The translations under genes were made by a program, and so were the position numbers. A DNA stretch of 64,000 nucleotides, from assembly GCF_002078605.1 (NCBI RefSeq), contig NZ_MSJR01000001.1, positions 496,001 to 560,000 on the forward strand, in the 5' to 3' direction. Of the stretch, positions 1 through 64,000 are shown in pieces. The notes below the pieces were generated by a model, which saw nothing but the letters and a program-made list of their open reading frames with translations, did no database searches and was not told the DNA's origin. This DNA is from Salegentibacter sediminis. GTDB lineage: Bacteria; Bacteroidota; Bacteroidia; Flavobacteriales; Flavobacteriaceae. Position 1 is the first letter of the stretch, and each line of letters starts with the position of its first letter.

Positions 1-1120
1 TATAATCCTTTCCGTAGCCAATATCCTTCATCAATTTGGTTGGGGCATTTCTAATGGCTAAGGGGACCGAGAGATTCCCGGTTTTTTTCACCAACGCCTG
101 TGCCTGATTAATGGCCATATATGCAGCGTTACTTTTTGGTGAGCTTGCCAGATATGTCGCGCATTGGCTAAGGATGATGCGACTCTCTGGGAAGCCGATA
201 GTGCTTACAGCCTGAAAGGTGTTATTTGCGATTACCAGTGCTGTCGGATTAGCATTCCCAATATCTTCACTGGCAAGGATAAGCAATCTTCTGGCGATGA
301 ATTTTACATCCTCGCCCCCTTCAATCATTCTGGCAAGCCAGTAAACGGCCCCGTTGGGATCACTTCCTCTTATCGATTTTATGAATGCTGAAACTATATC
401 ATAATGCTGTTCTCCTGCTTTATCATAAAGAACCGTGTTCTGCTGAACTTTTTCCAGGACCAACTCATTGGTTATTTCGGTACCTTTTTCTGTAGCATTA
501 GTAAGAATCTCAAATAGATTAAGAAGTTTTCTTGCATCACCACCGCTTAGGCGTATTAAAGCTTCGGTCTCTTTTAATTTAACTTCTCTGGAGGCGATGT
601 GTTTATCATCTTTCATTGCCCGGTAAAGCAGGGCTGTTAAATCTTCTTCAGAAAAAGCTTTCAGAATATAAACCTGGCAACGGGATAAAAGTGCAGAGAT
701 CACCTCGAAACTGGGATTTTCAGTAGTAGCTCCTATTAAAGTGACCCATCCTTTTTCCACAGCGCCTAATAGGGAATCCTGTTGAGATTTGCTGAAACGA
801 TGAATTTCATCTATAAAGAGAATAGGATTTTTTGTGGTGAATAAACCATCGCTTTTTTTGGCTTTTTCAATTACCTCCCGCACATCTTTTACTCCACTGC
901 TAATTGCGCTAAGCGTATAAAAAGGCCGGTCGGTTTCGTTGGCTATAATGTTGGCCAGGGTAGTTTTTCCCACTCCGGGAGGGCCCCAGAGAATAAGAGA
1001 AGGAATGTTTCCAGACTTTATCTGTTGTCTCAAAGCGCCTTTTGGACCTACCAGATGCTGCTGACTAAGATATTCATCCAGATTTTTTGGGCGTAATCTT
1101 TCTGCTAATGGTTCATTCAT
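1..1120 (-). CDS. rarA: Replication-associated recombination protein A (RarA/MgsA), C-terminus cut by window edge
   Basis: AAA+ ATPase of the clamp-loader-like RarA/MgsA/WRNIP1 family, which acts at stalled replication forks. The frame opens at ATG 1120 and stays open to the left edge (373 codons). The family is usually somewhat over 400 aa, so only the C-terminal tail is missing. Visible motifs: N-terminal [14 protein letters not shown], Walker [10 protein letters not shown] (residues 46-54), Walker [10 protein letters not shown] with D104/E105, then [17 protein letters not shown] with the sensor and arginine-finger region. The C-terminal half keeps the DIGNANP and family helices. A perfect -7 box ends about 4 nt before the ATG, suggesting a leaderless message. 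Product assignment is secure from the motifs. Confidence 0.93.
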
Positions 1121-1124
1121 CTGA

Positions 1125-1132
1125 CAAAATTA
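1125..1132 (-). promoter_or_regulatory. Bacteroidota -7 box of rarA
   Basis: Read on the minus strand the sequence is TAATTTTG, a full match to TAnnTTTG, separated by only four bases from the rarA ATG. A convincing -33 TTTG is not visible. Transcription would start at or next to the start codon. Confidence 0.4.
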
Positions 1133-1206
1133 GTAAATTGGATAACACTTTGTCACTATTAAAGGATATGGTTGATTTTTTGTTGGTAAAAGCTTAAAAA
1201 AGAATT

Positions 1207-1968
1207 GTGAAGCAGGTTGAGCCTTTTGTCTTTTCTACCAGGGTGGTGGGGTATCCCATCCTCTTTGTACTCCTTATTTGGCTTGTATTTTGGTTTGAGG
1301 TAAGGTTCAACGTGAATCTTAATATGTATGGGGTACGTCCCAGAGAAATAACAGGCCTGAGAGGAATTTTGTTTTCACCTTTCATTCACGGGGATATTAA
1401 ACATTTATTTAATAACTCTGTACCGCTTTTAGTGCTATCGATGTCTTTATTTTATTTCTACCGGAGAATTAGTTGGCAGGTTCTTTTAATTGGATTGCTA
1501 ATAACAGGTCTCTTAACCTGGAGTATTGGTAGGCCTTCTAATCATATTGGCGCAAGTGGAGTGATTTATATGCTCGCTGCTTTTCTTTTTTTTAAAGGGG
1601 TTTTTTCAGGATATTTTCGATTGATTGCACTTTCTCTTATTGTGGTTTTTCTTTATGGCGGAATGTTATGGTATGTGGCTCCCATTGAGCCTGGTATTTC
1701 CTGGGAGGGCCATCTATCCGGTTTGATCACCGGTTTTGGCCTGTCGTTGGTATATCGTAAAAATATAGCTAAGAAACCCAGATATGAATGGGAGAAACCT
1801 GAATACAATGAAGAAAACGATAGGTTTATGAAGCATTTTGATGAAAATGGAAACTTCATTGAACATCTTCCCGAAGACGAGGTAGAGGAAATTGAGGACA
1901 AGGAATCGGAAACAGTTCGGTATAAATATTTTTACCGGGAAAACTCTAAGAAAGATCCCAAGGAATAA
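1207..1968 (+). CDS. Rhomboid family intramembrane serine protease
   Basis: Integral membrane serine protease of the rhomboid family (253 aa, about six hydrophobic segments). It carries the usual signature in order: HGDIKHLFNN (H61, H66, N70) in the second membrane segment, the GASG motif with the nucleophile S117, and WEGHLSG with the partner histidine H169. After the last membrane segment there is an acidic hydrophilic tail of about 65 residues, presumably cytoplasmic. The start used is GTG 1207; no ATG alternative keeps the N-terminal membrane segment. It is divergent from rarA and convergent with rlmB (9 bases apart). The substrate cannot be read from the sequence. Confidence 0.88.
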   Translation: MKQVEPFVFSTRVVGYPILFVLLIWLVFWFEVRFNVNLNMYGVRPREITGLRGILFSPFIHGDIKHLFNNSVPLLVLSMSLFYFYRRISWQVLLIGLLITGLLTWSIGRPSNHIGASGVIYMLAAFLFFKGVFSGYFRLIALSLIVVFLYGGMLWYVAPIEPGISWEGHLSGLITGFGLSLVYRKNIAKKPRYEWEKPEYNEENDRFMKHFDENGNFIEHLPEDEVEEIEDKESETVRYKYFYRENSKKDPKE

Positions 1969-1977
1969 TACTCAATT

Positions 1978-2712
1978 CTAACTTCTTTGTCTCACTGCTT
2001 CATATAGAATTGCTCCGCAGGCTACTGAGACATTTAAGGATTCAATGCTTCCGGCCATCGGGAGTTTAGCCTTTACATCTACTGCATTCAAAATTGAATT
2101 AGAAACTCCTTTAGCTTCACTGCCCATTACCAGAGCACTCGCCTTTTTAAAGTCAACCTTATAGATGGTATCATTTGTTTTTTCTGTTGCGGCTACGACC
2201 TGAACATCTGAAGCCTGGAGAAAATACACAGCATCTTTAATATGGTTAACTTTGCAAAGTGGCACATTGAAAACAGCCCCCGCTGAGGTTTTTACCGTAT
2301 CAGCATTTACCGCTGCCGATCCTTTTTCGGGAAATATAATGGCATTTACCCCGGTGCATTCTGCGGTACGGATGATAGCTCCAAAATTCCTGGCATCAGT
2401 AATCTGGTCCAGCAAGAGAAAAAGGGGAGTGGAAGTTTCTTCAAAAGCCTGTGCAACTACTTCCTCAATGCTTCGGAAACTAACCGGTGAAATAGAAGCT
2501 ACTACTCCCTGATGGTTGCCTTTAGCAAGTTTGTTGAGTTTTTCTACCGGTACATAGGAGAGATTGAATTCCCCTTTATTGAGTAAATGATTCAATTCCT
2601 GAAATAATGGCCCCGATAGTCCTTTTTGCACATAGACTTTATCGATTGCCTTTCCGCTTTGTATTGCTTCTATTACGGCTCTTATGCCGAAGATCCTGGT
2701 GTTTTCTTCCAT
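1978..2712 (-). CDS. rlmB: 23S rRNA (guanosine-2'-O-)-methyltransferase RlmB
   Basis: SPOUT-class (SpoU) RNA 2'-O-ribose methyltransferase that uses S-adenosylmethionine. The family methylates G2251 in the peptidyl-transferase P loop of 23S rRNA. The 244-aa protein has an N-terminal substrate-binding domain starting IFGIRAVIEAI, then the catalytic domain with motif 1 DARNFGAIIRTAE, motif 2 LVMGSEAKGVS and motif 3 SLNVSVACGAILYE, which form the SAM knot. RlmB is more likely than TrmH because of length and the N-terminal domain. The ATG at 2712 lies only five bases after a perfect -7 box. Confidence 0.9.
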   Translation of the reverse strand: MEENTRIFGIRAVIEAIQSGKAIDKVYVQKGLSGPLFQELNHLLNKGEFNLSYVPVEKLNKLAKGNHQGVVASISPVSFRSIEEVVAQAFEETSTPLFLLLDQITDARNFGAIIRTAECTGVNAIIFPEKGSAAVNADTVKTSAGAVFNVPLCKVNHIKDAVYFLQASDVQVVAATEKTNDTIYKVDFKKASALVMGSEAKGVSNSILNAVDVKAKLPMAGSIESLNVSVACGAILYEAVRQRS

Positions 2713-2717
2713 AACCG

Positions 2718-2725
2718 CAAAGGTA
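2718..2725 (-). promoter_or_regulatory. Bacteroidota -7 box of rlmB
   Basis: Minus-strand TACCTTTG matches TAnnTTTG. A TTG lies about 21 nt upstream (2747-2749 complement). The G of the box is five bases before the rlmB ATG, predicting a leaderless or nearly leaderless transcript. Confidence 0.45.
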
Positions 2726-2751
2726 AGTTATTATCTCTGGTTGGCACAAAT

Positions 2752-2781
2752 AAAAAAGGCTGCCCGTTAAGGCAGCCTTTT
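2752..2781 (-). terminator. Intrinsic terminator downstream of the susD-like gene
   Basis: An 11-bp perfect stem (AAAAGGCTGCC at 2754-2764 with GGCAGCCTTTT at 2771-2781) with a 6-nt loop. On the minus strand it is followed by a run of T (complement of 2752-2757). It lies 18 bases past the SusD-like stop codon and before the rlmB promoter. Confidence 0.85.
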
Positions 2782-2798
2782 GATATACTTAAAAACTA

Positions 2799-4214
2799 CT
2801 ACTCGTTATCCCAGAAAAGTGGGGTTTGTTGAGAGTCTCCTCCAATTGCGGTAGAGGCGGCCTCGTAGTTAGCCTGGTTAAGATTCTGTTCGTTTACTGG
2901 ATAAGTAAGACGAAGTGGAACCGGATTTCCTGTATCTTCAGGAAGGTTAAACTCGGGAGCATCAAATTTTCTCCATACACTCCATCCTTCAAAAGGATTA
3001 TCGAACATAGCGATCCAGAATTGAGTTCCTAACTGCTCCATAGTGCCATCATAGGCAACTTCTGGTTGAGATAGGTATCCAGAAACATCTACATTTGGTC
3101 CTAACCAGTATTTCATTGAAGCTGTAATACCTTCTTCGTAGTACCATTGGGCGTCATTTTCTAAAGCTGCACCTTCCATAGCTGCATAAGCCAGGTGGAA
3201 GTTTACTTCAGCATAATCCATAAGGATTCCTGCGTGAGTTGGATCTCTAAACTGAGGGCCAATGTGCGTATAGCTCTGGAAAGAGTTACTTCCTCCATAG
3301 ATACCTCCGGTATATGGTTCGATGTTGTCATCGAAGTATACCATTCTACGAGGATCTTCCAGTTCGTTCATAACGTCTACGATGGTGTTGGCAACAACAT
3401 AGTCAGAACGTCCACTCTGTACCAAATCTTCCCATAATGGGTTGGTGTTTGGAGCAGAAGGTTGATATTCAATTGTTGCATTATCAGCGTTTGATTCAAA
3501 TACTCCTTTGCCTACAGCTTCTTCAACTTTAGCAAAGTCATCAGTTCTTGCTGCTAAACGTACCAACAATGAATTGGCAAATTTTGACCATTTTGCCATA
3601 TCTCCGTTATATAACTTATCAGAAGATGAAAAGCCTTGTGCAGCTTCCAGTGCTGTAGTGACATTGCTAAGTCGGCTCTTTAGATCCTCATAGATTGTTG
3701 CAGCATCGTCATAAGCAGGTAAGGTTTGTTCATCGGCATTCAGAGCTTCAGTGTAAGGAATATCCCCAAAACTATCCACTAGAATTTGCCATGCATAAAC
3801 CTCTAGAACTTCTAATTGAGCTATTCTTGCATCCTTCTCAGCTTGAGATAATTCCGCATCTGATTCAGAAAGATCAGCGGCAACATTCTCTTTAGCATTT
3901 TGAAGATCAAAAATCACTTCACGATAAAGAATTCCCCAGTGATTTTGTGGGATATTCCTGTTGTTTAAATCATAGTTAGGTTCATCCAAATAGGTAGTCG
4001 CAGTAAGATACTGCGCGATAAACCTGGTAATGTTTAGGTTTACGTTTGGACTGGCCATTTGGTCCATCAAGCTAACCGTTGCTGAAGTGAACAGAAAATC
4101 TGCTGATACCTCAACTGGGTTTTTAGGATCTCTGTTGAGATCTTCGTATTGCTCATCGGTCTGGCAAGACCATAAAGTTGATAGAGCAATAAATGTTATT
4201 AATATTTTCTTCAT
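2799..4214 (-). CDS. SusD/RagB-like nutrient-binding outer-membrane lipoprotein
   Basis: Surface-exposed lipoprotein that forms the lid of a SusC-type TonB-dependent transporter and binds the substrate outside the cell. The 471-aa precursor starts MKKILITFIALSTL and has a lipobox ending at C17, so it should be lipidated. The segment NRDPKNPVEVSADFLFTSA just after the signal peptide, and the helical TPR-like body, are typical of the SusD-like group 2 families. It lies 13 bases downstream of the SusC gene on the same strand and is followed by a strong terminator, so the two form a complete two-gene operon. The substrate is unknown: no glycosidase, peptidase or regulator is adjacent. Confidence 0.9.
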   Translation of the reverse strand: MKKILITFIALSTLWSCQTDEQYEDLNRDPKNPVEVSADFLFTSATVSLMDQMASPNVNLNITRFIAQYLTATTYLDEPNYDLNNRNIPQNHWGILYREVIFDLQNAKENVAADLSESDAELSQAEKDARIAQLEVLEVYAWQILVDSFGDIPYTEALNADEQTLPAYDDAATIYEDLKSRLSNVTTALEAAQGFSSSDKLYNGDMAKWSKFANSLLVRLAARTDDFAKVEEAVGKGVFESNADNATIEYQPSAPNTNPLWEDLVQSGRSDYVVANTIVDVMNELEDPRRMVYFDDNIEPYTGGIYGGSNSFQSYTHIGPQFRDPTHAGILMDYAEVNFHLAYAAMEGAALENDAQWYYEEGITASMKYWLGPNVDVSGYLSQPEVAYDGTMEQLGTQFWIAMFDNPFEGWSVWRKFDAPEFNLPEDTGNPVPLRLTYPVNEQNLNQANYEAASTAIGGDSQQTPLFWDNE

Positions 4215-4227
4215 GATAATATTTTAA

Positions 4228-7200
4228 TTAAAAGTTAAGTTTAACGCTTGCTCCAATTTCTTTGAATGCAGGATATGCACCAGATTGATATCCCTGGATG
4301 TTACCTGCACTAAGACCTGCTTCCGGATCGGAATAAGGAAGATTCTTGTGGATAATCCAAAGGTTTCTTCCTACCACAGAAATAGACGCTCTGGTGAAAG
4401 GAAGTCTTTCAATCATTTCTTCTCCAAAAGCATAAGTAAGGCTAGCTTCTCTAAGCTTCACGAAAGATGCATCGTAAACGTGACCTTTGTTTGCGTCTCT
4501 GGCATATCCAAATGGAGTACCATAATAACCGGCATAAACTCTGGTTGTGTTTGGCTGACCATCTTCGGTTACCCCTTCAAGAATTACACCACCACCATCG
4601 GCAACGGCATCTCTAATTGGATTTCCAAGGTCGTTTGGTCCAACAGATCTGTCATAAAGACCAGTTGCGAAACCATACCAGGTATCAAGAGAGAAAATAT
4701 CTCCACCTTTTTGAACATCGATAAGGAAGTCAAGACTTAAGTTTTTGTACTGGAATGTGTTAGATACACCTCCGGTCCAGTCTGGCTGGATATTACCGAT
4801 GATTTCGTTAGAATTTGCAGATCTCAGGTAGTAACCGGCATCGTTAACGATTCGGTTTCCGTTGTCGTCATACACATAATCTCTACCTCTAATAGCACCA
4901 TAAGGCTCACCTGGGGCAGCGTTAATAGAAACACCACCTTGAAGGGCTGCTAATTGTAGGTTGTCTATCCCTTCGGTAAGTTCAAGAACTTCACTACGGT
5001 TACGTGCCCAGTTAATGTTCATATTCCAGTTGAAGTCTTCACTTCTAATTGGATTAAGGTTTAAAGATACTTCAATACCCTTATTTTCAATAGTACCTGC
5101 GTTTAATAACTTTTGAGATCTTCCAGTAGCAAATGAGATTGGCACCGGAGTAATCTGATCTTCTGTTTGAGTGTTGTAGTAAGAAATGTCAAACCCAACT
5201 CTTCTGTCAAGGAAGTTTGCTTCTAAACCAACCTCATAAGATTTTGCACGTTCAGGTTTAAGCTCAAGATTATTTAATTGTAATGTATTACTTGCAACTC
5301 CAGAACCTGCAAAAGGTGCTCCAACAGCGTAAGTATTAAATACATTGTATGGAGTAGTATCTCCACCAACTTCAGCATAATTAGCTCTTAACTTGGCGAA
5401 ATTAAGCCAGTCGGCATTAATTGCGTTGGTTAGGATAACACTTGTCGAAATAGATGGATAGTAGAAAGTGTTGTTGTCAATAGGAAGGGTTGAAGAACGG
5501 TCTCTTCTAAGTGTTCCTTCAATGAAATAAGTGTCAAGGTAACCTAATCCTACCCGGCCGTAAATACCATCAACCATTTGAGTTGCCTCGTATTCATCGG
5601 GAGCTAGAAGAGGTCCAGCACTATTTACAAGAGAATAGAAACCAGGAGCACTAATTCCCCCATTGGTGGATGCTCTTATAGAGCTATTTTGGTTTCTTCT
5701 AAGGTTCCATCCTAAGTTACCGTCAAGGTTAAGATCGGTAGCGATATCGTGGTTGAAGTTAAGGATAACATCGTAGTTATACTCTGCAACTCGGTTGTTG
5801 AAACGTGAGTAACTTGATACCCCTGAGCTTCCTACATTTCTTCTTTCTTCCTGAATTTCATCGTAAGTATCAAAAGAGAAACGTCCTAATACACTAAAGA
5901 TGTCATTGATCTCATAATTTAGATTAATGTTACCAATATATCTGTTACGGGTATCGGTTTGGTAGTTTTCATAACGTGTAAAGTATGGGTTATCTGAATA
6001 GATTGGAGAAAGGTTGGAAGGGCTGTTAGGGTTCCAGGTGATGTTTTCACCGGTTTGGAAATAAGCATCCCTTTGCTCGTAAAGATCTACGTTGGTTTGC
6101 CACCATTGACGGAATTGTTGCATTGGGTTTTCAGAATCATAACCTGTCCCATATCTTCCTCTACCATCACTTTTGATATAAGTAACGTTTGTACCAACAC
6201 TTAGGTCGTCAGTAAAGTCGTGACCAGCACTAAATTTGATAGTGTTTCTTTTCATTCTTGCATTAGGTAGGTTACCATCCTGATACATGTTAGTGAAACC
6301 TAATCTAAAGTTACTCTTTTCGGTACCTCCGTCTAAAGCCACAGAATTAATTGCGGTTGAACCAGTTTCCCAAATATCATTAGGATTGTGTTCTCCGGCC
6401 ACCCAGGGAGTTGCTTGCTGGTAAGTATCGGTTAACTGTGGATAAATTGAATTCCACTGATAGATCATACGGTTAGGATCGAAACGAGCACCAAAAGAAG
6501 CATCTTCTGTAAATGGGGTTGTTTCATCAAGGTTACCGTCACCATCAACATCATAAAGACTGAAATACCCGTCTTCAGAAGCATAATAAGGTCCATATCC
6601 TGCTCCATATTGATCCTGGTAAACAGGAAGTGTTTCTTTGTCTGCACGGCTGGTCATTAAAGTAGAGTTGATAGAGATACCAATTCCTTTACCTTTTTGA
6701 CCTTTTTTTGTTTCGATAATAATTACCCCGTTCGCAGCACGCGCACCGTAAAGAGCCGTCGCTGCAGCACCTTTAAGAACGTTCATAGAAGCGATGTCAT
6801 CTGGGTTGATGTCTGCTGCGGCATTACCGTAGTCATAACCACCTCTACCACCTCTTTGATCGCTGGTGTTAGGCGTAGCGTTGCTTATAGGGGTTCCGTC
6901 AATTACAAATAAAGCCTGGTTATTTCCTGTAAGCGAGGAATTACCACGAATTACGATGTCGGAAGAACCACCCATAGTACCAGAGTTTTTAACTTTAAGA
7001 CCTGCTACTTTACCAGAAAGAGAGTTCATAAAGTTAGTGGTTGGTACATCAGATACTTCAGATCCGTCTACTTCCTGCGTGGCATACCCCAGAGATTTTT
7101 TCTCTCTTTGGATACCCAGTGCAGTTACCACAACCTCTTCAAGTTGTGCTGCATCCGCTTTTAACACTACATCAATAGTTGTGTTGTTTCCTACCGGATA

Positions 7201-7446
7201 CTCTGCTGTTTCCAGACCAACGAAAGAGAACACCAACACATCGCCTTCATTGGCAGTGATGGAGTAATTTCCGTCAAAATCTGTTTGGGTACCAGCGCTG
7301 GTACCCTTCACTAAAACGTTTACCCCTGGTAACGGCAGACCATCTTCATCGGTCACCGTACCGGTAATCGTTTGTTCTTGCGCAAATGTTATTTGCACAA
7401 CAAACGCTAGTAATAGCGTTAAAATACTACTAAACTTTGTTTTCAT
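4228..7446 (-). CDS. SusC/RagA family TonB-linked outer-membrane transporter
   Basis: A 1072-aa TonB-dependent outer-membrane channel. Order of parts: signal peptide ending after VQITFAQ (about residue 22); carboxypeptidase-like regulatory domain (about residues 25-100; GTVTDEDGLPLPGVNVLVKG); the SusC-specific linker TALGIQREKKSLGYATQEV; plug domain (about 115-240) with the family signature ANGVIIIETKKG; then a long 22-strand-type beta barrel ending in an aromatic C-terminus (KLNF). It energises uptake of a large ligand with the lid protein encoded just downstream. The ligand cannot be told from sequence. It is transcribed away from the ribosomal superoperon, with which it shares a 416-bp intergenic region. 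Confidence 0.93.
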   Translation of the reverse strand: MKTKFSSILTLLLAFVVQITFAQEQTITGTVTDEDGLPLPGVNVLVKGTSAGTQTDFDGNYSITANEGDVLVFSFVGLETAEYPVGNNTTIDVVLKADAAQLEEVVVTALGIQREKKSLGYATQEVDGSEVSDVPTTNFMNSLSGKVAGLKVKNSGTMGGSSDIVIRGNSSLTGNNQALFVIDGTPISNATPNTSDQRGGRGGYDYGNAAADINPDDIASMNVLKGAAATALYGARAANGVIIIETKKGQKGKGIGISINSTLMTSRADKETLPVYQDQYGAGYGPYYASEDGYFSLYDVDGDGNLDETTPFTEDASFGARFDPNRMIYQWNSIYPQLTDTYQQATPWVAGEHNPNDIWETGSTAINSVALDGGTEKSNFRLGFTNMYQDGNLPNARMKRNTIKFSAGHDFTDDLSVGTNVTYIKSDGRGRYGTGYDSENPMQQFRQWWQTNVDLYEQRDAYFQTGENITWNPNSPSNLSPIYSDNPYFTRYENYQTDTRNRYIGNINLNYEINDIFSVLGRFSFDTYDEIQEERRNVGSSGVSSYSRFNNRVAEYNYDVILNFNHDIATDLNLDGNLGWNLRRNQNSSIRASTNGGISAPGFYSLVNSAGPLLAPDEYEATQMVDGIYGRVGLGYLDTYFIEGTLRRDRSSTLPIDNNTFYYPSISTSVILTNAINADWLNFAKLRANYAEVGGDTTPYNVFNTYAVGAPFAGSGVASNTLQLNNLELKPERAKSYEVGLEANFLDRRVGFDISYYNTQTEDQITPVPISFATGRSQKLLNAGTIENKGIEVSLNLNPIRSEDFNWNMNINWARNRSEVLELTEGIDNLQLAALQGGVSINAAPGEPYGAIRGRDYVYDDNGNRIVNDAGYYLRSANSNEIIGNIQPDWTGGVSNTFQYKNLSLDFLIDVQKGGDIFSLDTWYGFATGLYDRSVGPNDLGNPIRDAVADGGGVILEGVTEDGQPNTTRVYAGYYGTPFGYARDANKGHVYDASFVKLREASLTYAFGEEMIERLPFTRASISVVGRNLWIIHKNLPYSDPEAGLSAGNIQGYQSGAYPAFKEIGASVKLNF

Positions 7447-7474
7447 TTTAAAATTTGTTTGAATTAGCCAACGC

Positions 7475-7505
7475 CAAATGTGCTAATAAATGGTTAATTA
7501 TACAA
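7475..7505 (-). promoter_or_regulatory. Candidate promoter of the susC-susD operon
   Basis: On the minus strand a TTG (7505-7503) is followed after 20 nt by CACATTTG (7482-7475), one mismatch from TAnnTTTG. The expected start lies about 25 nt before the SusC ATG. Confidence 0.4.
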
Positions 7506-7779
7506 GCTTTTGTTTCTTAAAATGATTTGAATTCTTAGTATTTTCTTAAAAAAACCTTTTAGAAGGTTCTTTTTCAGTGCATGAGAGGGTTTTTGAGGAG
7601 GTGTTAATGTTTTTGCCAGAACTTCTCAGATTTTGAAGCAAAGGCATGTTTTTATTGAATTTATGTTAAAAACCCGATTTCATCTTTTTTTCACTCCTAT
7701 TATATATGATGAATTCAAGGGAAGTTTTCTGGGTTTTTTATCAACTTGCCGAGCCGCTTGAAAATTAATTGATTATGGA

Positions 7780-7810
7780 TTTGAAAACTTGGTTTTTATT
7801 TCTACATTTG
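7780..7810 (+). promoter_or_regulatory. Main promoter of the ribosomal-protein superoperon
   Basis: Textbook Bacteroidota promoter: TTTG at 7780-7783, exactly 19 nt, then TACATTTG at 7803-7810. The start of transcription should be about 7814. A small hairpin (CCCTA 7815-7819 with TAGGG 7825-7829) opens the leader, which runs to the rpsL ATG at 7863. Confidence 0.75.
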
Positions 7811-7862
7811 CAAACCCTAAAAAATAGGGAGTAATTTAAAAATTAATTAGGTAAAAGAAATT

Positions 7863-8237
7863 ATGCCAACAATTTCACAATTAGTACGAAAAGGAAGAGC
7901 CAAGATTACCAAGAAGAGTAAATCGGCTGCTTTGGATTCGTGTCCTCAAAGAAGAGGTGTGTGTACCCGTGTGTATACTACCACTCCTAAGAAACCTAAT
8001 TCGGCTATGCGTAAAGTAGCCAGGGTAAGGTTGACTAACGGAAAAGAAGTTAACGCTTATATTCCGGGGGAAGGACACAATTTGCAGGAGCACTCGATAG
8101 TATTGGTTAGAGGCGGAAGGGTTAAAGATTTGCCAGGTGTTAGGTATCACATTGTTCGTGGAGCTTTGGATACAGCTGGTGTTGAGGGTAGAACTCAGCG
8201 CAGGTCTAAATACGGTGCAAAACGCCCTAAGAAGTAA
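7863..8237 (+). CDS. rpsL: 30S ribosomal protein S12 (uS12)
   Basis: Decoding-centre protein of the small subunit, 124 aa, full length. The highly conserved loop [13 protein letters not shown] (residues 39-51) includes K43, the lysine whose change gives streptomycin resistance in other bacteria; it has the sensitive-type residue here. The second conserved loop ([17 protein letters not shown]) is intact. It is the first gene after the superoperon promoter, 23 bases before rpsG. Confidence 0.98.
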
Positions 8238-8260
8238 TTAAAAACTTTTAATGTAAAGAA

Positions 8261-8737
8261 ATGAGAAAAAGACAGGCGAAAAAGAGACCTCTTTTACCGG
8301 ATCCAAAATTTAATGATCAACTTGTTACACGTTTTGTGAACATGATGATGTGGGACGGTAAAAAATCGGTGGCCTTTAAAATTTTCTACGATGCAATGGA
8401 TATTGTGGAAGAGAAAAAACAAGACGAAGAGAAAACCGCTTTAGAAGTATGGAAAGATGCTTTATCTAACGTAATGCCTCACGTAGAAGTGAGAAGTAGG
8501 CGTGTGGGTGGAGCTACCTTTCAAATTCCAATGCAAATCAGGCCAGATCGTAAAGTTTCAACTGCAATGAAGTGGTTGATTAGCTTCTCTCGTAAGAGAA
8601 ACGAAAAGGCTATGGCTCAGAAATTAGCTGCAGAAGTTCTTGCTGCTGCTAAAGAAGAAGGTGCTGCTGTGAAGAAAAGAGTAGACACTCATAAGATGGC
8701 TGAAGCTAATAAAGCATTCTCTCACTTTAGATTCTAA
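8261..8737 (+). CDS. rpsG: 30S ribosomal protein S7 (uS7)
   Basis: Primary 16S rRNA 3'-domain binder that nucleates assembly of the small-subunit head; 158 aa. N-terminal [15 protein letters not shown] and the signature [13 protein letters not shown] are clear, as is the C-terminal KAFSHFRF. It sits between rpsL and fusA as in most bacteria (str operon order), 5 bases before fusA. In E. coli S7 is the autoregulator of this operon; no obvious S7 target was recognised in the short rpsL-rpsG gap. Confidence 0.98.
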
Positions 8738-8742
8738 GAAAA

Positions 8743-10851
8743 ATGGCACAAAGAGATTTAAAATTTACAAGAAATATAGGAATTGCAGCGCATATTGACG
8801 CCGGAAAAACCACCACTACAGAGCGTATCCTTTATTATACAGGGATAAGCCATAAGATTGGGGAGGTTCACGATGGTGCTGCAACAATGGACTGGATGGA
8901 ACAGGAGCAGGAAAGAGGTATTACCATTACTTCTGCTGCAACTCACTGTAAATGGATGTACCGTGATCAGGAGTTTACTGTGAATATAATTGATACCCCG
9001 GGTCACGTTGACTTTACCGTAGAGGTAGAGCGTTCTTTACGTGTGCTTGATGGGGTTGTTGCTTTGTTTAGTGCTGTGGATGGGGTTGAGCCTCAGAGTG
9101 AAACAGTGTGGAGACAGGCAGATAAATATAAGGTTCCTCGTTTAGGATTCGTTAATAAAATGGACCGTCAGGGAGCCGATTTCTTTAATGTGTGTAAGCA
9201 GGTTAGAGAAATGTTAGGGGGGAACCCTGTACCGCTTCAGGTTCCAATTGGAGAAGAAGCTGATTTTAAAGGGGTGGTAGACCTTATTTCTAAAACTGCC
9301 GTAATCTGGAATGATGAAGATCACGGGATGACCTATGAAACCATAGATATTCCTGAGGAACTTATGGAAGATGTGAATAAATACCGTACAGAGCTTGTAG
9401 AAGCTGTAGCCGAGTATGATGAAGCATTGATGGAAAAGTTCTTTGAAGATGAGAATTCAATTACTGAAGATGAAATTATTGCTGCGCTTAGAGCTGCAAC
9501 CATAGATATGTCTATCATACCTATGATGTGTGGTTCTGCCTTTAAAAATAAAGGAGTTCAGGCAATGCTTGATGCAGTAATGAGATATCTTCCTTCTCCG
9601 GTAGACGTTGAAGCTATTGTAGGGGTTAATCCTGAAACTAATGAAGAGGAGAGCCGTAAGCCACACGTTGACTCACCATTCTCTGCTCTTGCATTTAAAA
9701 TTGCTACCGATCCTTTCGTAGGGCGTTTAGCTTTCTTTAGAGTATATTCTGGTTCTCTTGATGCCGGATCTTATGTTTTGAATAACCGTTCAGGTAAAAA
9801 AGAACGTATCTCTCGTATCTATCAGATGCATTCGAATAAGCAGGAACCTATTGATAAAATTGAGGCTGGAGATATTGGAGCTGCTGTTGGTTTTAAAGAT
9901 ATTAAAACCGGAGATACACTTACCGATGAGAAGCACCCAATTGTACTTGAATCAATGTCTTTCCCGGCCCCCGTTATCGGTATTGCTGTGGAGCCAAAGA
10001 CTAAGGCTGATGTTGAGAAAATGGGAATGGCACTTGGTAAACTTGCAGAAGAAGATCCTACATTTACTGTGCGTACCGATGAAGCTTCAGGCCAGACAAT
10101 AATTTCTGGTATGGGTGAGCTTCACCTGGATATTATTATAGACCGTATGCGTCGTGAGTTCAAAGTAGAAGTTAATGTAGGTCAGCCTCAGGTTGAGTAC
10201 AAAGAAGCTGTTACCAGAACTGCCGATCACCGTGAGGTTTATAAGAAGCAAACAGGTGGTAGAGGTAAATTTGCCGATATCGTGTTCACTTTAGGGCCAG
10301 CAGATGAAGATTTTGAAGGGGAAGGCCTTCAATTCGTAGATGAAATTAAGGGTGGACGTATTCCTAAAGAATTTGTTCCTTCTGTAGAAAAAGGATTTAA
10401 AGAGGCTATGAAAAATGGTCCTTTAGCTGGCTTTACTATGGATAGTCTTAAGGTTACTCTTAAAGACGGATCTTTCCACCCTGTGGATTCCGACCAGTTA
10501 TCTTTCGAACTTGCTGCTAAATTAGGATATAAAGAAGCTGCTAAAAAAGCCGGTTCTGTAATCCTTGAGCCAATTATGAAAGTTGAAGTTGTTACTCCGG
10601 AAGAAAACATGGGAGATATTGTAGGTGACCTTAACAGAAGAAGAGGTCAGGTAAACAATATGTCTGATAGATCTGGAGCTAAAGTTGTAAAAGCTGAAGT
10701 ACCGCTTTCTGAAATGTTTGGTTATGTAACCACGCTTAGAACGCTTTCTTCAGGTAGAGCAACATCAACTATGGAATTCTCTCATTATGCTGAAACTCCT
10801 TCAAATGTTTCTGAAGAAGTGATTAAGGCAGCAAAGGGTACAAACGAATAA
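8743..10851 (+). CDS. fusA: Elongation factor G
   Basis: Translational GTPase that drives translocation and, with RRF, ribosome recycling. 702 aa, normal length. G1 motif [16 protein letters not shown], the switch region [14 protein letters not shown]3 [10 protein letters not shown]4 [10 protein letters not shown] and G5-like CGSAFKNKG are visible in the first 290 residues. Domains II-V follow, including the domain IV segment [11 protein letters not shown]. Followed 10 bases later by rpsJ; no tuf gene lies between, unlike the enterobacterial str operon. Confidence 0.98.
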
Positions 10852-10861
10852 TCTTAGGAAA

Positions 10862-11167
10862 ATGAGTCAAAAAATTAGAATAAAACTAAAATCCTACGAT
10901 CATAACCTGGTTGACAAGTCAGCTGAAAAGATCGTAAAAACCGTAAAAACTACGGGTGCAGTGGTAACAGGACCAATTCCTTTGCCTACGCATAAAAAAC
11001 TTTTTACAGTTTTACGTTCTCCTCACGTAAACAAGAAATCAAGAGAGCAATTTCAGCTTAGCTCTTATAAGAGACTTCTTGATATCTACAGTTCTTCTTC
11101 AAAAACGATCGATGCGTTGATGAAGCTTGAATTACCAAGTGGGGTTGAAGTAGAGATTAAGGTGTAA
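10862..11167 (+). CDS. rpsJ: 30S ribosomal protein S10 (uS10)
   Basis: 101-aa small-subunit head protein (NusE in transcription antitermination). Conserved features: [16 protein letters not shown] at the start, [28 protein letters not shown] in two blocks, and the C-terminal [11 protein letters not shown]. It is joined to fusA but separated from rplC by an unusual 163-bp gap that contains a terminator-like hairpin, so in this genome rpsJ is expressed with the str genes and uncoupled from the rest of the S10 set. Confidence 0.97.
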
Positions 11168-11171
11168 GTCT

Positions 11172-11191
11172 ATCCCCGCGAATGCGGGGAT
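11172..11191. repeat. REP-like short palindrome, copy 1
   Basis: Perfect 8-bp stem ATCCCCGC / GCGGGGAT around a GAAT tetraloop, followed by CTATTAAA. A related element (same loop pattern and same trailing CTAT.AAA) lies at 25088-25107. Located 4 bases after the rpsJ stop. Confidence 0.6.
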
Positions 11192-11261
11192 CTATTAAAC
11201 TTACTTCGGTAGGTTTTACATGTCCTGAGCAGTTGGCGAGGGAAAAACGGAAGAAAGATAC

Positions 11262-11300
11262 ATTCAGGGCGAAAGTATTTTTCTGCCCTGAATTTTTTTT
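11262..11300 (+). terminator. Intrinsic terminator / attenuator between rpsJ and rplC
   Basis: ATTCAGGGC (11262-11270) pairs perfectly with GCCCTGAAT (11285-11293). The stem can extend with GAAA/TTTC next to the loop, and it is followed by eight T (11293-11300). This is a complete rho-independent terminator inside the ribosomal superoperon, 30 nt before rplC. It suggests conditional read-through (attenuation), probably by a ribosomal protein such as L4, which attenuates the S10 operon in E. coli. Confidence 0.75.
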
Positions 11301-11330
11301 AAATAAATAAGTAATAATCAAAAATTAATT

Positions 11331-11942
11331 ATGTCTGGGTTAATAGGAAAAAAAATAGGCATGACCAGTATTTTCGACGAGAACGGGAAGAACATCCCTT
11401 GTACCGTGATTGAAGCCGGTCCATGCGTAATTACCCAAGTCAGAACCAAAGAGGTTGACGGGTATGAAGCACTTCAACTTGGTTTCGATGACAAAAAGAC
11501 TGCCAACAAAGCTGCCGAAGGGCATGCCAAGAAAGCGGGAAGCGCTGCAAAGCGTAAAGTCGTGGAATTCCAGGGATTTGAAGGAGATTTTAAATTAGGT
11601 GATGCTATCACCGTGGAACACTTTAAAGAAGGGGAATTCGTAGATGTTTCCGGTACTTCTAAAGGTAAAGGTTTCCAGGGTGTGGTAAAAAGACACGGCT
11701 TTGGTGGTGTGGGTCAAGCGACTCACGGACAGCATAACCGTTTAAGAGCTCCAGGTTCTATTGGTGCTGCATCTTATCCTGCGAGAGTTTTCAAAGGAAT
11801 GAAGATGGCCGGTAGAATGGGTGGAGATAAAGTGAAAGTAGAAAACCTAAGAGTTTTAAAAGTGGTTACAGATAAGAACCTTCTCGTAGTGAAAGGTGCT
11901 GTGCCTGGTCACAAAAACTCATATGTAATCATTAGCAAGTAA
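11331..11942 (+). CDS. rplC: 50S ribosomal protein L3 (uL3)
   Basis: Early-assembly 23S rRNA binder near the peptidyl-transferase centre; 203 aa. The start [17 protein letters not shown] and the central loop [12 protein letters not shown] (with the glutamine-containing tip that is methylated by PrmB in some bacteria) are typical. It follows the attenuator region and shares its last base with the ATG of rplD, so the two are translationally coupled. Confidence 0.97.
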
Positions 11943-12571
11943 TGGAAGTAGCAGTTTTAGATATAAAAGGAAAAGAAACAGGCAGAAAAGCGCAGCTTTC
12001 TGATTCTGTTTTCGCAATAGAGCCTAACGAACATGCTGTTTATCTTGATGTAAAACAATACCTGGCTAATCAACGTCAGGGAACGCATAAAGCTAAGGAA
12101 CGTGCAGAGATCACTGGTTCTACGCGTAAGATCAAGAAACAAAAAGGTACCGGTACGGCTCGTGCAGGTAGCATCAAGTCTCCTATCTTTAAAGGTGGTG
12201 GACGTGTTTTTGGTCCAAGACCAAGAAACTACGGTTTCAAATTGAACAAAAACCTTAAGCGTCTTGCCAGAAAATCGGCTTTGACAATTAAGGCGCAAGG
12301 AAATGCGATTACCGTCGTAGAAGATTTTTCTTTTGATGCACCAAAGACGAAAAATTACATCGACTTTTTGAAAGCCCTTGGTATTCAGGACAAAAAATCC
12401 CTGATAGTATTGGGCGAGTCAAATAAAAACGTATATTTGTCGTCACGTAATTTGAAGGGCTCTGAGGTTGTAAGTAGTTCAGAATTAAGTACTTACAAAA
12501 TATTGAACGCGAAGAATATCGTGTTCCTTGAGGGGTCTTTAGAAGGAATCGAGTCGAATTTAAGTAAATAA
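11942..12571 (+). CDS. rplD: 50S ribosomal protein L4 (uL4)
   Basis: Large-subunit exit-tunnel protein, 209 aa. The tunnel extension is present: [17 protein letters not shown] and [13 protein letters not shown] (about residues 64-100). In E. coli L4 also represses its own operon by acting on the S10 leader; here the attenuator-like element just before rplC is the natural place for such control (inference). TAATG overlap with rplC; 5 bases before rplW. Confidence 0.97.
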
Positions 12572-12576
12572 GCCTT

Positions 12577-12867
12577 ATGAATATCTTAATAAAACCCATT
12601 ATTACGGAAAAAGCCACAGCAGATAGCGAGCTTAATAATCGTTATGCTTTTGTGGTAAACAATAAGGCGAATAAGATTGAAATCAAGAATGCGGTAGAAG
12701 CTGCATACGGAGTTTCAGTTGAAAAAGTTCGTACTATAAATGTCCGTCCAGATCGCAAAACCAGATATACTAAATCTGGAATGATCACTGGTAAAACCAG
12801 CGCTTTCAAAAAAGCATTGGTACAGGTGACGGAAGGTGAAACTATTGATTTGTATAGTAATCTTTAA
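12577..12867 (+). CDS. rplW: 50S ribosomal protein L23 (uL23)
   Basis: 96-aa protein at the tunnel exit, the docking site for trigger factor and SRP. Typical start ILIKPIITEKATADSELNN and conserved NKANKIEIKNAVEAAYGVSVEKV. It lies between rplD and rplB with gaps under 10 bases. Confidence 0.96.
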   Translation: MNILIKPIITEKATADSELNNRYAFVVNNKANKIEIKNAVEAAYGVSVEKVRTINVRPDRKTRYTKSGMITGKTSAFKKALVQVTEGETIDLYSNL

Positions 12868-12876
12868 GATTAAAAA

Positions 12877-13704
12877 ATGTCAGTTAGAAAATTAAAACCA
12901 ATCACACCTGGACAGCGTTTTAGAGTAGTAAATGGGTTTGACGCCATTACTACTGACAAGCCGGAAAAAAGCCTTTTGGCTCCGATCAAAAAGTCGGGTG
13001 GAAGAAACAGTCAGGGAAAAATGACCATGCGCTATAAAGGTGGTGGTCATAAAAGACGTTACAGAGTTATCGATTTTAAACGTGACAAGCAGGGGATTCC
13101 TGCTACTGTTGCCAGTATAGAATACGATCCAAACAGAACGGCCTTTATCGCATTATTGAATTATCAGGATGGCGAGAAAAGGTATATTATTGCTCAGAAC
13201 GGTCTTCAGGTAGGACAGAACCTGGTATCAAGCAATGAGGCTGCGGCTCCAGAAATTGGAAATGCAATGCCTTTAAGTTTTATTCCTCTTGGTACTATTG
13301 TTTCCTGTATCGAACTTAGAGCCGGACAGGGTGCTGTTATGGCAAGAAGTGCTGGAGCTTTTGCCCAACTTCTTGCGAGAGAAGGTAAATACGCAACCAT
13401 CAAACTTCCTTCAGGAGAGATAAGAAGAGTGCTTTCTACTTGTATGGCGACTATTGGTGCTGTTTCAAACAGTGATCACCAGTTGCAGATCTCTGGTAAG
13501 GCTGGTAGAAAACGTTGGTTGGGTAGAAGACCAAGAACAAGACCAGTTGTGATGAACCCAGTAGATCACCCAATGGGTGGTGGTGAAGGTAGAGCTTCAG
13601 GTGGTCACCCACGTTCAAGAAAAGGTTTACCTGCAAAAGGTTTCAAAACCCGTTCAAGAACAAAAGCGAGTAATAAATATATTGTAGAACGTAGAAAGAA
13701 ATAA
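12877..13704 (+). CDS. rplB: 50S ribosomal protein L2 (uL2)
   Basis: Peptidyl-transferase-centre protein, 275 aa. Conserved blocks: [29 protein letters not shown], and the C-terminal globular-extension motif [19 protein letters not shown] with the essential histidine (H229 in E. coli numbering). Full length, in the usual place between rplW and rpsS. Confidence 0.98.
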
Positions 13705-13710
13705 TAAGAT

Positions 13711-13989
13711 ATGGCACGTTCATTAAAAAAAGGACCTTACGTTCACTATAAGTTAGATAAGAAGGTTGCTCAAAATGTTGAGTCTGGAAAGAAAGCCGTG
13801 ATCAAAACCTGGTCTCGTGCATCGATGATTACTCCAGATTTTGTTGGGCAAACCATCGCGGTTCATAACGGGAAACAATTTGTTCCTGTGTATGTAACCG
13901 AGAACATGGTAGGTCATAAATTAGGAGAATTTTCACCAACACGTTCTTTTAGAGGGCATGCAGGTGCGAAAAATAAAGGTAAAAAATAA
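13711..13989 (+). CDS. rpsS: 30S ribosomal protein S19 (uS19)
   Basis: 92-aa small-subunit head protein that contacts S13 and the A-site tRNA. Conserved [11 protein letters not shown] start, [12 protein letters not shown], and [15 protein letters not shown]. Six bases after rplB, eight before rplV. Confidence 0.97.
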
Positions 13990-13997
13990 TTGAAGCT

Positions 13998-14405
13998 ATG
14001 GGAGTTCGTAAAAGAGAAAGAGCAGAGCAAATAAAAGAAGCCAACAAGCAGGTGGCATTTGCAAAGTTGAATAACTGCCCTACTTCCCCCAGAAAGATGC
14101 GTCTTGTTGCGGATCTTGTAAGAGGTGAGAAAGTAGAAAATGCGCTTCATATTTTAAAATTCAGCCAGAAAGAGGCGTCAAACCGTTTAGAAAAGCTTTT
14201 GCTTTCTGCTATTGCCAATTGGCAAGCTAAAAACGAAGAGGCAAGTATCGAAGATGCTGAATTATTTGTGAAAGAGATTCGTGTAGATGGCGGCGCAATG
14301 CTTAAGAGGCTGCGTCCGGCACCACAGGGTCGTGCACACCGAATTAGAAAAAGATCCAACCACGTTACTTTGGTGCTTGGAGAAAACAATAATACACAAA
14401 GCTAA
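13998..14405 (+). CDS. rplV: 50S ribosomal protein L22 (uL22)
   Basis: 135-aa protein that lines the exit tunnel with an extended beta-hairpin. [18 protein letters not shown] and the hairpin tip region ([19 protein letters not shown]) are present. The N-terminus is slightly longer than in E. coli (about 20 basic residues before the core), as in other Bacteroidota. Confidence 0.96.
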
Positions 14406-14413
14406 GTAAGAGT

Positions 14414-15133
14414 ATGGGACAAAAGACAAATCCAATCGGGAATCGCCTTGGTATTATCAGAGGATGGGAGTCCAACTGGTATGGAGGAAATGACTACGGC
14501 GACAAGTTAGCCGAAGACGATAAGATTAGAAAATATATCCATGCTCGTCTCTCTAAAGCGAGTGTATCCAGGGTAATTATTGAGCGTACCCTTAAGCTTG
14601 TAACCGTTACTATCACCACTGCCAGACCCGGTATCATTATCGGAAAAGGTGGCCAGGAGGTAGACAAGCTTAAAGAAGAGCTAAAAAAGATCACAGACAA
14701 GGAAGTTCAGATTAACATCTTTGAGATTAAGAGGCCAGAACTTGACGCTCATTTAGTGGCATCAAGTGTTGCAAGACAAATCGAGAATCGTATCTCTTAC
14801 CGTCGTGCAATAAAAATGGCTATCGCGGCTGCTATGAGAATGAACGCTGAAGGGATTAAAATTGAGATCTCCGGTCGTTTAAACGGTGCTGAAATGGCAC
14901 GTTCAGAATCATACAAAGATGGAAGAATTCCATTGTCTACTTTTAGGGCCGATATTGATTATGCTTTAATTGAAGCTCACACTACTTATGGTAGACTGGG
15001 AGTTAAAGTATGGATCATGAAAGGCGAAGTGTACGGTAAAAGAGAACTTTCCCCGCTAGTTGGCCTGGCCAAAAAGCAAGGTGGGAAGCCTGGAGCCGGT
15101 CGAGGTGGTAACAAATCACGTCGTAGAAAGTAA
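14414..15133 (+). CDS. rpsC: 30S ribosomal protein S3 (uS3)
   Basis: 239-aa protein at the mRNA entry channel. Start [21 protein letters not shown] domain with the GxxG loop [12 protein letters not shown] (about residues 76-87); C-terminal domain with [12 protein letters not shown] and [10 protein letters not shown]. The tail is Gly/Lys/Arg rich. Confidence 0.97.
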
Positions 15134-15153
15134 TTTTTTAAAGTAAAGAAAAA

Positions 15154-15573
15154 ATGTTACAACCTAAAAGAACAAAATACCGTAAGCAACAGAAAGGCCG
15201 TATGAAGGGGATGTCTCAAAGAGGGCATCGACTTTCTAATGGTACCTTCGGAATAAAGTCTATGGACTCTAGTTTTGTAACCGCCCGTCAAATCGAGGCA
15301 GCGCGTATTGCTGCTACTCGTTATATGAAAAGGGAAGGTTCGCTTTGGATCAAGATATTTCCAGATAAGCCTATCACCAAGAAGCCTCTTGAGGTACGTA
15401 TGGGTAAAGGTAAAGGTGCCGTTGAATACTGGGCAGCTGTTGTAAAACCAGGAAGAATCCTATTTGAAATTGGTGGGGTGCCAATGGACGTGGCTAAAGA
15501 AGCCCTTCGTCTTGCTGCACAAAAACTTCCTGTGAAAACTAAGTTTATTGTAGCTAGAGATTATCAGGCTTAA
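15154..15573 (+). CDS. rplP: 50S ribosomal protein L16 (uL16)
   Basis: 139-aa protein close to the A-site tRNA elbow. Start [16 protein letters not shown], central [18 protein letters not shown], and [19 protein letters not shown] with the loop that bears the hydroxylated arginine in E. coli. Full length. Confidence 0.97.
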
Positions 15574-15585
15574 TATTTAAATGTT

Positions 15586-15777
15586 ATGAAACAATCAGAA
15601 GTAAAAGAATTTTCTGTGGCAGAATTACAAGAGGAGCTTGATAAGTCTAGAAAAGCATATTCAGATTTAAAAATGGCTCACGCAGTTTCGCCATTAGAGA
15701 ACCCAATCCAGCTTAGAGCTGTAAGAAGAGATATAGCGAGACTTGCTACAGAGTTAACTAAAAGAGAACAACAATAA
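15586..15777 (+). CDS. rpmC: 50S ribosomal protein L29 (uL29)
   Basis: 63-aa two-helix protein next to L23 at the tunnel exit. Pattern [20 protein letters not shown] followed by [16 protein letters not shown]. Small but clear from order and motif. Confidence 0.94.
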
Positions 15778-15794
15778 GTGTTATTCTGCTGAAC

Positions 15795-16052
15795 ATGGAA
15801 AAAAGAAATTTAAGAAAAGAGCGTATAGGTGTTGTTACCAGTAATAAAATGCAGAAATCAATCGTGGTTTCTGAGGTTAAGAAAGTAAAACACCCTATGT
15901 ATGGAAAATTCGTTTTAAAAACGAAAAAATACGTAGCGCACGACGAGCAAAACGACTGCAACGAAGGAGATACTGTAAGGATCATGGAAACAAGACCTTT
16001 GAGTAAATCTAAATGTTGGAGATTAGTAGAAATAATTGAAAGAGCGAAGTAA
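15795..16052 (+). CDS. rpsQ: 30S ribosomal protein S17 (uS17)
   Basis: 85-aa OB-fold 16S rRNA binder. Typical [38 protein letters not shown] and [16 protein letters not shown]. Two bases before rplN. Confidence 0.97.
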
Positions 16053-16054
16053 TT

Positions 16055-16423
16055 ATGGTACAACAAGAGTCTAGACTAAAAGTAGCAGACAATACCGGAG
16101 CTAAAGAAGTGTTAGCTATTCGTGTATTAGGAGGTACAAAGAAAAGATACGCTTCTGTTGGAGACAAAATAGTTGTCAGCGTAAAAGAAGCTACACCTAA
16201 CGGAAACATTAAAAAGGGTGCAGTTTCAACAGCAGTAGTTGTTCGTACCAGGAAAGAAGTGCGCAGGCCAGATGGATCTTATATCCGTTTTGATGATAAT
16301 GCTTGTGTATTGTTAAACCCAACCGGAGAGATGCGCGGTACCCGTGTATTTGGCCCGGTGGCGAGAGAACTTCGTGATAAGCAATTCATGAAAATTGTAT
16401 CATTGGCACCAGAAGTGCTTTAA
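16055..16423 (+). CDS. rplN: 50S ribosomal protein L14 (uL14)
   Basis: 122-aa protein forming an intersubunit bridge. Start [19 protein letters not shown], the basic loop [19 protein letters not shown] and C-terminal [23 protein letters not shown] family pattern. Full length. Confidence 0.98.
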
Positions 16424-16435
16424 TACATTAAAAAA

Positions 16436-16747
16436 ATGAGAAAGCTTAAGATAAAAACAGGAGATACCGTAAGAGTAATCGCCGGAGATCACAAAGGTCA
16501 GGAAGGTAAAGTTCAAAAGGTATTGATTGATAAGAATAAAGCCATTGTGGAAGGGGTGAATACTATCTCTAAACACGAGAAGCCAAGCGCTGCTAACCCA
16601 CAAGGTGGAATTGTAAAAAAAGAAGCTCCTATCCATATTTCCAACCTGTCTCTAATAGACAAGAATGGTGAAACAACCAGAGTTGGTTATAGAGAAGAGG
16701 ATGGAAAGAAAGTGAGATTTTCTAAAAAATCTAATGAAGTAATTTAG
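16436..16747 (+). CDS. rplX: 50S ribosomal protein L24 (uL24)
   Basis: 103-aa assembly initiator with a KOW motif: [20 protein letters not shown] (residues 4-23). Followed by [19 protein letters not shown]. Two bases before rplE. Confidence 0.97.
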
Positions 16748-16749
16748 TT

Positions 16750-17301
16750 ATGGCATACGTACCAAGACTTAAAGCAGAATTTAATGACAGAATTAAATCT
16801 GCGCTTAAAGAAGAATTCAGCTACTCCAATGTAATGGAGATTCCAAAACTTGAAAAGATAGTTATTAGCCGTGGAGTTGGTGCAGCTGTTGCCGATAAAA
16901 AACTTGTTGATCATGCAGTAGAAGAGCTTTCTGCTATCTCTGGTCAAAAAGCGATACAGACCATTTCTAAAAAGGATGTTGCTTCGTTCAAACTTCGTAA
17001 GGGGATGCCAATTGGCGCTAAAGTAACTTTACGAGGCTATAGAATGTATGAATTCTTAGACAGACTTATAACTTCTGCATTGCCACGAGTTCGTGATTTC
17101 AACGGAATTAAAGCCAACGGTTTTGATGGAAGAGGAAATTACAACCTGGGGATTACCGAACAAATCATTTTTCCGGAAATTGATATTGACCGGGTGAACC
17201 GCATTGCAGGGATGGATATCACTTTTGTTACTACAGCAAAAACCGATAAGGAAGCAAAATCATTGTTAACCGAACTGGGATTACCCTTTAAAAAGAATTA
17301 A
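16750..17301 (+). CDS. rplE: 50S ribosomal protein L5 (uL5)
   Basis: 183-aa 5S rRNA-binding protein of the central protuberance. [16 protein letters not shown] at the start, [16 protein letters not shown] and [16 protein letters not shown] are conserved. In E. coli the S8 regulatory site overlaps the start of this gene; I saw no comparable hairpin at this start, but there is one before rpsH. Confidence 0.97.
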
Positions 17302-17303
17302 TT

Positions 17304-17573
17304 ATGGCTAAAGAATCAATGAAAGCCCGTGAGGTAAAGAGGCAGGAAATGGTAAAGAAATATGCTGAGAAACGTCAGGCACTTAAAGAAGCCGGAGATT
17401 ACGAAGCATTGCAGAAATTACCTAAAAACGCTTCTCCAGTACGTTTGCACAACCGTTGTAAGCTAACAGGAAGACCTAAAGGGTACATGAGACAATTTGG
17501 ACTATCGCGAGTAATGTTCAGGGAAATGGCCAATAAAGGTCTTATTCCTGGGGTAAGAAAAGCTAGTTGGTAA
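17304..17573 (+). CDS. rpsN: 30S ribosomal protein S14 (uS14), zinc-free long form
   Basis: 89-aa small-subunit head protein. [19 protein letters not shown] and [22 protein letters not shown] (two blocks) define S14. Only one cysteine is present, so this is the long C-minus form that folds without a zinc ribbon, unlike the short CxxC...CxxC form. Confidence 0.96.
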
Positions 17574-17591
17574 AATTATAAATTGGTTGAA

Positions 17592-17620
17592 GGTTCATCC
17601 TGTTTCCAGGAATGAAAACC
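17592..17620 (+). promoter_or_regulatory. Hairpin immediately upstream of rpsH, possible S8 target
   Basis: In the 67-base rpsN-rpsH gap an 11-bp stem can form around the loop TTTC (17603-17606): CCTG/CAGG next to the loop, then T-A, a bulged A (17612), CTT..GAA-type pairs, a two-A bulge and GG/CC at the base. Bulged adenines in a short helix are typical of S8-binding sites, but I have not shown sequence homology. Confidence 0.35.
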
Positions 17621-17640
17621 ACAGCCGCAAATTAGAATAG

Positions 17641-18039
17641 ATGAATACAGATCCTATTGCAGATTATTTAACAAGAATTAGAAACGCCGTTGCAGCTAAC
17701 CACAGAGTGGTGGAGATCCCGGCTTCTAATCTTAAGAAAGAAATCACTAAAATATTATTCGATCAGGGTTATATCCTAAGTTACAAGTTCGATGATTCTA
17801 CCGCTCAGGGCGTGATTAAAATAGCCCTTAAGTATGATAAGATCACCAAAGAACCTGTAATTAAAGAAATCCAGAGAATAAGTAAACCTGGTTTACGTAA
17901 GTATGCCGGCGCCAATGAACTTCCGCGTATCCTTAACGGATTGGGGATTGCTATCGTTTCTACCTCTCATGGGGTGATGACCGGTAAGCAGGCTAAAGCC
18001 GAAAAAGTTGGTGGTGAAGTATTGTGTTACGTTTACTAA
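17641..18039 (+). CDS. rpsH: 30S ribosomal protein S8 (uS8)
   Basis: 132-aa central-domain 16S rRNA binder. TDPIADYLTRIRNAVAANH at the N-terminus and the C-terminal IVSTSHGVMTGKQAKAEKVGGE signature split over two blocks. In E. coli S8 is the autoregulator of the spc operon; the preceding 67-base gap here contains a bulged hairpin, the largest gap inside this part of the operon. Confidence 0.97.
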   Translation: MNTDPIADYLTRIRNAVAANHRVVEIPASNLKKEITKILFDQGYILSYKFDDSTAQGVIKIALKYDKITKEPVIKEIQRISKPGLRKYAGANELPRILNGLGIAIVSTSHGVMTGKQAKAEKVGGEVLCYVY

Positions 18040-18054
18040 TAAAAGACTAAAGAA

Positions 18055-18597
18055 ATGTCAAGAATAGGTAAAAGCCCAATTACAATTCCTGAAGGTGTAA
18101 CAGTAGATTACAAAGATGGATTTGTTACGGTAAAAGGAAAACTTGGAGAACTTAAACAGGAGATTAAAGGCATCGATGTGAAAATCGAAGATGGCGTGAT
18201 TACTTTTGAACGTTCTTCAGAAAAAAGTGAACAAAAAGCCAAGCATGGTCTTTACCGCGCTTTGGTAGACAATATGATTGAAGGTGTTTCGAATGGTTAT
18301 ACTAAAACTCTGGAGTTGGTAGGGGTAGGATACCGCGCTAGCAACCAGGGGCAAAAATTAGATATCGCCGTTGGGTACTCTCATAATATTGTAATAGATT
18401 TGGCTCCCGAAGTTAAAGTGGAAACAGTTTCAGATAAAGGTAAAAACCCTATAGTGAAACTAACTTCTTACGATAAACAACTTGTGGGCCAGGTTGCCGC
18501 TAAAATACGAAGCTTTAGAGCACCAGAACCTTATAAAGGTAAAGGTATTAAGTTTGTTGGAGAGCAATTACGTAGAAAAGCAGGTAAATCAGCTTAA
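18055..18597 (+). CDS. rplF: 50S ribosomal protein L6 (uL6)
   Basis: 180-aa two-domain protein near the factor-binding site. MSRIGKSPITIPEGVTV start and the C-terminal signature PEPYKGKGIKFVGEQLRRK. Full length. Confidence 0.97.
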   Translation: MSRIGKSPITIPEGVTVDYKDGFVTVKGKLGELKQEIKGIDVKIEDGVITFERSSEKSEQKAKHGLYRALVDNMIEGVSNGYTKTLELVGVGYRASNQGQKLDIAVGYSHNIVIDLAPEVKVETVSDKGKNPIVKLTSYDKQLVGQVAAKIRSFRAPEPYKGKGIKFVGEQLRRKAGKSA

Positions 18598-18609
18598 TAA
18601 AGTTTAGAT

Positions 18610-18963
18610 ATGGCAGTTTCAAAACAAGATAGAAGAAATAAGATCAGGAAGCGTGTACGTAAATCAATTACGGGTACTGCAAGCCGACCAAGATTATCTG
18701 TATTCAGAAGTAATAAAGAAATTTATGCTCAGATTATAGATGACGTAGAAGGAAAAACCATTGCTGCGGCTTCCTCAAGAGATAAAGATATTTCAGCAGA
18801 AGGAGATAAATCCAAACAAGCAGAGCTTGTAGGAAAGAATCTAGCTGAAAAAGCTAAGAAAGCCGGTGTGGAAACCATTTCGTTTGACAGGGGTGGATAT
18901 CTATATCACGGAAGAGTTAAATCATTAGCCGAGGGTGCTCGCGAAGGAGGCCTAAAATTCTAG
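18610..18963 (+). CDS. rplR: 50S ribosomal protein L18 (uL18)
   Basis: 117-aa 5S rRNA-binding protein. [20 protein letters not shown] and the C-terminal [20 protein letters not shown] are diagnostic. Six bases before rpsE. Confidence 0.97.
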
Positions 18964-18969
18964 AAAATT

Positions 18970-19494
18970 ATGTATCAAGATTATAAAAACGTAGAACATG
19001 TAAAGCCGGGCGGACTTGAATTAAAAGATCGTTTGGTAGGAGTACAGCGTGTTACTAAAGTTACAAAAGGTGGTAGAGCTTTTGGTTTTTCTGCTATTGT
19101 AGTAGTAGGAGATGAGAATGGTGTTGTTGGGCAAGGTTTAGGGAAATCTAAAGAAGTTGCCGACGCTATTTCAAAGGCTGTAGAAGATGCTAAAAAGAAT
19201 TTAGTTCGAATTCCTTTGCATAAAGGAACTTTACCTCACGAACAAAAAGGTAAATACGGTGGTGCAAGAGTTTTGTTGCTTCCAGCATCAAACGGTACCG
19301 GGATTATCGCCGGTGGTGCAATTCGTGCCGTATTAGAGTCGGTTGGGGTACATGATGTACTTTCTAAGAACCAGGGCTCTTCAAACCCTCATAACGTGGT
19401 AAAAGCTACTTTTGATGCATTGCTCCAATTGCGTAGTGCCGATACTGTAGCTAAACAACGTGGTATTTCGTTAGAAAAGGTTTTTAAAGGATAA
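18970..19494 (+). CDS. rpsE: 30S ribosomal protein S5 (uS5)
   Basis: 174-aa protein involved in decoding accuracy and mRNA unwinding. The double-stranded-RNA-binding-like N-domain ([20 protein letters not shown]) contains the loop altered in spectinomycin resistance elsewhere; the C-domain has [19 protein letters not shown]. Full length. Confidence 0.97.
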
Positions 19495-19507
19495 ATCAAG
19501 GACAGAG

Positions 19508-19690
19508 ATGGGAAAGATTAGAGTTACAAAAGTGAGAAGTGCTATCAATCGTTCTAAAAACCAGAAACTGGTATTGGAATCACTTGGCCTTAAGAAAATG
19601 GGTCAAACTGTTGAGCACAACGATACGCCAAACATCCTTGGTATGGTAAATAAAGTTAAACATCTGGTTTCTGTAGAGGAAACAAAATAA
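19508..19690 (+). CDS. rpmD: 50S ribosomal protein L30 (uL30)
   Basis: 60-aa protein: IRVTKVRSAINRSKNQKLVL followed by LGLKKMGQTVEHNDTPNILGMVNKV in family order. Compact ferredoxin-like fold, typical length. Confidence 0.95.
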   Translation: MGKIRVTKVRSAINRSKNQKLVLESLGLKKMGQTVEHNDTPNILGMVNKVKHLVSVEETK

Positions 19691-19701
19691 GAGGTTCAAA
19701 C

Positions 19702-20154
19702 ATGGAATTAAATAACTTAAGACCTGCAAAGGGTTCAGTTAAAAGTAACAGCAAGCGCGTAGGCCGTGGAGAAGGATCTGGAAAGGGTGGTACAGCTACC
19801 CGTGGTCACAAAGGTGCTAAATCGCGTTCTGGTTACTCCAAGAAAATAGGTTTTGAGGGTGGTCAAATGCCACTTCAACGCCGGGTACCAAAATTTGGTT
19901 TCAATAACAGGAATCGTAAAGAATATCAAGGTATTAATTTAGATACCCTTCAACGTCTTGTTGATGAGGGTAGAATTAAGGATACCGTAGATATGGACGT
20001 TTTGGTTGAAAACGGCCTTGCCGGAAGAAACGAACTTGTTAAGATATTAGGAAGAGGTGAATTAAAAGCAAAGTTGAAAATATCTGTTCATAAATTTACA
20101 GCCTCAGCTAAAGAAGCTATTGAAGCTGCCGGAGGTGAAGTTGTTACTTTATAA
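19702..20154 (+). CDS. rplO: 50S ribosomal protein L15 (uL15)
   Basis: 150-aa late-assembly protein. Gly/Arg-rich N-terminal extension (GRGEGSGKGGTATRGHKG), FEGGQMPLQRRVPKFGF, and C-terminal VHKFTASAKEAIEAAGG. Eleven bases before secY. Confidence 0.97.
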   Translation: MELNNLRPAKGSVKSNSKRVGRGEGSGKGGTATRGHKGAKSRSGYSKKIGFEGGQMPLQRRVPKFGFNNRNRKEYQGINLDTLQRLVDEGRIKDTVDMDVLVENGLAGRNELVKILGRGELKAKLKISVHKFTASAKEAIEAAGGEVVTL

Positions 20155-20165
20155 TAGATAACCCA

Positions 20166-21503
20166 ATGAAATTCATCAATACTATTAAGAATATTTGGAA
20201 GATCGAGGAGCTAAAAAACAGAATTTTAGTAACCCTCGGTCTATTATTAGTATATCGTTTTGGAGCACAGGTAGTGTTGCCAGGTATAGATGCCTCACAG
20301 CTCGCAAGCCTGTCAAGCCAAACTGAAGGAGGTATTTTAGGCCTCCTTAATGCTTTTACCGGAGGAGCATTTTCTAATGCCTCGGTTTTTGCCTTAGGGA
20401 TTATGCCTTATATCTCTGCTTCTATTGTAGTGCAGCTTATGGGAATTGCGATTCCTTATCTGCAAAAACTGCAAAAAGAAGGCGAAAGCGGTAGAAGAAA
20501 AATCAATCAGATTACCAGATGGCTTACCATAGCTATCACTCTTGTTCAGGGGCCTGGTTATATTTATAACCTTTTTTCTACCCTGCCATCAAGTGCTTTC
20601 CTTTTAGGAGATACTGTTACTTTTGTAGCGGCATCGGTAATTATCCTTACCACAGGATGTATTTTTGCTATGTGGTTAGGTGAGAAAATTACAGATAAGG
20701 GTATTGGTAATGGTATTTCATTATTAATTATGGTGGGTATTATTGCGACTTTGCCACAGGCTTTTATTCAGGAATTTGCTTCCAGGGTATTTGAGTCTAA
20801 TGGTGGGTTGATTATGATTCTTATCGAATTAGTAATCTGGTTTGCGATAATTCTGGCTTCTATAATGCTGGTGATGGCTGTGCGTCAGATCCCGGTTCAG
20901 TATGCCCGAAGAACTGCTTCCGGTGGATATGAGAAAAATGTGTTTGGGTCCAGACAATACATTCCGCTTAAGCTTAATGCTTCAGGGGTAATGCCTATTA
21001 TCTTTGCTCAGGCCATTATGTTTATTCCTGCGGCAGTTGCTGGTCTTTCAGATTCTGAAGCTGCACAGGGAGTAACAGCGGCATTTAGTGATATGTTCGG
21101 ATTTTGGTATAATGTGGTGTTCGCACTTTTAATTATTGTGTTTACCTACTTCTATACCGCGATTACCGTTCCTACCAATAAAATGGCTGATGATCTTAAA
21201 CGCAGTGGTGGGTTTATTCCGGGAATTCGCCCTGGTAGCGAAACCGCTGACTTTTTAGACCGAATCATGTCTCAAATTACTCTCCCAGGATCAGTATTCC
21301 TAGCTATTATTGCAGTGTTCCCTGCGATAGTTCAGTCATTATTGGGGATACAGGCCGGATGGGCATTGTTCTTTGGAGGGACCTCGCTGCTTATTATGGT
21401 TGGAGTTGCGATAGATACTATGCAGCAGGTAAATTCATATTTGCTTAACAGGCATTATGACGGATTGATGAAAACAGGTAAAAACAGAAAAGCAGTAGCT
21501 TAA
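20166..21503 (+). CDS. secY: Preprotein translocase subunit SecY
   Basis: Pore subunit of the SecYEG inner-membrane translocon, 445 aa with ten hydrophobic segments. Conserved parts: plug/TM2 region ([30 protein letters not shown]), the cytoplasmic loop around [14 protein letters not shown], and [15 protein letters not shown] and [14 protein letters not shown]. Its place after rplO is universal and couples membrane insertion to ribosome supply. infA follows after 2 bases. Confidence 0.98.
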
Positions 21504-21505
21504 TT

Positions 21506-21721
21506 ATGGCAAAACAACCAGCGATAGAGCAAGACGGAACCATCATTGAAGCATTGTCCAATGCAATGTTTCGGGTGGAATTGGAAAACGGTCACGTGGT
21601 GACTGCACATATTTCGGGTAAAATGCGTATGCACTATATCAAGTTGTTGCCCGGAGATAAAGTTAAACTGGAAATGAGTCCTTACGATTTGAGTAAGGCT
21701 CGCATAACTTACAGATATTAA
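21506..21721 (+). CDS. infA: Translation initiation factor IF-1
   Basis: 71-aa OB-fold factor that binds the 30S A site. [39 protein letters not shown] (two blocks) and the C-terminal [18 protein letters not shown] match the family. Followed by a 119-base gap with an internal promoter. Confidence 0.97.
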
Positions 21722-21727
21722 AAGTAA

Positions 21728-21760
21728 TTTGAGCTATTTAATAAATTTTCAGTACTTTTG
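21728..21760 (+). promoter_or_regulatory. Internal promoter for rpmJ-rpsM-rpsK-rpsD-rpoA-rplQ
   Basis: TTTG at 21728-21731 and, 21 nt later, a perfect TACTTTTG at 21753-21760. Predicted start about 21764. This would give the alpha-operon genes their own transcription and lies downstream of the infA stop. Confidence 0.55.
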
Positions 21761-21840
21761 CAACCTGAAAAATTTTGATAGCTGAATATCCTGGATGCGA
21801 ATTTTTGTATCGTTTGCCGGGAGCACAAAAACCTAAAGAG

Positions 21841-21957
21841 ATGAAAGTTAGAGCATCAATAAAGAAGAGAAGTGCCGAGTGCAAGATTGTGCGCAGAAAA
21901 GGCAGGCTTTACGTAATTAACAAAAAGAATCCTAGATTTAAACAAAGACAAGGCTAA
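21841..21957 (+). CDS. rpmJ: 50S ribosomal protein L36 (bL36), zinc ligands mostly lost
   Basis: 38-aa protein beginning [15 protein letters not shown] and ending NPRFKQRQG. The open frame extends upstream to 21775, but the extension starts on a non-ATG codon right at the predicted transcription start and is not part of L36, so ATG 21841 is used. In zinc-binding L36 the ligands are C11, C14, C27 and H33; here the positions are S11, C14, N27 and F33, so zinc cannot be held in the normal way. Two bases before rpsM. Confidence 0.93.
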
Positions 21958-21959
21958 TT

Positions 21960-22334
21960 ATGGCAAGAATTGCAGGGGTTGATATACCAAAACAAAAGCG
22001 AGGAGTTATAGCATTGACCTATATCTTCGGAATTGGCAAAAGCAGGGCGCAACAAATCCTGGCCGAGGCCAAAGTAGATGAAAGTACAAAAGTTTCAGAC
22101 TGGAACGACGATGAGATTGGTCGTATCCGTGAGGCTGTTGGTAATTATACAATCGAAGGAGAATTACGTACTGAAGTTCAAATGAGCATTAAGCGTCTAA
22201 TGGATATTGGATGCTACAGAGGGATCCGTCACAGAACCGGGTTGCCTTTGAGAGGTCAGCGTACCAAAAATAACTCAAGAACGAGAAAAGGAAGAAGAAA
22301 AACAGTTGCTAACAAGAAAAAAGCAACTAAATAG
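21960..22334 (+). CDS. rpsM: 30S ribosomal protein S13 (uS13)
   Basis: 124-aa head protein contacting P-site t[22 protein letters not shown], helix-two-turns-helix [14 protein letters not shown], and [18 protein letters not shown]. Lysine-rich tail. Confidence 0.97.
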
Positions 22335-22342
22335 TAAGTAGT

Positions 22343-22729
22343 ATGGCAAAGAAGACAACTCAAAAAAAACGTAAAGTAACTGTTGAGTCTAACGGACAGG
22401 CGCATGTTACTGCTTCTTTTAATAATATTATCGTGTCTTTAACTAATAAGAACGGTGATGTTATTAGTTGGTCATCTGCTGGAAAGATGGGCTTTAGGGG
22501 TTCTAAAAAGAACACTCCTTACGCTGCTCAGCTTGCTGCAGAAGACGCATCTAAAGTGGCTCACGAAGCTGGTTTACGTAAAGTAAAGGTTTATGTAAAA
22601 GGACCTGGAAATGGTAGAGAATCTGCTATCCGATCTTTGCATAACAGCGGGATTGAAGTAACCGAGATCATCGATGTTACTCCATTACCACACAACGGAT
22701 GTCGTCCTCCAAAAAGACGTAGAGTTTAA
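22343..22729 (+). CDS. rpsK: 30S ribosomal protein S11 (uS11)
   Basis: 128-aa platform protein. [38 protein letters not shown] and the C-terminal [16 protein letters not shown]. Followed by an 88-base structured gap before rpsD. Confidence 0.97.
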
Positions 22730-22746
22730 TAATAATTATAATAATT

Positions 22747-22803
22747 GAGAGAGGAGTTAAGATTATCGAAGGAGAAATGCCTTAATTCATAATCCCTCTC
22801 TTC
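22747..22803 (+). promoter_or_regulatory. Structured leader upstream of rpsD, candidate S4 autoregulatory element
   Basis: GAGAGG (22749-22754) pairs with CCTCTC (22795-22800) and stacks on GATTAT (22761-22766) with ATAATC (22789-22794), leaving a one-sided AGTTAA bulge and a 22-nt apical loop. The bulge-side TTAAG (22757-22761) can alternatively pair with CTTAA (22781-22785). Position directly before rpsD suggests control by S4; ribosomal leaders for S4 are known in other bacteria. Confidence 0.55.
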
Positions 22804-22817
22804 TAAATTTAAATTTA

Positions 22818-23423
22818 ATGGCAAGATATACAGGTCCACAAACTAAAATAGCCCGTAAATTCGGAGAAGCTATTTTTGGAGATGATAAATCTTTCGAGAA
22901 AAGAAACTATCCTCCAGGGCAACACGGTAACAACCGTCGTCGCGGAAAGAAATCAGAATATGCTATCCAGTTAATGGAGAAGCAAAAAGCTAAATATACC
23001 TATGGTATTTTAGAGCGTCAATTTAGTAATATGTTTAAAAAAGCAACCCGTGCCCAGGGAATTACCGGGGAGGTGCTTTTACAATTATGTGAGTCTCGTT
23101 TGGATAACGTTGTTTTTAGAATGGGTGTTGCCCCTTCAAGAAGAGCTGCAAGACAATTGGTTTCTCACAGACATATAACCGTGAATGGTGAATTGGTAAA
23201 CATTCCTTCTTACCAATTGAAAGCTGGTGATGTAGTTGGTGTTCGCGAAAAATCTAAATCTCTTCAGGCTATCCAGGATTCACTTGCTAACTCTAGCAAT
23301 GTATATGAATGGATTACCTGGAATAATGAAACAAAACAAGGAACTTTTGTTTCTGTACCAGGACGTATTCAGATCCCGGAAAATATAAATGAACAATTCA
23401 TCGTCGAATTATATTCGAAATAA
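22818..23423 (+). CDS. rpsD: 30S ribosomal protein S4 (uS4)
   Basis: 201-aa primary 16S rRNA binder. [20 protein letters not shown] at the N-terminus; S4 RNA-binding domain [20 protein letters not shown] and [19 protein letters not shown] (about residues 94-155). No N-terminal zinc cysteines, i.e. the C-minus form. S4 is the regulator of the alpha operon in E. coli; a folded 57-base element precedes this gene. Confidence 0.97.
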
Positions 23424-23443
23424 TAATTCACAGAAGTCGTAAT

Positions 23444-24436
23444 ATGGCAATACTAAATTTTCAGAAGCCCGATAAAGTTATAATGATTGATTCTACAGAT
23501 TTCGAGGGGAAATTCGAATTTCGTCCCTTGGAACCTGGCTATGGATTAACCGTTGGTAACGCTTTAAGAAGAGTGTTATTATCTTCACTGGAAGGATTCG
23601 CAATCACTTCGGTACGTATCGAAGGTGTAGATCACGAATTCTCGGCTATCCCAGGCGTAGTAGAAGACGTAACAGAAATTATCCTAAACCTGAAGCAAGT
23701 AAGGTTTAAAAGGCAAATTGATGAAATAGATAACGAAGCCGTTACAATTTCTGTTTCAGGTGAAGAACAACTTACTGCGGGTCATTTCCAGAAATTCATT
23801 TCAGGATTTCAAATTCTAAATCCAGATCAGGTAATCTGTAACCTGGATAAAAAGGTTAACCTGAATATGGAGATTACTGTTGAAAAAGGCAGAGGCTATG
23901 TTCCGGCAGAAGAAAACAAAAAAGCAAATGCTCCTTTAGGAACTATTTTTACCGATTCTATTTTTACCCCAATTAAAAACGTAAAGTATAGCATCGAAAA
24001 CTATCGTGTTGAGCAAAAAACCGACTACGAAAAGCTGGTTTTTGAAATCGTAAGCGATGGTTCTATTCACCCTAAAGATGCACTTACCGAGGCCGCAAAA
24101 ACTCTTATCCACCACTTTATGCTATTCTCTGACGAGCGTATAACGCTTGAAGCCGACGAGATCGCACAAACTGAAACTTATGACGAAGAATCTCTTCACA
24201 TGAGACAGTTGCTTAAGACTAAGCTGGTTGATATGGACCTTTCGGTTAGAGCATTGAATTGCTTGAAAGCAGCAGAGGTTGATACCCTTGGAGACCTGGT
24301 TTCTTACAACAAAAATGATTTGATGAAATTCAGAAACTTCGGAAAGAAATCTCTTACCGAATTGGAAGAGCTGGTAAGCAACAAAGGTTTAAACTTTGGG
24401 ATGGACCTTTCAAAATATAAATTAGATAAGGACTAA
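23444..24436 (+). CDS. rpoA: DNA-directed RNA polymerase subunit alpha
   Basis: 330-aa alpha subunit: N-terminal dimerisation domain ([37 protein letters not shown]) about residues 1-230, a flexible linker, and the C-terminal domain (about 255-325) with [19 protein letters not shown] and [14 protein letters not shown] that contacts UP elements and activators. It lies between rpsD and rplQ as in most bacteria. Confidence 0.98.
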
Positions 24437-24447
24437 TATATAAGTAG

Positions 24448-24487
24448 TTTTCCATAAAAGCCGGCAGAAGACCAGGCTTTGGGAAAA
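24448..24487 (+). promoter_or_regulatory. Two-part hairpin between rpoA and rplQ
   Basis: TTTTCC (24448-24453) pairs with GGAAAA (24482-24487), and AAAGCC (24457-24462) pairs with GGCTTT (24475-24480) inside it. The loop is 12 nt, with a 3/1 internal loop. No T-run follows, so it is not a terminator; a processing site or ribosomal-protein (L17) leader is possible. Confidence 0.45.
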
Positions 24488-24505
24488 TGAATAAAGAACA
24501 GAACA

Positions 24506-25006
24506 ATGAGACACGGAAAGAAAATTAACCATCTTGGCAGAAAGACCGCTCACAGGAAGTCTATGCTTGCTAACATGGCCTGCTCTTTAATTGAGCACAA
24601 GAGAATTAATACCACCGTTGCTAAAGCAAAAGCTTTAAAAGTTTTTGTAGAGCCTTTGGTAACAAAGTCTAAAGAAGATACTACTCATAATCGTAGGATT
24701 GTTTTTAGTAAACTTCGCCAAAAAGAGGCTGTTGCGGAATTGTTCCGTGAGGTTGCTCCTAAAGTAGGAGATCGCCCGGGTGGTTACACCAGAGTTATTA
24801 AACTTGGTAACCGACTTGGAGATAACGCCGATATGGCCCTTATCGAGCTAGTTGATTACAACGAAACTTATAACCTTACCAAACCTGAGAAGAAGAAATC
24901 TACTCGTAGAGCCGGTAAGAAAAAAACTTCTGAGGCAGCTGCTCCAAAAGCAGAGCCTAAAAATGAAGAGAAATCTTCACCAAAAGAAGATAAAAAAGAA
25001 GAATAG
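24506..25006 (+). CDS. rplQ: 50S ribosomal protein L17 (bL17) with extended tail
   Basis: 166 aa. The core (residues 1-125) matches L17: [40 protein letters not shown] and [21 protein letters not shown] in blocks. After residue 128 there is a low-complexity Lys/Glu/Ala/Pro tail of about 38 residues, as in many Bacteroidota. It is the last gene of the superoperon and is followed by a strong terminator. Confidence 0.96.
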
Positions 25007-25031
25007 AATGATTCATTCTCTTATAAATTCT

Positions 25032-25065
25032 AAAAAGGATAAGCTCTCGGGTTTATCCTTTTTTT
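25032..25065 (+). terminator. Terminator of the ribosomal superoperon
   Basis: AAAAAGGATAA (25032-25042) with TTATCCTTTTT (25053-25063), loop of 10 nt, followed by further T. Lies 25 bases after the rplQ stop. Confidence 0.9.
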
Positions 25066-25087
25066 ATATATTAAAATGAAATTTGAC

Positions 25088-25107
25088 ATTTCCGCGAAGG
25101 CGGAAAT
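25088..25107. repeat. REP-like short palindrome, copy 2
   Basis: Perfect 8-bp stem ATTTCCGC / GCGGAAAT around a GAAG loop, then CTATAAA. Same architecture and orientation as the element at 11172-11191. It lies in the leader region of carA. Confidence 0.6.
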
Positions 25108-25151
25108 CTATAAAGCAGAAAACACACAACACCTATAAGCAATAGTTAACA

Positions 25152-26264
25152 ATGAAGTATCAAACCCGAAAAAAAGCCATTATTCTTCTTGCCGACGGGA
25201 CTATATTCCACGGAAAGGCCATAGGAGATAAAGACGGAAGCGCCACTGGAGAGATCTGTTTCAATACCGGGATGACCGGTTACCAGGAAATTTTTACCGA
25301 TCCTTCATATTATGGCCAGCTAATGGTAACTACCAACGCCCATATAGGGAACTACGGAACAACCAAAGAGGATAACGAATCTGATAAGGCCAAGATTGCC
25401 GGACTTATTTGTAAGAATTTTAACTATACTTATTCCCGTCCGGCTGCCGATGCTTCTCTGGAGACCTTTCTCGAGGAAAGTGGCATCATTGGTATATCCG
25501 ATGTTGATACCCGTGCCCTGGTAACCTATATTAGGGAAAATGGTGCGATGAATGCGATTATTTCTACCGATGTAGACAATATCGAAGGTCTAAAAAAAGA
25601 ACTGGACAAAGTACCTGATATGAATGGTCTGGAGCTGGCTTCAAAGGTTTCCACAAAGGAACCCTATTACTTTGGGAGTGAAAACGCTTCTTATCGCGTG
25701 GCTGCACTGGATATTGGGATCAAGAAAAACATTCTTCGCAACCTGGCAGATAGAGATGTATATGTAAAGGTTTATCCTTATAATGCAACCTATGAAGAAA
25801 TGAAGGAATGGAATCCTGATGGTTACTTCCTTTCCAACGGCCCTGGGGATCCACAGCCCCTAAGCGAAGCTATCGACTTAACTAAAAAGATTCTTGATGA
25901 GGACCAGCCTCTCTTCGGAATTTGCCTTGGTCATCAGGTTATCGCTATCGCAAATGGTATAAAAACCTATAAAATGCATCACGGTCACCGTGGGATTAAT
26001 CACCCTGTACTTAATCTTAAAACAGGCAAAGGTGAGATCACCTCTCAAAACCATGGTTTTTCTGTAGACAAAGCAGAAACTGAAGCCCATCCAGAAGTTG
26101 AAATAACTCATATATGCATTAATGACGATACCGTTGGCGGGATAGCAATGAAAAATAAAAACTGTTTCTCGGTACAATATCACCCTGAAGCAAGTCCCGG
26201 TCCACACGATGCGAGCTATTTGTTCGATGAATTTATTGATCGTATGAAGGTTTCGGAAGTTTAA
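25152..26264 (+). CDS. carA: Carbamoyl-phosphate synthase small subunit (glutaminase)
   Basis: 370-aa glutamine amidotransferase subunit that supplies ammonia to CarB for carbamoyl phosphate, the precursor of pyrimidines and arginine. N-terminal CarA domain (ILLADGTIFHGKAIG ... GEICFNTGMTGYQEIFTDPS), then a class I amidotransferase domain with the nucleophile C258 in GICLGHQ and the H344/E346 pair in QYHPEASPGP. carB is not adjacent, so the two subunits are encoded apart here. Bounded by terminators on both sides, so it is its own transcription unit. Confidence 0.96.
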   Translation: MKYQTRKKAIILLADGTIFHGKAIGDKDGSATGEICFNTGMTGYQEIFTDPSYYGQLMVTTNAHIGNYGTTKEDNESDKAKIAGLICKNFNYTYSRPAADASLETFLEESGIIGISDVDTRALVTYIRENGAMNAIISTDVDNIEGLKKELDKVPDMNGLELASKVSTKEPYYFGSENASYRVAALDIGIKKNILRNLADRDVYVKVYPYNATYEEMKEWNPDGYFLSNGPGDPQPLSEAIDLTKKILDEDQPLFGICLGHQVIAIANGIKTYKMHHGHRGINHPVLNLKTGKGEITSQNHGFSVDKAETEAHPEVEITHICINDDTVGGIAMKNKNCFSVQYHPEASPGPHDASYLFDEFIDRMKVSEV

Positions 26265-26283
26265 TCTTTCTATTAAATAACAA

Positions 26284-26313
26284 TAAGTACTGAGGTTTAT
26301 CCTCAGTACTTAT
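26284..26313 (+). terminator. Terminator of carA
   Basis: Perfect 12-bp stem TAAGTACTGAGG (26284-26295) / CCTCAGTACTTA (26301-26312), loop TTTAT, followed by TTTT. About 20 bases after the carA stop and 20 before the next gene. Confidence 0.8.
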
Positions 26314-26333
26314 TTTAAACTAATATTTTGCGA

Positions 26334-27566
26334 ATGAAACAATTTTTACTCACTTCTATTTTAATTTTGTTTAGTAATCCCTTTTTTGCTCAAATCGAAT
26401 TTGAGACAGGTTTTTTTATTAATAATCGAGGTCAAAAAACCGAGGCATTTATTCAAAATAATGAATGGTTAAACAATCCTGTTCAATTTCGCTATAAATT
26501 AACAAAGAACTCTTCTTCTCAAATTTTTATAGGGGAACTTAATGAGGTGTCTGAATTTAAAGTTGGAGGACAACATTTTGTTCGTTCTGAAGTACAAGTA
26601 GATCAGTCTAAAGATACCGGCGGTAGATACAGTACGAAACCAGAGCCTGAATTTGAAAAGGAAGTCTTGTTTTTAAATACTCTTGTTAAAGGGGATGCAT
26701 CGTTGTTTAAATATAAAAGAGGAAGGCTGGTTAGGTATTTTTATCAGCACGGAAATGGAAAAATTGAACCTTTGGTATATAAACATTATTTGCGCTCTGG
26801 TGGCTTGGCGTCTAATAATAAATACCGTCAACAACTCTTGGAGAATTTTAAATGTGGAAAACTGAACCATGCTGAATTAAAAAGGATTGAATATAAAACC
26901 GAAGATTTGGTGGATTTTTTCACTAATTATAATTCTTGTGTGAATTCTGAATTCATTTCATATTACAATATAACGAAAAGAAAAGGGATATTCCATATTA
27001 CATTAAAACCTGGTCTGAGCTTGGGTGTGCTGGAAGTAGAAAATGGGTTTCTGGCATCTGGAATCAATTTAGAAGAAATGGAACCAAGGATAGGTGTTGA
27101 ATTTCAGTATATACTTCCCTTCAATCAAAACAGGTGGGGAGTTTTTATCGAACCTACTTATCACAAATTTGTTTCAGAAGAAGAAATTATAAAGGATTTT
27201 TCTACAGCTTTACTTAAAGTGGATTATAGTTCTCTTGAGTTATATTCAGGATTACGGCATTATTTCTTTTTAAGTGATAAACATAAAATATTTTTGAATG
27301 GAGGGATAATTGTTGACTTTCCATTAGACTCGCAGATTATATTTTTAGAAACTAATCGGGTGATGGATCCAGAATTGACAGATTTGGACTTGTCCGTTTC
27401 TCCGGCTTTTGGTCTCGGTACCGAGATATTTGATAAGATATCTTTTGAATTAAGATATACCAAAAGAGGGGTTTCTGGCCGAAAGATAGTTCAAACACAC
27501 TATGATCTTGATTGGCGGTCTAATTACTCGAGTTTTTCTTTCGTACTTGGTTATACCTTTTTATAA
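26334..27566 (+). CDS. Unknown secreted protein, probable outer-membrane beta barrel
   Basis: 410 aa, not assigned to a characterised family. A Sec signal peptide (MKQFLLTSILILFSNPFFAQ) supports the ATG at 26334 over the TTG six bases upstream. The N-terminal half (about residues 22-190) looks globular, with FINNRGQKTEAFIQNNEW, and may be a periplasmic domain. From about residue 215 the sequence shows alternating hydrophobic strands (FHITLKPGLSLGVLEV, GVEFQYILPF, WGVFIEPTYHKF, LELYSGLRHYFFL, FELRYTKRGVSG) and ends with a short aromatic strand YTFL, as in porin-like beta barrels. Similar genes of unknown role are common in flavobacteria. It stands alone between terminators. Confidence 0.7.
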   Translation: MKQFLLTSILILFSNPFFAQIEFETGFFINNRGQKTEAFIQNNEWLNNPVQFRYKLTKNSSSQIFIGELNEVSEFKVGGQHFVRSEVQVDQSKDTGGRYSTKPEPEFEKEVLFLNTLVKGDASLFKYKRGRLVRYFYQHGNGKIEPLVYKHYLRSGGLASNNKYRQQLLENFKCGKLNHAELKRIEYKTEDLVDFFTNYNSCVNSEFISYYNITKRKGIFHITLKPGLSLGVLEVENGFLASGINLEEMEPRIGVEFQYILPFNQNRWGVFIEPTYHKFVSEEEIIKDFSTALLKVDYSSLELYSGLRHYFFLSDKHKIFLNGGIIVDFPLDSQIIFLETNRVMDPELTDLDLSVSPAFGLGTEIFDKISFELRYTKRGVSGRKIVQTHYDLDWRSNYSSFSFVLGYTFL

Positions 27567-29046
<1,480 letters not shown>

Positions 29047-29066
29047 TTCGATTTAGAGGGAATTTC

Positions 29067-29103
29067 AAAAGCCTTTTGATGAAAAATCAAAAGGCTTTTT
29101 TTA
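29067..29103 (+). terminator. Terminator of eno
   Basis: Perfect 14-bp stem AAAAGCCTTTTGAT (29067-29080) / ATCAAAAGGCTTTT (29086-29099), five-base loop, then T run. Confidence 0.9.
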
Positions 29104-29240
29104 TTTAAAATAATTCTTAGAAAATTGCATTATTAGTGGTTTTTCATTAAATCTTATGCCTGCATAACACATTTTTTAAGGCTATATTTTGTAACTTAGC
29201 GACTATCGAAAATTTGTTGAATTAAGTACATTATAAAAAT

Positions 29241-30524
29241 ATGTCAAAAGTAGCTACACTTGAAATAGACGGTAAGAGATATGAATTTCCCGTCGTAGAA
29301 GGAACCGAGAATGAACTTGGTATTAATATTAAAAGTTTGCGTGGTGAAAGCGGTGCTATAACCCTGGATCCAGGCTTTAAAAACACCGGAAGCTGCGAAA
29401 GCGGAATTACTTTTTTAGATGGAGAAAAAGGTATCTTAAGATACCGGGGTTATGCAATAGAAGATTTGGCTGAAAAAGCTGATTTTCTGGAGGTAGCTTA
29501 TCTGCTTATTTTTGGAGATCTTCCTTCTAAAGAGCAATTAGAAAAATTTTACGATGATATCAAAGAGCAGTCTACCGTAGATGAGGAAATGAAGAAAATC
29601 CTGGACGGATTTCCTAAAGCTGCACACCCTATGGGCGTGCTTTCTTCACTTACAAGTGCTCTTGTAGCCTTTAACCCATCTTGCGTTGATGTTTCTTCAG
29701 AGCAGGATATGTATAATGCTATTGTAAAGATTCTGGGTAAGTTTCCGGTTCTTGCAGCCTGGACCCTAAGAAAGAAGCACAGCCTTCCGTTAAATTATGG
29801 AGACGATTCCCTTGGTTATGTAGAGAATCTTCATAAAATGATGTTTGAAAAACCAGGTAAAAAGTATGAAGTGAACCAATCGGTGATTGATGCCCTGGAT
29901 AAACTACTAATCCTACACGCCGATCACGAACAAAACTGCTCTACTTCTACTGTAAGAATGGTAGGTTCTTCTCACGCCGGACTTTTCGCCTCTATTTCAG
30001 CAGGTATTTCAGCACTTTGGGGCCCGCTTCACGGTGGAGCTAACCAGGCGGTTATAGAAATGCTTGAAAAAATTAAAGAGGACGGTGGAGATACCAAGAA
30101 ATTCATGGCTAAGGCTAAAGATAAGGATGATCCTTTCCGTCTTATGGGCTTTGGACACCGGGTATACAAAAACTTCGATCCGCGTGCTAAGATCATCAAA
30201 AAATCTGCAGATGAAGTGCTTGGTCAGTTAGGTGTTGAAGATCCTGTGTTGGATATCGCTAAAGGCCTTGAAAAAGAAGCCCTGGAAGATCAATACTTCG
30301 TAGATAGAAAACTATATCCAAACGTAGATTTCTATTCAGGAATTATTTATCGTGCTTTAGGAATACCTGTAGAGATGTTCACCGTGATGTTTGCACTTGG
30401 TAGACTTCCCGGATGGATTGCTCAATGGAGAGAGATGAGATTAAATAAAGAACCTATAGGTCGTCCAAGACAGATCTATACCGGTCATACTCACCGTGAG
30501 TTCCAGGCTGTGGACAAAAGATAA
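29241..30524 (+). CDS. gltA: Citrate synthase (type II)
   Basis: Condenses acetyl-CoA and oxaloacetate to citrate, entry step of the TCA cycle. 427 aa. N-terminal beta domain (ATLEIDGKRYEFPVVEGTE) marks the type II hexameric form. Catalytic residues: histidines in GPLHGGANQAVIEML and MGFGHRVYKNFDPRA and the aspartate in NVDFYSGIIYRALGIP. Located after eno, and terminated by a hairpin immediately downstream. Near-matches to the -7 box occur at 29183-29199 but none is clean. Confidence 0.97.
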   Translation: MSKVATLEIDGKRYEFPVVEGTENELGINIKSLRGESGAITLDPGFKNTGSCESGITFLDGEKGILRYRGYAIEDLAEKADFLEVAYLLIFGDLPSKEQLEKFYDDIKEQSTVDEEMKKILDGFPKAAHPMGVLSSLTSALVAFNPSCVDVSSEQDMYNAIVKILGKFPVLAAWTLRKKHSLPLNYGDDSLGYVENLHKMMFEKPGKKYEVNQSVIDALDKLLILHADHEQNCSTSTVRMVGSSHAGLFASISAGISALWGPLHGGANQAVIEMLEKIKEDGGDTKKFMAKAKDKDDPFRLMGFGHRVYKNFDPRAKIIKKSADEVLGQLGVEDPVLDIAKGLEKEALEDQYFVDRKLYPNVDFYSGIIYRALGIPVEMFTVMFALGRLPGWIAQWREMRLNKEPIGRPRQIYTGHTHREFQAVDKR

Positions 30525-30544
30525 TTGATCCTTAATATATTAGG

Positions 30545-30575
30545 AAAAGCCTCATTTAGCAATGAGGCTTTTTTT
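30545..30575 (+). terminator. Terminator of gltA
   Basis: Perfect 12-bp stem AAAAGCCTCATT (30545-30556) / AATGAGGCTTTT (30561-30572), loop TAGC, then TTT. Begins 20 bases after the gltA stop; the next promoter -7 box abuts it. Confidence 0.9.
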
Positions 30576-30582
30576 ATATTTG
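30575..30582 (+). promoter_or_regulatory. -7 box upstream of the DDAH-like gene
   Basis: TATATTTG, full match to TAnnTTTG, directly after the gltA terminator and 15 nt before the ATG at 30597. The -33 position falls within the terminator stem and is poor. Confidence 0.4.
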
Positions 30583-30596
30583 CAAAAATTTGCAGT

Positions 30597-31508
30597 ATGA
30601 ATTTGCATATCACCAATGAAACTTCCAGGCTGCGCGCCGTAGTGCTGGGCACCGCCGAAAGCTGTGGCCCCACTCCCGATCTTTCAGAAGCTTATGATCC
30701 AAAATCAAGAGAACATATCAAAGCGGGGACTTATCCCGTTGAAGAAGATATGGTGAAGGAGATGGATGCCGTGGCAAAAGTTTTGGAGAAATATAAAGTA
30801 AAAGTATACCGGCCTGAAGTTTTACAGGATTATAATCAGATTTTCACCAGGGATATCGCCTTTGTAATTGAAGATAAATTCATAAAATCCAATATCCTAC
30901 CCGATAGGGAAAAAGAGATCGAAGCTATCCATCATGTGATTAATCAAATTCCAGAAAGTCAAATAATAAAACTTCCGGAAGAAGCTCATATCGAAGGTGG
31001 CGATGTGATGCCTTATAAGGATTACTTACTTGTAGGAACCTATTATGGCGATGACTATAAGGATTATATCACAGCGCGAACCAATATGCAGGCTGTAAAA
31101 GCCCTGCAGGAACTTTTTCCCAATAAAAAGGTGGTTTCCTTCAATTTGAGGAAATCTAATACAGAGCCCCGCGATAATGCTCTTCATTTAGATTGTTGTT
31201 TTCAGCCGGTAGGAAAAGACAAGGCTATAATCTACAAAGGTGGATTTTTAGAAGAAAAAGAATATGAATGGCTTGTTGATCTCTTCGGAAAAGAAAATGT
31301 CTTTGAGATCACCCGCGAAGAAATGTATAATATGAATTCCAATATTTTCTCCATCGCAGAAGATGTTGTGATTTCCGAAAAGAATTTTACCAGGCTTAAT
31401 GCCTGGCTAAGAGAACAGGGTATCACCGTAGAAGAAGTACCTTATGCCGAAATTGCTAAACAGGAAGGCTTGCTGAGATGTTCTACCCTGCCTTTAATAA
31501 GAGATTAA
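30597..31508 (+). CDS. Amidinotransferase/DDAH-like pentein-fold hydrolase
   Basis: 303-aa member of the guanidino-group-modifying (pentein) superfamily that includes arginine deiminase, dimethylargininase and amidinotransferases. Putative catalytic set: E133 in EGGD, H197 in NALHLDCC and C295 in GLLRCSTLPL. The open frame extends 24 codons upstream, but those lie within the gltA terminator and before the -7 box, so ATG 30597 is the start. Only 3 bases separate it from ctlX, so the two penteins are almost certainly cotranscribed and act in the same arginine/citrulline pathway (inference). The exact substrate cannot be told. Confidence 0.85.
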   Translation: MNLHITNETSRLRAVVLGTAESCGPTPDLSEAYDPKSREHIKAGTYPVEEDMVKEMDAVAKVLEKYKVKVYRPEVLQDYNQIFTRDIAFVIEDKFIKSNILPDREKEIEAIHHVINQIPESQIIKLPEEAHIEGGDVMPYKDYLLVGTYYGDDYKDYITARTNMQAVKALQELFPNKKVVSFNLRKSNTEPRDNALHLDCCFQPVGKDKAIIYKGGFLEEKEYEWLVDLFGKENVFEITREEMYNMNSNIFSIAEDVVISEKNFTRLNAWLREQGITVEEVPYAEIAKQEGLLRCSTLPLIRD

Positions 31509-31511
31509 ATT

Positions 31512-32438
31512 ATGCAACAAATCACCAATACAGTTTTAATGGTAAGGCCGGTGGCTTTTCGAATGAATGAGCAAACTGCCGTGAATAATTATTTTCAGGA
31601 AGACTTAAATGATGATAATGTAAACGAACGCGCTCAGGCCGAATTTGATGCCTTTGTAAACAAACTTAAAGGGGTTGGTGTTAACGTGATTGTGGTAGAT
31701 GACGTTAAAGAAGATGATACCCCAGATTCTATTTTTCCTAACAACTGGGTTTCTTTCCATGAAAATGGCGAAATTGCTCTTTATCCCATGTTTGCGGACA
31801 ATCGTAGAAAAGAGCGCCGTTTGGAGTATTTTGCTAAACTCGAAGCGGAAGGCTTTAAAATCACCAATATAGTAGATTATACCGCTGCTGAAGAGGAAGA
31901 TTACTTTTTGGAAGGCACCGGAAGTCTCATCCTGGACAGGGAAAACCAGAAAGCTTATTGTGCTATTTCACCCCGTGCTGATGAGGACTTGCTTATCGAG
32001 TTTTGTGAGGATTTTGAGTTTACTCCTGTTATTTTTCATGCCAATCAGGATGTAGGGGGAAAGCGTAAACCTATCTATCACACCAATGTTATGATGTGTG
32101 TTGCAGAAGAGTTTGCAGTGATTTGTCTTGATACCATAGATGATAAGAAGGAACGTAAAAATGTCCTGAAACACCTTAAAAAAGATGGGAAAGAAATAAT
32201 TGCCATTTCTGAAGCCCAGATGCATGAGTTCGCCGGAAATATGTTGCAGGTAAAGGGAGCTTTCGATAAGAAATACCTGGTAATGAGTGCGAGCGCCCAC
32301 GAAAGCCTGCACCCTGACCAGGTGGCAAAAATTGAAAAATACTGCGAAATTTTGAGCAGTGATCTGGAGGTTATTGAAACCTGCGGCGGTGGAAGTGCCC
32401 GGTGTATGTTGGCTGAGGTGTTTCTGCCTAAAGAATAG
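31512..32438 (+). CDS. ctlX: Citrulline utilization hydrolase CtlX-like pentein protein
   Basis: 308-aa arginine-deiminase-related protein of the DDAH-like group named CtlX in Francisella, where it hydrolyses citrulline to ornithine. Signature blocks: SIFPNNWVSFHENGEIALYP, FLEGTGSLILDR (E134), IYHTNVMM (H190) and the C-terminal nucleophile region CGGGSARCMLAEVFL (C298). Paired with the upstream pentein gene and convergent with the BCCT transporter gene. Gene name is by family resemblance. Confidence 0.85.
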   Translation: MQQITNTVLMVRPVAFRMNEQTAVNNYFQEDLNDDNVNERAQAEFDAFVNKLKGVGVNVIVVDDVKEDDTPDSIFPNNWVSFHENGEIALYPMFADNRRKERRLEYFAKLEAEGFKITNIVDYTAAEEEDYFLEGTGSLILDRENQKAYCAISPRADEDLLIEFCEDFEFTPVIFHANQDVGGKRKPIYHTNVMMCVAEEFAVICLDTIDDKKERKNVLKHLKKDGKEIIAISEAQMHEFAGNMLQVKGAFDKKYLVMSASAHESLHPDQVAKIEKYCEILSSDLEVIETCGGGSARCMLAEVFLPKE

Positions 32439-32483
32439 ATTTTACCGGCCCTGTTGGTGGAAATGGTATTTGTTTAAGCCAGT

Positions 32484-33974
32484 CTAGTGTTTTTTTATCA
32501 ATTCCCTTAAAAATAAGATCATAATCCCGGTGGTGAAAAAAGCAAAAGGGAGGGAGCTTATGATCAGGAACTTTTGCATTGCGGTGAGGACATCGCTGTC
32601 TGGCTTTACATTTCCCAGTACGATAATGGCTTCAGAAAAAATAAGGATAATTACTGCCCAGATAAGGCGAAATTTTCTTTTTGGATTTTCCTTCCCTTTA
32701 TCAGAGAACATACTAAGCACAAAGATTGCAGAATCTACCGAGGTAACCAGGAAACTCACAAGCAAGAGCACCGCAACAATATTGGTAAGATCAGAAAAAG
32801 GGAAATATTCAAAAAACCTGAATATGGAGGTGAAAACATTGCCAAATTCGTCATTATAAGCTTCAGCCTGAGTTATTAAATCGAAAGAAGCCGATCCAAA
32901 AACACTGAACCAGAAAAAGCTTCCCAGCGAAGGAATAAGTAAAACCCCCAGGATCATTTCCCTAATTGTTCTGCCTTTTGAAATGCGAGCGATAAAAATT
33001 CCTGTAAAGGGAGCCCAGGCTAGCCAAAATGCCCAATAATAATAAGTCCAGTCAGTAAGGAATTCTTCCCCTGGATTATATGCGCCCAGAGCAAGGCTTA
33101 ACGGGATAAAATCTATAAAATATTGGTAAAGTGAAATTCCAAATCGTTCTAAGCTAACAATGATATCAATTTGGAAAAACACAAAAAAAAGTAGCGCCAG
33201 GGTGATGAAGATATTCCAGGTGGAGATTCTTTTAATTCCCTTTTCTACTCCGGCATAAGCAGAGAAAAATGCCAGAGAACAAATAAGGAAAACTAATACA
33301 ATGGTATACCATAGATTTCCGGGCGAGGTAGATGTAAGATGACTTAAGCCTCCTTCAATTTGGGTGGCTCCCAAGCCAATTGCGGCCACCAGACCGAAGA
33401 CGGTAGTTAAAATTGTAAGAAGGTCTACTCCTTGAGGAAGAAGTTTAACCGATTTTAACTGCGGAAGGCTTTGGCTTAATTTGACTTTGTTATTCCCTAT
33501 AAATAGGGAATAAGCTATTAATAATGCGAAAATGCCATAAAAAGCCCAGGGGGTAAAACCCCATTGGTAGAATGTGTATTCCAGCGCGATGATATCGGCC
33601 GAATCTTGGGTTTGCAGCGGAGGCTTAAGGAACATAAAAACCGGCTCCTGTACCGCTCGTAACAATATACCTGCACCCATTCCTGCGCTGTAGAGCATGG
33701 CGATCCAGCCCAGGTGTGAAAATTCGGGTTTGCCGGGGCCCAGCCTAATCTTGCCGAATCTGGAAAAAGCAATTCCTACTAAGAAGAAAACGCTAATTAA
33801 GCCTAACCACAGGTAGAAAGGACCAAAATATTCTCTGATCCATAAAGAAGCAAAGTCAATAAGTTGGTAAAAATAATCGTTGAAAAAGAAGATGATAAGA
33901 GAGAAAAACAGCAATATTGCTATAGAAGTGGCCAGGATTATGTTTTGCCTTAAAAGCTTAAAAACAGTTTTCAA
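32484..33974 (-). CDS. BCCT family (betaine/choline/carnitine-type) transporter
   Basis: 496-aa inner-membrane symporter with about 12 membrane segments. The TM3 glycine motif SAGMGAGILLRAVQEP and the TM8 tryptophan-rich stretch FWLAWAPFTGIFIARISKG, followed by RTIREMI, identify the family. The segment after the glycine motif reads LLRAVQEP, where well-studied betaine transporters have FWGVAEP-like residues, so the substrate may not be betaine. Members take up compatible solutes or quaternary amines with Na+ or H+. It lacks the long charged C-terminal osmosensing tail of BetP. Its role next to penteins is unknown. Confidence 0.88.
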   Translation of the reverse strand: MKTVFKLLRQNIILATSIAILLFFSLIIFFFNDYFYQLIDFASLWIREYFGPFYLWLGLISVFFLVGIAFSRFGKIRLGPGKPEFSHLGWIAMLYSAGMGAGILLRAVQEPVFMFLKPPLQTQDSADIIALEYTFYQWGFTPWAFYGIFALLIAYSLFIGNNKVKLSQSLPQLKSVKLLPQGVDLLTILTTVFGLVAAIGLGATQIEGGLSHLTSTSPGNLWYTIVLVFLICSLAFFSAYAGVEKGIKRISTWNIFITLALLFFVFFQIDIIVSLERFGISLYQYFIDFIPLSLALGAYNPGEEFLTDWTYYYWAFWLAWAPFTGIFIARISKGRTIREMILGVLLIPSLGSFFWFSVFGSASFDLITQAEAYNDEFGNVFTSIFRFFEYFPFSDLTNIVAVLLLVSFLVTSVDSAIFVLSMFSDKGKENPKRKFRLIWAVIILIFSEAIIVLGNVKPDSDVLTAMQKFLIISSLPFAFFTTGIMILFLRELIKKH

Positions 33975-34008
33975 AAACGAGATTTTTAAATATAATTTTT
34001 CAAAATAG

Positions 34009-35439
34009 CTATCCTTTTCCTTCGGCTATTTTATTCAGCATTCCTTCAAATATAAAATAATGAAAGGGATACATGGCATACCAGTAAAGTCGGCCCCAAA
34101 TACCTTTTGGGCGAAAGGTGGCGATTTGGTGCAACACATTTTCTTCATCTATTTTAAATTCCAGCCAGGCTTCCCCGGGAACTTTCATTTCGGCAAAAAG
34201 CAATAGGCGTTTTTCTTCCTTGTCGGCCAGTAAAACCCGCCAGAAATCAAGGGAATCACCGGCAGCGATCATATTAGGGTGGGTTCTCCCTCGGCGCAGG
34301 CCAACCCCGCCAAAAAACTTGTCGATTAGCCCACGAACTTTCCAAAGCCAGTTACCATAATACCAGCCGTTGATTCCGCCAATAGCCCAGATGCGTTCCA
34401 AAACTTCTTCTGGATTTTCAACTTTGGCAGTTTGTTCATCCTTTAAACAACCATAAGTTGGAACCTGAATAAATTCATTCAAATCTTTTCTAAACCGGCC
34501 ACTGCTTAAAGAATCCTTCCAGCTGGAGAGGACCTGGTTTTGTTCGATTTTGTAAAAGGCCAGTTTTATAGCCTCCTCGTAACTTATGGGCTGAATTCCG
34601 AGAATTTCCTGAAGCCGGGTGTCGCTGGTCACTACCTCAATCTTCATACTGTCCACCAGGTTTTGGGCGAGTTTGAAAGAAGTAGAGGTTACAAAATATA
34701 GCCAGTATGCCGAGAGTTTGGGGGACATAATTGGCACTCCGATGATCCAGATTTTAAGTCCTCTTATCTTTGCATAGATCTCCATCATTTCCCGATAGGT
34801 AAGGATATCGGGGCCGCCCACATCAAAAGATTTATTATAGCATTTTTCGTTTCCAATAACTCCGGTTAGAAACTGAATGATATCCCTTATGGCAATAGGT
34901 TGGGATTTTGTTTCTACCCAGCGTGGGGTAATCATAACCGGTAACTTTTCACAAAGATCCCTGATGATCTCAAAGGAAGAGCTGCCTGAACCTACAATAA
35001 TCGCCGCTCTAATAACGCTAAGCTTAAAATTTCCGGTATATAATATTTCTTCTACTTTTTTTCGGGATTCCAGGTGTTTGGAAAGTTTCTCCTCATTGAT
35101 TATTCCGCTTAGATAGATCACTTGTTTCACCGAGGTGCCCGCCATTATTTTATTGAAATTCTTGGCAGAGGTAGCTTCCTGTTCATCAAAATCTTCTGTA
35201 GAGCCGCTCATAGAGTGAATAAGATAGTAGGCCACATCTATGTTTTTAATCTTATCCAGAGGTTCAGAATCCTTTAGAAAATCAATTTCTACAATTTCTA
35301 CTTTTTTTCTGATATTCTTATTGGAGGTAAATCGGTTTGCATTCCTAACTGCACAAACCACTTCGTGGCCCATTTCAAGAAGTTGAGGGAGAAGTCGCAT
35401 GCCGATGTAACCGTTGGCCCCGGTGAGTAGTATCCGCAT
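34009..35439 (-). CDS. NAD(P)-binding SDR-like protein with C-terminal DUF2867 domain
   Basis: 476 aa. N-terminal extended/atypical SDR Rossmann fold with LLTGANGYIGMRLLPQLL (GxxGxxG at residues 7-13), SKSQPIAIRDI and DVGGPDILTYREM, as in NmrA/UDP-sugar-epimerase-like proteins (about residues 1-300). The C-terminal 150 residues (WYYGNWLWKVRGLIDKFFGG ... FRPKGIWGRLYWYAMYPFHY) match the DUF2867 type of membrane-associated domain. This two-part protein is widespread in Bacteroidota and other bacteria; its reaction is not established. Starts 72 bases from the divergent small membrane protein gene. Confidence 0.82.
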   Translation of the reverse strand: MRILLTGANGYIGMRLLPQLLEMGHEVVCAVRNANRFTSNKNIRKKVEIVEIDFLKDSEPLDKIKNIDVAYYLIHSMSGSTEDFDEQEATSAKNFNKIMAGTSVKQVIYLSGIINEEKLSKHLESRKKVEEILYTGNFKLSVIRAAIIVGSGSSSFEIIRDLCEKLPVMITPRWVETKSQPIAIRDIIQFLTGVIGNEKCYNKSFDVGGPDILTYREMMEIYAKIRGLKIWIIGVPIMSPKLSAYWLYFVTSTSFKLAQNLVDSMKIEVVTSDTRLQEILGIQPISYEEAIKLAFYKIEQNQVLSSWKDSLSSGRFRKDLNEFIQVPTYGCLKDEQTAKVENPEEVLERIWAIGGINGWYYGNWLWKVRGLIDKFFGGVGLRRGRTHPNMIAAGDSLDFWRVLLADKEEKRLLLFAEMKVPGEAWLEFKIDEENVLHQIATFRPKGIWGRLYWYAMYPFHYFIFEGMLNKIAEGKG

Positions 35440-35510
35440 TTTTATATTATTTCAGGTTTAAATTAGGGATTAATTATTACTTTCACTTAAGTTTTGAAAA
35501 ACTTTATAAA

Positions 35511-35714
35511 ATGAATAATGTTCTCAAGGTTGTTCTTCTCGTAGTTGGCTTAGGCCTTATCGCTTATGGCTTTTATACCCTTATTACTCCTGAAGTTTCT
35601 GTAGATGCCGGTCCTTTTCAATTTGAAGCGCAGGGCGATAAAACCCAACCTATTGCAATGATTGCATTTGGGATTCTGGCTTTAATTGGCGGACTTGCCT
35701 ATAAGAAACGCTAG
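35511..35714 (+). CDS. Small two-TM membrane protein of unknown function
   Basis: 67 aa: membrane segment about residues 5-25 (VLKVVLLVVGLGLIAYGFY), a short polar loop (VDAGPFQFEAQGDKTQP) and a second membrane segment about residues 47-63, ending YKKR. The loop probably faces the periplasm by the positive-inside rule. DUF3185-like small proteins look similar, but I cannot assign a family. Divergent from the SDR gene, convergent with the next one. Confidence 0.7.
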   Translation: MNNVLKVVLLVVGLGLIAYGFYTLITPEVSVDAGPFQFEAQGDKTQPIAMIAFGILALIGGLAYKKR

Positions 35715-35741
35715 GACAATAGTTAAAAATTTGGTTTAAAC

Positions 35742-36191
35742 CTACAGGTCTTCCACCTGGGTTGGGGCATTGTCTGTTTTATAATTGAGGATCTTTTTAA
35801 AATATTTATGGATCCCGGGATGGTCTGCTTTAACCTTAATATGGTAATGATCCCGGTAGAGTGAATATTCCTCGGCCCGGCCTTTATATAGATGAAGTTT
35901 ATAATACGGAATTACCAGGGCAAAAGTTTCCAATAAAGAACGAAACATAATGATGATACCTCTAGGTCGCATTTCAATATTACAGGTATTAGCATTATTA
36001 TCGAGAACCAGAAGGTTATGAATATCTATGCTGGTAGAGGTGATATGTAATTTTGGGGAGCCTATTCCTTTTAATTTCATTCGCTCAAAAAGCGTAAAGG
36101 GCGGTCCTACTTCGTCGATAATCTTTTCTTTGATCTTTGGCCGATTATATGAAACATTCAGGAGCATAGCTTTTTGCTTAAAGATAAGCAT
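35742..36191 (-). CDS. Conserved hypothetical protein
   Basis: 149 aa, no signal peptide or clear membrane span. Contains GPPFTLFERMKLKGIGSPKLHITSTS (two blocks) and a His/Tyr-rich segment (YKLHLYKGRAEEYSLYRDHYHIKVKA), suggesting a small soluble beta-rich domain. An alternative ATG at 36167 would remove the first eight residues. Function not recognised. Start is 86 bases from the divergent argS gene. Confidence 0.65.
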   Translation of the reverse strand: MLIFKQKAMLLNVSYNRPKIKEKIIDEVGPPFTLFERMKLKGIGSPKLHITSTSIDIHNLLVLDNNANTCNIEMRPRGIIIMFRSLLETFALVIPYYKLHLYKGRAEEYSLYRDHYHIKVKADHPGIHKYFKKILNYKTDNAPTQVEDL

Positions 36192-36228
36192 TTGGCGTCA
36201 AAACCTGTAGTAAAACTCTAATTTCTGT

Positions 36229-36236
36229 TATCTTTG
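36229..36236 (+). promoter_or_regulatory. -7 box of argS
   Basis: TATCTTTG, full match to TAnnTTTG, 41 nt upstream of the argS ATG. The -33 region (about 36205-36209, CTGTA) is weak. Confidence 0.45.
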
Positions 36237-36277
36237 CGCTCTTATTTTAAGCTAAATAACAAAACCCAAAAGTAGCA

Positions 36278-38056
36278 ATGAGCATTCAGGCGAAACTTTC
36301 AGAAAAAGTAAAAGATGCTGTTAAACAGCTGTATGAGGTAGAAATTGATCATACCGAATTTCAACCTACACGCAAGGATTTTGAAGGTGATATCACATTG
36401 GTGGTTTTTCCTATGCTAAAACAGGTTAAGACCAATCCCGTTAAACTAGGCGAAGATATCGGAAAATACCTTCAGGAAAATGTTGCCGAAGTTGCCCGTT
36501 TTAATGTGGTTCAGGGGTTTTTGAACATCGTTTTAAGCGATGCGTTTTACCTGGATTTTTTCAATGAAATAAAAGACCGCGAAGATTTTGGTGTTCTTCC
36601 ACCTGCCTCAGACGCTAAAGGAATTATGGTGGAATATTCTTCACCAAATACGAATAAACCACTGCATTTAGGTCATATACGGAATATCCTTTTAGGCTAT
36701 TCTGTTGCTGAAATTTTAAAAGCTGCAGGGAATAAATCCTATAAAACCCAGATTATTAATGATCGTGGAATTCATATCTGTAAATCCATGTTGGCCTGGC
36801 AACGTTTTGGTAACGGAGAAACTCCCGAAACTGCCGGGTTAAAAGGCGATAAACTGGTGGGGAATTACTATGTGAAATTCGACCAGGAATATAAAAAGGA
36901 GATTTCAGAATTGATAGCACAGGGTAAAACCGAGGAGGAAGCTAAGGCCGAAGCACCAATTTTGAATGAGGCCAAGGAAATGCTACGTAAATGGGAAGCC
37001 GGTGACCCGGAAGTAGTTGCGCTTTGGGAAAAAATGAACAATTGGGTTTATGATGGTTTTGAGAAGACCTATAAAGCTCTTGGGGTAGATTTCGATAAGA
37101 ATTATTACGAAAGCGAAACCTACCTTCTCGGAAAAGATGTGGTAAACCAGGGGCTGGAAAAAGGTGTTTTTTATAAAAAAGAAGACGGCAGTGTGTGGAT
37201 AGACCTCACCGATGAAGGTCTGGATGAAAAGATAGTGCTGCGTAGTGATGGCACGGCTGTATATATGACTCAGGATATCGGGACCGCCATTCAGCGGGTG
37301 AAAGATTTCGATATTAATGGGATGGTTTATACCGTTGGGAATGAGCAGGACTATCACTTTAAAGTCTTATTCCTTATTCTGAAAAAACTGGGATATGACT
37401 GGGCTGACTATCTTTACCACCTTAGTTACGGAATGGTAGATTTGCCCTCCGGGAAAATGAAAAGCCGCGAAGGTACGGTGGTGGATGCCGACGACCTTAT
37501 CGTGGAAATGACAGAAACCGCCAGGAAAATTTCTGAAGAACTTGGGAAACTCGATGGCTATTCAGAAGAAGAAAAAGAAGAATTATACCGAATTATCGGG
37601 TTGGGCGCTTTAAAATATTACATTCTAAAGGTAGACCCTCGCAAGCGCATTTTATTTAACCCTGAGGAATCAGTAGATTTTCAGGGAAATACCGGGCCCT
37701 TTATTCAGTATACTTATGCGAGAATCCAATCTATTATTCGTAAGGCAAATTTTGATTACAGCCAGCCGGTCGCTCCCGGTTATGAATTGCACCAAAAGGA
37801 AAAAGAACTGCTTAAGCAGCTTCAGCTTTTCCCGGAAACCCTGCAGTTGGCAGCCGAAAATCATAGCCCGGCGCTTATCGCAAACTATGTCTATGAGCTG
37901 GTGAAGGAATTTAATTCTTTCTATCAGAATGTTATTATTCTGGGAGCTGAAGATCCTTCGGAAAAGATATTTAGAGTGCAACTTTCAAAAGCAGTGGCCA
38001 ACGTAATAAAATCTGGTTTTGCCTTACTGGGAATTCAAGTACCGGAAAGGATGTAA
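36278..38056 (+). CDS. argS: Arginyl-tRNA synthetase
   Basis: Class I synthetase charging tRNA-Arg, 592 aa, normal length. N-terminal Add-1 domain, then the HIGH motif as HLGHIRN (residues 130-136) after VEYSSPNTNKPL, the KMSKS equivalent as GKMKSREG (392-399), and the alpha-helical DALR anticodon-binding domain at the C-terminus (FNSFYQNVIILGAED). Own promoter; ffh begins 117 bases later with another. Confidence 0.97.
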   Translation: MSIQAKLSEKVKDAVKQLYEVEIDHTEFQPTRKDFEGDITLVVFPMLKQVKTNPVKLGEDIGKYLQENVAEVARFNVVQGFLNIVLSDAFYLDFFNEIKDREDFGVLPPASDAKGIMVEYSSPNTNKPLHLGHIRNILLGYSVAEILKAAGNKSYKTQIINDRGIHICKSMLAWQRFGNGETPETAGLKGDKLVGNYYVKFDQEYKKEISELIAQGKTEEEAKAEAPILNEAKEMLRKWEAGDPEVVALWEKMNNWVYDGFEKTYKALGVDFDKNYYESETYLLGKDVVNQGLEKGVFYKKEDGSVWIDLTDEGLDEKIVLRSDGTAVYMTQDIGTAIQRVKDFDINGMVYTVGNEQDYHFKVLFLILKKLGYDWADYLYHLSYGMVDLPSGKMKSREGTVVDADDLIVEMTETARKISEELGKLDGYSEEEKEELYRIIGLGALKYYILKVDPRKRILFNPEESVDFQGNTGPFIQYTYARIQSIIRKANFDYSQPVAPGYELHQKEKELLKQLQLFPETLQLAAENHSPALIANYVYELVKEFNSFYQNVIILGAEDPSEKIFRVQLSKAVANVIKSGFALLGIQVPERM

Positions 38057-38097
38057 ATAAGGCTGAGAAATAGAATTTCTTAACTGAAATAAAAAGT

Positions 38098-38127
38098 TTT
38101 CACTTCAGGCTCAAATCATTAAATTTG
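38098..38127 (+). promoter_or_regulatory. Promoter of ffh
   Basis: TTT at 38098-38100 (one mismatch to TTG), 19 nt, then a perfect TAAATTTG at 38120-38127. The ffh ATG is 46 nt downstream. Confidence 0.5.
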
Positions 38128-38173
38128 CAAACCGCCTCTTCAAAGGCGCAAAATTAAACTACAGGAAGAGATT

Positions 38174-39502
38174 ATGTTCGATAATTTAAGCGACAAGTTA
38201 GATAATGCCTTACACGTTTTAAAAGGTCACGGGCAAATTACCGAGGTTAATGTAGCCGAAACTCTTAAAGAGGTTCGACGCGCCCTAGTGGATGCCGATG
38301 TGAATTATAAGATTGCTAAGGAATTTACCAACACCGTAAAAGAAAAAGCACTTGGCCAGGATGTTTTAACAGCATTAAAGCCGGGGCAAATGATGGTGAA
38401 GCTCGTCAAGGATGAGCTTACCGAGCTGATGGGAGGTGAAGCTGAAGGAATTGACCTGTCAGGTAACCCATCGGTGATCCTGATGTCTGGTTTGCAGGGT
38501 AGTGGTAAAACCACTTTCTCGGGGAAACTGGCTAATTTTCTAAAGAATAAAAAGACCAAAAAACCTCTTTTAGTAGCTTGTGATGTTTACCGCCCAGCGG
38601 CGATAAACCAGTTGCATGTAGTGGGAGAACAGGTTGGCGTTGAGGTATATTCTGAAGAAGGGAATATGGATCCGGTTGCGATCTCTAAAGCAGCCATCGC
38701 TCACGCCAAGCAAAATGGTCATAACGTAGTAATAATTGATACCGCCGGTCGTCTTGCTGTGGATGAAGAAATGATGACCGAAATTGCCAATATTCACCAG
38801 GCGATTGAACCACAGGAAACCTTATTTGTGGTAGATTCCATGACGGGTCAGGATGCTGTGAATACCGCTAAAGCTTTTAACGACAGACTTAATTTTGACG
38901 GGGTTATCCTTACCAAATTAGATGGTGATACCCGTGGTGGTGCTGCGATCTCCATTAAATCGGTAGTAAATAAACCTATAAAATTCATAGGTACCGGTGA
39001 GAAGATGGATGCGATTGATGTGTTCTACCCTTCCCGTATGGCCGATAGAATTTTGGGGATGGGGGATGTTGTTTCTCTTGTTGAGCGCGCCCAGGAGCAA
39101 TATGATGAAGAAGAAGCTAGAAAGCTTCAGAAGAAGATTGCCAAAAATAAATTCGGTTTTGATGATTTCCTGAAACAGCTTCAGCAAATCAAGAAAATGG
39201 GGTCCATGAAAGACCTGATGGGAATGATTCCCGGGGCCGGAAAGATGCTGAAAGATGTGGATATCGATGATGATGCTTTCAAAGGAATTGAAGCGATAAT
39301 ACATTCCATGACTCCTGAAGAGCGCAGCAACCCAAAAATTATAAACTCCAGCCGTAAGAAGCGTATTAGTAAAGGTTCGGGGACAACGGTGCAGGAGGTA
39401 AACCAGCTTTTGAAGCAATTCAACCAAATGGGTAAAATGATGAAAATGATGCAGGGCGGTGGCGGCCAGAAGATGATGCAAATGATGAAGGGGATGAAAT
39501 AA
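38174..39502 (+). CDS. ffh: Signal recognition particle protein Ffh (SRP54)
   Basis: 442-aa SRP GTPase that targets nascent membrane proteins to FtsY and SecYEG. N-domain (residues 1-90), G-domain with GLQGSGKTTF (106-115), DTAGRLAVDEEM, TKLDGDTRGGAA, and a methionine-rich M-domain (about 300-442; MGSMKDLMGMIPG, MMKMMQGGGGQKMMQMMKGM). Downstream gap holds a composite repeat, then folD. Confidence 0.97.
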   Translation: MFDNLSDKLDNALHVLKGHGQITEVNVAETLKEVRRALVDADVNYKIAKEFTNTVKEKALGQDVLTALKPGQMMVKLVKDELTELMGGEAEGIDLSGNPSVILMSGLQGSGKTTFSGKLANFLKNKKTKKPLLVACDVYRPAAINQLHVVGEQVGVEVYSEEGNMDPVAISKAAIAHAKQNGHNVVIIDTAGRLAVDEEMMTEIANIHQAIEPQETLFVVDSMTGQDAVNTAKAFNDRLNFDGVILTKLDGDTRGGAAISIKSVVNKPIKFIGTGEKMDAIDVFYPSRMADRILGMGDVVSLVERAQEQYDEEEARKLQKKIAKNKFGFDDFLKQLQQIKKMGSMKDLMGMIPGAGKMLKDVDIDDDAFKGIEAIIHSMTPEERSNPKIINSSRKKRISKGSGTTVQEVNQLLKQFNQMGKMMKMMQGGGGQKMMQMMKGMK

Positions 39503-39504
39503 AG

Positions 39505-39580
39505 CCCCTAATCCCAAGGGGAAAATTTTTGAAATCAATCGCAACTCTCCTCCCTTTTTTAGAGGTCGGGAGGGCCTTAT
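39505..39580. repeat. Composite palindromic intergenic element between ffh and folD
   Basis: Two hairpin-forming pieces: CCCCTAATCCCAAGGGG (about 39505-39521) and CCTCCC (39549-39554) with GGGAGG (39568-39573) across a TTTTTTAGAGGTC loop. Sequences of this look, with outer AAGCCC / GGGCCTT ends in inverted orientation, occur as dispersed elements in Bacteroidota genomes; I see one copy here. It may also help end ffh transcripts. Confidence 0.4.
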
Positions 39581-39593
39581 AGATAAGCTATAC

Positions 39594-40487
39594 ATGACTA
39601 TTTTAGACGGAAAAAAGACCAGTAACGACATTAAAAATGAAATTGCTGGGGAAGTGGAAAAAATCAAGGAAAAGGGCGGGAAGGTGCCGCACCTGGCTGC
39701 CATTATTGTGGGAAAAGATGGTGCAAGCCTCACTTATGTAAATGCCAAGGTAAAATCCTGTAAACAGGTAGGTTTTGAGTCTTCCCTTTACCGCTTGCCT
39801 AATACCATTAGTGAGCTGGAGTTGCTTGATAAGATCGAGGAACTCAACCAAAATGACGAAATTGATGGGTTTATTGTTCAGTTACCACTACCACCTCAAA
39901 TCGATACCCAGAAAGTTTTAAATGCTGTTGATCCTAATAAAGATGTAGATGGATTCCATCCTACCAACTTCGGAAAAATGGCTTTGGATATGACCTCGTT
40001 CATACCTGCCACGCCTTTTGGAATTCTTGAATTATTGGAGCGCTATGATATTCCTACCAAAGGGAAACACACCGTGGTTATTGGGCGTAGCTATATAGTG
40101 GGGAGACCTATGAGTATATTAATGGGCCGCAGTGGATTTCCCGGAAATTCTACCGTAACGCTTACTCATGAATTCACTAAAAATATTACCCAGATTACTT
40201 CTCAGGCCGATATTATTATAATTGCCGTTGGGATTCCCGATTTCCTTAAAGCCGAAATGGTTAAAGATGATGCGGTTGTTATCGATGTAGGAATTACCCG
40301 TGTGCCCGATGATAGCAAAGAAAAAGGCTATGTAATTAAAGGAGACGTTGATTTTGAAAATTGCAGTAAAAAATGTTCCTATATTACCCCAGTTCCTGGT
40401 GGGGTTGGTCCTATGACTGTTTCAATGCTGCTCAAGAACACCTTGCTTGCCAGAGAACGGCACAAGCAAAGAGGTATGAAGAGATAA
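39594..40487 (+). CDS. folD: Bifunctional methylenetetrahydrofolate dehydrogenase/cyclohydrolase FolD
   Basis: 297-aa one-carbon enzyme (NADP-dependent dehydrogenase and cyclohydrolase). Conserved: LTYVNAKVKSCKQVGFES with the catalytic lysine region, DGFIVQLPLPPQID, DVDGFHPTNFGKM, and the NADP site VVIGRSYIVGRPMSILMG and PVPGGVGPMTVSMLL. Many homologues have GRSNIVG; here the position is Tyr. The stop codon overlaps the downstream terminator. Confidence 0.96.
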   Translation: MTILDGKKTSNDIKNEIAGEVEKIKEKGGKVPHLAAIIVGKDGASLTYVNAKVKSCKQVGFESSLYRLPNTISELELLDKIEELNQNDEIDGFIVQLPLPPQIDTQKVLNAVDPNKDVDGFHPTNFGKMALDMTSFIPATPFGILELLERYDIPTKGKHTVVIGRSYIVGRPMSILMGRSGFPGNSTVTLTHEFTKNITQITSQADIIIIAVGIPDFLKAEMVKDDAVVIDVGITRVPDDSKEKGYVIKGDVDFENCSKKCSYITPVPGGVGPMTVSMLLKNTLLARERHKQRGMKR

Positions 40488-40528
40488 AAAAAAGGCTTTC
40501 TGGTTTATATTTCAGAAAGCCTTTTTTT
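40486..40528. terminator. Bidirectional terminator between folD and the DUF1232 gene
   Basis: Perfect 16-bp stem AAAAAAAGGCTTTCTG (40487-40502) / CAGAAAGCCTTTTTTT (40513-40528) with a 10-nt loop. A-run before and T-run after make it work on both strands; the two convergent genes end on either side of it. Confidence 0.92.
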
Positions 40529-40529
40529 C

Positions 40530-40934
40530 TTAAGCTTCTTCTCCTTCTTCCAGCTTCCAATCGAGATATTTGTGTAGATCGGTTTCCATAAATCTTAAGG
40601 AAAAAGTTAAGACCGCAAAATCATCGACATAGCCTACTCCCGGAATAAAATCTGGCATCATGTCTAATGGATTTAAAACATATAACAAGGCAAAGGCTAT
40701 AGCTGCAATGGTAAACCAGGGAACATCTTTATAGATTCCTTTGCGGTAATCCTGCAGCATGCCAAACATTACTTTTCCCAGTTCAGTATATTTTTTAAGG
40801 GCATTCGCATTTAGGATCTTATCTGAAATTTCCTGCTGATTTTTAGCTGCCATTTCCACGTCGCCTTCATCAATCTTAGCGACTTTTTCTTCTACATATT
40901 TTTCATCAATATTTGTACTTTTTCTGCTAAACAT
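40530..40934 (-). CDS. YkvA family protein (DUF1232)
   Basis: 134 aa. The DUF1232 core NPLDMMPDFIPGVGYVDDF sits between two hydrophobic helices (WFTIAAIAFALLYVL and VLTFSLRFM). The N-terminal third is charged and helical. The family is widespread and membrane-associated; function unknown. First of a minus-strand group ending at the folD terminator; AI-2E-family gene starts 27 bases upstream. Confidence 0.85.
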   Translation of the reverse strand: MFSRKSTNIDEKYVEEKVAKIDEGDVEMAAKNQQEISDKILNANALKKYTELGKVMFGMLQDYRKGIYKDVPWFTIAAIAFALLYVLNPLDMMPDFIPGVGYVDDFAVLTFSLRFMETDLHKYLDWKLEEGEEA

Positions 40935-40961
40935 CTTTTAGTTTTTAATAGTGATTAGTAT

Positions 40962-41981
40962 TTATAATTTGTCGTACGAATTTCCGTATTCTTTCTTATA
41001 GATCTTCAGTATTAAAAGGAATAAGGAAATCAGTAATGGACCGAAAATCAATCCGATGAAACCAAATAAAGGAACTCCTATTATAACTCCAAAAAGAGTT
41101 ATTAGTGGGTGCACATCGGCCAAACGTTCCAGAATATATAACCGAATCAGGTTATCGGTAACCCCTACCACTGCAAAGCCATAAATAAGCATGGCAACAG
41201 CCTGCCAGTTATCGCCCTGGGCAAAAAGCAAAATCGTTACCGGGATAATCCCTACGGCAGTCCCAACAAAGGGAATCATAGACCCAATAGCGGTAATTAC
41301 AAACCAGAATAATGGATCGGGTACTCCAAAAATAAGGAATCCTATAAGGGCCACTATACCCTGGAATAGAGCTACCAACGGAATTCCCAGCGCATTCGAT
41401 TTTACCAGTTCATTGCTTTCATCGCTAATTACATCAATATTATCTCTTCCCATAGGAATATATGAAAAGAGTATTTCCTTCATTTTATCCCTGTTTATAA
41501 GCATATAATAGAGCATAAAATACATAATACCAATCGCGATGGTAGCGTTAAAGGTGCCGCCGGCGAGGCTTTGTAAATTGCCCGAAACCCAGTTTGTTAC
41601 GGCCGAGGTATCTATGTTGCTGCTAATACTATATCCGATGTAACTTTCGGCTTCTGCCAGTTGATCTTTAATTGCCCTTATCACCCTTTCTGAATTAGCC
41701 ACCGCTTTTCCTATTTTAGAGGTTAGCATAATTACTACCAGGCTTACGGGTACCAGGATCCCAATAAAAGAGCCTGTCATTAAAAGGCCTGCTGCAAGAC
41801 CGGGATTCCAGCCTCTATCAAGCAGTTTCTTCATCCAGTTTCTAAGGACCACATATAAGGTGACCGCGCCAAGAACTCCGGATAAATATGGAATGATTTC
41901 CTGAAAAATTAAAACCGACAGGAATAATATGAGCAGAAGCACAAATAACTGTCTTACAAGGCCCGGTTTTAATCTATCCAT
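40962..41981 (-). CDS. AI-2E family transporter (PerM/YtvI-like)
   Basis: 339-aa inner-membrane protein with about seven to eight hydrophobic segments. The family pattern ALFQGIVALIGFLIFGVPDP, FVGTAVGIIPVTILLF, and IGVPLFGFIGLIFGPLLI near the C-terminus is clear. Some members export autoinducer-2, but others are Na+/H+ antiporters or of unknown role, so no specific substrate should be inferred. In line with the DUF1232 and VOC genes. Confidence 0.87.
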   Translation of the reverse strand: MDRLKPGLVRQLFVLLLILFLSVLIFQEIIPYLSGVLGAVTLYVVLRNWMKKLLDRGWNPGLAAGLLMTGSFIGILVPVSLVVIMLTSKIGKAVANSERVIRAIKDQLAEAESYIGYSISSNIDTSAVTNWVSGNLQSLAGGTFNATIAIGIMYFMLYYMLINRDKMKEILFSYIPMGRDNIDVISDESNELVKSNALGIPLVALFQGIVALIGFLIFGVPDPLFWFVITAIGSMIPFVGTAVGIIPVTILLFAQGDNWQAVAMLIYGFAVVGVTDNLIRLYILERLADVHPLITLFGVIIGVPLFGFIGLIFGPLLISLFLLILKIYKKEYGNSYDKL

Positions 41982-41997
41982 AGAAAATTATTTAAGA

Positions 41998-42420
41998 CTA
42001 CGATGCAAAAAGCTGATCTTGGTTTTTGAAAGCTTTAAATTCCAAAGCATTACCGCTAGGGTCTTTAAAAAACATTGTCGCTTGCTCGCCAACCTCACCC
42101 TTAAGTCTTATATAGGGTTCAATTATGAAATCTATCCCCCGGGTTTTCATTAATTTGGAGAATTCCTGGAAAACATCCCATTCCAATACAACCCCAAAAT
42201 GGGGAACAGGAACATCTTTGCCATCTACAGGGTTAGAATGAGCTTTTTCCGTTTCTGAAGGAGGTTTATAATGAATGACCAGTTGATGGCCAAAAAAATT
42301 AAAATCTACCCAGTGCTCACTACTTCTGCCTTCCCCGCATCCCAGAACGTCCCGGTAAAATTTTCGGGCCTCCTGAAGATTAGAAACAGGAATGGCAAGG
42401 TGAAAAGGTGGTATTTTCAT
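41998..42420 (-). CDS. VOC family (glyoxalase/dioxygenase-like) protein
   Basis: 140-aa vicinal-oxygen-chelate fold. [22 protein letters not shown] opens the first beta-alpha-beta module with a likely metal histidine (H7); [13 protein letters not shown] follows, then [15 protein letters not shown] opens the second, and [15 protein letters not shown] carries the likely metal glutamate near the C-terminus. Substrate unknown; close relatives are usually labelled glyoxalase/bleomycin-resistance. Confidence 0.85.
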
Positions 42421-42503
42421 GTTTAGATAATTACCTGATTAGTGTTTAATTAAAATTAGGAAGTTATCTTAACATATTATCAATAAAGTTCGCTAATAAT
42501 CTG

Positions 42504-43340
42504 TTAAGATTTGTGCTTCGGTCCTCGTGAAGGCCTGTTTTTTTTGGGTTTGAACTTAGTGTGTGTCTTTAAGTTCCTGGAGGCAGCTTTCTCCAGTTTG
42601 GAGGCCTCTTCTGTTTTTATCGAATCATCTACCATCTTATTGATGGTTTCCAGTTCCTCCCTGGTGAGATCACGCCATTGGCCTACAGGTAGATCAAGGC
42701 TCACGTTCATTATTCTGATGCGTTTGAGAGAGGTCACCTCATAGCCTAAAAATTCACACATGCGTCTAATCTGGCGGTTAAGCCCCTGGGTTAAAACAAT
42801 CCGGAATTCATATTTCCCCAGTTTCTCTACCTCGCTTTTTTTGGTAATCGTATTAAGAATGGGTACCCCATTACTCATTCGTTTAATAAAATCGTCTGTT
42901 ATTGGCCGGTTTACCGTGACGATATATTCTTTTTCGTGGTTGTTGCGGGCTCTCAGAATTTTATTAACAATATCCCCATCATTGGTAAGAAAAATAAGTC
43001 CTTCACTGGGCTTGTCAAGGCGTCCGATAGGGAAAATACGCTTGGGGTAATTTATAAAATCAATAATGTTATCCTTTTCCACCCGGGTATCTGTAGTACA
43101 AACAATTCCCACGGGTTTATTAAAGGCCAGGTAAACATTTGGTTCCTTTTTCTCTTTAGCTGAAATCAATTGACCGTCAACCCGAACCTCGTCTCCGGTA
43201 GCGATCTTTGTGCCCATCTCAGGAACCTTTCCGTTTAGGGTAATTCGGCCCTGGTCTATGAGTTTATCGGCTTCGCGGCGGGAGCAGTAGCCAACCTCGC
43301 TAAGGTATTTGTTTATTCGGGTAAGTTTCTCTTCGGCCAT
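42504..43340 (-). CDS. rluF: 23S rRNA pseudouridine synthase RluF-type
   Basis: 278 aa with start at 43340. S4 RNA-binding domain ([22 protein letters not shown], residues 7-60), then the RsuA/RluB/E/F catalytic domain with the nucleophile D109 in [10 protein letters not shown] and [18 protein letters not shown]. The RIRIMNVSL stretch resembles RluF (U2604). The open frame extends to 43403, but a perfect -7 box at 43358-43365 lies inside that extension. A basic tail ([14 protein letters not shown]) ends the protein. Confidence 0.88.
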
Positions 43341-43357
43341 AAATTTGATTTCTGATG

Positions 43358-43365
43358 CAAAGATA
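43358..43365 (-). promoter_or_regulatory. -7 box of rluF
   Basis: Minus-strand TATCTTTG, full match to TAnnTTTG, 17 nt before the ATG at 43340. It decides the start: the longer frame would begin upstream of the promoter. Confidence 0.45.
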
Positions 43366-43421
43366 CAAGATTTAAAACGCTCTTTTAAATAACTAATTTT
43401 CAAAAAAAAATGAATCCACAG

Positions 43422-43450
43422 GCAACCTTTTGTAACTTTCCTACGTCTAT
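43422..43450 (+). promoter_or_regulatory. ECF-type promoter of the sigma-factor operon (autoregulation)
   Basis: GCAACCTTTT (43422-43431) with the -35 AAC core at 43424-43426, then CGTCTAT (43444-43450) with CGTC 17 nt after AAC. This is the layout used by ECF sigma factors (AAC ... CGTC) and unlike the housekeeping TTTG/TAnnTTTG promoters elsewhere in the window. GTG start at 43480, about 30 nt downstream. Confidence 0.55.
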
Positions 43451-43479
43451 GTATATAGAGGCTAATTTAAAAACCACCG

Positions 43480-44037
43480 GTGAAAGTAATTCAACTCTTT
43501 AAAAACCAGAATTCACTCATTAAACGGGCTGCGAAAAACGACAAGGAAGCGCAGCGGCAATTATATGAAGCGCATGCGGGAAAAATGCTGAGTGTTTGCC
43601 GGCAATATATTAAAGATCTACAGCAGGCGGAAGAGGTGATGCTTAACGGGTTTTTAAAAGTTTTTCTTCATCTTAAAAGTTTTAAAAGTGAAGGCAGCTT
43701 CGAAGGTTGGATCAGGAAAATCATGGTTCGGGAGTGTATCTCGTTTCTTAGATCAAAGAAAGATTTTCAATTTCTGGAGGATGAATTTTCACAACCTGAA
43801 ATCGCTGAAACGGTTTCTTCTGCTTTAAGTGCAGAAGAGATCCAGACTTTAATAGATGAGCTCCCAGCAGGCTACCGAATGGTATTTGTGATGTATGCTA
43901 TTGAAGGTTATAAACATTTTGAAATAGCTGAATTGCTGAAGATCACAGAAGGGACTTCAAAATCCCAGCTTTTTAAAGCAAGAAAAATATTACAGGAAAA
44001 ATTAATCGCACAAAACGCAGCTTATGGCACTACATAG
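43480..44037 (+). CDS. ECF-type RNA polymerase sigma factor
   Basis: 185-aa sigma-70 family protein. Region 2 (about residues 15-85) QRQLYEAHAGKMLSVCRQYI ... SFEGWIRKIMVRECISFLR; region 4 (about 120-175) LIDELPAGYRMVFVMYAIEG, followed by the helix-turn-helix FEIAELLKITEGTSKSQLF. No regions 1 or 3, as expected for the extracytoplasmic-function class. Starts with GTG at 43480 and overlaps the next gene by 14 bases, so the partner is translationally coupled. An ECF-like promoter precedes it. Confidence 0.92.
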   Translation: MKVIQLFKNQNSLIKRAAKNDKEAQRQLYEAHAGKMLSVCRQYIKDLQQAEEVMLNGFLKVFLHLKSFKSEGSFEGWIRKIMVRECISFLRSKKDFQFLEDEFSQPEIAETVSSALSAEEIQTLIDELPAGYRMVFVMYAIEGYKHFEIAELLKITEGTSKSQLFKARKILQEKLIAQNAAYGTT

Positions 44038-44773
44038 ATTTGAAGAGGAGGCAGGGAAGAAGTTGAGGGAACGCCAAATAGCACCTTCCCCCGGTAGTTG
44101 GGAAAAACTTGAAGCCAGATTGGGCCAGGATAGTGAAAAGAGGAAATTCAGAATATGGTGGCCGGGGCTTGCAGCAGTGGTGATTCTGGCCTTTTTAGCA
44201 GGAAATTTACTGTTTAAAAAAACTGAAACTGCCCCCGTTATAGTTGAAGAACCCATTATTGAAGAATTGGAAAATTCTTCGGAACCAGGAATTTTTAAAG
44301 CTCCCGTTGAGGTAGCTTCAGAAGAAGAAAACACTTCTCAAATTCAGCGAAAGGAGACTGAAATTGCAGAAAATATTCCACAGGAAAAATTAGAAAAGGA
44401 TGATCGGGAAATTTTGATTTCTGCTTCAGAAGAAATTGAAAATCTGCAAGTTGAAATAGAAAATATTAAGCTTGAACCTCCAACTCAGGAAATAAATGTA
44501 CCCCAAACCGATTTGCAAGAAGCCATTGCCATGCTTGTTTCTGAACAGGCGGAAAAAGATATAACCGATGCCGAAGTTGATGAGTTGTTACTTGAAGCCG
44601 CGAGCCAAATTGCCAGAGAACAAAACTATGTTGGTAATACCAGGGTGAATGCCTCGGCGCTCCTGGCCGATGTAGAAGCTGAGCTCGACCAGTCATTCCG
44701 GCAAAAGATTTTTGAAATGCTAAAGGAAGGCTATGCCGAAGCCCGGTATACTTTTGTAAACAGGAATAATTAA
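44024..44773 (+). CDS. Single-pass membrane protein, probable anti-sigma factor
   Basis: 249 aa. A short cytoplasmic N-terminal region FEEEAGKKLRERQIAPSPGSWEKLEARL, of the kind found in proteins encoded right after ECF sigma genes in Bacteroidota, is followed by one membrane segment (residues 45-64) and a long acidic, Glu-rich periplasmic part with predicted helices. No zinc-binding (ZAS) HxxxCxxC motif and no FecR domain. Role as anti-sigma is inferred from the 14-base overlap with the sigma gene, topology and the N-terminal pattern. Confidence 0.65.
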   Translation: MALHRFEEEAGKKLRERQIAPSPGSWEKLEARLGQDSEKRKFRIWWPGLAAVVILAFLAGNLLFKKTETAPVIVEEPIIEELENSSEPGIFKAPVEVASEEENTSQIQRKETEIAENIPQEKLEKDDREILISASEEIENLQVEIENIKLEPPTQEINVPQTDLQEAIAMLVSEQAEKDITDAEVDELLLEAASQIAREQNYVGNTRVNASALLADVEAELDQSFRQKIFEMLKEGYAEARYTFVNRNN

Positions 44774-44827
44774 TTATCAATAAAGCCCATCATTAAGATG
44801 GGGTCATTCATCAAACATCAATCTATC

Positions 44828-45865
44828 ATGAAAACACTTATTATCAGTATCACAGTATCTCTTTGTAGCATTTTATTTCAAAAGTTGGAGGCCCAGGAAA
44901 ATTTGCCTTCCGAAGAAAAAAGAACAGAATTTATTCAGCAAAAAAAAGAGGAAATCATAAAAGAGGAAAAGGCTTTGCTTAAATATAAAGTGGAGCGAAT
45001 TAATGAACGTCTTGAAAAGAATTTGATTACTGCCGGGGAGGCAACAACTCTTAAAAATGAAGCAGCAGAAATTCATGCCAAAAACATTGAGAATCGTATT
45101 GCTATTTTAGAGAATGAAACAGAATTGAAAAACCGGAACGAAGATTTTCGAGGGTATATTTCTTTGGGAGGAAATGGCAAAATTCTCGACATCAAGGTTA
45201 ATGAAGAACGAGAGCGTCTGTATGATAAAAGAACTACAACAGATTTAGTTATAGCCGCCGGATTTAACAACGCGCTTGAAGATGGCCAGTCCCTAAATGA
45301 TTCTGATTTTAAAATAGGCGGAAGTCGCTTTTTTGAAATAGGCTGGGCCTGGAAAACCCGGGTATTTGAAAATTCTAACTGGCTGCGGGTGAAGTATGGG
45401 GTTTCTTTTCAGTTTAATGGATTAAAACCTACCGACAACCGTTACTTTGTTGAAAATGATAAGGAAACGACTCTTCAAAGTTTTGATTATGATCTCAAAA
45501 AATCAAAATTCAGAATGGATAATCTGGTGGCGCCTGTGCATTTTGAATTTGGTCCTTCTACAAAAGTCGAAACCGATAGAAGTATCCGTTATTCTACCGT
45601 GGGGAAGCTAAAAATTGGCTTGGGAGGCTATGCCGGTTTTAATATAGGAGAGCGGCAAAAGCTCAAGTATAAAGTTGATGGCGATAAGGTAAAAGAAAAA
45701 CTAAAAAACGATTATAATACCAACGATTTGGTTTATGGTTTAAGTGCTTACCTGGGATGGGGTGGGGCCACCTTATACGGGAAATACGATTTGAACCCGA
45801 TTTTCAAAGACCCAAACCGGGAATTGCATAATTTTTCGCTTGGGCTTCGATTTGATGTGGATTAA
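44828..45865 (+). CDS. Unknown outer-membrane protein with coiled-coil N-terminus
   Basis: 345 aa with start at ATG 44828, chosen because it begins the signal peptide MKTLIISITVSLCSILF ending near residue 22; a start 30 bases upstream would add a hydrophilic lead. Residues about 25-105 are a charged helical coiled coil rich in Glu and Lys (EEIIKEEKALLKYKVERINE). The rest shows beta strands (FFEIGWAWKTRVF, WLRVKYGVSFQF, LKIGLGGYAGFNIG, LSAYLGWGGATLYGKYDL) ending FSLGLRFDVD, suggesting a beta barrel. Third gene of the sigma cassette, so it may be a target or a sensor of envelope state (inference). Confidence 0.7.
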   Translation: MKTLIISITVSLCSILFQKLEAQENLPSEEKRTEFIQQKKEEIIKEEKALLKYKVERINERLEKNLITAGEATTLKNEAAEIHAKNIENRIAILENETELKNRNEDFRGYISLGGNGKILDIKVNEERERLYDKRTTTDLVIAAGFNNALEDGQSLNDSDFKIGGSRFFEIGWAWKTRVFENSNWLRVKYGVSFQFNGLKPTDNRYFVENDKETTLQSFDYDLKKSKFRMDNLVAPVHFEFGPSTKVETDRSIRYSTVGKLKIGLGGYAGFNIGERQKLKYKVDGDKVKEKLKNDYNTNDLVYGLSAYLGWGGATLYGKYDLNPIFKDPNRELHNFSLGLRFDVD

Positions 45866-45895
45866 TGAATAAAATATTCAATTCTATAGAAAAGA

Positions 45896-45935
45896 AAGAC
45901 CTCATAACCCCATTAATATGGGGCAATGAGGTCTT
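45896..45935. terminator. Convergent hairpin between the coiled-coil protein and lipoprotein genes
   Basis: AAGACCTCAT (45896-45905) / ATGAGGTCTT (45926-45935) with an inner CCCCAT (45908-45913) / ATGGGG (45918-45923). T-rich sequence follows on the minus strand (complement of GAAAAG to the left), so it best serves the lipoprotein gene. Confidence 0.65.
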
Positions 45936-45951
45936 CGCTGTATAAAAAAAA

Positions 45952-46491
45952 TCAATGAATAATAATTGCTTTTTCTCTGTTCTCTAGCTCTTCTCCATTA
46001 TACCAAACCTTAAGATTGACAAATAGCCCAGTCTTGGCCTTCCATTCAGTTTTAATGGTGTCTGTTATACCATTGCCGAGTTCAAGATAGCTAATAGATG
46101 TTCCTCGTTTTTCACCCTCCTTTTCACTATTAACATCCTTTAAATTACGGGCTGTAAAAATCCGAAGGGAATAAGGCTCGGTTTCATCAATAAGCATAAT
46201 CCCTTGATGCCTGCCAATATCGGGGTCAAATTCTGAAGCTACAACTTTTTTCCCGTCAACCAGATAATACAATGCCATTTTGTCCCTGGAGAGGTGGTTT
46301 TTTGTAGAAGGGTTTAATAAATCCTCTCCATCTTCGTTTAAAAAAACAAGGTCTAGACCTGTGGCTACAACGGCATTTGCTTCTTCCTCGTTGGTAACTT
46401 CATCACCTTTAGAGCAGCCAGTAGAAAGTCCAGCAGTGACTAAAAGAAGGAAAAGTAACATCATGAATTTTTTTGGATAAATTTTTCTCAT
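45952..46491 (-). CDS. Small lipoprotein of unknown function
   Basis: 179 aa. Signal peptide with hydrophobic core MMLLFLLLVTAGL and lipobox LSTGC with C26, followed by SKGDE. The mature part (TGLDLVFLNEDGEDLLNPST, YYLVDGKKVV) looks like a small beta-sandwich. It is not recognised beyond a flavobacterial lipoprotein. It stands alone, with a long AT-rich region upstream. Confidence 0.72.
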   Translation of the reverse strand: MRKIYPKKFMMLLFLLLVTAGLSTGCSKGDEVTNEEEANAVVATGLDLVFLNEDGEDLLNPSTKNHLSRDKMALYYLVDGKKVVASEFDPDIGRHQGIMLIDETEPYSLRIFTARNLKDVNSEKEGEKRGTSISYLELGNGITDTIKTEWKAKTGLFVNLKVWYNGEELENREKAIIIH

Positions 46492-46830
46492 AATTTACAA
46501 TTAAATGAAGGTTAATATAAAATGCGTTAAATAAAGGAATTAACTGTAGGGTGGGAAAAATTCCTAAAAATTTTATTAAATATATTAAAAAATGAATAAT
46601 TCCTAAAGTTTTATTTTGAAGATTTAAATAAGTAACAAGACCTTTCATCCTTGAGTTCCCCTAAGACCTAAAAACTTCTCGTGAAAATTTATTAAATTAA
46701 ATAATTTAGAATCTTTTCGATGAAGTTTAATCATTAAGATTAATTTGTAATTTTATTTGCCTTTTAATTCATAGACCTTGCCGGGGTAAAACGTCGTTAG
46801 GTCTAAATGCCAAATAGCCGTTTTATTTTT

Positions 46831-46838
46831 TAACTTTG
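46831..46838 (+). promoter_or_regulatory. -7 box of dnaG
   Basis: TAACTTTG, full match to TAnnTTTG. The -33 area (about 46808-46810) is ATG rather than TTG. The predicted leader to the TTG start of dnaG is about 180 nt. Confidence 0.45.
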
Positions 46839-46929
46839 CATACCCTAAATTTTGTGTTTCGATATTGCTTTTTTATTGGGAATTACTTCCAGAATTGAAT
46901 TTTAAAAATCGATTTAGAAACAAAAACTA

Positions 46930-47000
46930 CTTAGGTTAAGTAGGGAACGTTAGCGCCAAAATAACACAAACCTCCCAGATTTATTTAACCTAAGAGGTTT
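46930..47000 (+). promoter_or_regulatory. Mutually exclusive hairpins in the dnaG leader
   Basis: CTTAGGTTAA (46930-46939) pairs perfectly with TTAACCTAAG (46985-46994), while AAACCTC (46968-46974) pairs with GAGGTTT (46994-47000). They share G46994 and overlap in space, so the RNA could switch between them. The second hairpin ends 22 nt before the dnaG start. Confidence 0.4.
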
Positions 47001-47022
47001 AAAACATACAAACAGTTCAATT

Positions 47023-48981
47023 TTGATCTCAAAAACCACCATAGACAATGTATTTGAAACCGCCCGGGTTGAGGAGGTTATTGGTGATTTTGTTCAGCTT
47101 AAAAAGTCGGGGTCTAATTTTAAAGGCTTAAGCCCTTTTAGCGATGAGCGTACCCCTAGTTTTATGGTTTCTCCAGTGAAACAGATATGGAAGGATTTCT
47201 CTAGCGGGAAAGGTGGCAATGTGGTGGCCTTTCTTATGGAACACGAGCATTTCACTTATCCCGAAGCCATAAAATACCTTGCAAAGAAATACGGGATCGA
47301 AATAGAAGAAACTCAGCAAAGCGATGAACAAAAGGTACAGGCCAACGAGCGGGAAAGTATGTATCTGGTTTCTGAATTTGCCAATAAATATTTTCAGAAA
47401 ATACTTCATAAAACCGATCCCGGGAAAGCGATAGGCCTAAGTTATTTTAAAGAACGCGGTTTTACTTCAGAAACCATTAAGAAGTTCGAGCTGGGCTACT
47501 GCCTTGATGAATGGGATGCTTTTACCAAAGAGGCACTGGCCGAGGGCTATAAACTGGAATTCCTCGAAAAAACCGGACTAAGTATCGTAAAAGGCGAAAA
47601 GCAGTTCGATAGATTTAAAGGAAGGGTGATGTTTCCAATTCATTCTATGTCTGGCCGGGTGCTTGGATTTGGTGGCAGAATTCTCTCTAACGAAAAAAAA
47701 GCTGCGAAATACCTGAATTCTCCCGAAAGTGAGATTTACCATAAAAGCAAGGTCCTTTACGGGATTAATTATGCCAAGCAGGCTATTGCCAAAGAAGATA
47801 ATTGTTTTCTGGTCGAAGGCTATACCGATGTGATCCAGTTCCATCAAACCGGAATAGAGAATGTGGTTTCTTCTTCAGGGACCGCGCTTACGCCTGAACA
47901 AGTCCGGCTTATCAACCGGCTTACAAAAAATATTACGGTGCTCTTTGATGGAGATGCAGCCGGTTTGAGAGCTTCACTTCGGGGTATCGATCTTATCCTT
48001 GAACAGGGTATGAATGTTAGGATATGTACCTTTCCTGAAGGTGAGGATCCCGATAGTTTTGCCCGGAAAAACTCTGAAGTGGATTTAAGGGATTTTTTGG
48101 AAGAAAATTCCAAAGACTTTATTCGCTTTAAAGCTTCTCTGTTAATGGAAGAAGCGAAAAATGATCCGGTGAAAAAAGCCGGATTAATTAGGGAAATAGT
48201 TCAAAGCATCTCAAAGATTCCTGATAATATTCAGCAGGAAGTATACCTGCAGGAGTGTTCCAGGATAATGGATATTTCTGAAGAAGTTTTGTATTCAAGT
48301 CTGGCACAGTTAAGCAAAAAATCTGAGGGCCAATCCCAGAGAAAACCTGCGAGAAAATCTTTTGATGTTGTAAAAGATGAAAAACAAACAGCTCCCAGGG
48401 TAGACGAGCAATTTGAGCTGGAGAAAAAAATTATCAGCCTACTTTTATTATACGGAAAGGAGGAAGAGGAATTCGAGGATCTTCTATTAAAGGAAAAGGA
48501 AAACGGGGAGCTGGTCCTGGAGCCTGAAATACAGAAAGCCAGGGTCTTTGAGAAGATTTTTCTTGACCTTCAGGAAGATGAAATAGCTTTTACCAACCCG
48601 GATTTTCGGCAAATTTATAGTGAACTTATAGATAAGTTGAATAGCAGCGATGCTTTCGCTATGGAGACCTTTATTAATGAAATTGATGCTGAAAAGGCTT
48701 CGGCGATAACCAATATCCTAATGGAGGAGGAGCAATATGAATTGCACGATTGGGATAGGCAGAATATTTTTGTAAAAACCAAGAAAGAAACTCTTTCGCG
48801 CCTGGTGTCTGAAACCATCCTTTCGCTGCGACGATTTTTAATAAACCAAAAAATAGATGAACTTTCAACCCAGGTAAAAACTCCCGACCCGGAAATTGAC
48901 AGCAGTTCGATACTTCAGGATATTATGGATTATTTAAGCTTAAAGAAGGTGTTATCGGATAAACTGAATCGGGTTATGTAG
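47023..48981 (+). CDS. dnaG: DNA primase DnaG with degenerate zinc domain
   Basis: 652-aa primase that makes RNA primers at the replication fork. TTG start at 47023; the protein begins at the expected place (ISKTTIDNVFETARVEEVIG). The N-terminal zinc-binding domain fold is recognisable (SNFKGLSPFSDERTPSF ... QIWKDFSSGKGGN), but all four zinc ligands are changed: C40, H43, C61 and C64 of E. coli correspond to S37, S40, D58 and S61. The RNA polymerase domain is intact (YFKERGFTSETIKKFELGYC; TOPRIM EGYTDVIQFHQ and LFDGDAAGLRAS). The C-terminal helicase-binding domain is long and divergent. Convergent with the response-regulator gene, overlapping by 8 bases. Confidence 0.95.
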   Translation: MISKTTIDNVFETARVEEVIGDFVQLKKSGSNFKGLSPFSDERTPSFMVSPVKQIWKDFSSGKGGNVVAFLMEHEHFTYPEAIKYLAKKYGIEIEETQQSDEQKVQANERESMYLVSEFANKYFQKILHKTDPGKAIGLSYFKERGFTSETIKKFELGYCLDEWDAFTKEALAEGYKLEFLEKTGLSIVKGEKQFDRFKGRVMFPIHSMSGRVLGFGGRILSNEKKAAKYLNSPESEIYHKSKVLYGINYAKQAIAKEDNCFLVEGYTDVIQFHQTGIENVVSSSGTALTPEQVRLINRLTKNITVLFDGDAAGLRASLRGIDLILEQGMNVRICTFPEGEDPDSFARKNSEVDLRDFLEENSKDFIRFKASLLMEEAKNDPVKKAGLIREIVQSISKIPDNIQQEVYLQECSRIMDISEEVLYSSLAQLSKKSEGQSQRKPARKSFDVVKDEKQTAPRVDEQFELEKKIISLLLLYGKEEEEFEDLLLKEKENGELVLEPEIQKARVFEKIFLDLQEDEIAFTNPDFRQIYSELIDKLNSSDAFAMETFINEIDAEKASAITNILMEEEQYELHDWDRQNIFVKTKKETLSRLVSETILSLRRFLINQKIDELSTQVKTPDPEIDSSSILQDIMDYLSLKKVLSDKLNRVM

Positions 48982-49615
48982 AGGGGTTTATTTCCAGTAG
49001 CCGGGATCTTGTAATAAGATCGGCGACATTATCTACATTTAATTTTTTCAGCAAACGGGTCTTGTAGGTGCTTACCGTTTTCTCGTTGATCTGAAGGGTT
49101 TCGGCAATATCTTTATTGCGTTTCCCTGCCGAGATAAGGTTTAAGACCTCGATCTCACGGGTAGATAGCTTTTTAAATTTAGTGATAAGGCTTTTGCCTT
49201 TTGACATTCCGGTGTTTAATTTCTCTGTTATTTTTTTGTTCAGGTATATTCCACCCCGGGCCACCTGATAAATTGCTGATTCCAGGGTCTTGGGATCGGT
49301 GGTTTTAGAAATATAACCAGAAGCCCCTGCTTTAATTGCGCTTAAGGCATACATCTCCTCTGCGTGATAACTAAAGATCAGAATTCTTAATTCGGGATAT
49401 TCCTTTTTTAAAGTTCTTATAGCGTTAATACCTTGAATTTCGGGAAGATCTAATTCAAGAATTAATACTGTAGGAACCTGCCGGGTTAAAAACTTGAAAA
49501 GTTCATTTCCATTGGTGACTTTACCAATAATTTCCAGGGCCGGGTTCATACGTATGATGTTACCGATGCCCTCGCTTACCACAGGATGATGATCCGCAAT
49601 TAATATCGTATTCAT
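48974..49615 (-). CDS. LuxR/NarL-type response regulator lacking the phospho-acceptor Asp
   Basis: 213 aa: receiver domain (1-120) and LuxR helix-turn-helix (about 148-205; LSTREIEVLNLISAGKRNKDIA, INEKTVSTYKTRLLKKL). The acceptor position is E54 (VLILELDLPEI, where active receivers have LLDxxMP), and the second residue of the acidic pocket is H9 (ADHHP instead of DDHP). The conserved Ser/Thr (LIFSYHA) and Lys (GYISK) remain. It probably works without phosphorylation. No histidine kinase gene is next to it. Confidence 0.88.
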   Translation of the reverse strand: MNTILIADHHPVVSEGIGNIIRMNPALEIIGKVTNGNELFKFLTRQVPTVLILELDLPEIQGINAIRTLKKEYPELRILIFSYHAEEMYALSAIKAGASGYISKTTDPKTLESAIYQVARGGIYLNKKITEKLNTGMSKGKSLITKFKKLSTREIEVLNLISAGKRNKDIAETLQINEKTVSTYKTRLLKKLNVDNVADLITRSRLLEINPST

Positions 49616-49734
49616 AAAACAGGTTGGTGTTGGAAAAAATAGTATGCTGTAGGGCGAAGCAAACTTTATCTTACTTAAAAATACCTGTTTTCGTGTTAAT
49701 TATAGAAAATTATATTCTTTATTCGATAAACTGA

Positions 49735-50526
49735 TTAGTTTTTAAGATGAATGGGGATTTCACAAACAGGTATTGGGTTGATCTTGTGTAAATTAGCTTT
49801 ATGACGCCGGTGATATATTTGAAAAACCTCTTTTTGTCTACCTGAAAAGTCAGCTTCTGTTTTTCCTTTTTCGGCCTCCAGCATAGCCCATTCCAACTCA
49901 TTATAAGACGCGCCAATTTGATCTTCGTCGCTTGGGCTATCGTCAAAAAGTCCGTCGGTAGGTTCAGCATTAATTATTTCGGGAGAGAGTTGCAGATATT
50001 CGGCGATCTGGTAAACCTCACTCTTCATCAAATCGGCGATGGGACTAAGATCCACTCCACCATCGCCATATTTAGTGAAGAAACCAACCCCAAAATCTTC
50101 AACCTTATTCCCGGTGCCGGCTACCAGGTAACTATGAAGCCCTGCAAAATAATATAAGGTAGTCATTCTTAAACGAGCGCGGGTGTTGGCAAGACTTAAA
50201 GCCAGGTTGTCTGAGGTTTCAGACATAGGAACGGCTTGCTGGAAATTATCAAAAACAGGGGTGAGATTTACCTCCAGGTTACTCACATTGGCAAAATGTT
50301 CCTTTAAAAATTGTATATGCCTTTGAGCCCTGGTTACCTGGTTTTTTTGTTGGTGGATGGGCATCTCCAGGCAAAGGGTGCGCATTCCGGTTTTGGCACA
50401 AAGGGCAGAAGTTACTGCAGAATCGATCCCCCCGCTAATACCCAGAACAAAACCATTCATATTGGCTTTTGTGGCGTACTCTTTTAACCAGTTAACAATA
50501 TGATCTATTACTTTATCAGTCTGCAT
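49735..50526 (-). CDS. nadE: NH3-dependent NAD+ synthetase
   Basis: 263 aa with start at ATG 50526. ATP-pyrophosphatase fold with the SGGIDS loop (residues 31-36), VAGTGNKVEDFGVGFFTKYGDG and DLSPIADLMKSEVYQIAEYL. There is no N-terminal nitrilase domain, so ammonia is the nitrogen source. It amidates deamido-NAD+ to NAD+. A 14-residue upstream extension of the frame would begin inside the promoter and is rejected. Divergent from gldB, as commonly found in flavobacteria. Confidence 0.95.
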   Translation of the reverse strand: MQTDKVIDHIVNWLKEYATKANMNGFVLGISGGIDSAVTSALCAKTGMRTLCLEMPIHQQKNQVTRAQRHIQFLKEHFANVSNLEVNLTPVFDNFQQAVPMSETSDNLALSLANTRARLRMTTLYYFAGLHSYLVAGTGNKVEDFGVGFFTKYGDGGVDLSPIADLMKSEVYQIAEYLQLSPEIINAEPTDGLFDDSPSDEDQIGASYNELEWAMLEAEKGKTEADFSGRQKEVFQIYHRRHKANLHKINPIPVCEIPIHLKN

Positions 50527-50530
50527 AAAT

Positions 50531-50562
50531 TTGGGTGAATTAGTTTGTAAATAATACCTTTG
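50531..50562 (+). promoter_or_regulatory. Promoter of gldB-gldC
   Basis: TTG at 50531-50533, 21 nt, then perfect TACCTTTG at 50555-50562. Predicted start about 50567, leader about 64 nt. It overlaps the beginning of nadE's transcribed region. Confidence 0.5.
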
Positions 50563-50565
50563 TCT

Positions 50566-50573
50566 CAAAACTA
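50566..50573 (-). promoter_or_regulatory. -7 box of nadE
   Basis: Minus-strand TAGTTTTG, full match to TAnnTTTG, 39 nt before the ATG at 50526. It lies 3 bp from the plus-strand gldB -7 box, so the two promoters cannot both be occupied by polymerase. Confidence 0.5.
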
Positions 50574-50630
50574 CTATTTAAAGGTAATTTATAAAAGCCC
50601 CCGGCGTTAAAGCCTTCATAAGAAAATTAT

Positions 50631-51590
50631 ATGATCAGGAAATTGCTGTTATTTTTCACCGTTTTAGGTTTCATTTCTTGTGAAAATAAGTCAAAGACTG
50701 AAAGCGAGATTGAAAAAGTTGATGTCGACTTTGAAGTAATTCGGTTTGATGAGAAATTCGCTGAAGCTACACCGGAAAATCTCCATGAATTGAAAGCAGA
50801 ATATCCTTATCTTTTTCCTAAACAATACAGCGATGAGGTTTGGAAAGAAAAATTAAGAGATACCATTCAGCTGGAACTCAACGAAGAGGTTTCTAAAGCT
50901 TTTCCTGATTTTTCCCGGGAAGAAGATGAGTTGCACAGCTTTTTTCAGCATATAAAATATTATTTTCCTGGTTTTCAAATTCCTGATGTAATCACCATCA
51001 CTTCCGAAGTAGATTATAAGAATAAGGTGGTTATTGGAGAAGATAAACTTTTTATCGCCCTGGACACTTACCTTGGGGAAGATCATCATTTTTATATCGG
51101 GCTGCAGGAATATTTGAAGAAGAATTTCCGTAGGTCTCAAATTCTTCCTGATGTCGCACAAGCTTACGCCGAAAAATATGTGCCCCGGCCAAAGTCCCGT
51201 ACTTTCCTCGCCCATTTAATTTACTATGGAAAAATGCTATATCTTAAAGACCTCTGGATTCCTTTTAGGAGTGATGCCGATAAAATTGGCTACACCGGGG
51301 AAGAGATAGAATGGGCCAAAAACAATGAAGAACAGATCTGGCGGCATTTTGTAGAAAAGGAATTTATCTTTGATACCGATTCTGAGTTGTATACGAGATT
51401 CTTGTATCCGGCACCTTTCAGTAAGTTTTATCTGGCACTGGATAATGAATCCCCAGATCGGTTAGGACAATATATCGGGTGGCAGATCATCAGAAAATAT
51501 ATGGAACAGAATGAGGTCCCGGTAGAAGAAATGTTGCAAACCGATGCCCGCACAATTTTTAATAATGCAAATTATAAACCCAGGAAATAA
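50631..51590 (+). CDS. gldB: Gliding motility lipoprotein GldB
   Basis: 319-aa lipoprotein (signal peptide MIRKLLLFFTVLGF, lipid attachment C17) essential for gliding and type IX secretion function in Flavobacterium johnsoniae. Family blocks: FEVIRFDEKFAEA, LDTYLGEDHHFY, RTFLAHLIYYGKMLYL, FLYPAPFSKFYLALDNESPD and RLGQYIGWQIIRKYM. The mid-part resembles a zinc-protease-like (DUF2268-type) helical fold but lacks HExxH. Ends by sharing one base with the gldC start. Confidence 0.95.
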   Translation: MIRKLLLFFTVLGFISCENKSKTESEIEKVDVDFEVIRFDEKFAEATPENLHELKAEYPYLFPKQYSDEVWKEKLRDTIQLELNEEVSKAFPDFSREEDELHSFFQHIKYYFPGFQIPDVITITSEVDYKNKVVIGEDKLFIALDTYLGEDHHFYIGLQEYLKKNFRRSQILPDVAQAYAEKYVPRPKSRTFLAHLIYYGKMLYLKDLWIPFRSDADKIGYTGEEIEWAKNNEEQIWRHFVEKEFIFDTDSELYTRFLYPAPFSKFYLALDNESPDRLGQYIGWQIIRKYMEQNEVPVEEMLQTDARTIFNNANYKPRK

Positions 51591-51925
51591 TGGCTTACAA
51601 AAAATCTGAAATAAATATAGAAGTAATAACCGACGAAAACCAGGTCCCTGAAGAGCTTTACTGGAGTGCCGAAGATGGTGGTGTTCATAAGGAGGAAGCC
51701 AAGGCTATGATGCTTTCGGTTTGGGACAGCAAACAACAGGAAACGCTGCGAATTGACCTTTGGACCAAAGATATGCCGGTAGACGAAATGAAAAAGTTTT
51801 TTCATCAAACCCTGGTTTCTATGAGTGATACTTTTAATCGCGCGACCCAGGACCAAAAAATGACCGATACTATGAAGGATTTTTGCGATTACTTTGCTGA
51901 AAAACTGGAGATCACTAAAAAATAG
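51590..51925 (+). CDS. gldC: Gliding motility protein GldC
   Basis: 111-aa cytoplasmic or periplasmic-side soluble protein with no signal peptide. Conserved YKKSEINIEVITDENQVPEEL, WSAEDGG and MPVDEMKKFFHQTLVSM. In F. johnsoniae gldC is cotranscribed with gldB and its loss reduces but does not abolish gliding. TAATG overlap with gldB here means strict coupling. Confidence 0.94.
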   Translation: MAYKKSEINIEVITDENQVPEELYWSAEDGGVHKEEAKAMMLSVWDSKQQETLRIDLWTKDMPVDEMKKFFHQTLVSMSDTFNRATQDQKMTDTMKDFCDYFAEKLEITKK

Positions 51926-51936
51926 AAAGAACCGCT

Positions 51937-52302
51937 GTGGATAAGCTGATTTTCGTTTATAATGCTTTCTCGGGAAGCCATAATCTTGTTCTGGATTCAG
52001 TGCTTAAACTGGTGGGATCTAAGTCTCAGCCGTGTAAATTATGTGAGCTTACTCACGGGGTTTTTTCTGAAAAGAAGGCCTGGAAGGAGTTCCGAAAAAA
52101 ATCAGATCTAGAGATGGATTTTCTGCATTTGGATGAATTCAGGAAAAAGTATGCTTCCAAATTCGGTTATAAGTTTATTTTTCCGATAGTGTTATGGGAA
52201 GACGAAAGGGAAATGGGTGTCTTTATTTCTACAGAAGAACTGCAGGGATTAGAAAATGTGCAGGAATTAATAGAACTTATTCAAAGCAGAAACAGGAGAT
52301 AG
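51937..52302 (+). CDS. Conserved hypothetical protein with CxxC motif, in the gldBC operon
   Basis: 121 aa, GTG start at 51937, 11 bases after gldC. Short alpha/beta protein: a beta strand (LIFVYNAFSGSHNLVLD), then CKLCELTH with C33, C36 and H40 in a possible metal or redox site, and a C-terminal strand/helix (FIFPIVLWEDEREMGVFIS). A thioredoxin-like or small GTPase-associated fold is possible but not proven. Its position suggests cotranscription with the gliding genes. It runs convergently into engB (2 bases apart). Confidence 0.72.
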   Translation: MDKLIFVYNAFSGSHNLVLDSVLKLVGSKSQPCKLCELTHGVFSEKKAWKEFRKKSDLEMDFLHLDEFRKKYASKFGYKFIFPIVLWEDEREMGVFISTEELQGLENVQELIELIQSRNRR

Positions 52303-52304
52303 AT

Positions 52305-52904
52305 TTATTCCAGCTGTTGGTTCACTGCATCAATATATCCAAGAATTTCATCTTTACCAATTCCTGTGCTTGCCGAGCTAATGAAAAACTCAGGCATTTC
52401 TGCCCAGTATTCCAGCATTTCAGCCTGGTAATTATTGATATTGTTTTCCAGCGCTTTTGGTTTAAGTTTATCGGCTTTGGTAAAGATAATGCAGAAAGGA
52501 ATCTGGTTTTCACCAAGCCACTGCATAAATTCCAGGTCTATCTTTTGTGGTTTATGGCGACTGTCTATTAGCACAAAGGCGCAAACCATTTGTTTGCGAT
52601 TGGCAAAATAGGCGGTAATGAATTTCTGAAAAGTTCTTTTCGCCGATTTTGAAACCTTGGCGTAGCCATATCCAGGTAAATCCACCAAATGCCACTCACC
52701 ATTGATGATAAAATGGTTGATGAGCTGTGTTTTTCCCGGTTTCGCTGAGGTCTTGGCCAGGGATTTCCGCTCGGTGAGCATATTGATTAATGAAGATTTC
52801 CCCACATTACTTCGGCCAATAAAGGCATACTCGGGCAGCCTGGAATCAGGGCATTTTTCCACCTTCGAGTTACTTATCACAAAATCAGCTGACTTGATCT
52901 TCAT
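52305..52904 (-). CDS. engB: Ribosome biogenesis GTPase YihA/YsxC (EngB)
   Basis: 199-aa TRAFAC-class GTPase needed for large-subunit assembly. G1 FIGRSNVGKSSLINML (G30-S37), G2 PGKTQLINHF, G3 LVDLPGYGYAKV, G4 FTKADKLK and G5 SSAS are all present. The stop lies 2 bases from that of the convergent CxxC-protein gene. Confidence 0.95.
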   Translation of the reverse strand: MKIKSADFVISNSKVEKCPDSRLPEYAFIGRSNVGKSSLINMLTERKSLAKTSAKPGKTQLINHFIINGEWHLVDLPGYGYAKVSKSAKRTFQKFITAYFANRKQMVCAFVLIDSRHKPQKIDLEFMQWLGENQIPFCIIFTKADKLKPKALENNINNYQAEMLEYWAEMPEFFISSASTGIGKDEILGYIDAVNQQLE

Positions 52905-52927
52905 CAGAAATTAATTTATTGGACTGC

Positions 52928-53692
52928 TTAGAAATTACGTTCCTGCAGCCAGCCGTGAAGAAGCTCATTAAATAGCTCTGGATGTTCCATCATAGCTGCG
53001 TGCCCACACTTGTCAATCCAGTAAAGGTCGGCATCGGGCAAAAGTCGCTTAAAATCTTCGGCAACTTCTGGAGGCGTAACATTATCATCTTTGCCCCAAA
53101 TAATGCAGGTTGGAGTGCGCATTTTTGGCAGGTCTTTGGCCATATTATGCCTAATAGCGCTTTTTGCGATCGCCAGGGTTTTAACCAGTTTATTGCGGTC
53201 GCTTACCGTTTCATATACTTCATCTACTATTTCCTTGGTCGCAACATCAGGGTCATAAAAAACGTTTTGAGCTTTTTTCTTTATGAATTCATAATCGCCA
53301 CGACGGGGATAACTTTCTCCCATCGCATTTTCATAAAGACCGGAACTCCCGGTTATTACGAGAGCTTTTACCATCTCGGGGTATAATTTGGTAGTGAGGA
53401 GGCCAATATGACCTCCCAGGGAATTTCCCAATAAAATAACTTTATCTAAACCCTTAAAATCTACAAATTCCTTAATGTATTTCGCGAAAGTACCCACGCT
53501 AGTCTTTAGCAGAGACATGGAGTATAAAGGCAATTCAGGAATTAAAATTTTATAGCCCTTAAGGGGAAAATAATCAATAACACCATCAAAATTACTCAAG
53601 CCACCCATTAGTCCGTGTAAAATAACTATCGGAGTTCCTTCTCCTTTCTCCAGGTATGTGAATTTACCCTCTTGCCTTAAATTATTTTTCAT
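52928..53692 (-). CDS. Alpha/beta-fold hydrolase
   Basis: 254 aa. Oxyanion region ILHGLMGGLSNFDGVI, nucleophile elbow GNSLGGH with S91, acid D203 region WGKDDNVTPPEVAE, and H231 in KCGHAAMMEHPELF. Resembles the MhpC/2-hydroxymuconate-semialdehyde hydrolase group but the substrate is unknown. It is located just before the dcw cluster and is transcribed away from it, with its own -7 box. Confidence 0.88.
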   Translation of the reverse strand: MKNNLRQEGKFTYLEKGEGTPIVILHGLMGGLSNFDGVIDYFPLKGYKILIPELPLYSMSLLKTSVGTFAKYIKEFVDFKGLDKVILLGNSLGGHIGLLTTKLYPEMVKALVITGSSGLYENAMGESYPRRGDYEFIKKKAQNVFYDPDVATKEIVDEVYETVSDRNKLVKTLAIAKSAIRHNMAKDLPKMRTPTCIIWGKDDNVTPPEVAEDFKRLLPDADLYWIDKCGHAAMMEHPELFNELLHGWLQERNF

Positions 53693-53717
53693 TGATAGCC
53701 TTTGCGGTTAGCAATCG

Positions 53718-53725
53718 CAAATATA
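53718..53725 (-). promoter_or_regulatory. -7 box of the alpha/beta hydrolase gene
   Basis: Minus-strand TATATTTG, full match to TAnnTTTG, about 25 nt before the ATG at 53692. No well-spaced -33 TTTG. Confidence 0.4.
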
Positions 53726-53909
53726 GCGATTTCGATACAAGTATAATCATTTTTAAGAAATAGCAAAGGCAATTCCTTATAGCATTTAACAGGATTAGCG
53801 ATCATTTTTAACACAAAATTTTAGGATAAAACCAAGGCTCTGAAATCTAACCTCATAGGTGTATTCAAAAGTCTTTCAGTGTAATAGGAGAGAGAAATTT
53901 ATCAACAAT

Positions 53910-53939
53910 GTGGTAAAAAGTGGTAAAAAGTGGTAATAT
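53910..53939 (+). promoter_or_regulatory. MraZ box: three tandem GTGGTAAAAA decamers
   Basis: GTGGTAAAAA at 53910-53919 and 53920-53929, and GTGGTAATAT at 53930-53939, exactly one helical turn apart. MraZ binds three direct repeats with 10-bp period in both E. coli (TGGGN) and mollicutes (AAAGTGG-type); AAAGTGG with three-base spacers is literally present here. A fourth GTGGTAAA at 53972 contains the start codon. The repeats cover the -33 region of the promoter. Confidence 0.75.
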
Positions 53940-53945
53940 TTTCAA

Positions 53946-53953
53946 TATATTTG
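53946..53953 (+). promoter_or_regulatory. -7 box of the dcw cluster
   Basis: TATATTTG, full match to TAnnTTTG, 18 nt before the GTG of mraZ. Instead of a -33 TTTG the upstream position is taken by the decamer repeats, suggesting that binding of MraZ there either replaces or blocks the -33 contact. Confidence 0.6.
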
Positions 53954-53971
53954 ACTTTGAAAATCTAACTA

Positions 53972-54439
53972 GTGGTAAATCTCATTGGAACATATGAATG
54001 CAAGGTAGACGCTAAAGGCCGGTTAATGGTGCCTTCAGCGTTAAAGAAGCAGCTTGCGCCTATGTTGCAGGAGGGATTTGTATTGAAGCGAGCCGTTTTT
54101 CAGTCTTGTTTGGAGTTATATCCTATGGAAGAGTGGGATAAACTGATGAAGAAGATGAATGGTCTCAATCGTTTCAAGAAAAAGAATAATGATTTTATCA
54201 GAAGATTTACTGCGGGAGTGAAAAGTGTGGAGGTAGATGCAAACGGTAGGTTGTTAATTCCGAAGGATCTTGTGGGTTTTGCCGGAATCGGGAAAGAAAT
54301 CGTCCTTAATTCGGCAATTAATATTATCGAGATCTGGGATAAAGAGCAGTACGAGAAGGCTATTTATGAGTCTACCGATGATTTTGCTGAACTGGCTGAA
54401 GAGGTAATGGGAAATGACGATCTAGATGGAATATCATAA
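53972..54439 (+). CDS. mraZ: Transcriptional regulator MraZ
   Basis: 155-aa AbrB/SpoVT-like double-domain DNA-binding protein. LIGTYECKVDAKGRLMVPSALK (two blocks) is the first swapped-hairpin domain with the DxxGR motif; VEVDANGRLLIPKDLVGFA is the second. It forms a ring oligomer that binds its own promoter in the bacteria studied. Starts with GTG 53972, which sits in a fourth copy of the operator repeat. Overlaps rsmH by 14 bases, so expression of the cluster is coupled. Confidence 0.95.
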   Translation: MVNLIGTYECKVDAKGRLMVPSALKKQLAPMLQEGFVLKRAVFQSCLELYPMEEWDKLMKKMNGLNRFKKKNNDFIRRFTAGVKSVEVDANGRLLIPKDLVGFAGIGKEIVLNSAINIIEIWDKEQYEKAIYESTDDFAELAEEVMGNDDLDGIS

Positions 54440-55322
54440 TCCGGTTTTATTAAAAGAATCTGTAGACGGTCTTAATATAAAGGAAGACGGGGTTTATGTT
54501 GATGTCACTTTTGGTGGCGGCGGGCATTCCCGGGAGATCCTGAAGAGACTGGGGCCTAAGGGAAAGCTTTATGCTTTTGACCAGGATAAAGATGCTTTGC
54601 AGAATAAAATAGATGACGAGCGTTTTACCCTTATCAGTGAAAATTTTCGATTCATCAAGCGGTTTCTGAGATTCTACGGGATAAAGCAGGTGGACGGCAT
54701 CTTAGGAGATTTTGGGGTTTCTTCTCATCAGTTTAATGAAGCCGGGCGTGGTTTTTCAACCCGTTTCGATGCTAAACTGGACATGAGGATGAATCAGGAT
54801 AGCAAGCTTAGTGCTTTTGAGGTGATCAATCAATATTCAGAAGAGCAATTAAGGCAGTTGTTTTACCAATATGCCGATTTAAAGAATGCTCCCAAACTTG
54901 CAAAAATAATTGTGGAGTCCAGGGAGCAGAAGGAAATTGAAAGCAGTGAACAATTAAATGAGCTTTTGAAGCCACATCTTTTTAAAGGGAAGGAGAATAA
55001 AATCCTGGCTCAAATCTATCAGGCGATTAGGATAGAGGTGAACCAGGAAATTGAAGTGCTAAAAGAATTTTTAAAGCAAACAGAAGAGCTTGTGGTAAAA
55101 GGTGGGCGCATTAGCCTTATCTCTTATCACTCGCTGGAAGACCGTTTGGTGAAGCGCTTTATTAGAAGTGGATTATTTGAAGGTGAACCGGAAAAGGATT
55201 TCTACGGGAATATTTCGGTTCCTTTTAAAAAAGTAGGAGGCTTAATTGTGCCGTCCAAAGAAGAAATTGAAAGAAATAGTCGTGCCCGTAGTGCGAAACT
55301 TCGTGTAGCCAAAAGAATTTAA
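54426..55322 (+). CDS. rsmH: 16S rRNA (cytosine(1402)-N4)-methyltransferase RsmH (MraW)
   Basis: 298-aa SAM-dependent enzyme modifying the P-site nucleotide C1402. HNPVLLKESVDGLNI start; SAM site YVDVTFGGGGHSREIL; GILGDFGVSSHQFNEAGRGF; and SYHSLEDRLVKRFIR near the C-terminus. Second gene of the dcw cluster as is usual; overlaps mraZ, 16 bases before ftsL. Confidence 0.96.
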   Translation: MEYHNPVLLKESVDGLNIKEDGVYVDVTFGGGGHSREILKRLGPKGKLYAFDQDKDALQNKIDDERFTLISENFRFIKRFLRFYGIKQVDGILGDFGVSSHQFNEAGRGFSTRFDAKLDMRMNQDSKLSAFEVINQYSEEQLRQLFYQYADLKNAPKLAKIIVESREQKEIESSEQLNELLKPHLFKGKENKILAQIYQAIRIEVNQEIEVLKEFLKQTEELVVKGGRISLISYHSLEDRLVKRFIRSGLFEGEPEKDFYGNISVPFKKVGGLIVPSKEEIERNSRARSAKLRVAKRI

Positions 55323-55338
55323 AACCTCTTAGAGAATT

Positions 55339-55656
55339 ATGAAAAAGGGTTTTTACAATCTTCTTAGAGCGAATTTCCTAATTAGCCGAGATGCGGTTAA
55401 TAACTGGAGGTTTATCGTTTTTTGCACGCTGCTGGCTATAATAATGATCGCCAGTTCTCATAGTGCCGAACGAAAGGTTCATGAAATAGCCCAGCTGCAT
55501 AATGAAGTACGGGAGTTGAGAAGTGAGTTTGTAGACAGGCGTTCCGCGCTTATGAAAATAAAGATGGAATCTACAATCACCAGGAAAATGAGTGAAAGGG
55601 GTGTTGGGCCATCAGAAACACCACCTTTTAAAATAAGAGTAAATATCGCTGAATAA
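55339..55656 (+). CDS. ftsL: FtsL-like cell division protein
   Basis: 105-aa bitopic membrane protein. Short cytoplasmic N-terminus, one membrane segment (about residues 25-43; WRFIVFCTLLAIIMIASSH), then a periplasmic leucine-heptad helix (VHEIAQLHNEVRELRSEFV). Sequence identity to proteobacterial FtsL is not expected; the call rests on topology, size and the position between rsmH and ftsI. It bridges FtsW-FtsI and the FtsB/Q part of the divisome. Confidence 0.85.
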   Translation: MKKGFYNLLRANFLISRDAVNNWRFIVFCTLLAIIMIASSHSAERKVHEIAQLHNEVRELRSEFVDRRSALMKIKMESTITRKMSERGVGPSETPPFKIRVNIAE

Positions 55657-55657
55657 A

Positions 55658-57664
55658 ATGGCAATAACCGAAAAAGGCATATTAAACAGGTTGTACTTCG
55701 TGGCAGCCTGTATGTTTTTGTTTGCGGTTGGGGTAGCCGTCAAACTTCTGGATATCCAGTTTGTAGATGGCGATCATTATAAACAATTAGCTGAAGAGCG
55801 TACCTACAGAAATTTTAAAATACCTTCAAACCGGGGTAATCTATACGATTCTAATGGGAGCTTACTCGCTACCTCTATTCCCAAATACGATATTAGGTTT
55901 GACGCGGTAACTGTTTCCGATAAGGATTTCCAGGAGAATATAGGTCCGCTTTCCAAAGAGTTGGCGGCGATGCTGGGTAATTCAGCCTCTTATTATGCGC
56001 AGAAATTACGTGCGGCCAGAGCCAATAAGCAGCGTTACCTTCTCATAACAAGAGGTCTTGGTTATTCAGAATTTCTTAAGCTGAAGCAGTTTCCTATGTT
56101 TAACCTTGGGACTTATAAGGGCGGAATGATCGTGGAACAGCGTACCGTGCGGGAGCACCCCCTGGGAAAAATGGGAGAACGAACCGTTGGGTATGAGCGC
56201 CAGGATGACCAGGGTTATTTCACCCGGGTTGGTCTCGAAGGAGCTTATAGCTCGTATTTAAGAGGAACCGATGGCCGCCGACTAAAACAAAAAATTGCTA
56301 AGGGACAATGGAAACCCATTAGCGATAATAACGAGGTAGAGCCTAAAGACGGTTATGATGTGATTTCCACTATAGATGTAAACATCCAGGATATAGCTCA
56401 TCATGCTCTCTTGAAACAGCTGGAAAAATACGAAGCCGATCACGGCAGCGTGGTAGTGATGGAAACCGCAACAGGAGAGATCAAGGCAATTTCCAATTTA
56501 GGAAGAACCTCCAAAGGGACTTATTATGAAAAACTTAATTATGCCGTAGGTGAATTACACGAGCCAGGTTCGACCTTCAAATTAATGGCCATGGTTGCTG
56601 CCCTCGACCAAAAAGTGGTGGATACCGGGGATATTGTGGCAACCGGAAATGGACGCATGCCTGTTCGCGGTAGAATGGTGCGGGATTCAAAACATGGGGG
56701 ATATGGAGATATAAGCGTAGCAAGGGCTTTTGAAGTTTCTTCCAATGTTGGCACCGTAAAGATCATTTACGATAACTATAAAGATCAGCCTCAAAAATTC
56801 ATAGATAAGCTAAACTCGATGAATCTCAATGAACCCCTGGGACTTGATATAAAGGGAGAGGGGATCCCATATATTCCGCAGCCTGGCGATAAAAAATGGT
56901 CGGGTCTTTCTTTGCCGTGGATGGCTTATGGATATGGAAGTATCCAGATGACGCCTCTGCAAACCCTTACATTTTACAATGCCGTGGCAAACAACGGGGA
57001 GATGGTGAAACCGAGGTTTATCAAAGAGGTGAAGGAATGGGATAAAACCATTCAGAAATTTGATAAAGAGGTGATCAATCCTGCCATTTGCTCTCCGGAA
57101 ACTCTTTCCAAAGTACAGGAGATGCTTAAAAATGTTGTAGAGCGTGGTACGGCTAAAAGTTTGTATTCCCCAAATTTCTCTATGGCCGGGAAAACCGGAA
57201 CCGCCCAAACCGAATACTGGATGGATGACTGGGCTTCAAATAGACGTTATATTTCGTCGTTCGTGGGGTACTTTCCAGCCGAAAATCCCAAATATACCAG
57301 TATAGTGGTAATTCATAAACCCGATAACAGCGTGGGTTATTATGGTGCCGACGTTAGTGGTCCTGTTTTTAAGCGTATTGCCCAAAAGATTTATACCGAT
57401 ACCCCAATAGAAGATGAACTGGATTCTATAGAAGTGAAAAATGAAATTATAGAAGATGATTTCGAAAAATACTACACCAAGATCCAGGATGAAAAAATAA
57501 TTATGCCCGATGTTGTTGGGATGCCTGCAATGGATGCGGTGTCGCTTTTAGAAAATCTTGGTCTCGAAGTAAAATTCCGTGGAAAAGGAAAGGTGAAGGC
57601 ACAGTCGGTTTCGGCAGGGCAGAAAATAAAAAATAACCAACAGGTAAACCTGCATTTAAGTTGA
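55658..57664 (+). CDS. ftsI: Septal peptidoglycan transpeptidase FtsI (PBP3) with PASTA domain
   Basis: 668-aa class B penicillin-binding protein. N-terminal membrane anchor (about 12-32), PBP dimer domain (about 60-235), transpeptidase domain with nucleophile S305 in the SxxK motif STFK, S361-S-N, and K512-T-G, then one C-terminal PASTA domain (about 605-668; MPDVVGMPAMDAVSLLENLG). It forms septal cross-links with FtsW. One base after ftsL; the stop overlaps the murE start. A single PASTA is usual in Bacteroidota; most proteobacterial FtsI proteins have none. Confidence 0.95.
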   Translation: MAITEKGILNRLYFVAACMFLFAVGVAVKLLDIQFVDGDHYKQLAEERTYRNFKIPSNRGNLYDSNGSLLATSIPKYDIRFDAVTVSDKDFQENIGPLSKELAAMLGNSASYYAQKLRAARANKQRYLLITRGLGYSEFLKLKQFPMFNLGTYKGGMIVEQRTVREHPLGKMGERTVGYERQDDQGYFTRVGLEGAYSSYLRGTDGRRLKQKIAKGQWKPISDNNEVEPKDGYDVISTIDVNIQDIAHHALLKQLEKYEADHGSVVVMETATGEIKAISNLGRTSKGTYYEKLNYAVGELHEPGSTFKLMAMVAALDQKVVDTGDIVATGNGRMPVRGRMVRDSKHGGYGDISVARAFEVSSNVGTVKIIYDNYKDQPQKFIDKLNSMNLNEPLGLDIKGEGIPYIPQPGDKKWSGLSLPWMAYGYGSIQMTPLQTLTFYNAVANNGEMVKPRFIKEVKEWDKTIQKFDKEVINPAICSPETLSKVQEMLKNVVERGTAKSLYSPNFSMAGKTGTAQTEYWMDDWASNRRYISSFVGYFPAENPKYTSIVVIHKPDNSVGYYGADVSGPVFKRIAQKIYTDTPIEDELDSIEVKNEIIEDDFEKYYTKIQDEKIIMPDVVGMPAMDAVSLLENLGLEVKFRGKGKVKAQSVSAGQKIKNNQQVNLHLS

Positions 57665-59127
57665 AGATTTTAAAAGACATACTATACAGAGTTTCTATGG
57701 AGGCCGTAACCGGGAATACCTCGGTTGCAGTTAATAATATTCAGTTTGATTCCCGTAGGGTGGAATTAAATGATGTTTTTGTAGCCATTCGCGGAACACT
57801 ATCTGATGGCCATAAATTTATTGAACAGGCTGTAAACAAGGGAGCCCTGGCAGTAATTTGTGAGGAGTTACCTGAAAATATTATTAATGGGGTTACTTAT
57901 GTGCAGGTTAAGGACTCTCAAAAAGCGCTGGCTTTTATGGCAGCGAATTTCTATGACAATCCTTCAGAAAAATTAAAACTTGTAGGAGTAACGGGCACCA
58001 ATGGTAAGACCACTATCGCAAGCCTGTTATATCAACTTTTTACAAAAGCCGGTTTTAAAGTTGGGTTGCTTTCAACCGTAAAAGTAATGGTAGGGGAAAA
58101 GAGTTTTGATGCCGTTAGAACTACCCCCGATTCCCTCAGTATAAATTCTTACCTCAAACAAATGAATGATGAGGGTGTGGAATTCTGTTTTATGGAAGTT
58201 AGTTCTCACGGGATTGCCCAGCATCGAACAAGTGCTCTGGAATTCAAAGGAGGGATTTTCACCAATCTGTCTCACGATCATCTCGATTATCACAAGGATT
58301 TTGCTGAATACCGTGATGTGAAGAAACGCTTCTTCGATGAGTTACCGGCATCGGCTTTTGCGCTTACCAACGTAGATGATAAAAACGGATTGGTAATGCT
58401 CCAGAATACCAAAGCGGTAAAATATACTTACGCGCTCAAATCTCACGCCGATTATAAAGCACAGATCCTGGAAAATCAATTCACAGGTTTATTGCTTAAA
58501 GTAAATGGCCAGGAAGTCTGGACCAAACTAATCGGGAATTTTAATGCCTATAATATTCTTGCAATCTATGCTACGGCAGAACTACTGGGTCTGGAAACTC
58601 TGGAAACCCTTAAAATTATCAGCGAGCTGGAGTCGGTAAGTGGAAGGTTTCAATATTTGATTTCAGATAAAGAGAAAATTACTGCAATTGTAGATTACGC
58701 CCACACGCCCGATGCACTTAAAAATGTGCTTGAAACCATTAATAGCATCAGGACAAAGAACGAAAAATTAATCACGGTTGTTGGTTGTGGGGGAGATAGA
58801 GATAAGACAAAACGACCCAAGATGGGCCATATTGCTTCGGCCTTAAGCACCGATGTGGTATTCACCAGCGATAACCCAAGAACCGAGGATCCCGATAAAA
58901 TCATAGAGGAAATAGAAGCCGGCGTGGAGCCACAGAATTTCAAAAAAACCAATTCGGTTACCAACAGAAAACAGGCAATAAAAACGGCCTGCCAAATGGC
59001 AGCTAAAAATGATATAATTCTTATTGCCGGAAAAGGGCATGAGACCTATCAGGAGATTAATGGGGAGAGATTTGATTTTGAGGACCTCAAAATAGTAGCA
59101 GAATTTTTAAAGCAATTAGAAAAATAA
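57661..59127 (+). CDS. murE: UDP-MurNAc-L-Ala-D-Glu:meso-diaminopimelate ligase MurE
   Basis: 488-aa Mur ligase adding the third peptide residue. TTG start at 57661 overlaps the ftsI stop (TTGA). P-loop TGTNGKTT (residues 111-118) and the DNPR motif (404-407), which selects meso-diaminopimelate over lysine, so this organism has DAP-type peptidoglycan. [14 protein letters not shown] is the UDP-substrate domain. After it murF is absent; a palindrome fills the gap to mraY. Confidence 0.95.
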
Positions 59128-59134
59128 GAATCGA

Positions 59135-59151
59135 GCCTGCCTGAGGCAGGC
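59135..59151. repeat. Palindrome GCCTGCC-TGA-GGCAGGC between murE and mraY
   Basis: Perfect 7-bp GC-rich arms around a TGA loop in an otherwise AT-rich 37-base gap. Such GCCTGCC/GGCAGGC palindromes look like dispersed REP elements of Bacteroidota. It is not followed by a T-run, so it need not stop transcription. Confidence 0.6.
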
Positions 59152-59164
59152 GTCAAACAAGGAT

Positions 59165-60400
59165 ATGTTATACTACCTCTTTGAATATTTAGATGCAGAA
59201 TACCAGGTGCCGGGGGCGCGCCTGTTTCAGTATATCTCCTTTAGGTCGGCGATGGCAATTATCCTTGCGCTTGCAATTTCTACTATTTACGGGAAAAGGA
59301 TTATCAATTATCTAAGAACCAAACAAATTGGGGAAAGCGTAAGAGACCTTGGGCTCGAAGGACAGAATGAAAAAGCAGGAACTCCTACTATGGGTGGGCT
59401 TATTATTATTATTGCCACTATAATTCCGGTATTGCTTTTCGCCAGGCTGGATAACATGTATGTTATTTTACTTATTGTCACCACGCTTTGGATGGGGGCA
59501 ATTGGCTTTATTGACGATTACATTAAAACTTTTAAGAAGGATAAAGAAGGCTTGTCTGGGAAATTTAAGGTGATAGGTCAGGTTGGGCTTGGACTTATAG
59601 TTGGTGCTACGATGTATTTTCATCCTGCGATTACTGTTAAAGAAGAAACCAATCGGCCCGCAACTGAACAGCAGGAATTGTTGGTTGATACCGATGAGAT
59701 CGTTATGGGGCCTGAGGAAAAAACAACAACTACTACTATTCCCTTTGTAAAGAATAATGAATTTGATTACTCCAGCCTTATTACCTGGATAAACCCTGTG
59801 CTTAAAAATTACGCCTGGCTCATTTTTATCCCTATCGTGATCTTTATAGTGACCGCCGTTTCTAATGGTGCCAATTTAACCGACGGGATTGATGGTCTTG
59901 CTGCGGGCTCTTCAGCCATAATTGTCCTAACCCTCGGGATTTTCGCCTGGGTTTCAGGGAACATCATTTTTTCAGATTACTTAAATATAATGTACATCCC
60001 GCGCTCGGGAGAAATGACCATTTATATCACTGCCTTAGCCGGGGCTTTGGTAGGGTTTCTTTGGTATAATACCTATCCCGCGCAGGTTTTTATGGGAGAT
60101 ACGGGAAGTTTGACTATTGGTGGGGTAATCGCGGTATTGGCTATAGCCACCCGAAAGGAATTATTGATCCCTATTCTATGCGGAATTTTTCTGATGGAAA
60201 ATCTTTCGGTGGTCCTACAGGTTGCCTGGTTCAAGATCACCAAACGAAAATATGGAGCAGGAAGAAGAATTTTCCTGATGTCTCCTTTACATCACCATTA
60301 TCAGAAAAGGGGATATCACGAAAGTAAGATCGTTGTGAGGTTCTGGATTGTGGGCATTTTTCTGGCAATTGTGACCATCATCACGCTTAAGGTAAGATAA
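59165..60400 (+). CDS. mraY: Phospho-MurNAc-pentapeptide transferase MraY
   Basis: 411-aa inner-membrane enzyme forming lipid I on undecaprenyl phosphate. Ten membrane segments. Active-site blocks: [13 protein letters not shown] with D117/D118, [12 protein letters not shown], and [13 protein letters not shown] hydrophilic insertion of about 45 residues (158-203, acidic and Thr-rich) lies between membrane segments and makes the protein longer than the 360-aa E. coli enzyme. The stop shares a base with the murD ATG. Confidence 0.95.
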
Positions 60401-61770
60401 TGAGGAGGGATTGGAGAAATATAAGCGAAGCAGGTTTCCAAAAGCTGGTGATCCTGGGAGGCGGAGAAAGCGGAGCCGGGACTGCTATTTTGGGAAAGAA
60501 GGAAGGCTTTAAAGTCTTTGTTTCAGATAAAGGAAAGATTAAAGAAAAGTATAAAGAAGTTCTTGAAAATATTGAGGTTGAATGGGAGGAATTGCAGCAT
60601 ACAGAAGCTAAGATCCTGGATGCCGATGTGGTGATGAAAAGTCCGGGAATTCCAGATACAGCTCCTTTGGTGGTGAAGCTGAAAGAACTTGGAGTTGTGG
60701 TTATTTCGGAAATAGAATTTGCCAGTGCTTTTACTTCAGCAAAAATAATTGGAGTAACCGGAAGTAACGGGAAAACCACCACCACGAAGTTCATTTATCA
60801 TATTCTGAAGGCTGGGAATATTTCTGTGGGAATGGCCGGGAATGTGGGCGATAGTTTCGCTAAACAAGTAGCTGAAACCAACCCCGACTGGTTTGTGCTT
60901 GAATTAAGCAGTTTTCAGCTGGACGGGATTGTGAATTTCAGGCCCGAAATAGCTGTGTTAACCAATATAACACCAGATCATCTGGATAGATATGATTATA
61001 AGCTGGAGAATTATGTAGCATCAAAATTCAGAATAACCGAGAATCAAACCCAGGATGATTATTTCATTTTTGATGCCGATGATGCGATTATGGAGGAATG
61101 GTTAAAAAACAACCAGGTGAAAGCACAACAGCTCCCATTTTCATTGGAGAAAAAAATGGAAAATGGAGCCCAAATAGAAAACGAAAACATTGTAATAAAC
61201 ATTAATAACGATCAATTTAATATGCCAACAACAACATTAGGTCTGCAAGGTAAGCACAATACCAAAAATGCAATGGCTGCTGCTACGGTAGCGCAATTAT
61301 TACGAATTAGAAAGGAAACCATACGAGAGAGTATGGAAAATTTTCAGGGGGTAGAACACCGCCTTGAAAAGGTTTTGAAGATCAATAATGTTCAGTATAT
61401 AAACGATTCCAAGGCGACGAATGTAAATGCCACATTTTATGCTCTTGAGAGTATGGAATCTGAAACGGTTTGGATCGTTGGCGGAGTAGATAAAGGTAAT
61501 GTGTATGATGACCTTTTGCCTTTGGTAAACGAGAAAGTGAAAGGGATTATTTGCCTGGGCGTGGATAATGCGAAGCTGCTAAATACCTTCGGAAATTGTG
61601 TTGAAAATATCGTGGAAACCCAATCTATGGCTGAGGCAGTAAAGATGGCTTACAGAATGGCCGAAAAAGGTGATAGTGTTTTGTTATCGCCGGCTTGTGC
61701 AAGCTTTGATCTTTTTGAGAATTATGAAGACCGCGGGAGACAATTTAAGGACGCGGTAAGAAATTTGTAG
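60400..61770 (+). CDS. murD: UDP-MurNAc-L-alanine:D-glutamate ligase MurD
   Basis: 456-aa Mur ligase. N-terminal UMA-binding Rossmann domain (LVILGGGESGAGTAIL), P-loop GVTGSNGKTTTTKF (118-131), LELSSFQLDG and TNITPDHLDRYDY, C-terminal domain with YINDSKATNVNATFYALESM in blocks. Starts about 10 residues earlier than most homologues because the ATG overlaps the mraY stop (TAATG). Confidence 0.95.
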   Translation: MRRDWRNISEAGFQKLVILGGGESGAGTAILGKKEGFKVFVSDKGKIKEKYKEVLENIEVEWEELQHTEAKILDADVVMKSPGIPDTAPLVVKLKELGVVVISEIEFASAFTSAKIIGVTGSNGKTTTTKFIYHILKAGNISVGMAGNVGDSFAKQVAETNPDWFVLELSSFQLDGIVNFRPEIAVLTNITPDHLDRYDYKLENYVASKFRITENQTQDDYFIFDADDAIMEEWLKNNQVKAQQLPFSLEKKMENGAQIENENIVININNDQFNMPTTTLGLQGKHNTKNAMAAATVAQLLRIRKETIRESMENFQGVEHRLEKVLKINNVQYINDSKATNVNATFYALESMESETVWIVGGVDKGNVYDDLLPLVNEKVKGIICLGVDNAKLLNTFGNCVENIVETQSMAEAVKMAYRMAEKGDSVLLSPACASFDLFENYEDRGRQFKDAVRNL

Positions 61771-61799
61771 AATTAATACCTGAGAAGAGCATCAAGTAA

Positions 61800-63002
61800 A
61801 TGAGCAACTTTTTTTCAAATCTTAAAGGAGATAAGGTTATCTGGGCAACCGCCGGCTTGTTGGCAATATTTTCATTTTTGCCGGTATATAGCGCCAGTAG
61901 TAACCTTGCATACCTCTATGGGGATGGAAGTACGTTTAAATATGTGGTGGTTCACTTTTTTCATTTGGTGCTTGGTTTTTCCTTGCTTTTTGCGGTTCAC
62001 AAAATACCCTATCACTATTTCCGGGGACTATCCATTTTATTTCTGCCGGTAGTAATCGTACTCTTATTATATACAGCGTTTCAGGGGACCATTATTGACG
62101 GTGCAAACGCCAACCGTTGGATACAAATACCGGTTCTAGGAGTTTCATTTCAATCGTCTACCCTGGCTTCGGTGGTTTTGATGGTTTACGTAGCTCGTTA
62201 CTTATCTAAAATGACCCACAAAACCTTAACATTTAAGGAGTCTATTTTACCGCTTTGGGTGCCTGTGGGTTTGGTTTTAATGCTAATTTTGCCGGCTAAT
62301 TTTTCCACTACAGCCATTATATTCAGTATGGTTCTGGTATTGATGTTCTTAGGGGGGTATCCTGCAAAATATCTCGGTATTATAGTCGCGGCAGGATTAC
62401 TCTTGCTCACTATGTTCATTCTAACAGCAAAAGCTTTTCCCGGACTTTTACCTAACAGGGTAGATACCTGGGCAAGTAGGATTGAGAATTTTTCGAATGA
62501 TGAAGATACTGAAGCCGACTATCAAATCGAAAAAGCGAAGATCGCTATCGCTCGTGGTGGAATAACAGGTACGGGAATTGGGAAAAGCGTACAGCGCAAT
62601 TTTTTACCCCAGTCCTCTTCCGATTTTATTTATGCGATAATAGTTGAGGAAATGGGATTGATAGGAGCATTTGGCGTAATGAGTGCATACCTGATGCTGC
62701 TTTTCCGAATAATAATTGTGGCAACCAAAGCCAACACAATGTTTGGGAAACTGGTTGTCATGGGGGTGGGTTTACCAATAATTTTCCAGGCGCTCATCAA
62801 TATGGCGGTGGCGGTAGAATTGTTTCCGGTTACCGGGCAAACCCTGCCTTTAATCAGTAGTGGAGGAACCTCGATTTGGATGACCTGTATGGCCCTGGGG
62901 ATTATCCTTAGCGTTAGCGCCAAAAGGGAAGAAATTAAAGAAGCTGAAGAGCGATTAAACGAAGAAGAAAATCCGCTTGATATTTTAAGCGAAGCGATAT
63001 AA
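61800..63002 (+). CDS. ftsW: Septal peptidoglycan polymerase FtsW
   Basis: 400-aa SEDS-family glycosyltransferase with ten membrane segments that polymerises lipid II at the septum, partnered with Fts[44 protein letters not shown] and [14 protein letters not shown] are family marks. FtsW rather than RodA because of its dcw location. One base before murG. Confidence 0.95.
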
Positions 63003-63003
63003 A

Positions 63004-64000
63004 ATGAAAAAAGACCTACGCGTCATATTATCTGGAGGAGGCACAGGAGGCCATATTTATCCGGCGATTGCAATCGCCGACGAGATAAAAAGGCGGTATC
63101 CTGAAGCTGAATTCCTCTTTGTAGGTGCGAAGGATAGAATGGAGATGGAAAAAGTGCCCCAGGCGGGGTATAAAATCGAGGGTTTATGGATAAGTGGAAT
63201 TCAACGGAAAATTAGTCTAAAAAACCTTGCTTTTCCTTTTAAGCTGCTTAGTAGCCTGAGTAAATCCCGAAAAATAATAAAGGATTTTAAACCAGATGTG
63301 GTGATCGGGACCGGTGGTTTCGCCAGCGGACCTTTACTGAAAGTGGCGAGTTCGCAGAATATTTCAACCTTGATTCAGGAACAAAATTCCTATCCTGGAA
63401 TTACCAACCGGCTTCTTTCAAAGAGGGTGGACAGAATATGCGCGGCCTACGAAGAGGTGAAACGCTTTTTCCCTGCCGAAAAGACGGTAATAACAGGTAA
63501 CCCGGTTAGGCAGGATCTGTTGGAGGTTAATTCAAAAAGAGCTGAGGCCCGGAATTATTTTAAACTTGACCCTACAAAGAAAACAGCCTTAGTTCTTGGC
63601 GGAAGCCTTGGCGCGAGAAGGATCAATCAATTGATCGAGCAATATGCTGAAGAATTTGAAAAAAGAGAAATTCAATTGATCTGGCAAACGGGGAAATTGT
63701 ATTTCAGTGAATATAAAAAGTACAACGGGAAATTTGTACAAACTCACGAATTTCTGAATAGGATGGACCTTGCCTATGCCGCTGCCGATGTGATTATTTC
63801 ACGAGCCGGTGCCATTAGCGTTTCAGAATTATGCATTGTCGGAAAACCGGTACTATTCATTCCATCGCCCAATGTGGCCGAAGATCATCAGGCGAAAAAT
63901 GCACGCTCAGTTTCAGAGAAGGATGCCGCATTAATGTTGACTGAAAAAGAGCTTGACGAAAACTTTGAATCCGATTTTTTTGGCCTGCTTAATTCAGAAG
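63004..64000 (+). CDS. murG: UDP-GlcNAc:lipid I GlcNAc-transferase MurG, C-terminus cut by window edge
   Basis: GT-B glycosyltransferase converting lipid I to lipid II at the cytoplasmic membrane face. The frame opens at ATG 63004 and is open to the right edge (332 codons of a family length near 360). Visible: first G-loop [13 protein letters not shown] (G11-H17), [26 protein letters not shown], the third G-loop [14 protein letters not shown], and donor-site [17 protein letters not shown]. Only the last 30 or so residues are missing. Confidence 0.95.

Follow-up and report, generated by a model that had tools for sequence, protein, structure and literature searches.

A putative MraZ operator and an adjoining nine-letter box in the dcw promoter of Salegentibacter sediminis

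The direct repeats that precede mraZ in the dcw cluster of Salegentibacter sediminis are very probably a MraZ operator. Judging from related promoters, it is likely that they serve MraZ at its own dcw promoter, and that a nine-letter box adjoining them receives a second, replication-linked factor. We read the dcw promoter as a predicted composite of these two elements. The repeats, their conservation, the missing -33 element and the occurrence of the same box elsewhere are seen directly in the DNA. The window referred to below is the whole stretch of DNA that was analysed, 64,000 nucleotides long (Table 1).

Table 1. Features of the mraZ promoter region, the dcw cluster and two further promoters of the same genome
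Feature	Position	Strand	Basis or remark
TTATCAACA box, directly 5' of the array	53899..53907	+	9-mer type of the family's hup, dnaB and nrdB promoters
Repeat 1, GTGGTAAAAA, putative MraZ box	53910..53919	+	Sequence, uniqueness in the genome, conservation
Repeat 2, GTGGTAAAAA, at the would-be -33 place	53920..53929	+	Sequence, comparison of family promoters
Repeat 3, GTGGTAATAT	53930..53939	+	Sequence
TATATTTG, presumed Bacteroidota-type -7 element	53946..53953	+	Starts 16 bp downstream of the first letter of repeat 3
Fourth site, GTGGTAAA, containing the mraZ GTG start codon	53972..53979	+	Minority feature of the family
mraZ, 155 aa	53972..54439	+	TIGR00242, PF02381
rsmH (mraW)	54426..55322	+	Domain and family models
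FtsL-like protein	55339..55656	+	PF19579
PBP-type transpeptidase, at the FtsI place in the cluster	55658..57664	+	PBP model matches below cut-offs
murE	57661..59127	+	Family model
mraY	59165..60400	+	Family model
murD	60400..61770	+	Inspection of the translation only
ftsW	61800..63002	+	Inspection of the translation only
Box pair, dnaB promoter (L214)	G000:C1:894169-894197		Exact 20-bp TTWTNMACA pair
Box pair, hup promoter (L215)	G000:C19:118776-118804		Exact 20-bp TTWTNMACA pair

The repeat array and its conservation

The mraZ promoter stretch of the window reads TTATCAACAATGTGGTAAAAAGTGGTAAAAAGTGGTAATATTTTCAATATATTTGACTTTGAAAATCTAACTAGTGGTAAATC. Three copies of a decamer at an exact 10-bp period had been claimed in a preliminary description of this DNA. 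The period is correct for GTGGTAA, the only 7-mer in the 64-kb window with three copies at period 10, but not for the full decamer, since the third repeat ends in TAT instead of AAA and GTGGTAATAT agrees with GTGGTAAAAA in 8 of 10 letters. GTGG-N6-GTGG-N6-GTGG has a single match in the 3.26-Mb genome, against none for the reversed control. The arrangement, GTG-core direct repeats about 10 bp apart upstream of mraZ, is the one by which a MraZ operator is recognised.

Among the best 80 of 578 matches, the closest named relatives of the MraZ protein belong to Salegentibacter (85% identity), followed by other Flavobacteriaceae. Its relatives in the PDB are 1n0e, 9qlr and 9qlg; 9qlr, 9qlg and 9sx6 are recently solved MraZ structures, and no paper on these three entries was found in the open-licence literature. 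MraZ is present in 279 of 296 genomes of the phylum. A match is absent from all nine f24 and both f10 genomes of the phylum draw, and a loss of mraZ in these two lineages is possible. The start codons of mraZ at 110 family loci are TTG in 59, GTG in 40, ATG in 10 and TTA in one (L006, where an ATG comes next); this scarcity of ATG hints at weak translation of mraZ in the family.

Conservation of the array upstream of mraZ in relatives, on which the earlier claim of an operator had been staked, is borne out at two depths. The phylum set comprises 110 loci (90 read first and 20 more as a check) from 33 of 50 numbered families, f1 being the family of the window, taken as Flavobacteriaceae; the loci were drawn from the stronger MraZ matches, and the best-sampled family, f17, is left out together with 16 others. 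Two or more exact GTGG at 10 bp occur upstream of mraZ in 85 of these 110 loci, the 33 families taken together. Among the first 90 loci, 69 have at least two exact copies (0 to 0.04 per locus in shuffled sequences), 45 have at least three (0 in shuffles) and 21 have only one. The additional 20 loci include 16 with at least two copies and one, L310, with no array at all. The 25 of 110 loci that show one exact GTGG or none in a 10-bp run comprise 4 of the additional 20 and, within the first 90, 9/10 loci of f4, 7/7 of f16, 2/2 of f9, 2/5 of f34 and 1/30 of f1.

Within the family, at least 280 of 397 genomes and 176 of 237 genera have two repeats suitably spaced from mraZ, with none in the reversed control, by a count that uses the pattern alone with a strict mraZ anchor. 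Two or more repeats are in register in 80/80 named family loci, and the array stands before TAnnTTTG in 110/110. Family counts include related genomes, kinship being corrected for only in the tree test of the fourth site described below. The repeat unit itself varies in the phylum, from GTGGTAAAA in the window's family to GTGGGAAAA in f2 and f4 and GTGGGGAA in, for example, f29 and f34. In many loci of genus g2 (L016, L017, L018 and others), one or two extra GTGG occur upstream of the box, some 21 and 32 bp ahead of the first repeat, and the MraZ array may be longer in this genus.

Control of the whole dcw cluster had also been proposed. An operator-like array does front the cluster and is tied to mraZ in most phylum loci; the regulation itself is predicted from this arrangement. 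No MraZ site in Bacteroidota was found among the matches listed in a search of open-licence literature, from which most subscription journals are lacking.

As the preliminary description had it, a fourth GTGGTAAA, placed 42 bp from the third repeat, holds the GTG start codon of mraZ. This motif by itself has 10 copies in the window, where 2.26 would be expected. Of 110 family loci, 19 have it at the mraZ start codon, and at least 20 of 397 family genomes, from 14 of 237 genera, contain a fourth GTGGK site. As a generally conserved part of the operator the fourth site is rejected on these numbers, and it is kept as a lineage-specific feature.

Somewhat less probable than the contrary, in our estimate, is that the start-codon GTGGTAAA acts as a real fourth operator, reached by a MraZ ring on the same face of the DNA. 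The distance from the third repeat is 41, 42, 50 or 51 bp for 18 of the 19 GTGGTAAA starts, compared with 12 of the 88 starts lacking an initial GTGG (Fisher p about 1e-11). Three other GTGG starts lie at 41, 50 and 50 bp. Ten further GTGGK sites away from the start codon, eight of them in Winogradskyella, are all at exactly 40 bp, as is one more in G510. In the 397-genome set the fourth sites with GTGGTAAA are at 40, 41, 42 or 50 bp, as reckoned by hand from coordinates. Measured from the first repeat, sites 62 or 71 bp away would fall at registers 6 and 7 if the ring had eight subunits; an octameric MraZ ring is stated for Mollicutes in the available part of one source (PMC7761207). Against such an operator, one Tenacibaculum locus (L149) has its GTGGTAAA at 45 bp, and the fourth sites of the 397 genomes that read GTGGTC or GTGGTT stand at 45, 49, 51, 53, 53 and 54 bp, with one GTGGGAAT at 51 bp. 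GTG GTA AAY also doubles as the code for a protein start, MVN. When 109 loci are placed on a tree, only 7 changes and 5 independent pairs remain, and the phasing is not significant; because the changes are so few, it is statistically unsecured. The looping of the fourth site with the first three that had been suggested thus keeps its phasing by raw count, in what is a minority feature without significance on the tree.

Promoter layout and the sign of regulation

TAnnTTTG, which we take to be the Bacteroidota -7 consensus, is present in the window as TATATTTG, and the TTG of a -33 element is absent. The same holds throughout the family: a TTG 17-21 nt before the -7 box occurs in 0 of 110 mraZ promoters, compared with 19 of 19 hup promoters, for which a less strict test accepted any TAnnTTTG within the final 130 bp, and from which L247 and L248 of the 20 hup loci were left out. 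The earlier contention that the repeats take the place of the -33 element is upheld by this comparison. A canonical -33 element hidden inside the repeats is rejected, as all 110 family promoters lack the TTG.

The last repeat starts 14-16 bp before the -7 box in 110/110 family loci. The same interval to TAnnTTT is found in f1 (30/30 loci, in addition to the 80/80 named ones), f3 (6/6), f8 (3/3), f6 (one locus) and f5 (3/5); it is 21 bp in f7, and 11 and 13 bp in f11. Over the whole of the window's class, 46 of 66 loci have TAnnTTT on the downstream side of the array. The strict pattern is unmatched in f2 (6/6), f4 (10/10), f5 (2/5) and f9 (2/2), and in f2 and f4 inspection by eye gives a -7-like TATAAATTTG or TTATTTTG downstream of the array. 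A TTGAC-type promoter is found in 0 of the 66 loci inside the class, and 3 of the 80 named family loci match both the TTGAC and the TAnnTTT patterns.

Outside the class the order is reversed in 30 of 44 loci (22/24 and 8/20), where a TTGAC-type promoter, with a TTGAC-like -35, a TA-rich -10 and the array following, is upstream of the repeats; the TTGAC pattern is loose and this count has no shuffle control. The families concerned are f13, f14, f16, f19, f20, f23, f25, f26, f29, f34, f35, f38, f39, f44 and f45. Downstream TAnnTTT occurs in 2 of the 44 loci, one in f16 with both types and L307 (f37) with this type alone, and 13 of the 44 have neither promoter type or no array. The array downstream of the promoter, a layout that the preliminary description did not contain, is therefore common outside the class, and the array upstream of the -7 box predominates inside it; the putative operator has changed sides relative to the promoter within the phylum, some families being unclassified.

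The layout suggests how MraZ would act. Its subunits would sit next to one another over the three repeats, all on a single DNA face, spanning about -47 to -21 (from a deduced start site) and thus the -33 region. MraZ would then cover the place where sigma would contact a -33 element, in a promoter that has only the -7 box, and would decide the access of the polymerase to this remaining element. Repression by occlusion, that is autoregulation, would be the most likely outcome, with activation nearly as likely given that no -33 element is present. We infer both MraZ binding and the sign of regulation from these comparisons.

Activation, in which MraZ would stand in for the -33 contact, is taken here as a possible but not the expected mode. 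The absence of a TTG at -33 in 110/110 promoters speaks for it, and a last repeat that always begins 14-16 bp before the -7 box suits an activator touching sigma. On the other hand, the repeats alone could have displaced the TTG, NCBIfam names the MraZ family a repressor, and MraZ of E. coli is a repressor. The mycoplasma results, as far as the available part of the source goes, point both ways: overexpression of MraZ went with more FtsZ in M. gallisepticum, but loss of MraZ raised the mraW, MG_223 and ftsZ transcripts in M. genitalium (PMC8475190).

A box shared with replication genes

The box TTATCAACA beside the array was absent from the preliminary description. Of 110 family loci, 105 have TTAT[CT]AACA no more than 70 bp ahead of the first GTGG, where shuffled sequences predict 0.75, and in 103 the distance is 11-12 bp; L006, L025, L109 and L124 depart from this pattern. 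The wider TTAT[CT][AC]ACA[AT] matches 107 of 110 loci, and position 6 is A in 106 of the 107, a tally for which rows were chosen by motif and only the count of matching loci is used. In f2, all six loci have TTAT[CT]AACA 21 bp before the first exact GTGG, and we read one presumably degenerate repeat in between. A pattern of box plus two repeats, without a mraZ anchor, is found in 95 of 120 family genomes and 94 of 119 genera, once per genome and with no match in the control; the places that it shares with the anchored search (e.g. G321, G408) coincide.

The same box recurs in pairs. Strict box pairs with a 20-bp period have 72 matches in 49 of 60 family genomes, against 3 control hits. Thirty of the 72 were fetched as loci and typed by tblastn with family probes, which placed 20 between fmt and hup, 4 between accA and dnaB and one at nrdB; no probe gene was found in the other 5 of 30. 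Two of these probe-less pairs lie inside genes (L237, L252) and one (L255) has a ribonucleotide-reductase small-chain domain nearby. The hup, dnaB, nrdB and gyrA assignments were compared with Pfam or NCBIfam models; fmt and accA were identified by eye. The genome of the window has exactly two exact 20-bp TTWTNMACA pairs, those of the dnaB and hup promoters. Single genomes have a 20-bp pair at gyrA (L213) or boxes at a 12-bp step at xerD (L262), and three have boxes at a 13-bp step at a SPOR/HU-CCDC81 gene (L258, L259, L263). The recurrence of the hup and dnaB pairs across Flavobacteriaceae suggests a replication regulon.

A second factor bound at TTAT[CT]AACA, common to the promoters of HU, the DnaB helicase and ribonucleotide reductase, would tie the expression of division genes to replication. 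Such a common factor, and its identity, we infer from the sharing of the box. Tentatively, and with rather less than even confidence, we propose for Flavobacteriaceae a single replication-linked regulator, either a shifted DnaA or an unnamed factor, at hup, dnaB, nrdBA and dcw. The occurrence of the box in pairs elsewhere and as a single copy at mraZ may mean different proteins.

One candidate for the factor is a DnaA whose preference at position 6 has shifted from C to A and which would wire dcw, dnaB, hup and nrdBA together; we regard this as possible, the odds being against it. In the available part of PMC5742627, the DnaA box is given as TTATnCACA and T435 of E. coli DnaA lies in the recognition helix. 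The window's TTATCAACA has one mismatch to this consensus, and one of 110 family loci (L025) has a matching TTATCCACA. Of 7 family genomes, 6 have Ala at the residue aligned with T435; five of these 6 have A at position 6, and G029 is without a box. In the seventh, G053, the residue is Ser and the mraZ box is the TTATCCACA of L025. Family f4 has Thr in 5/5 and C at position 6 in the boxes near the array, and f6 and f11 pair Ala with A. In the 300 bp preceding mraZ, f4 carries TTATNCACA in 7/10 loci (0.32 expected) and TTWTNCACA in 10/10 (0.84 expected).

Other lineages break the correlation: f2 combines Ser with A, f7 Ala with C, and f3 has Ser with both letters (C in G002 and G138, A in G261). 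Genome G210 of f2 has an origin-like cluster of three TTATCCACA, yet its mraZ box is TTATTAACA. For these mismatches in f2, f3 and f7 and for the f2 cluster, DnaA is not accepted as the settled binder. The f4 boxes, moreover, may serve a divergent neighbour gene, most forward ones lying 146-227 bp before the mraZ start and nearer to that gene, and those that read TGTGGAWAA overlap a GTGG. The flanks of dnaA that were read hold single boxes at most, no pairs and no origin, and the replication origin was not found in the window's family; same-strand box triples are absent from 9 of 10 family genomes, G170 having one loose triple. No link between DnaA and dcw in Bacteroidota was found among the matches listed from the open-licence literature, most subscription journals lacking there.

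The three TTATCCACA of G210 (L304:1501-1531) are at 11-bp steps beside AT-rich tandem repeats, near a cysteine-synthase-like gene named by eye, and look like a replication origin. Canonical DnaA boxes in mraZ upstream regions of f4 include TTATCCACA-TTATTCACA and two TTATCCACA (L050/L264 of G033; L062), those of G033 being in the gap to a divergent queA-like gene, again named by eye.

A plain autorepressor operator like that of E. coli, with TTATCAACA as a mere AT-rich promoter-upstream stretch for the polymerase, is unlikely: MraZ arrays are known and widespread, as far as the available parts of PMC8475190 and PMC7761207 tell, and a box ending about 38 bp before the -7 box suits UP-type contacts, but an AT-rich contact would not need the near-invariant letters of the 107 matching family loci, the fixed place in 103 of 110, or the exactly spaced pairs in replication-gene promoters, where at nrdB the pair is on the other strand.

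If the proposal of one regulator is true, a single copy of its box beside the MraZ array at dcw would wire cell division directly to chromosome replication at the level of transcription, and dcw control in a large bacterial group would gain an input, together with a predicted replication regulon of hup, dnaB, nrdBA and possibly gyrA, xerD and the SPOR/HU gene. To our knowledge, the matching of division-gene expression to replication in bacteria is still an open question, and few studies deal with the regulators of Bacteroidota. The composite element offers exact bases: three repeats, one 9-mer and one missing -33. In the same phylum the MraZ operator would also have left the start site for the -33 region, and this change of side would be a clean case of the re-use of a site with a different promoter type.

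Comparison with known DnaA and MraZ sites

The DnaA box and TTATCAACA are alike save for one letter, and the TTATCAACA type is common to promoters of replication genes; the family's putative site differs in having A, not C, at position 6 in all but one of the matching loci. The canonical DnaA boxes upstream of mraZ in f4 are a further likeness to the DnaA system.

The MraZ operator of E. coli reportedly consists of TGGGN repeats (Eraso and colleagues, 2014). Like the array in the window, it has GTG-core direct repeats with a 10-bp period in the mraZ promoter; autoregulation of dcw, predicted for the window, is a second likeness. In E. coli and Burkholderia cenocepacia, according to the available part of PMC7761207, the repeats are downstream of the -10, those of Burkholderia over the start site. 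The window's repeats lie upstream of the -7 box instead and replace the -33 element, a difference of layout and not of definition. The sites of Mollicutes, in the part of PMC8475190 that was available, are AAAGTG[T/G] repeats, at one locus per genome in M. genitalium, and like the window's combine an A-rich tract with a GTG core in direct repeats. They differ in their promoter type, and an adjoining box of the replication type is not mentioned in that part of the source (PMC8475190). An earlier statement that the window's sequence is closer to the mollicute site than to that of E. coli is of little use, given the span from GTGGTAAAA through GTGGGAAAA to GTGGGGAA within the one phylum. The GTG core and 10-bp logic of the window's array are those of the published MraZ sites, as described in the available parts of PMC8475190 and PMC7761207.
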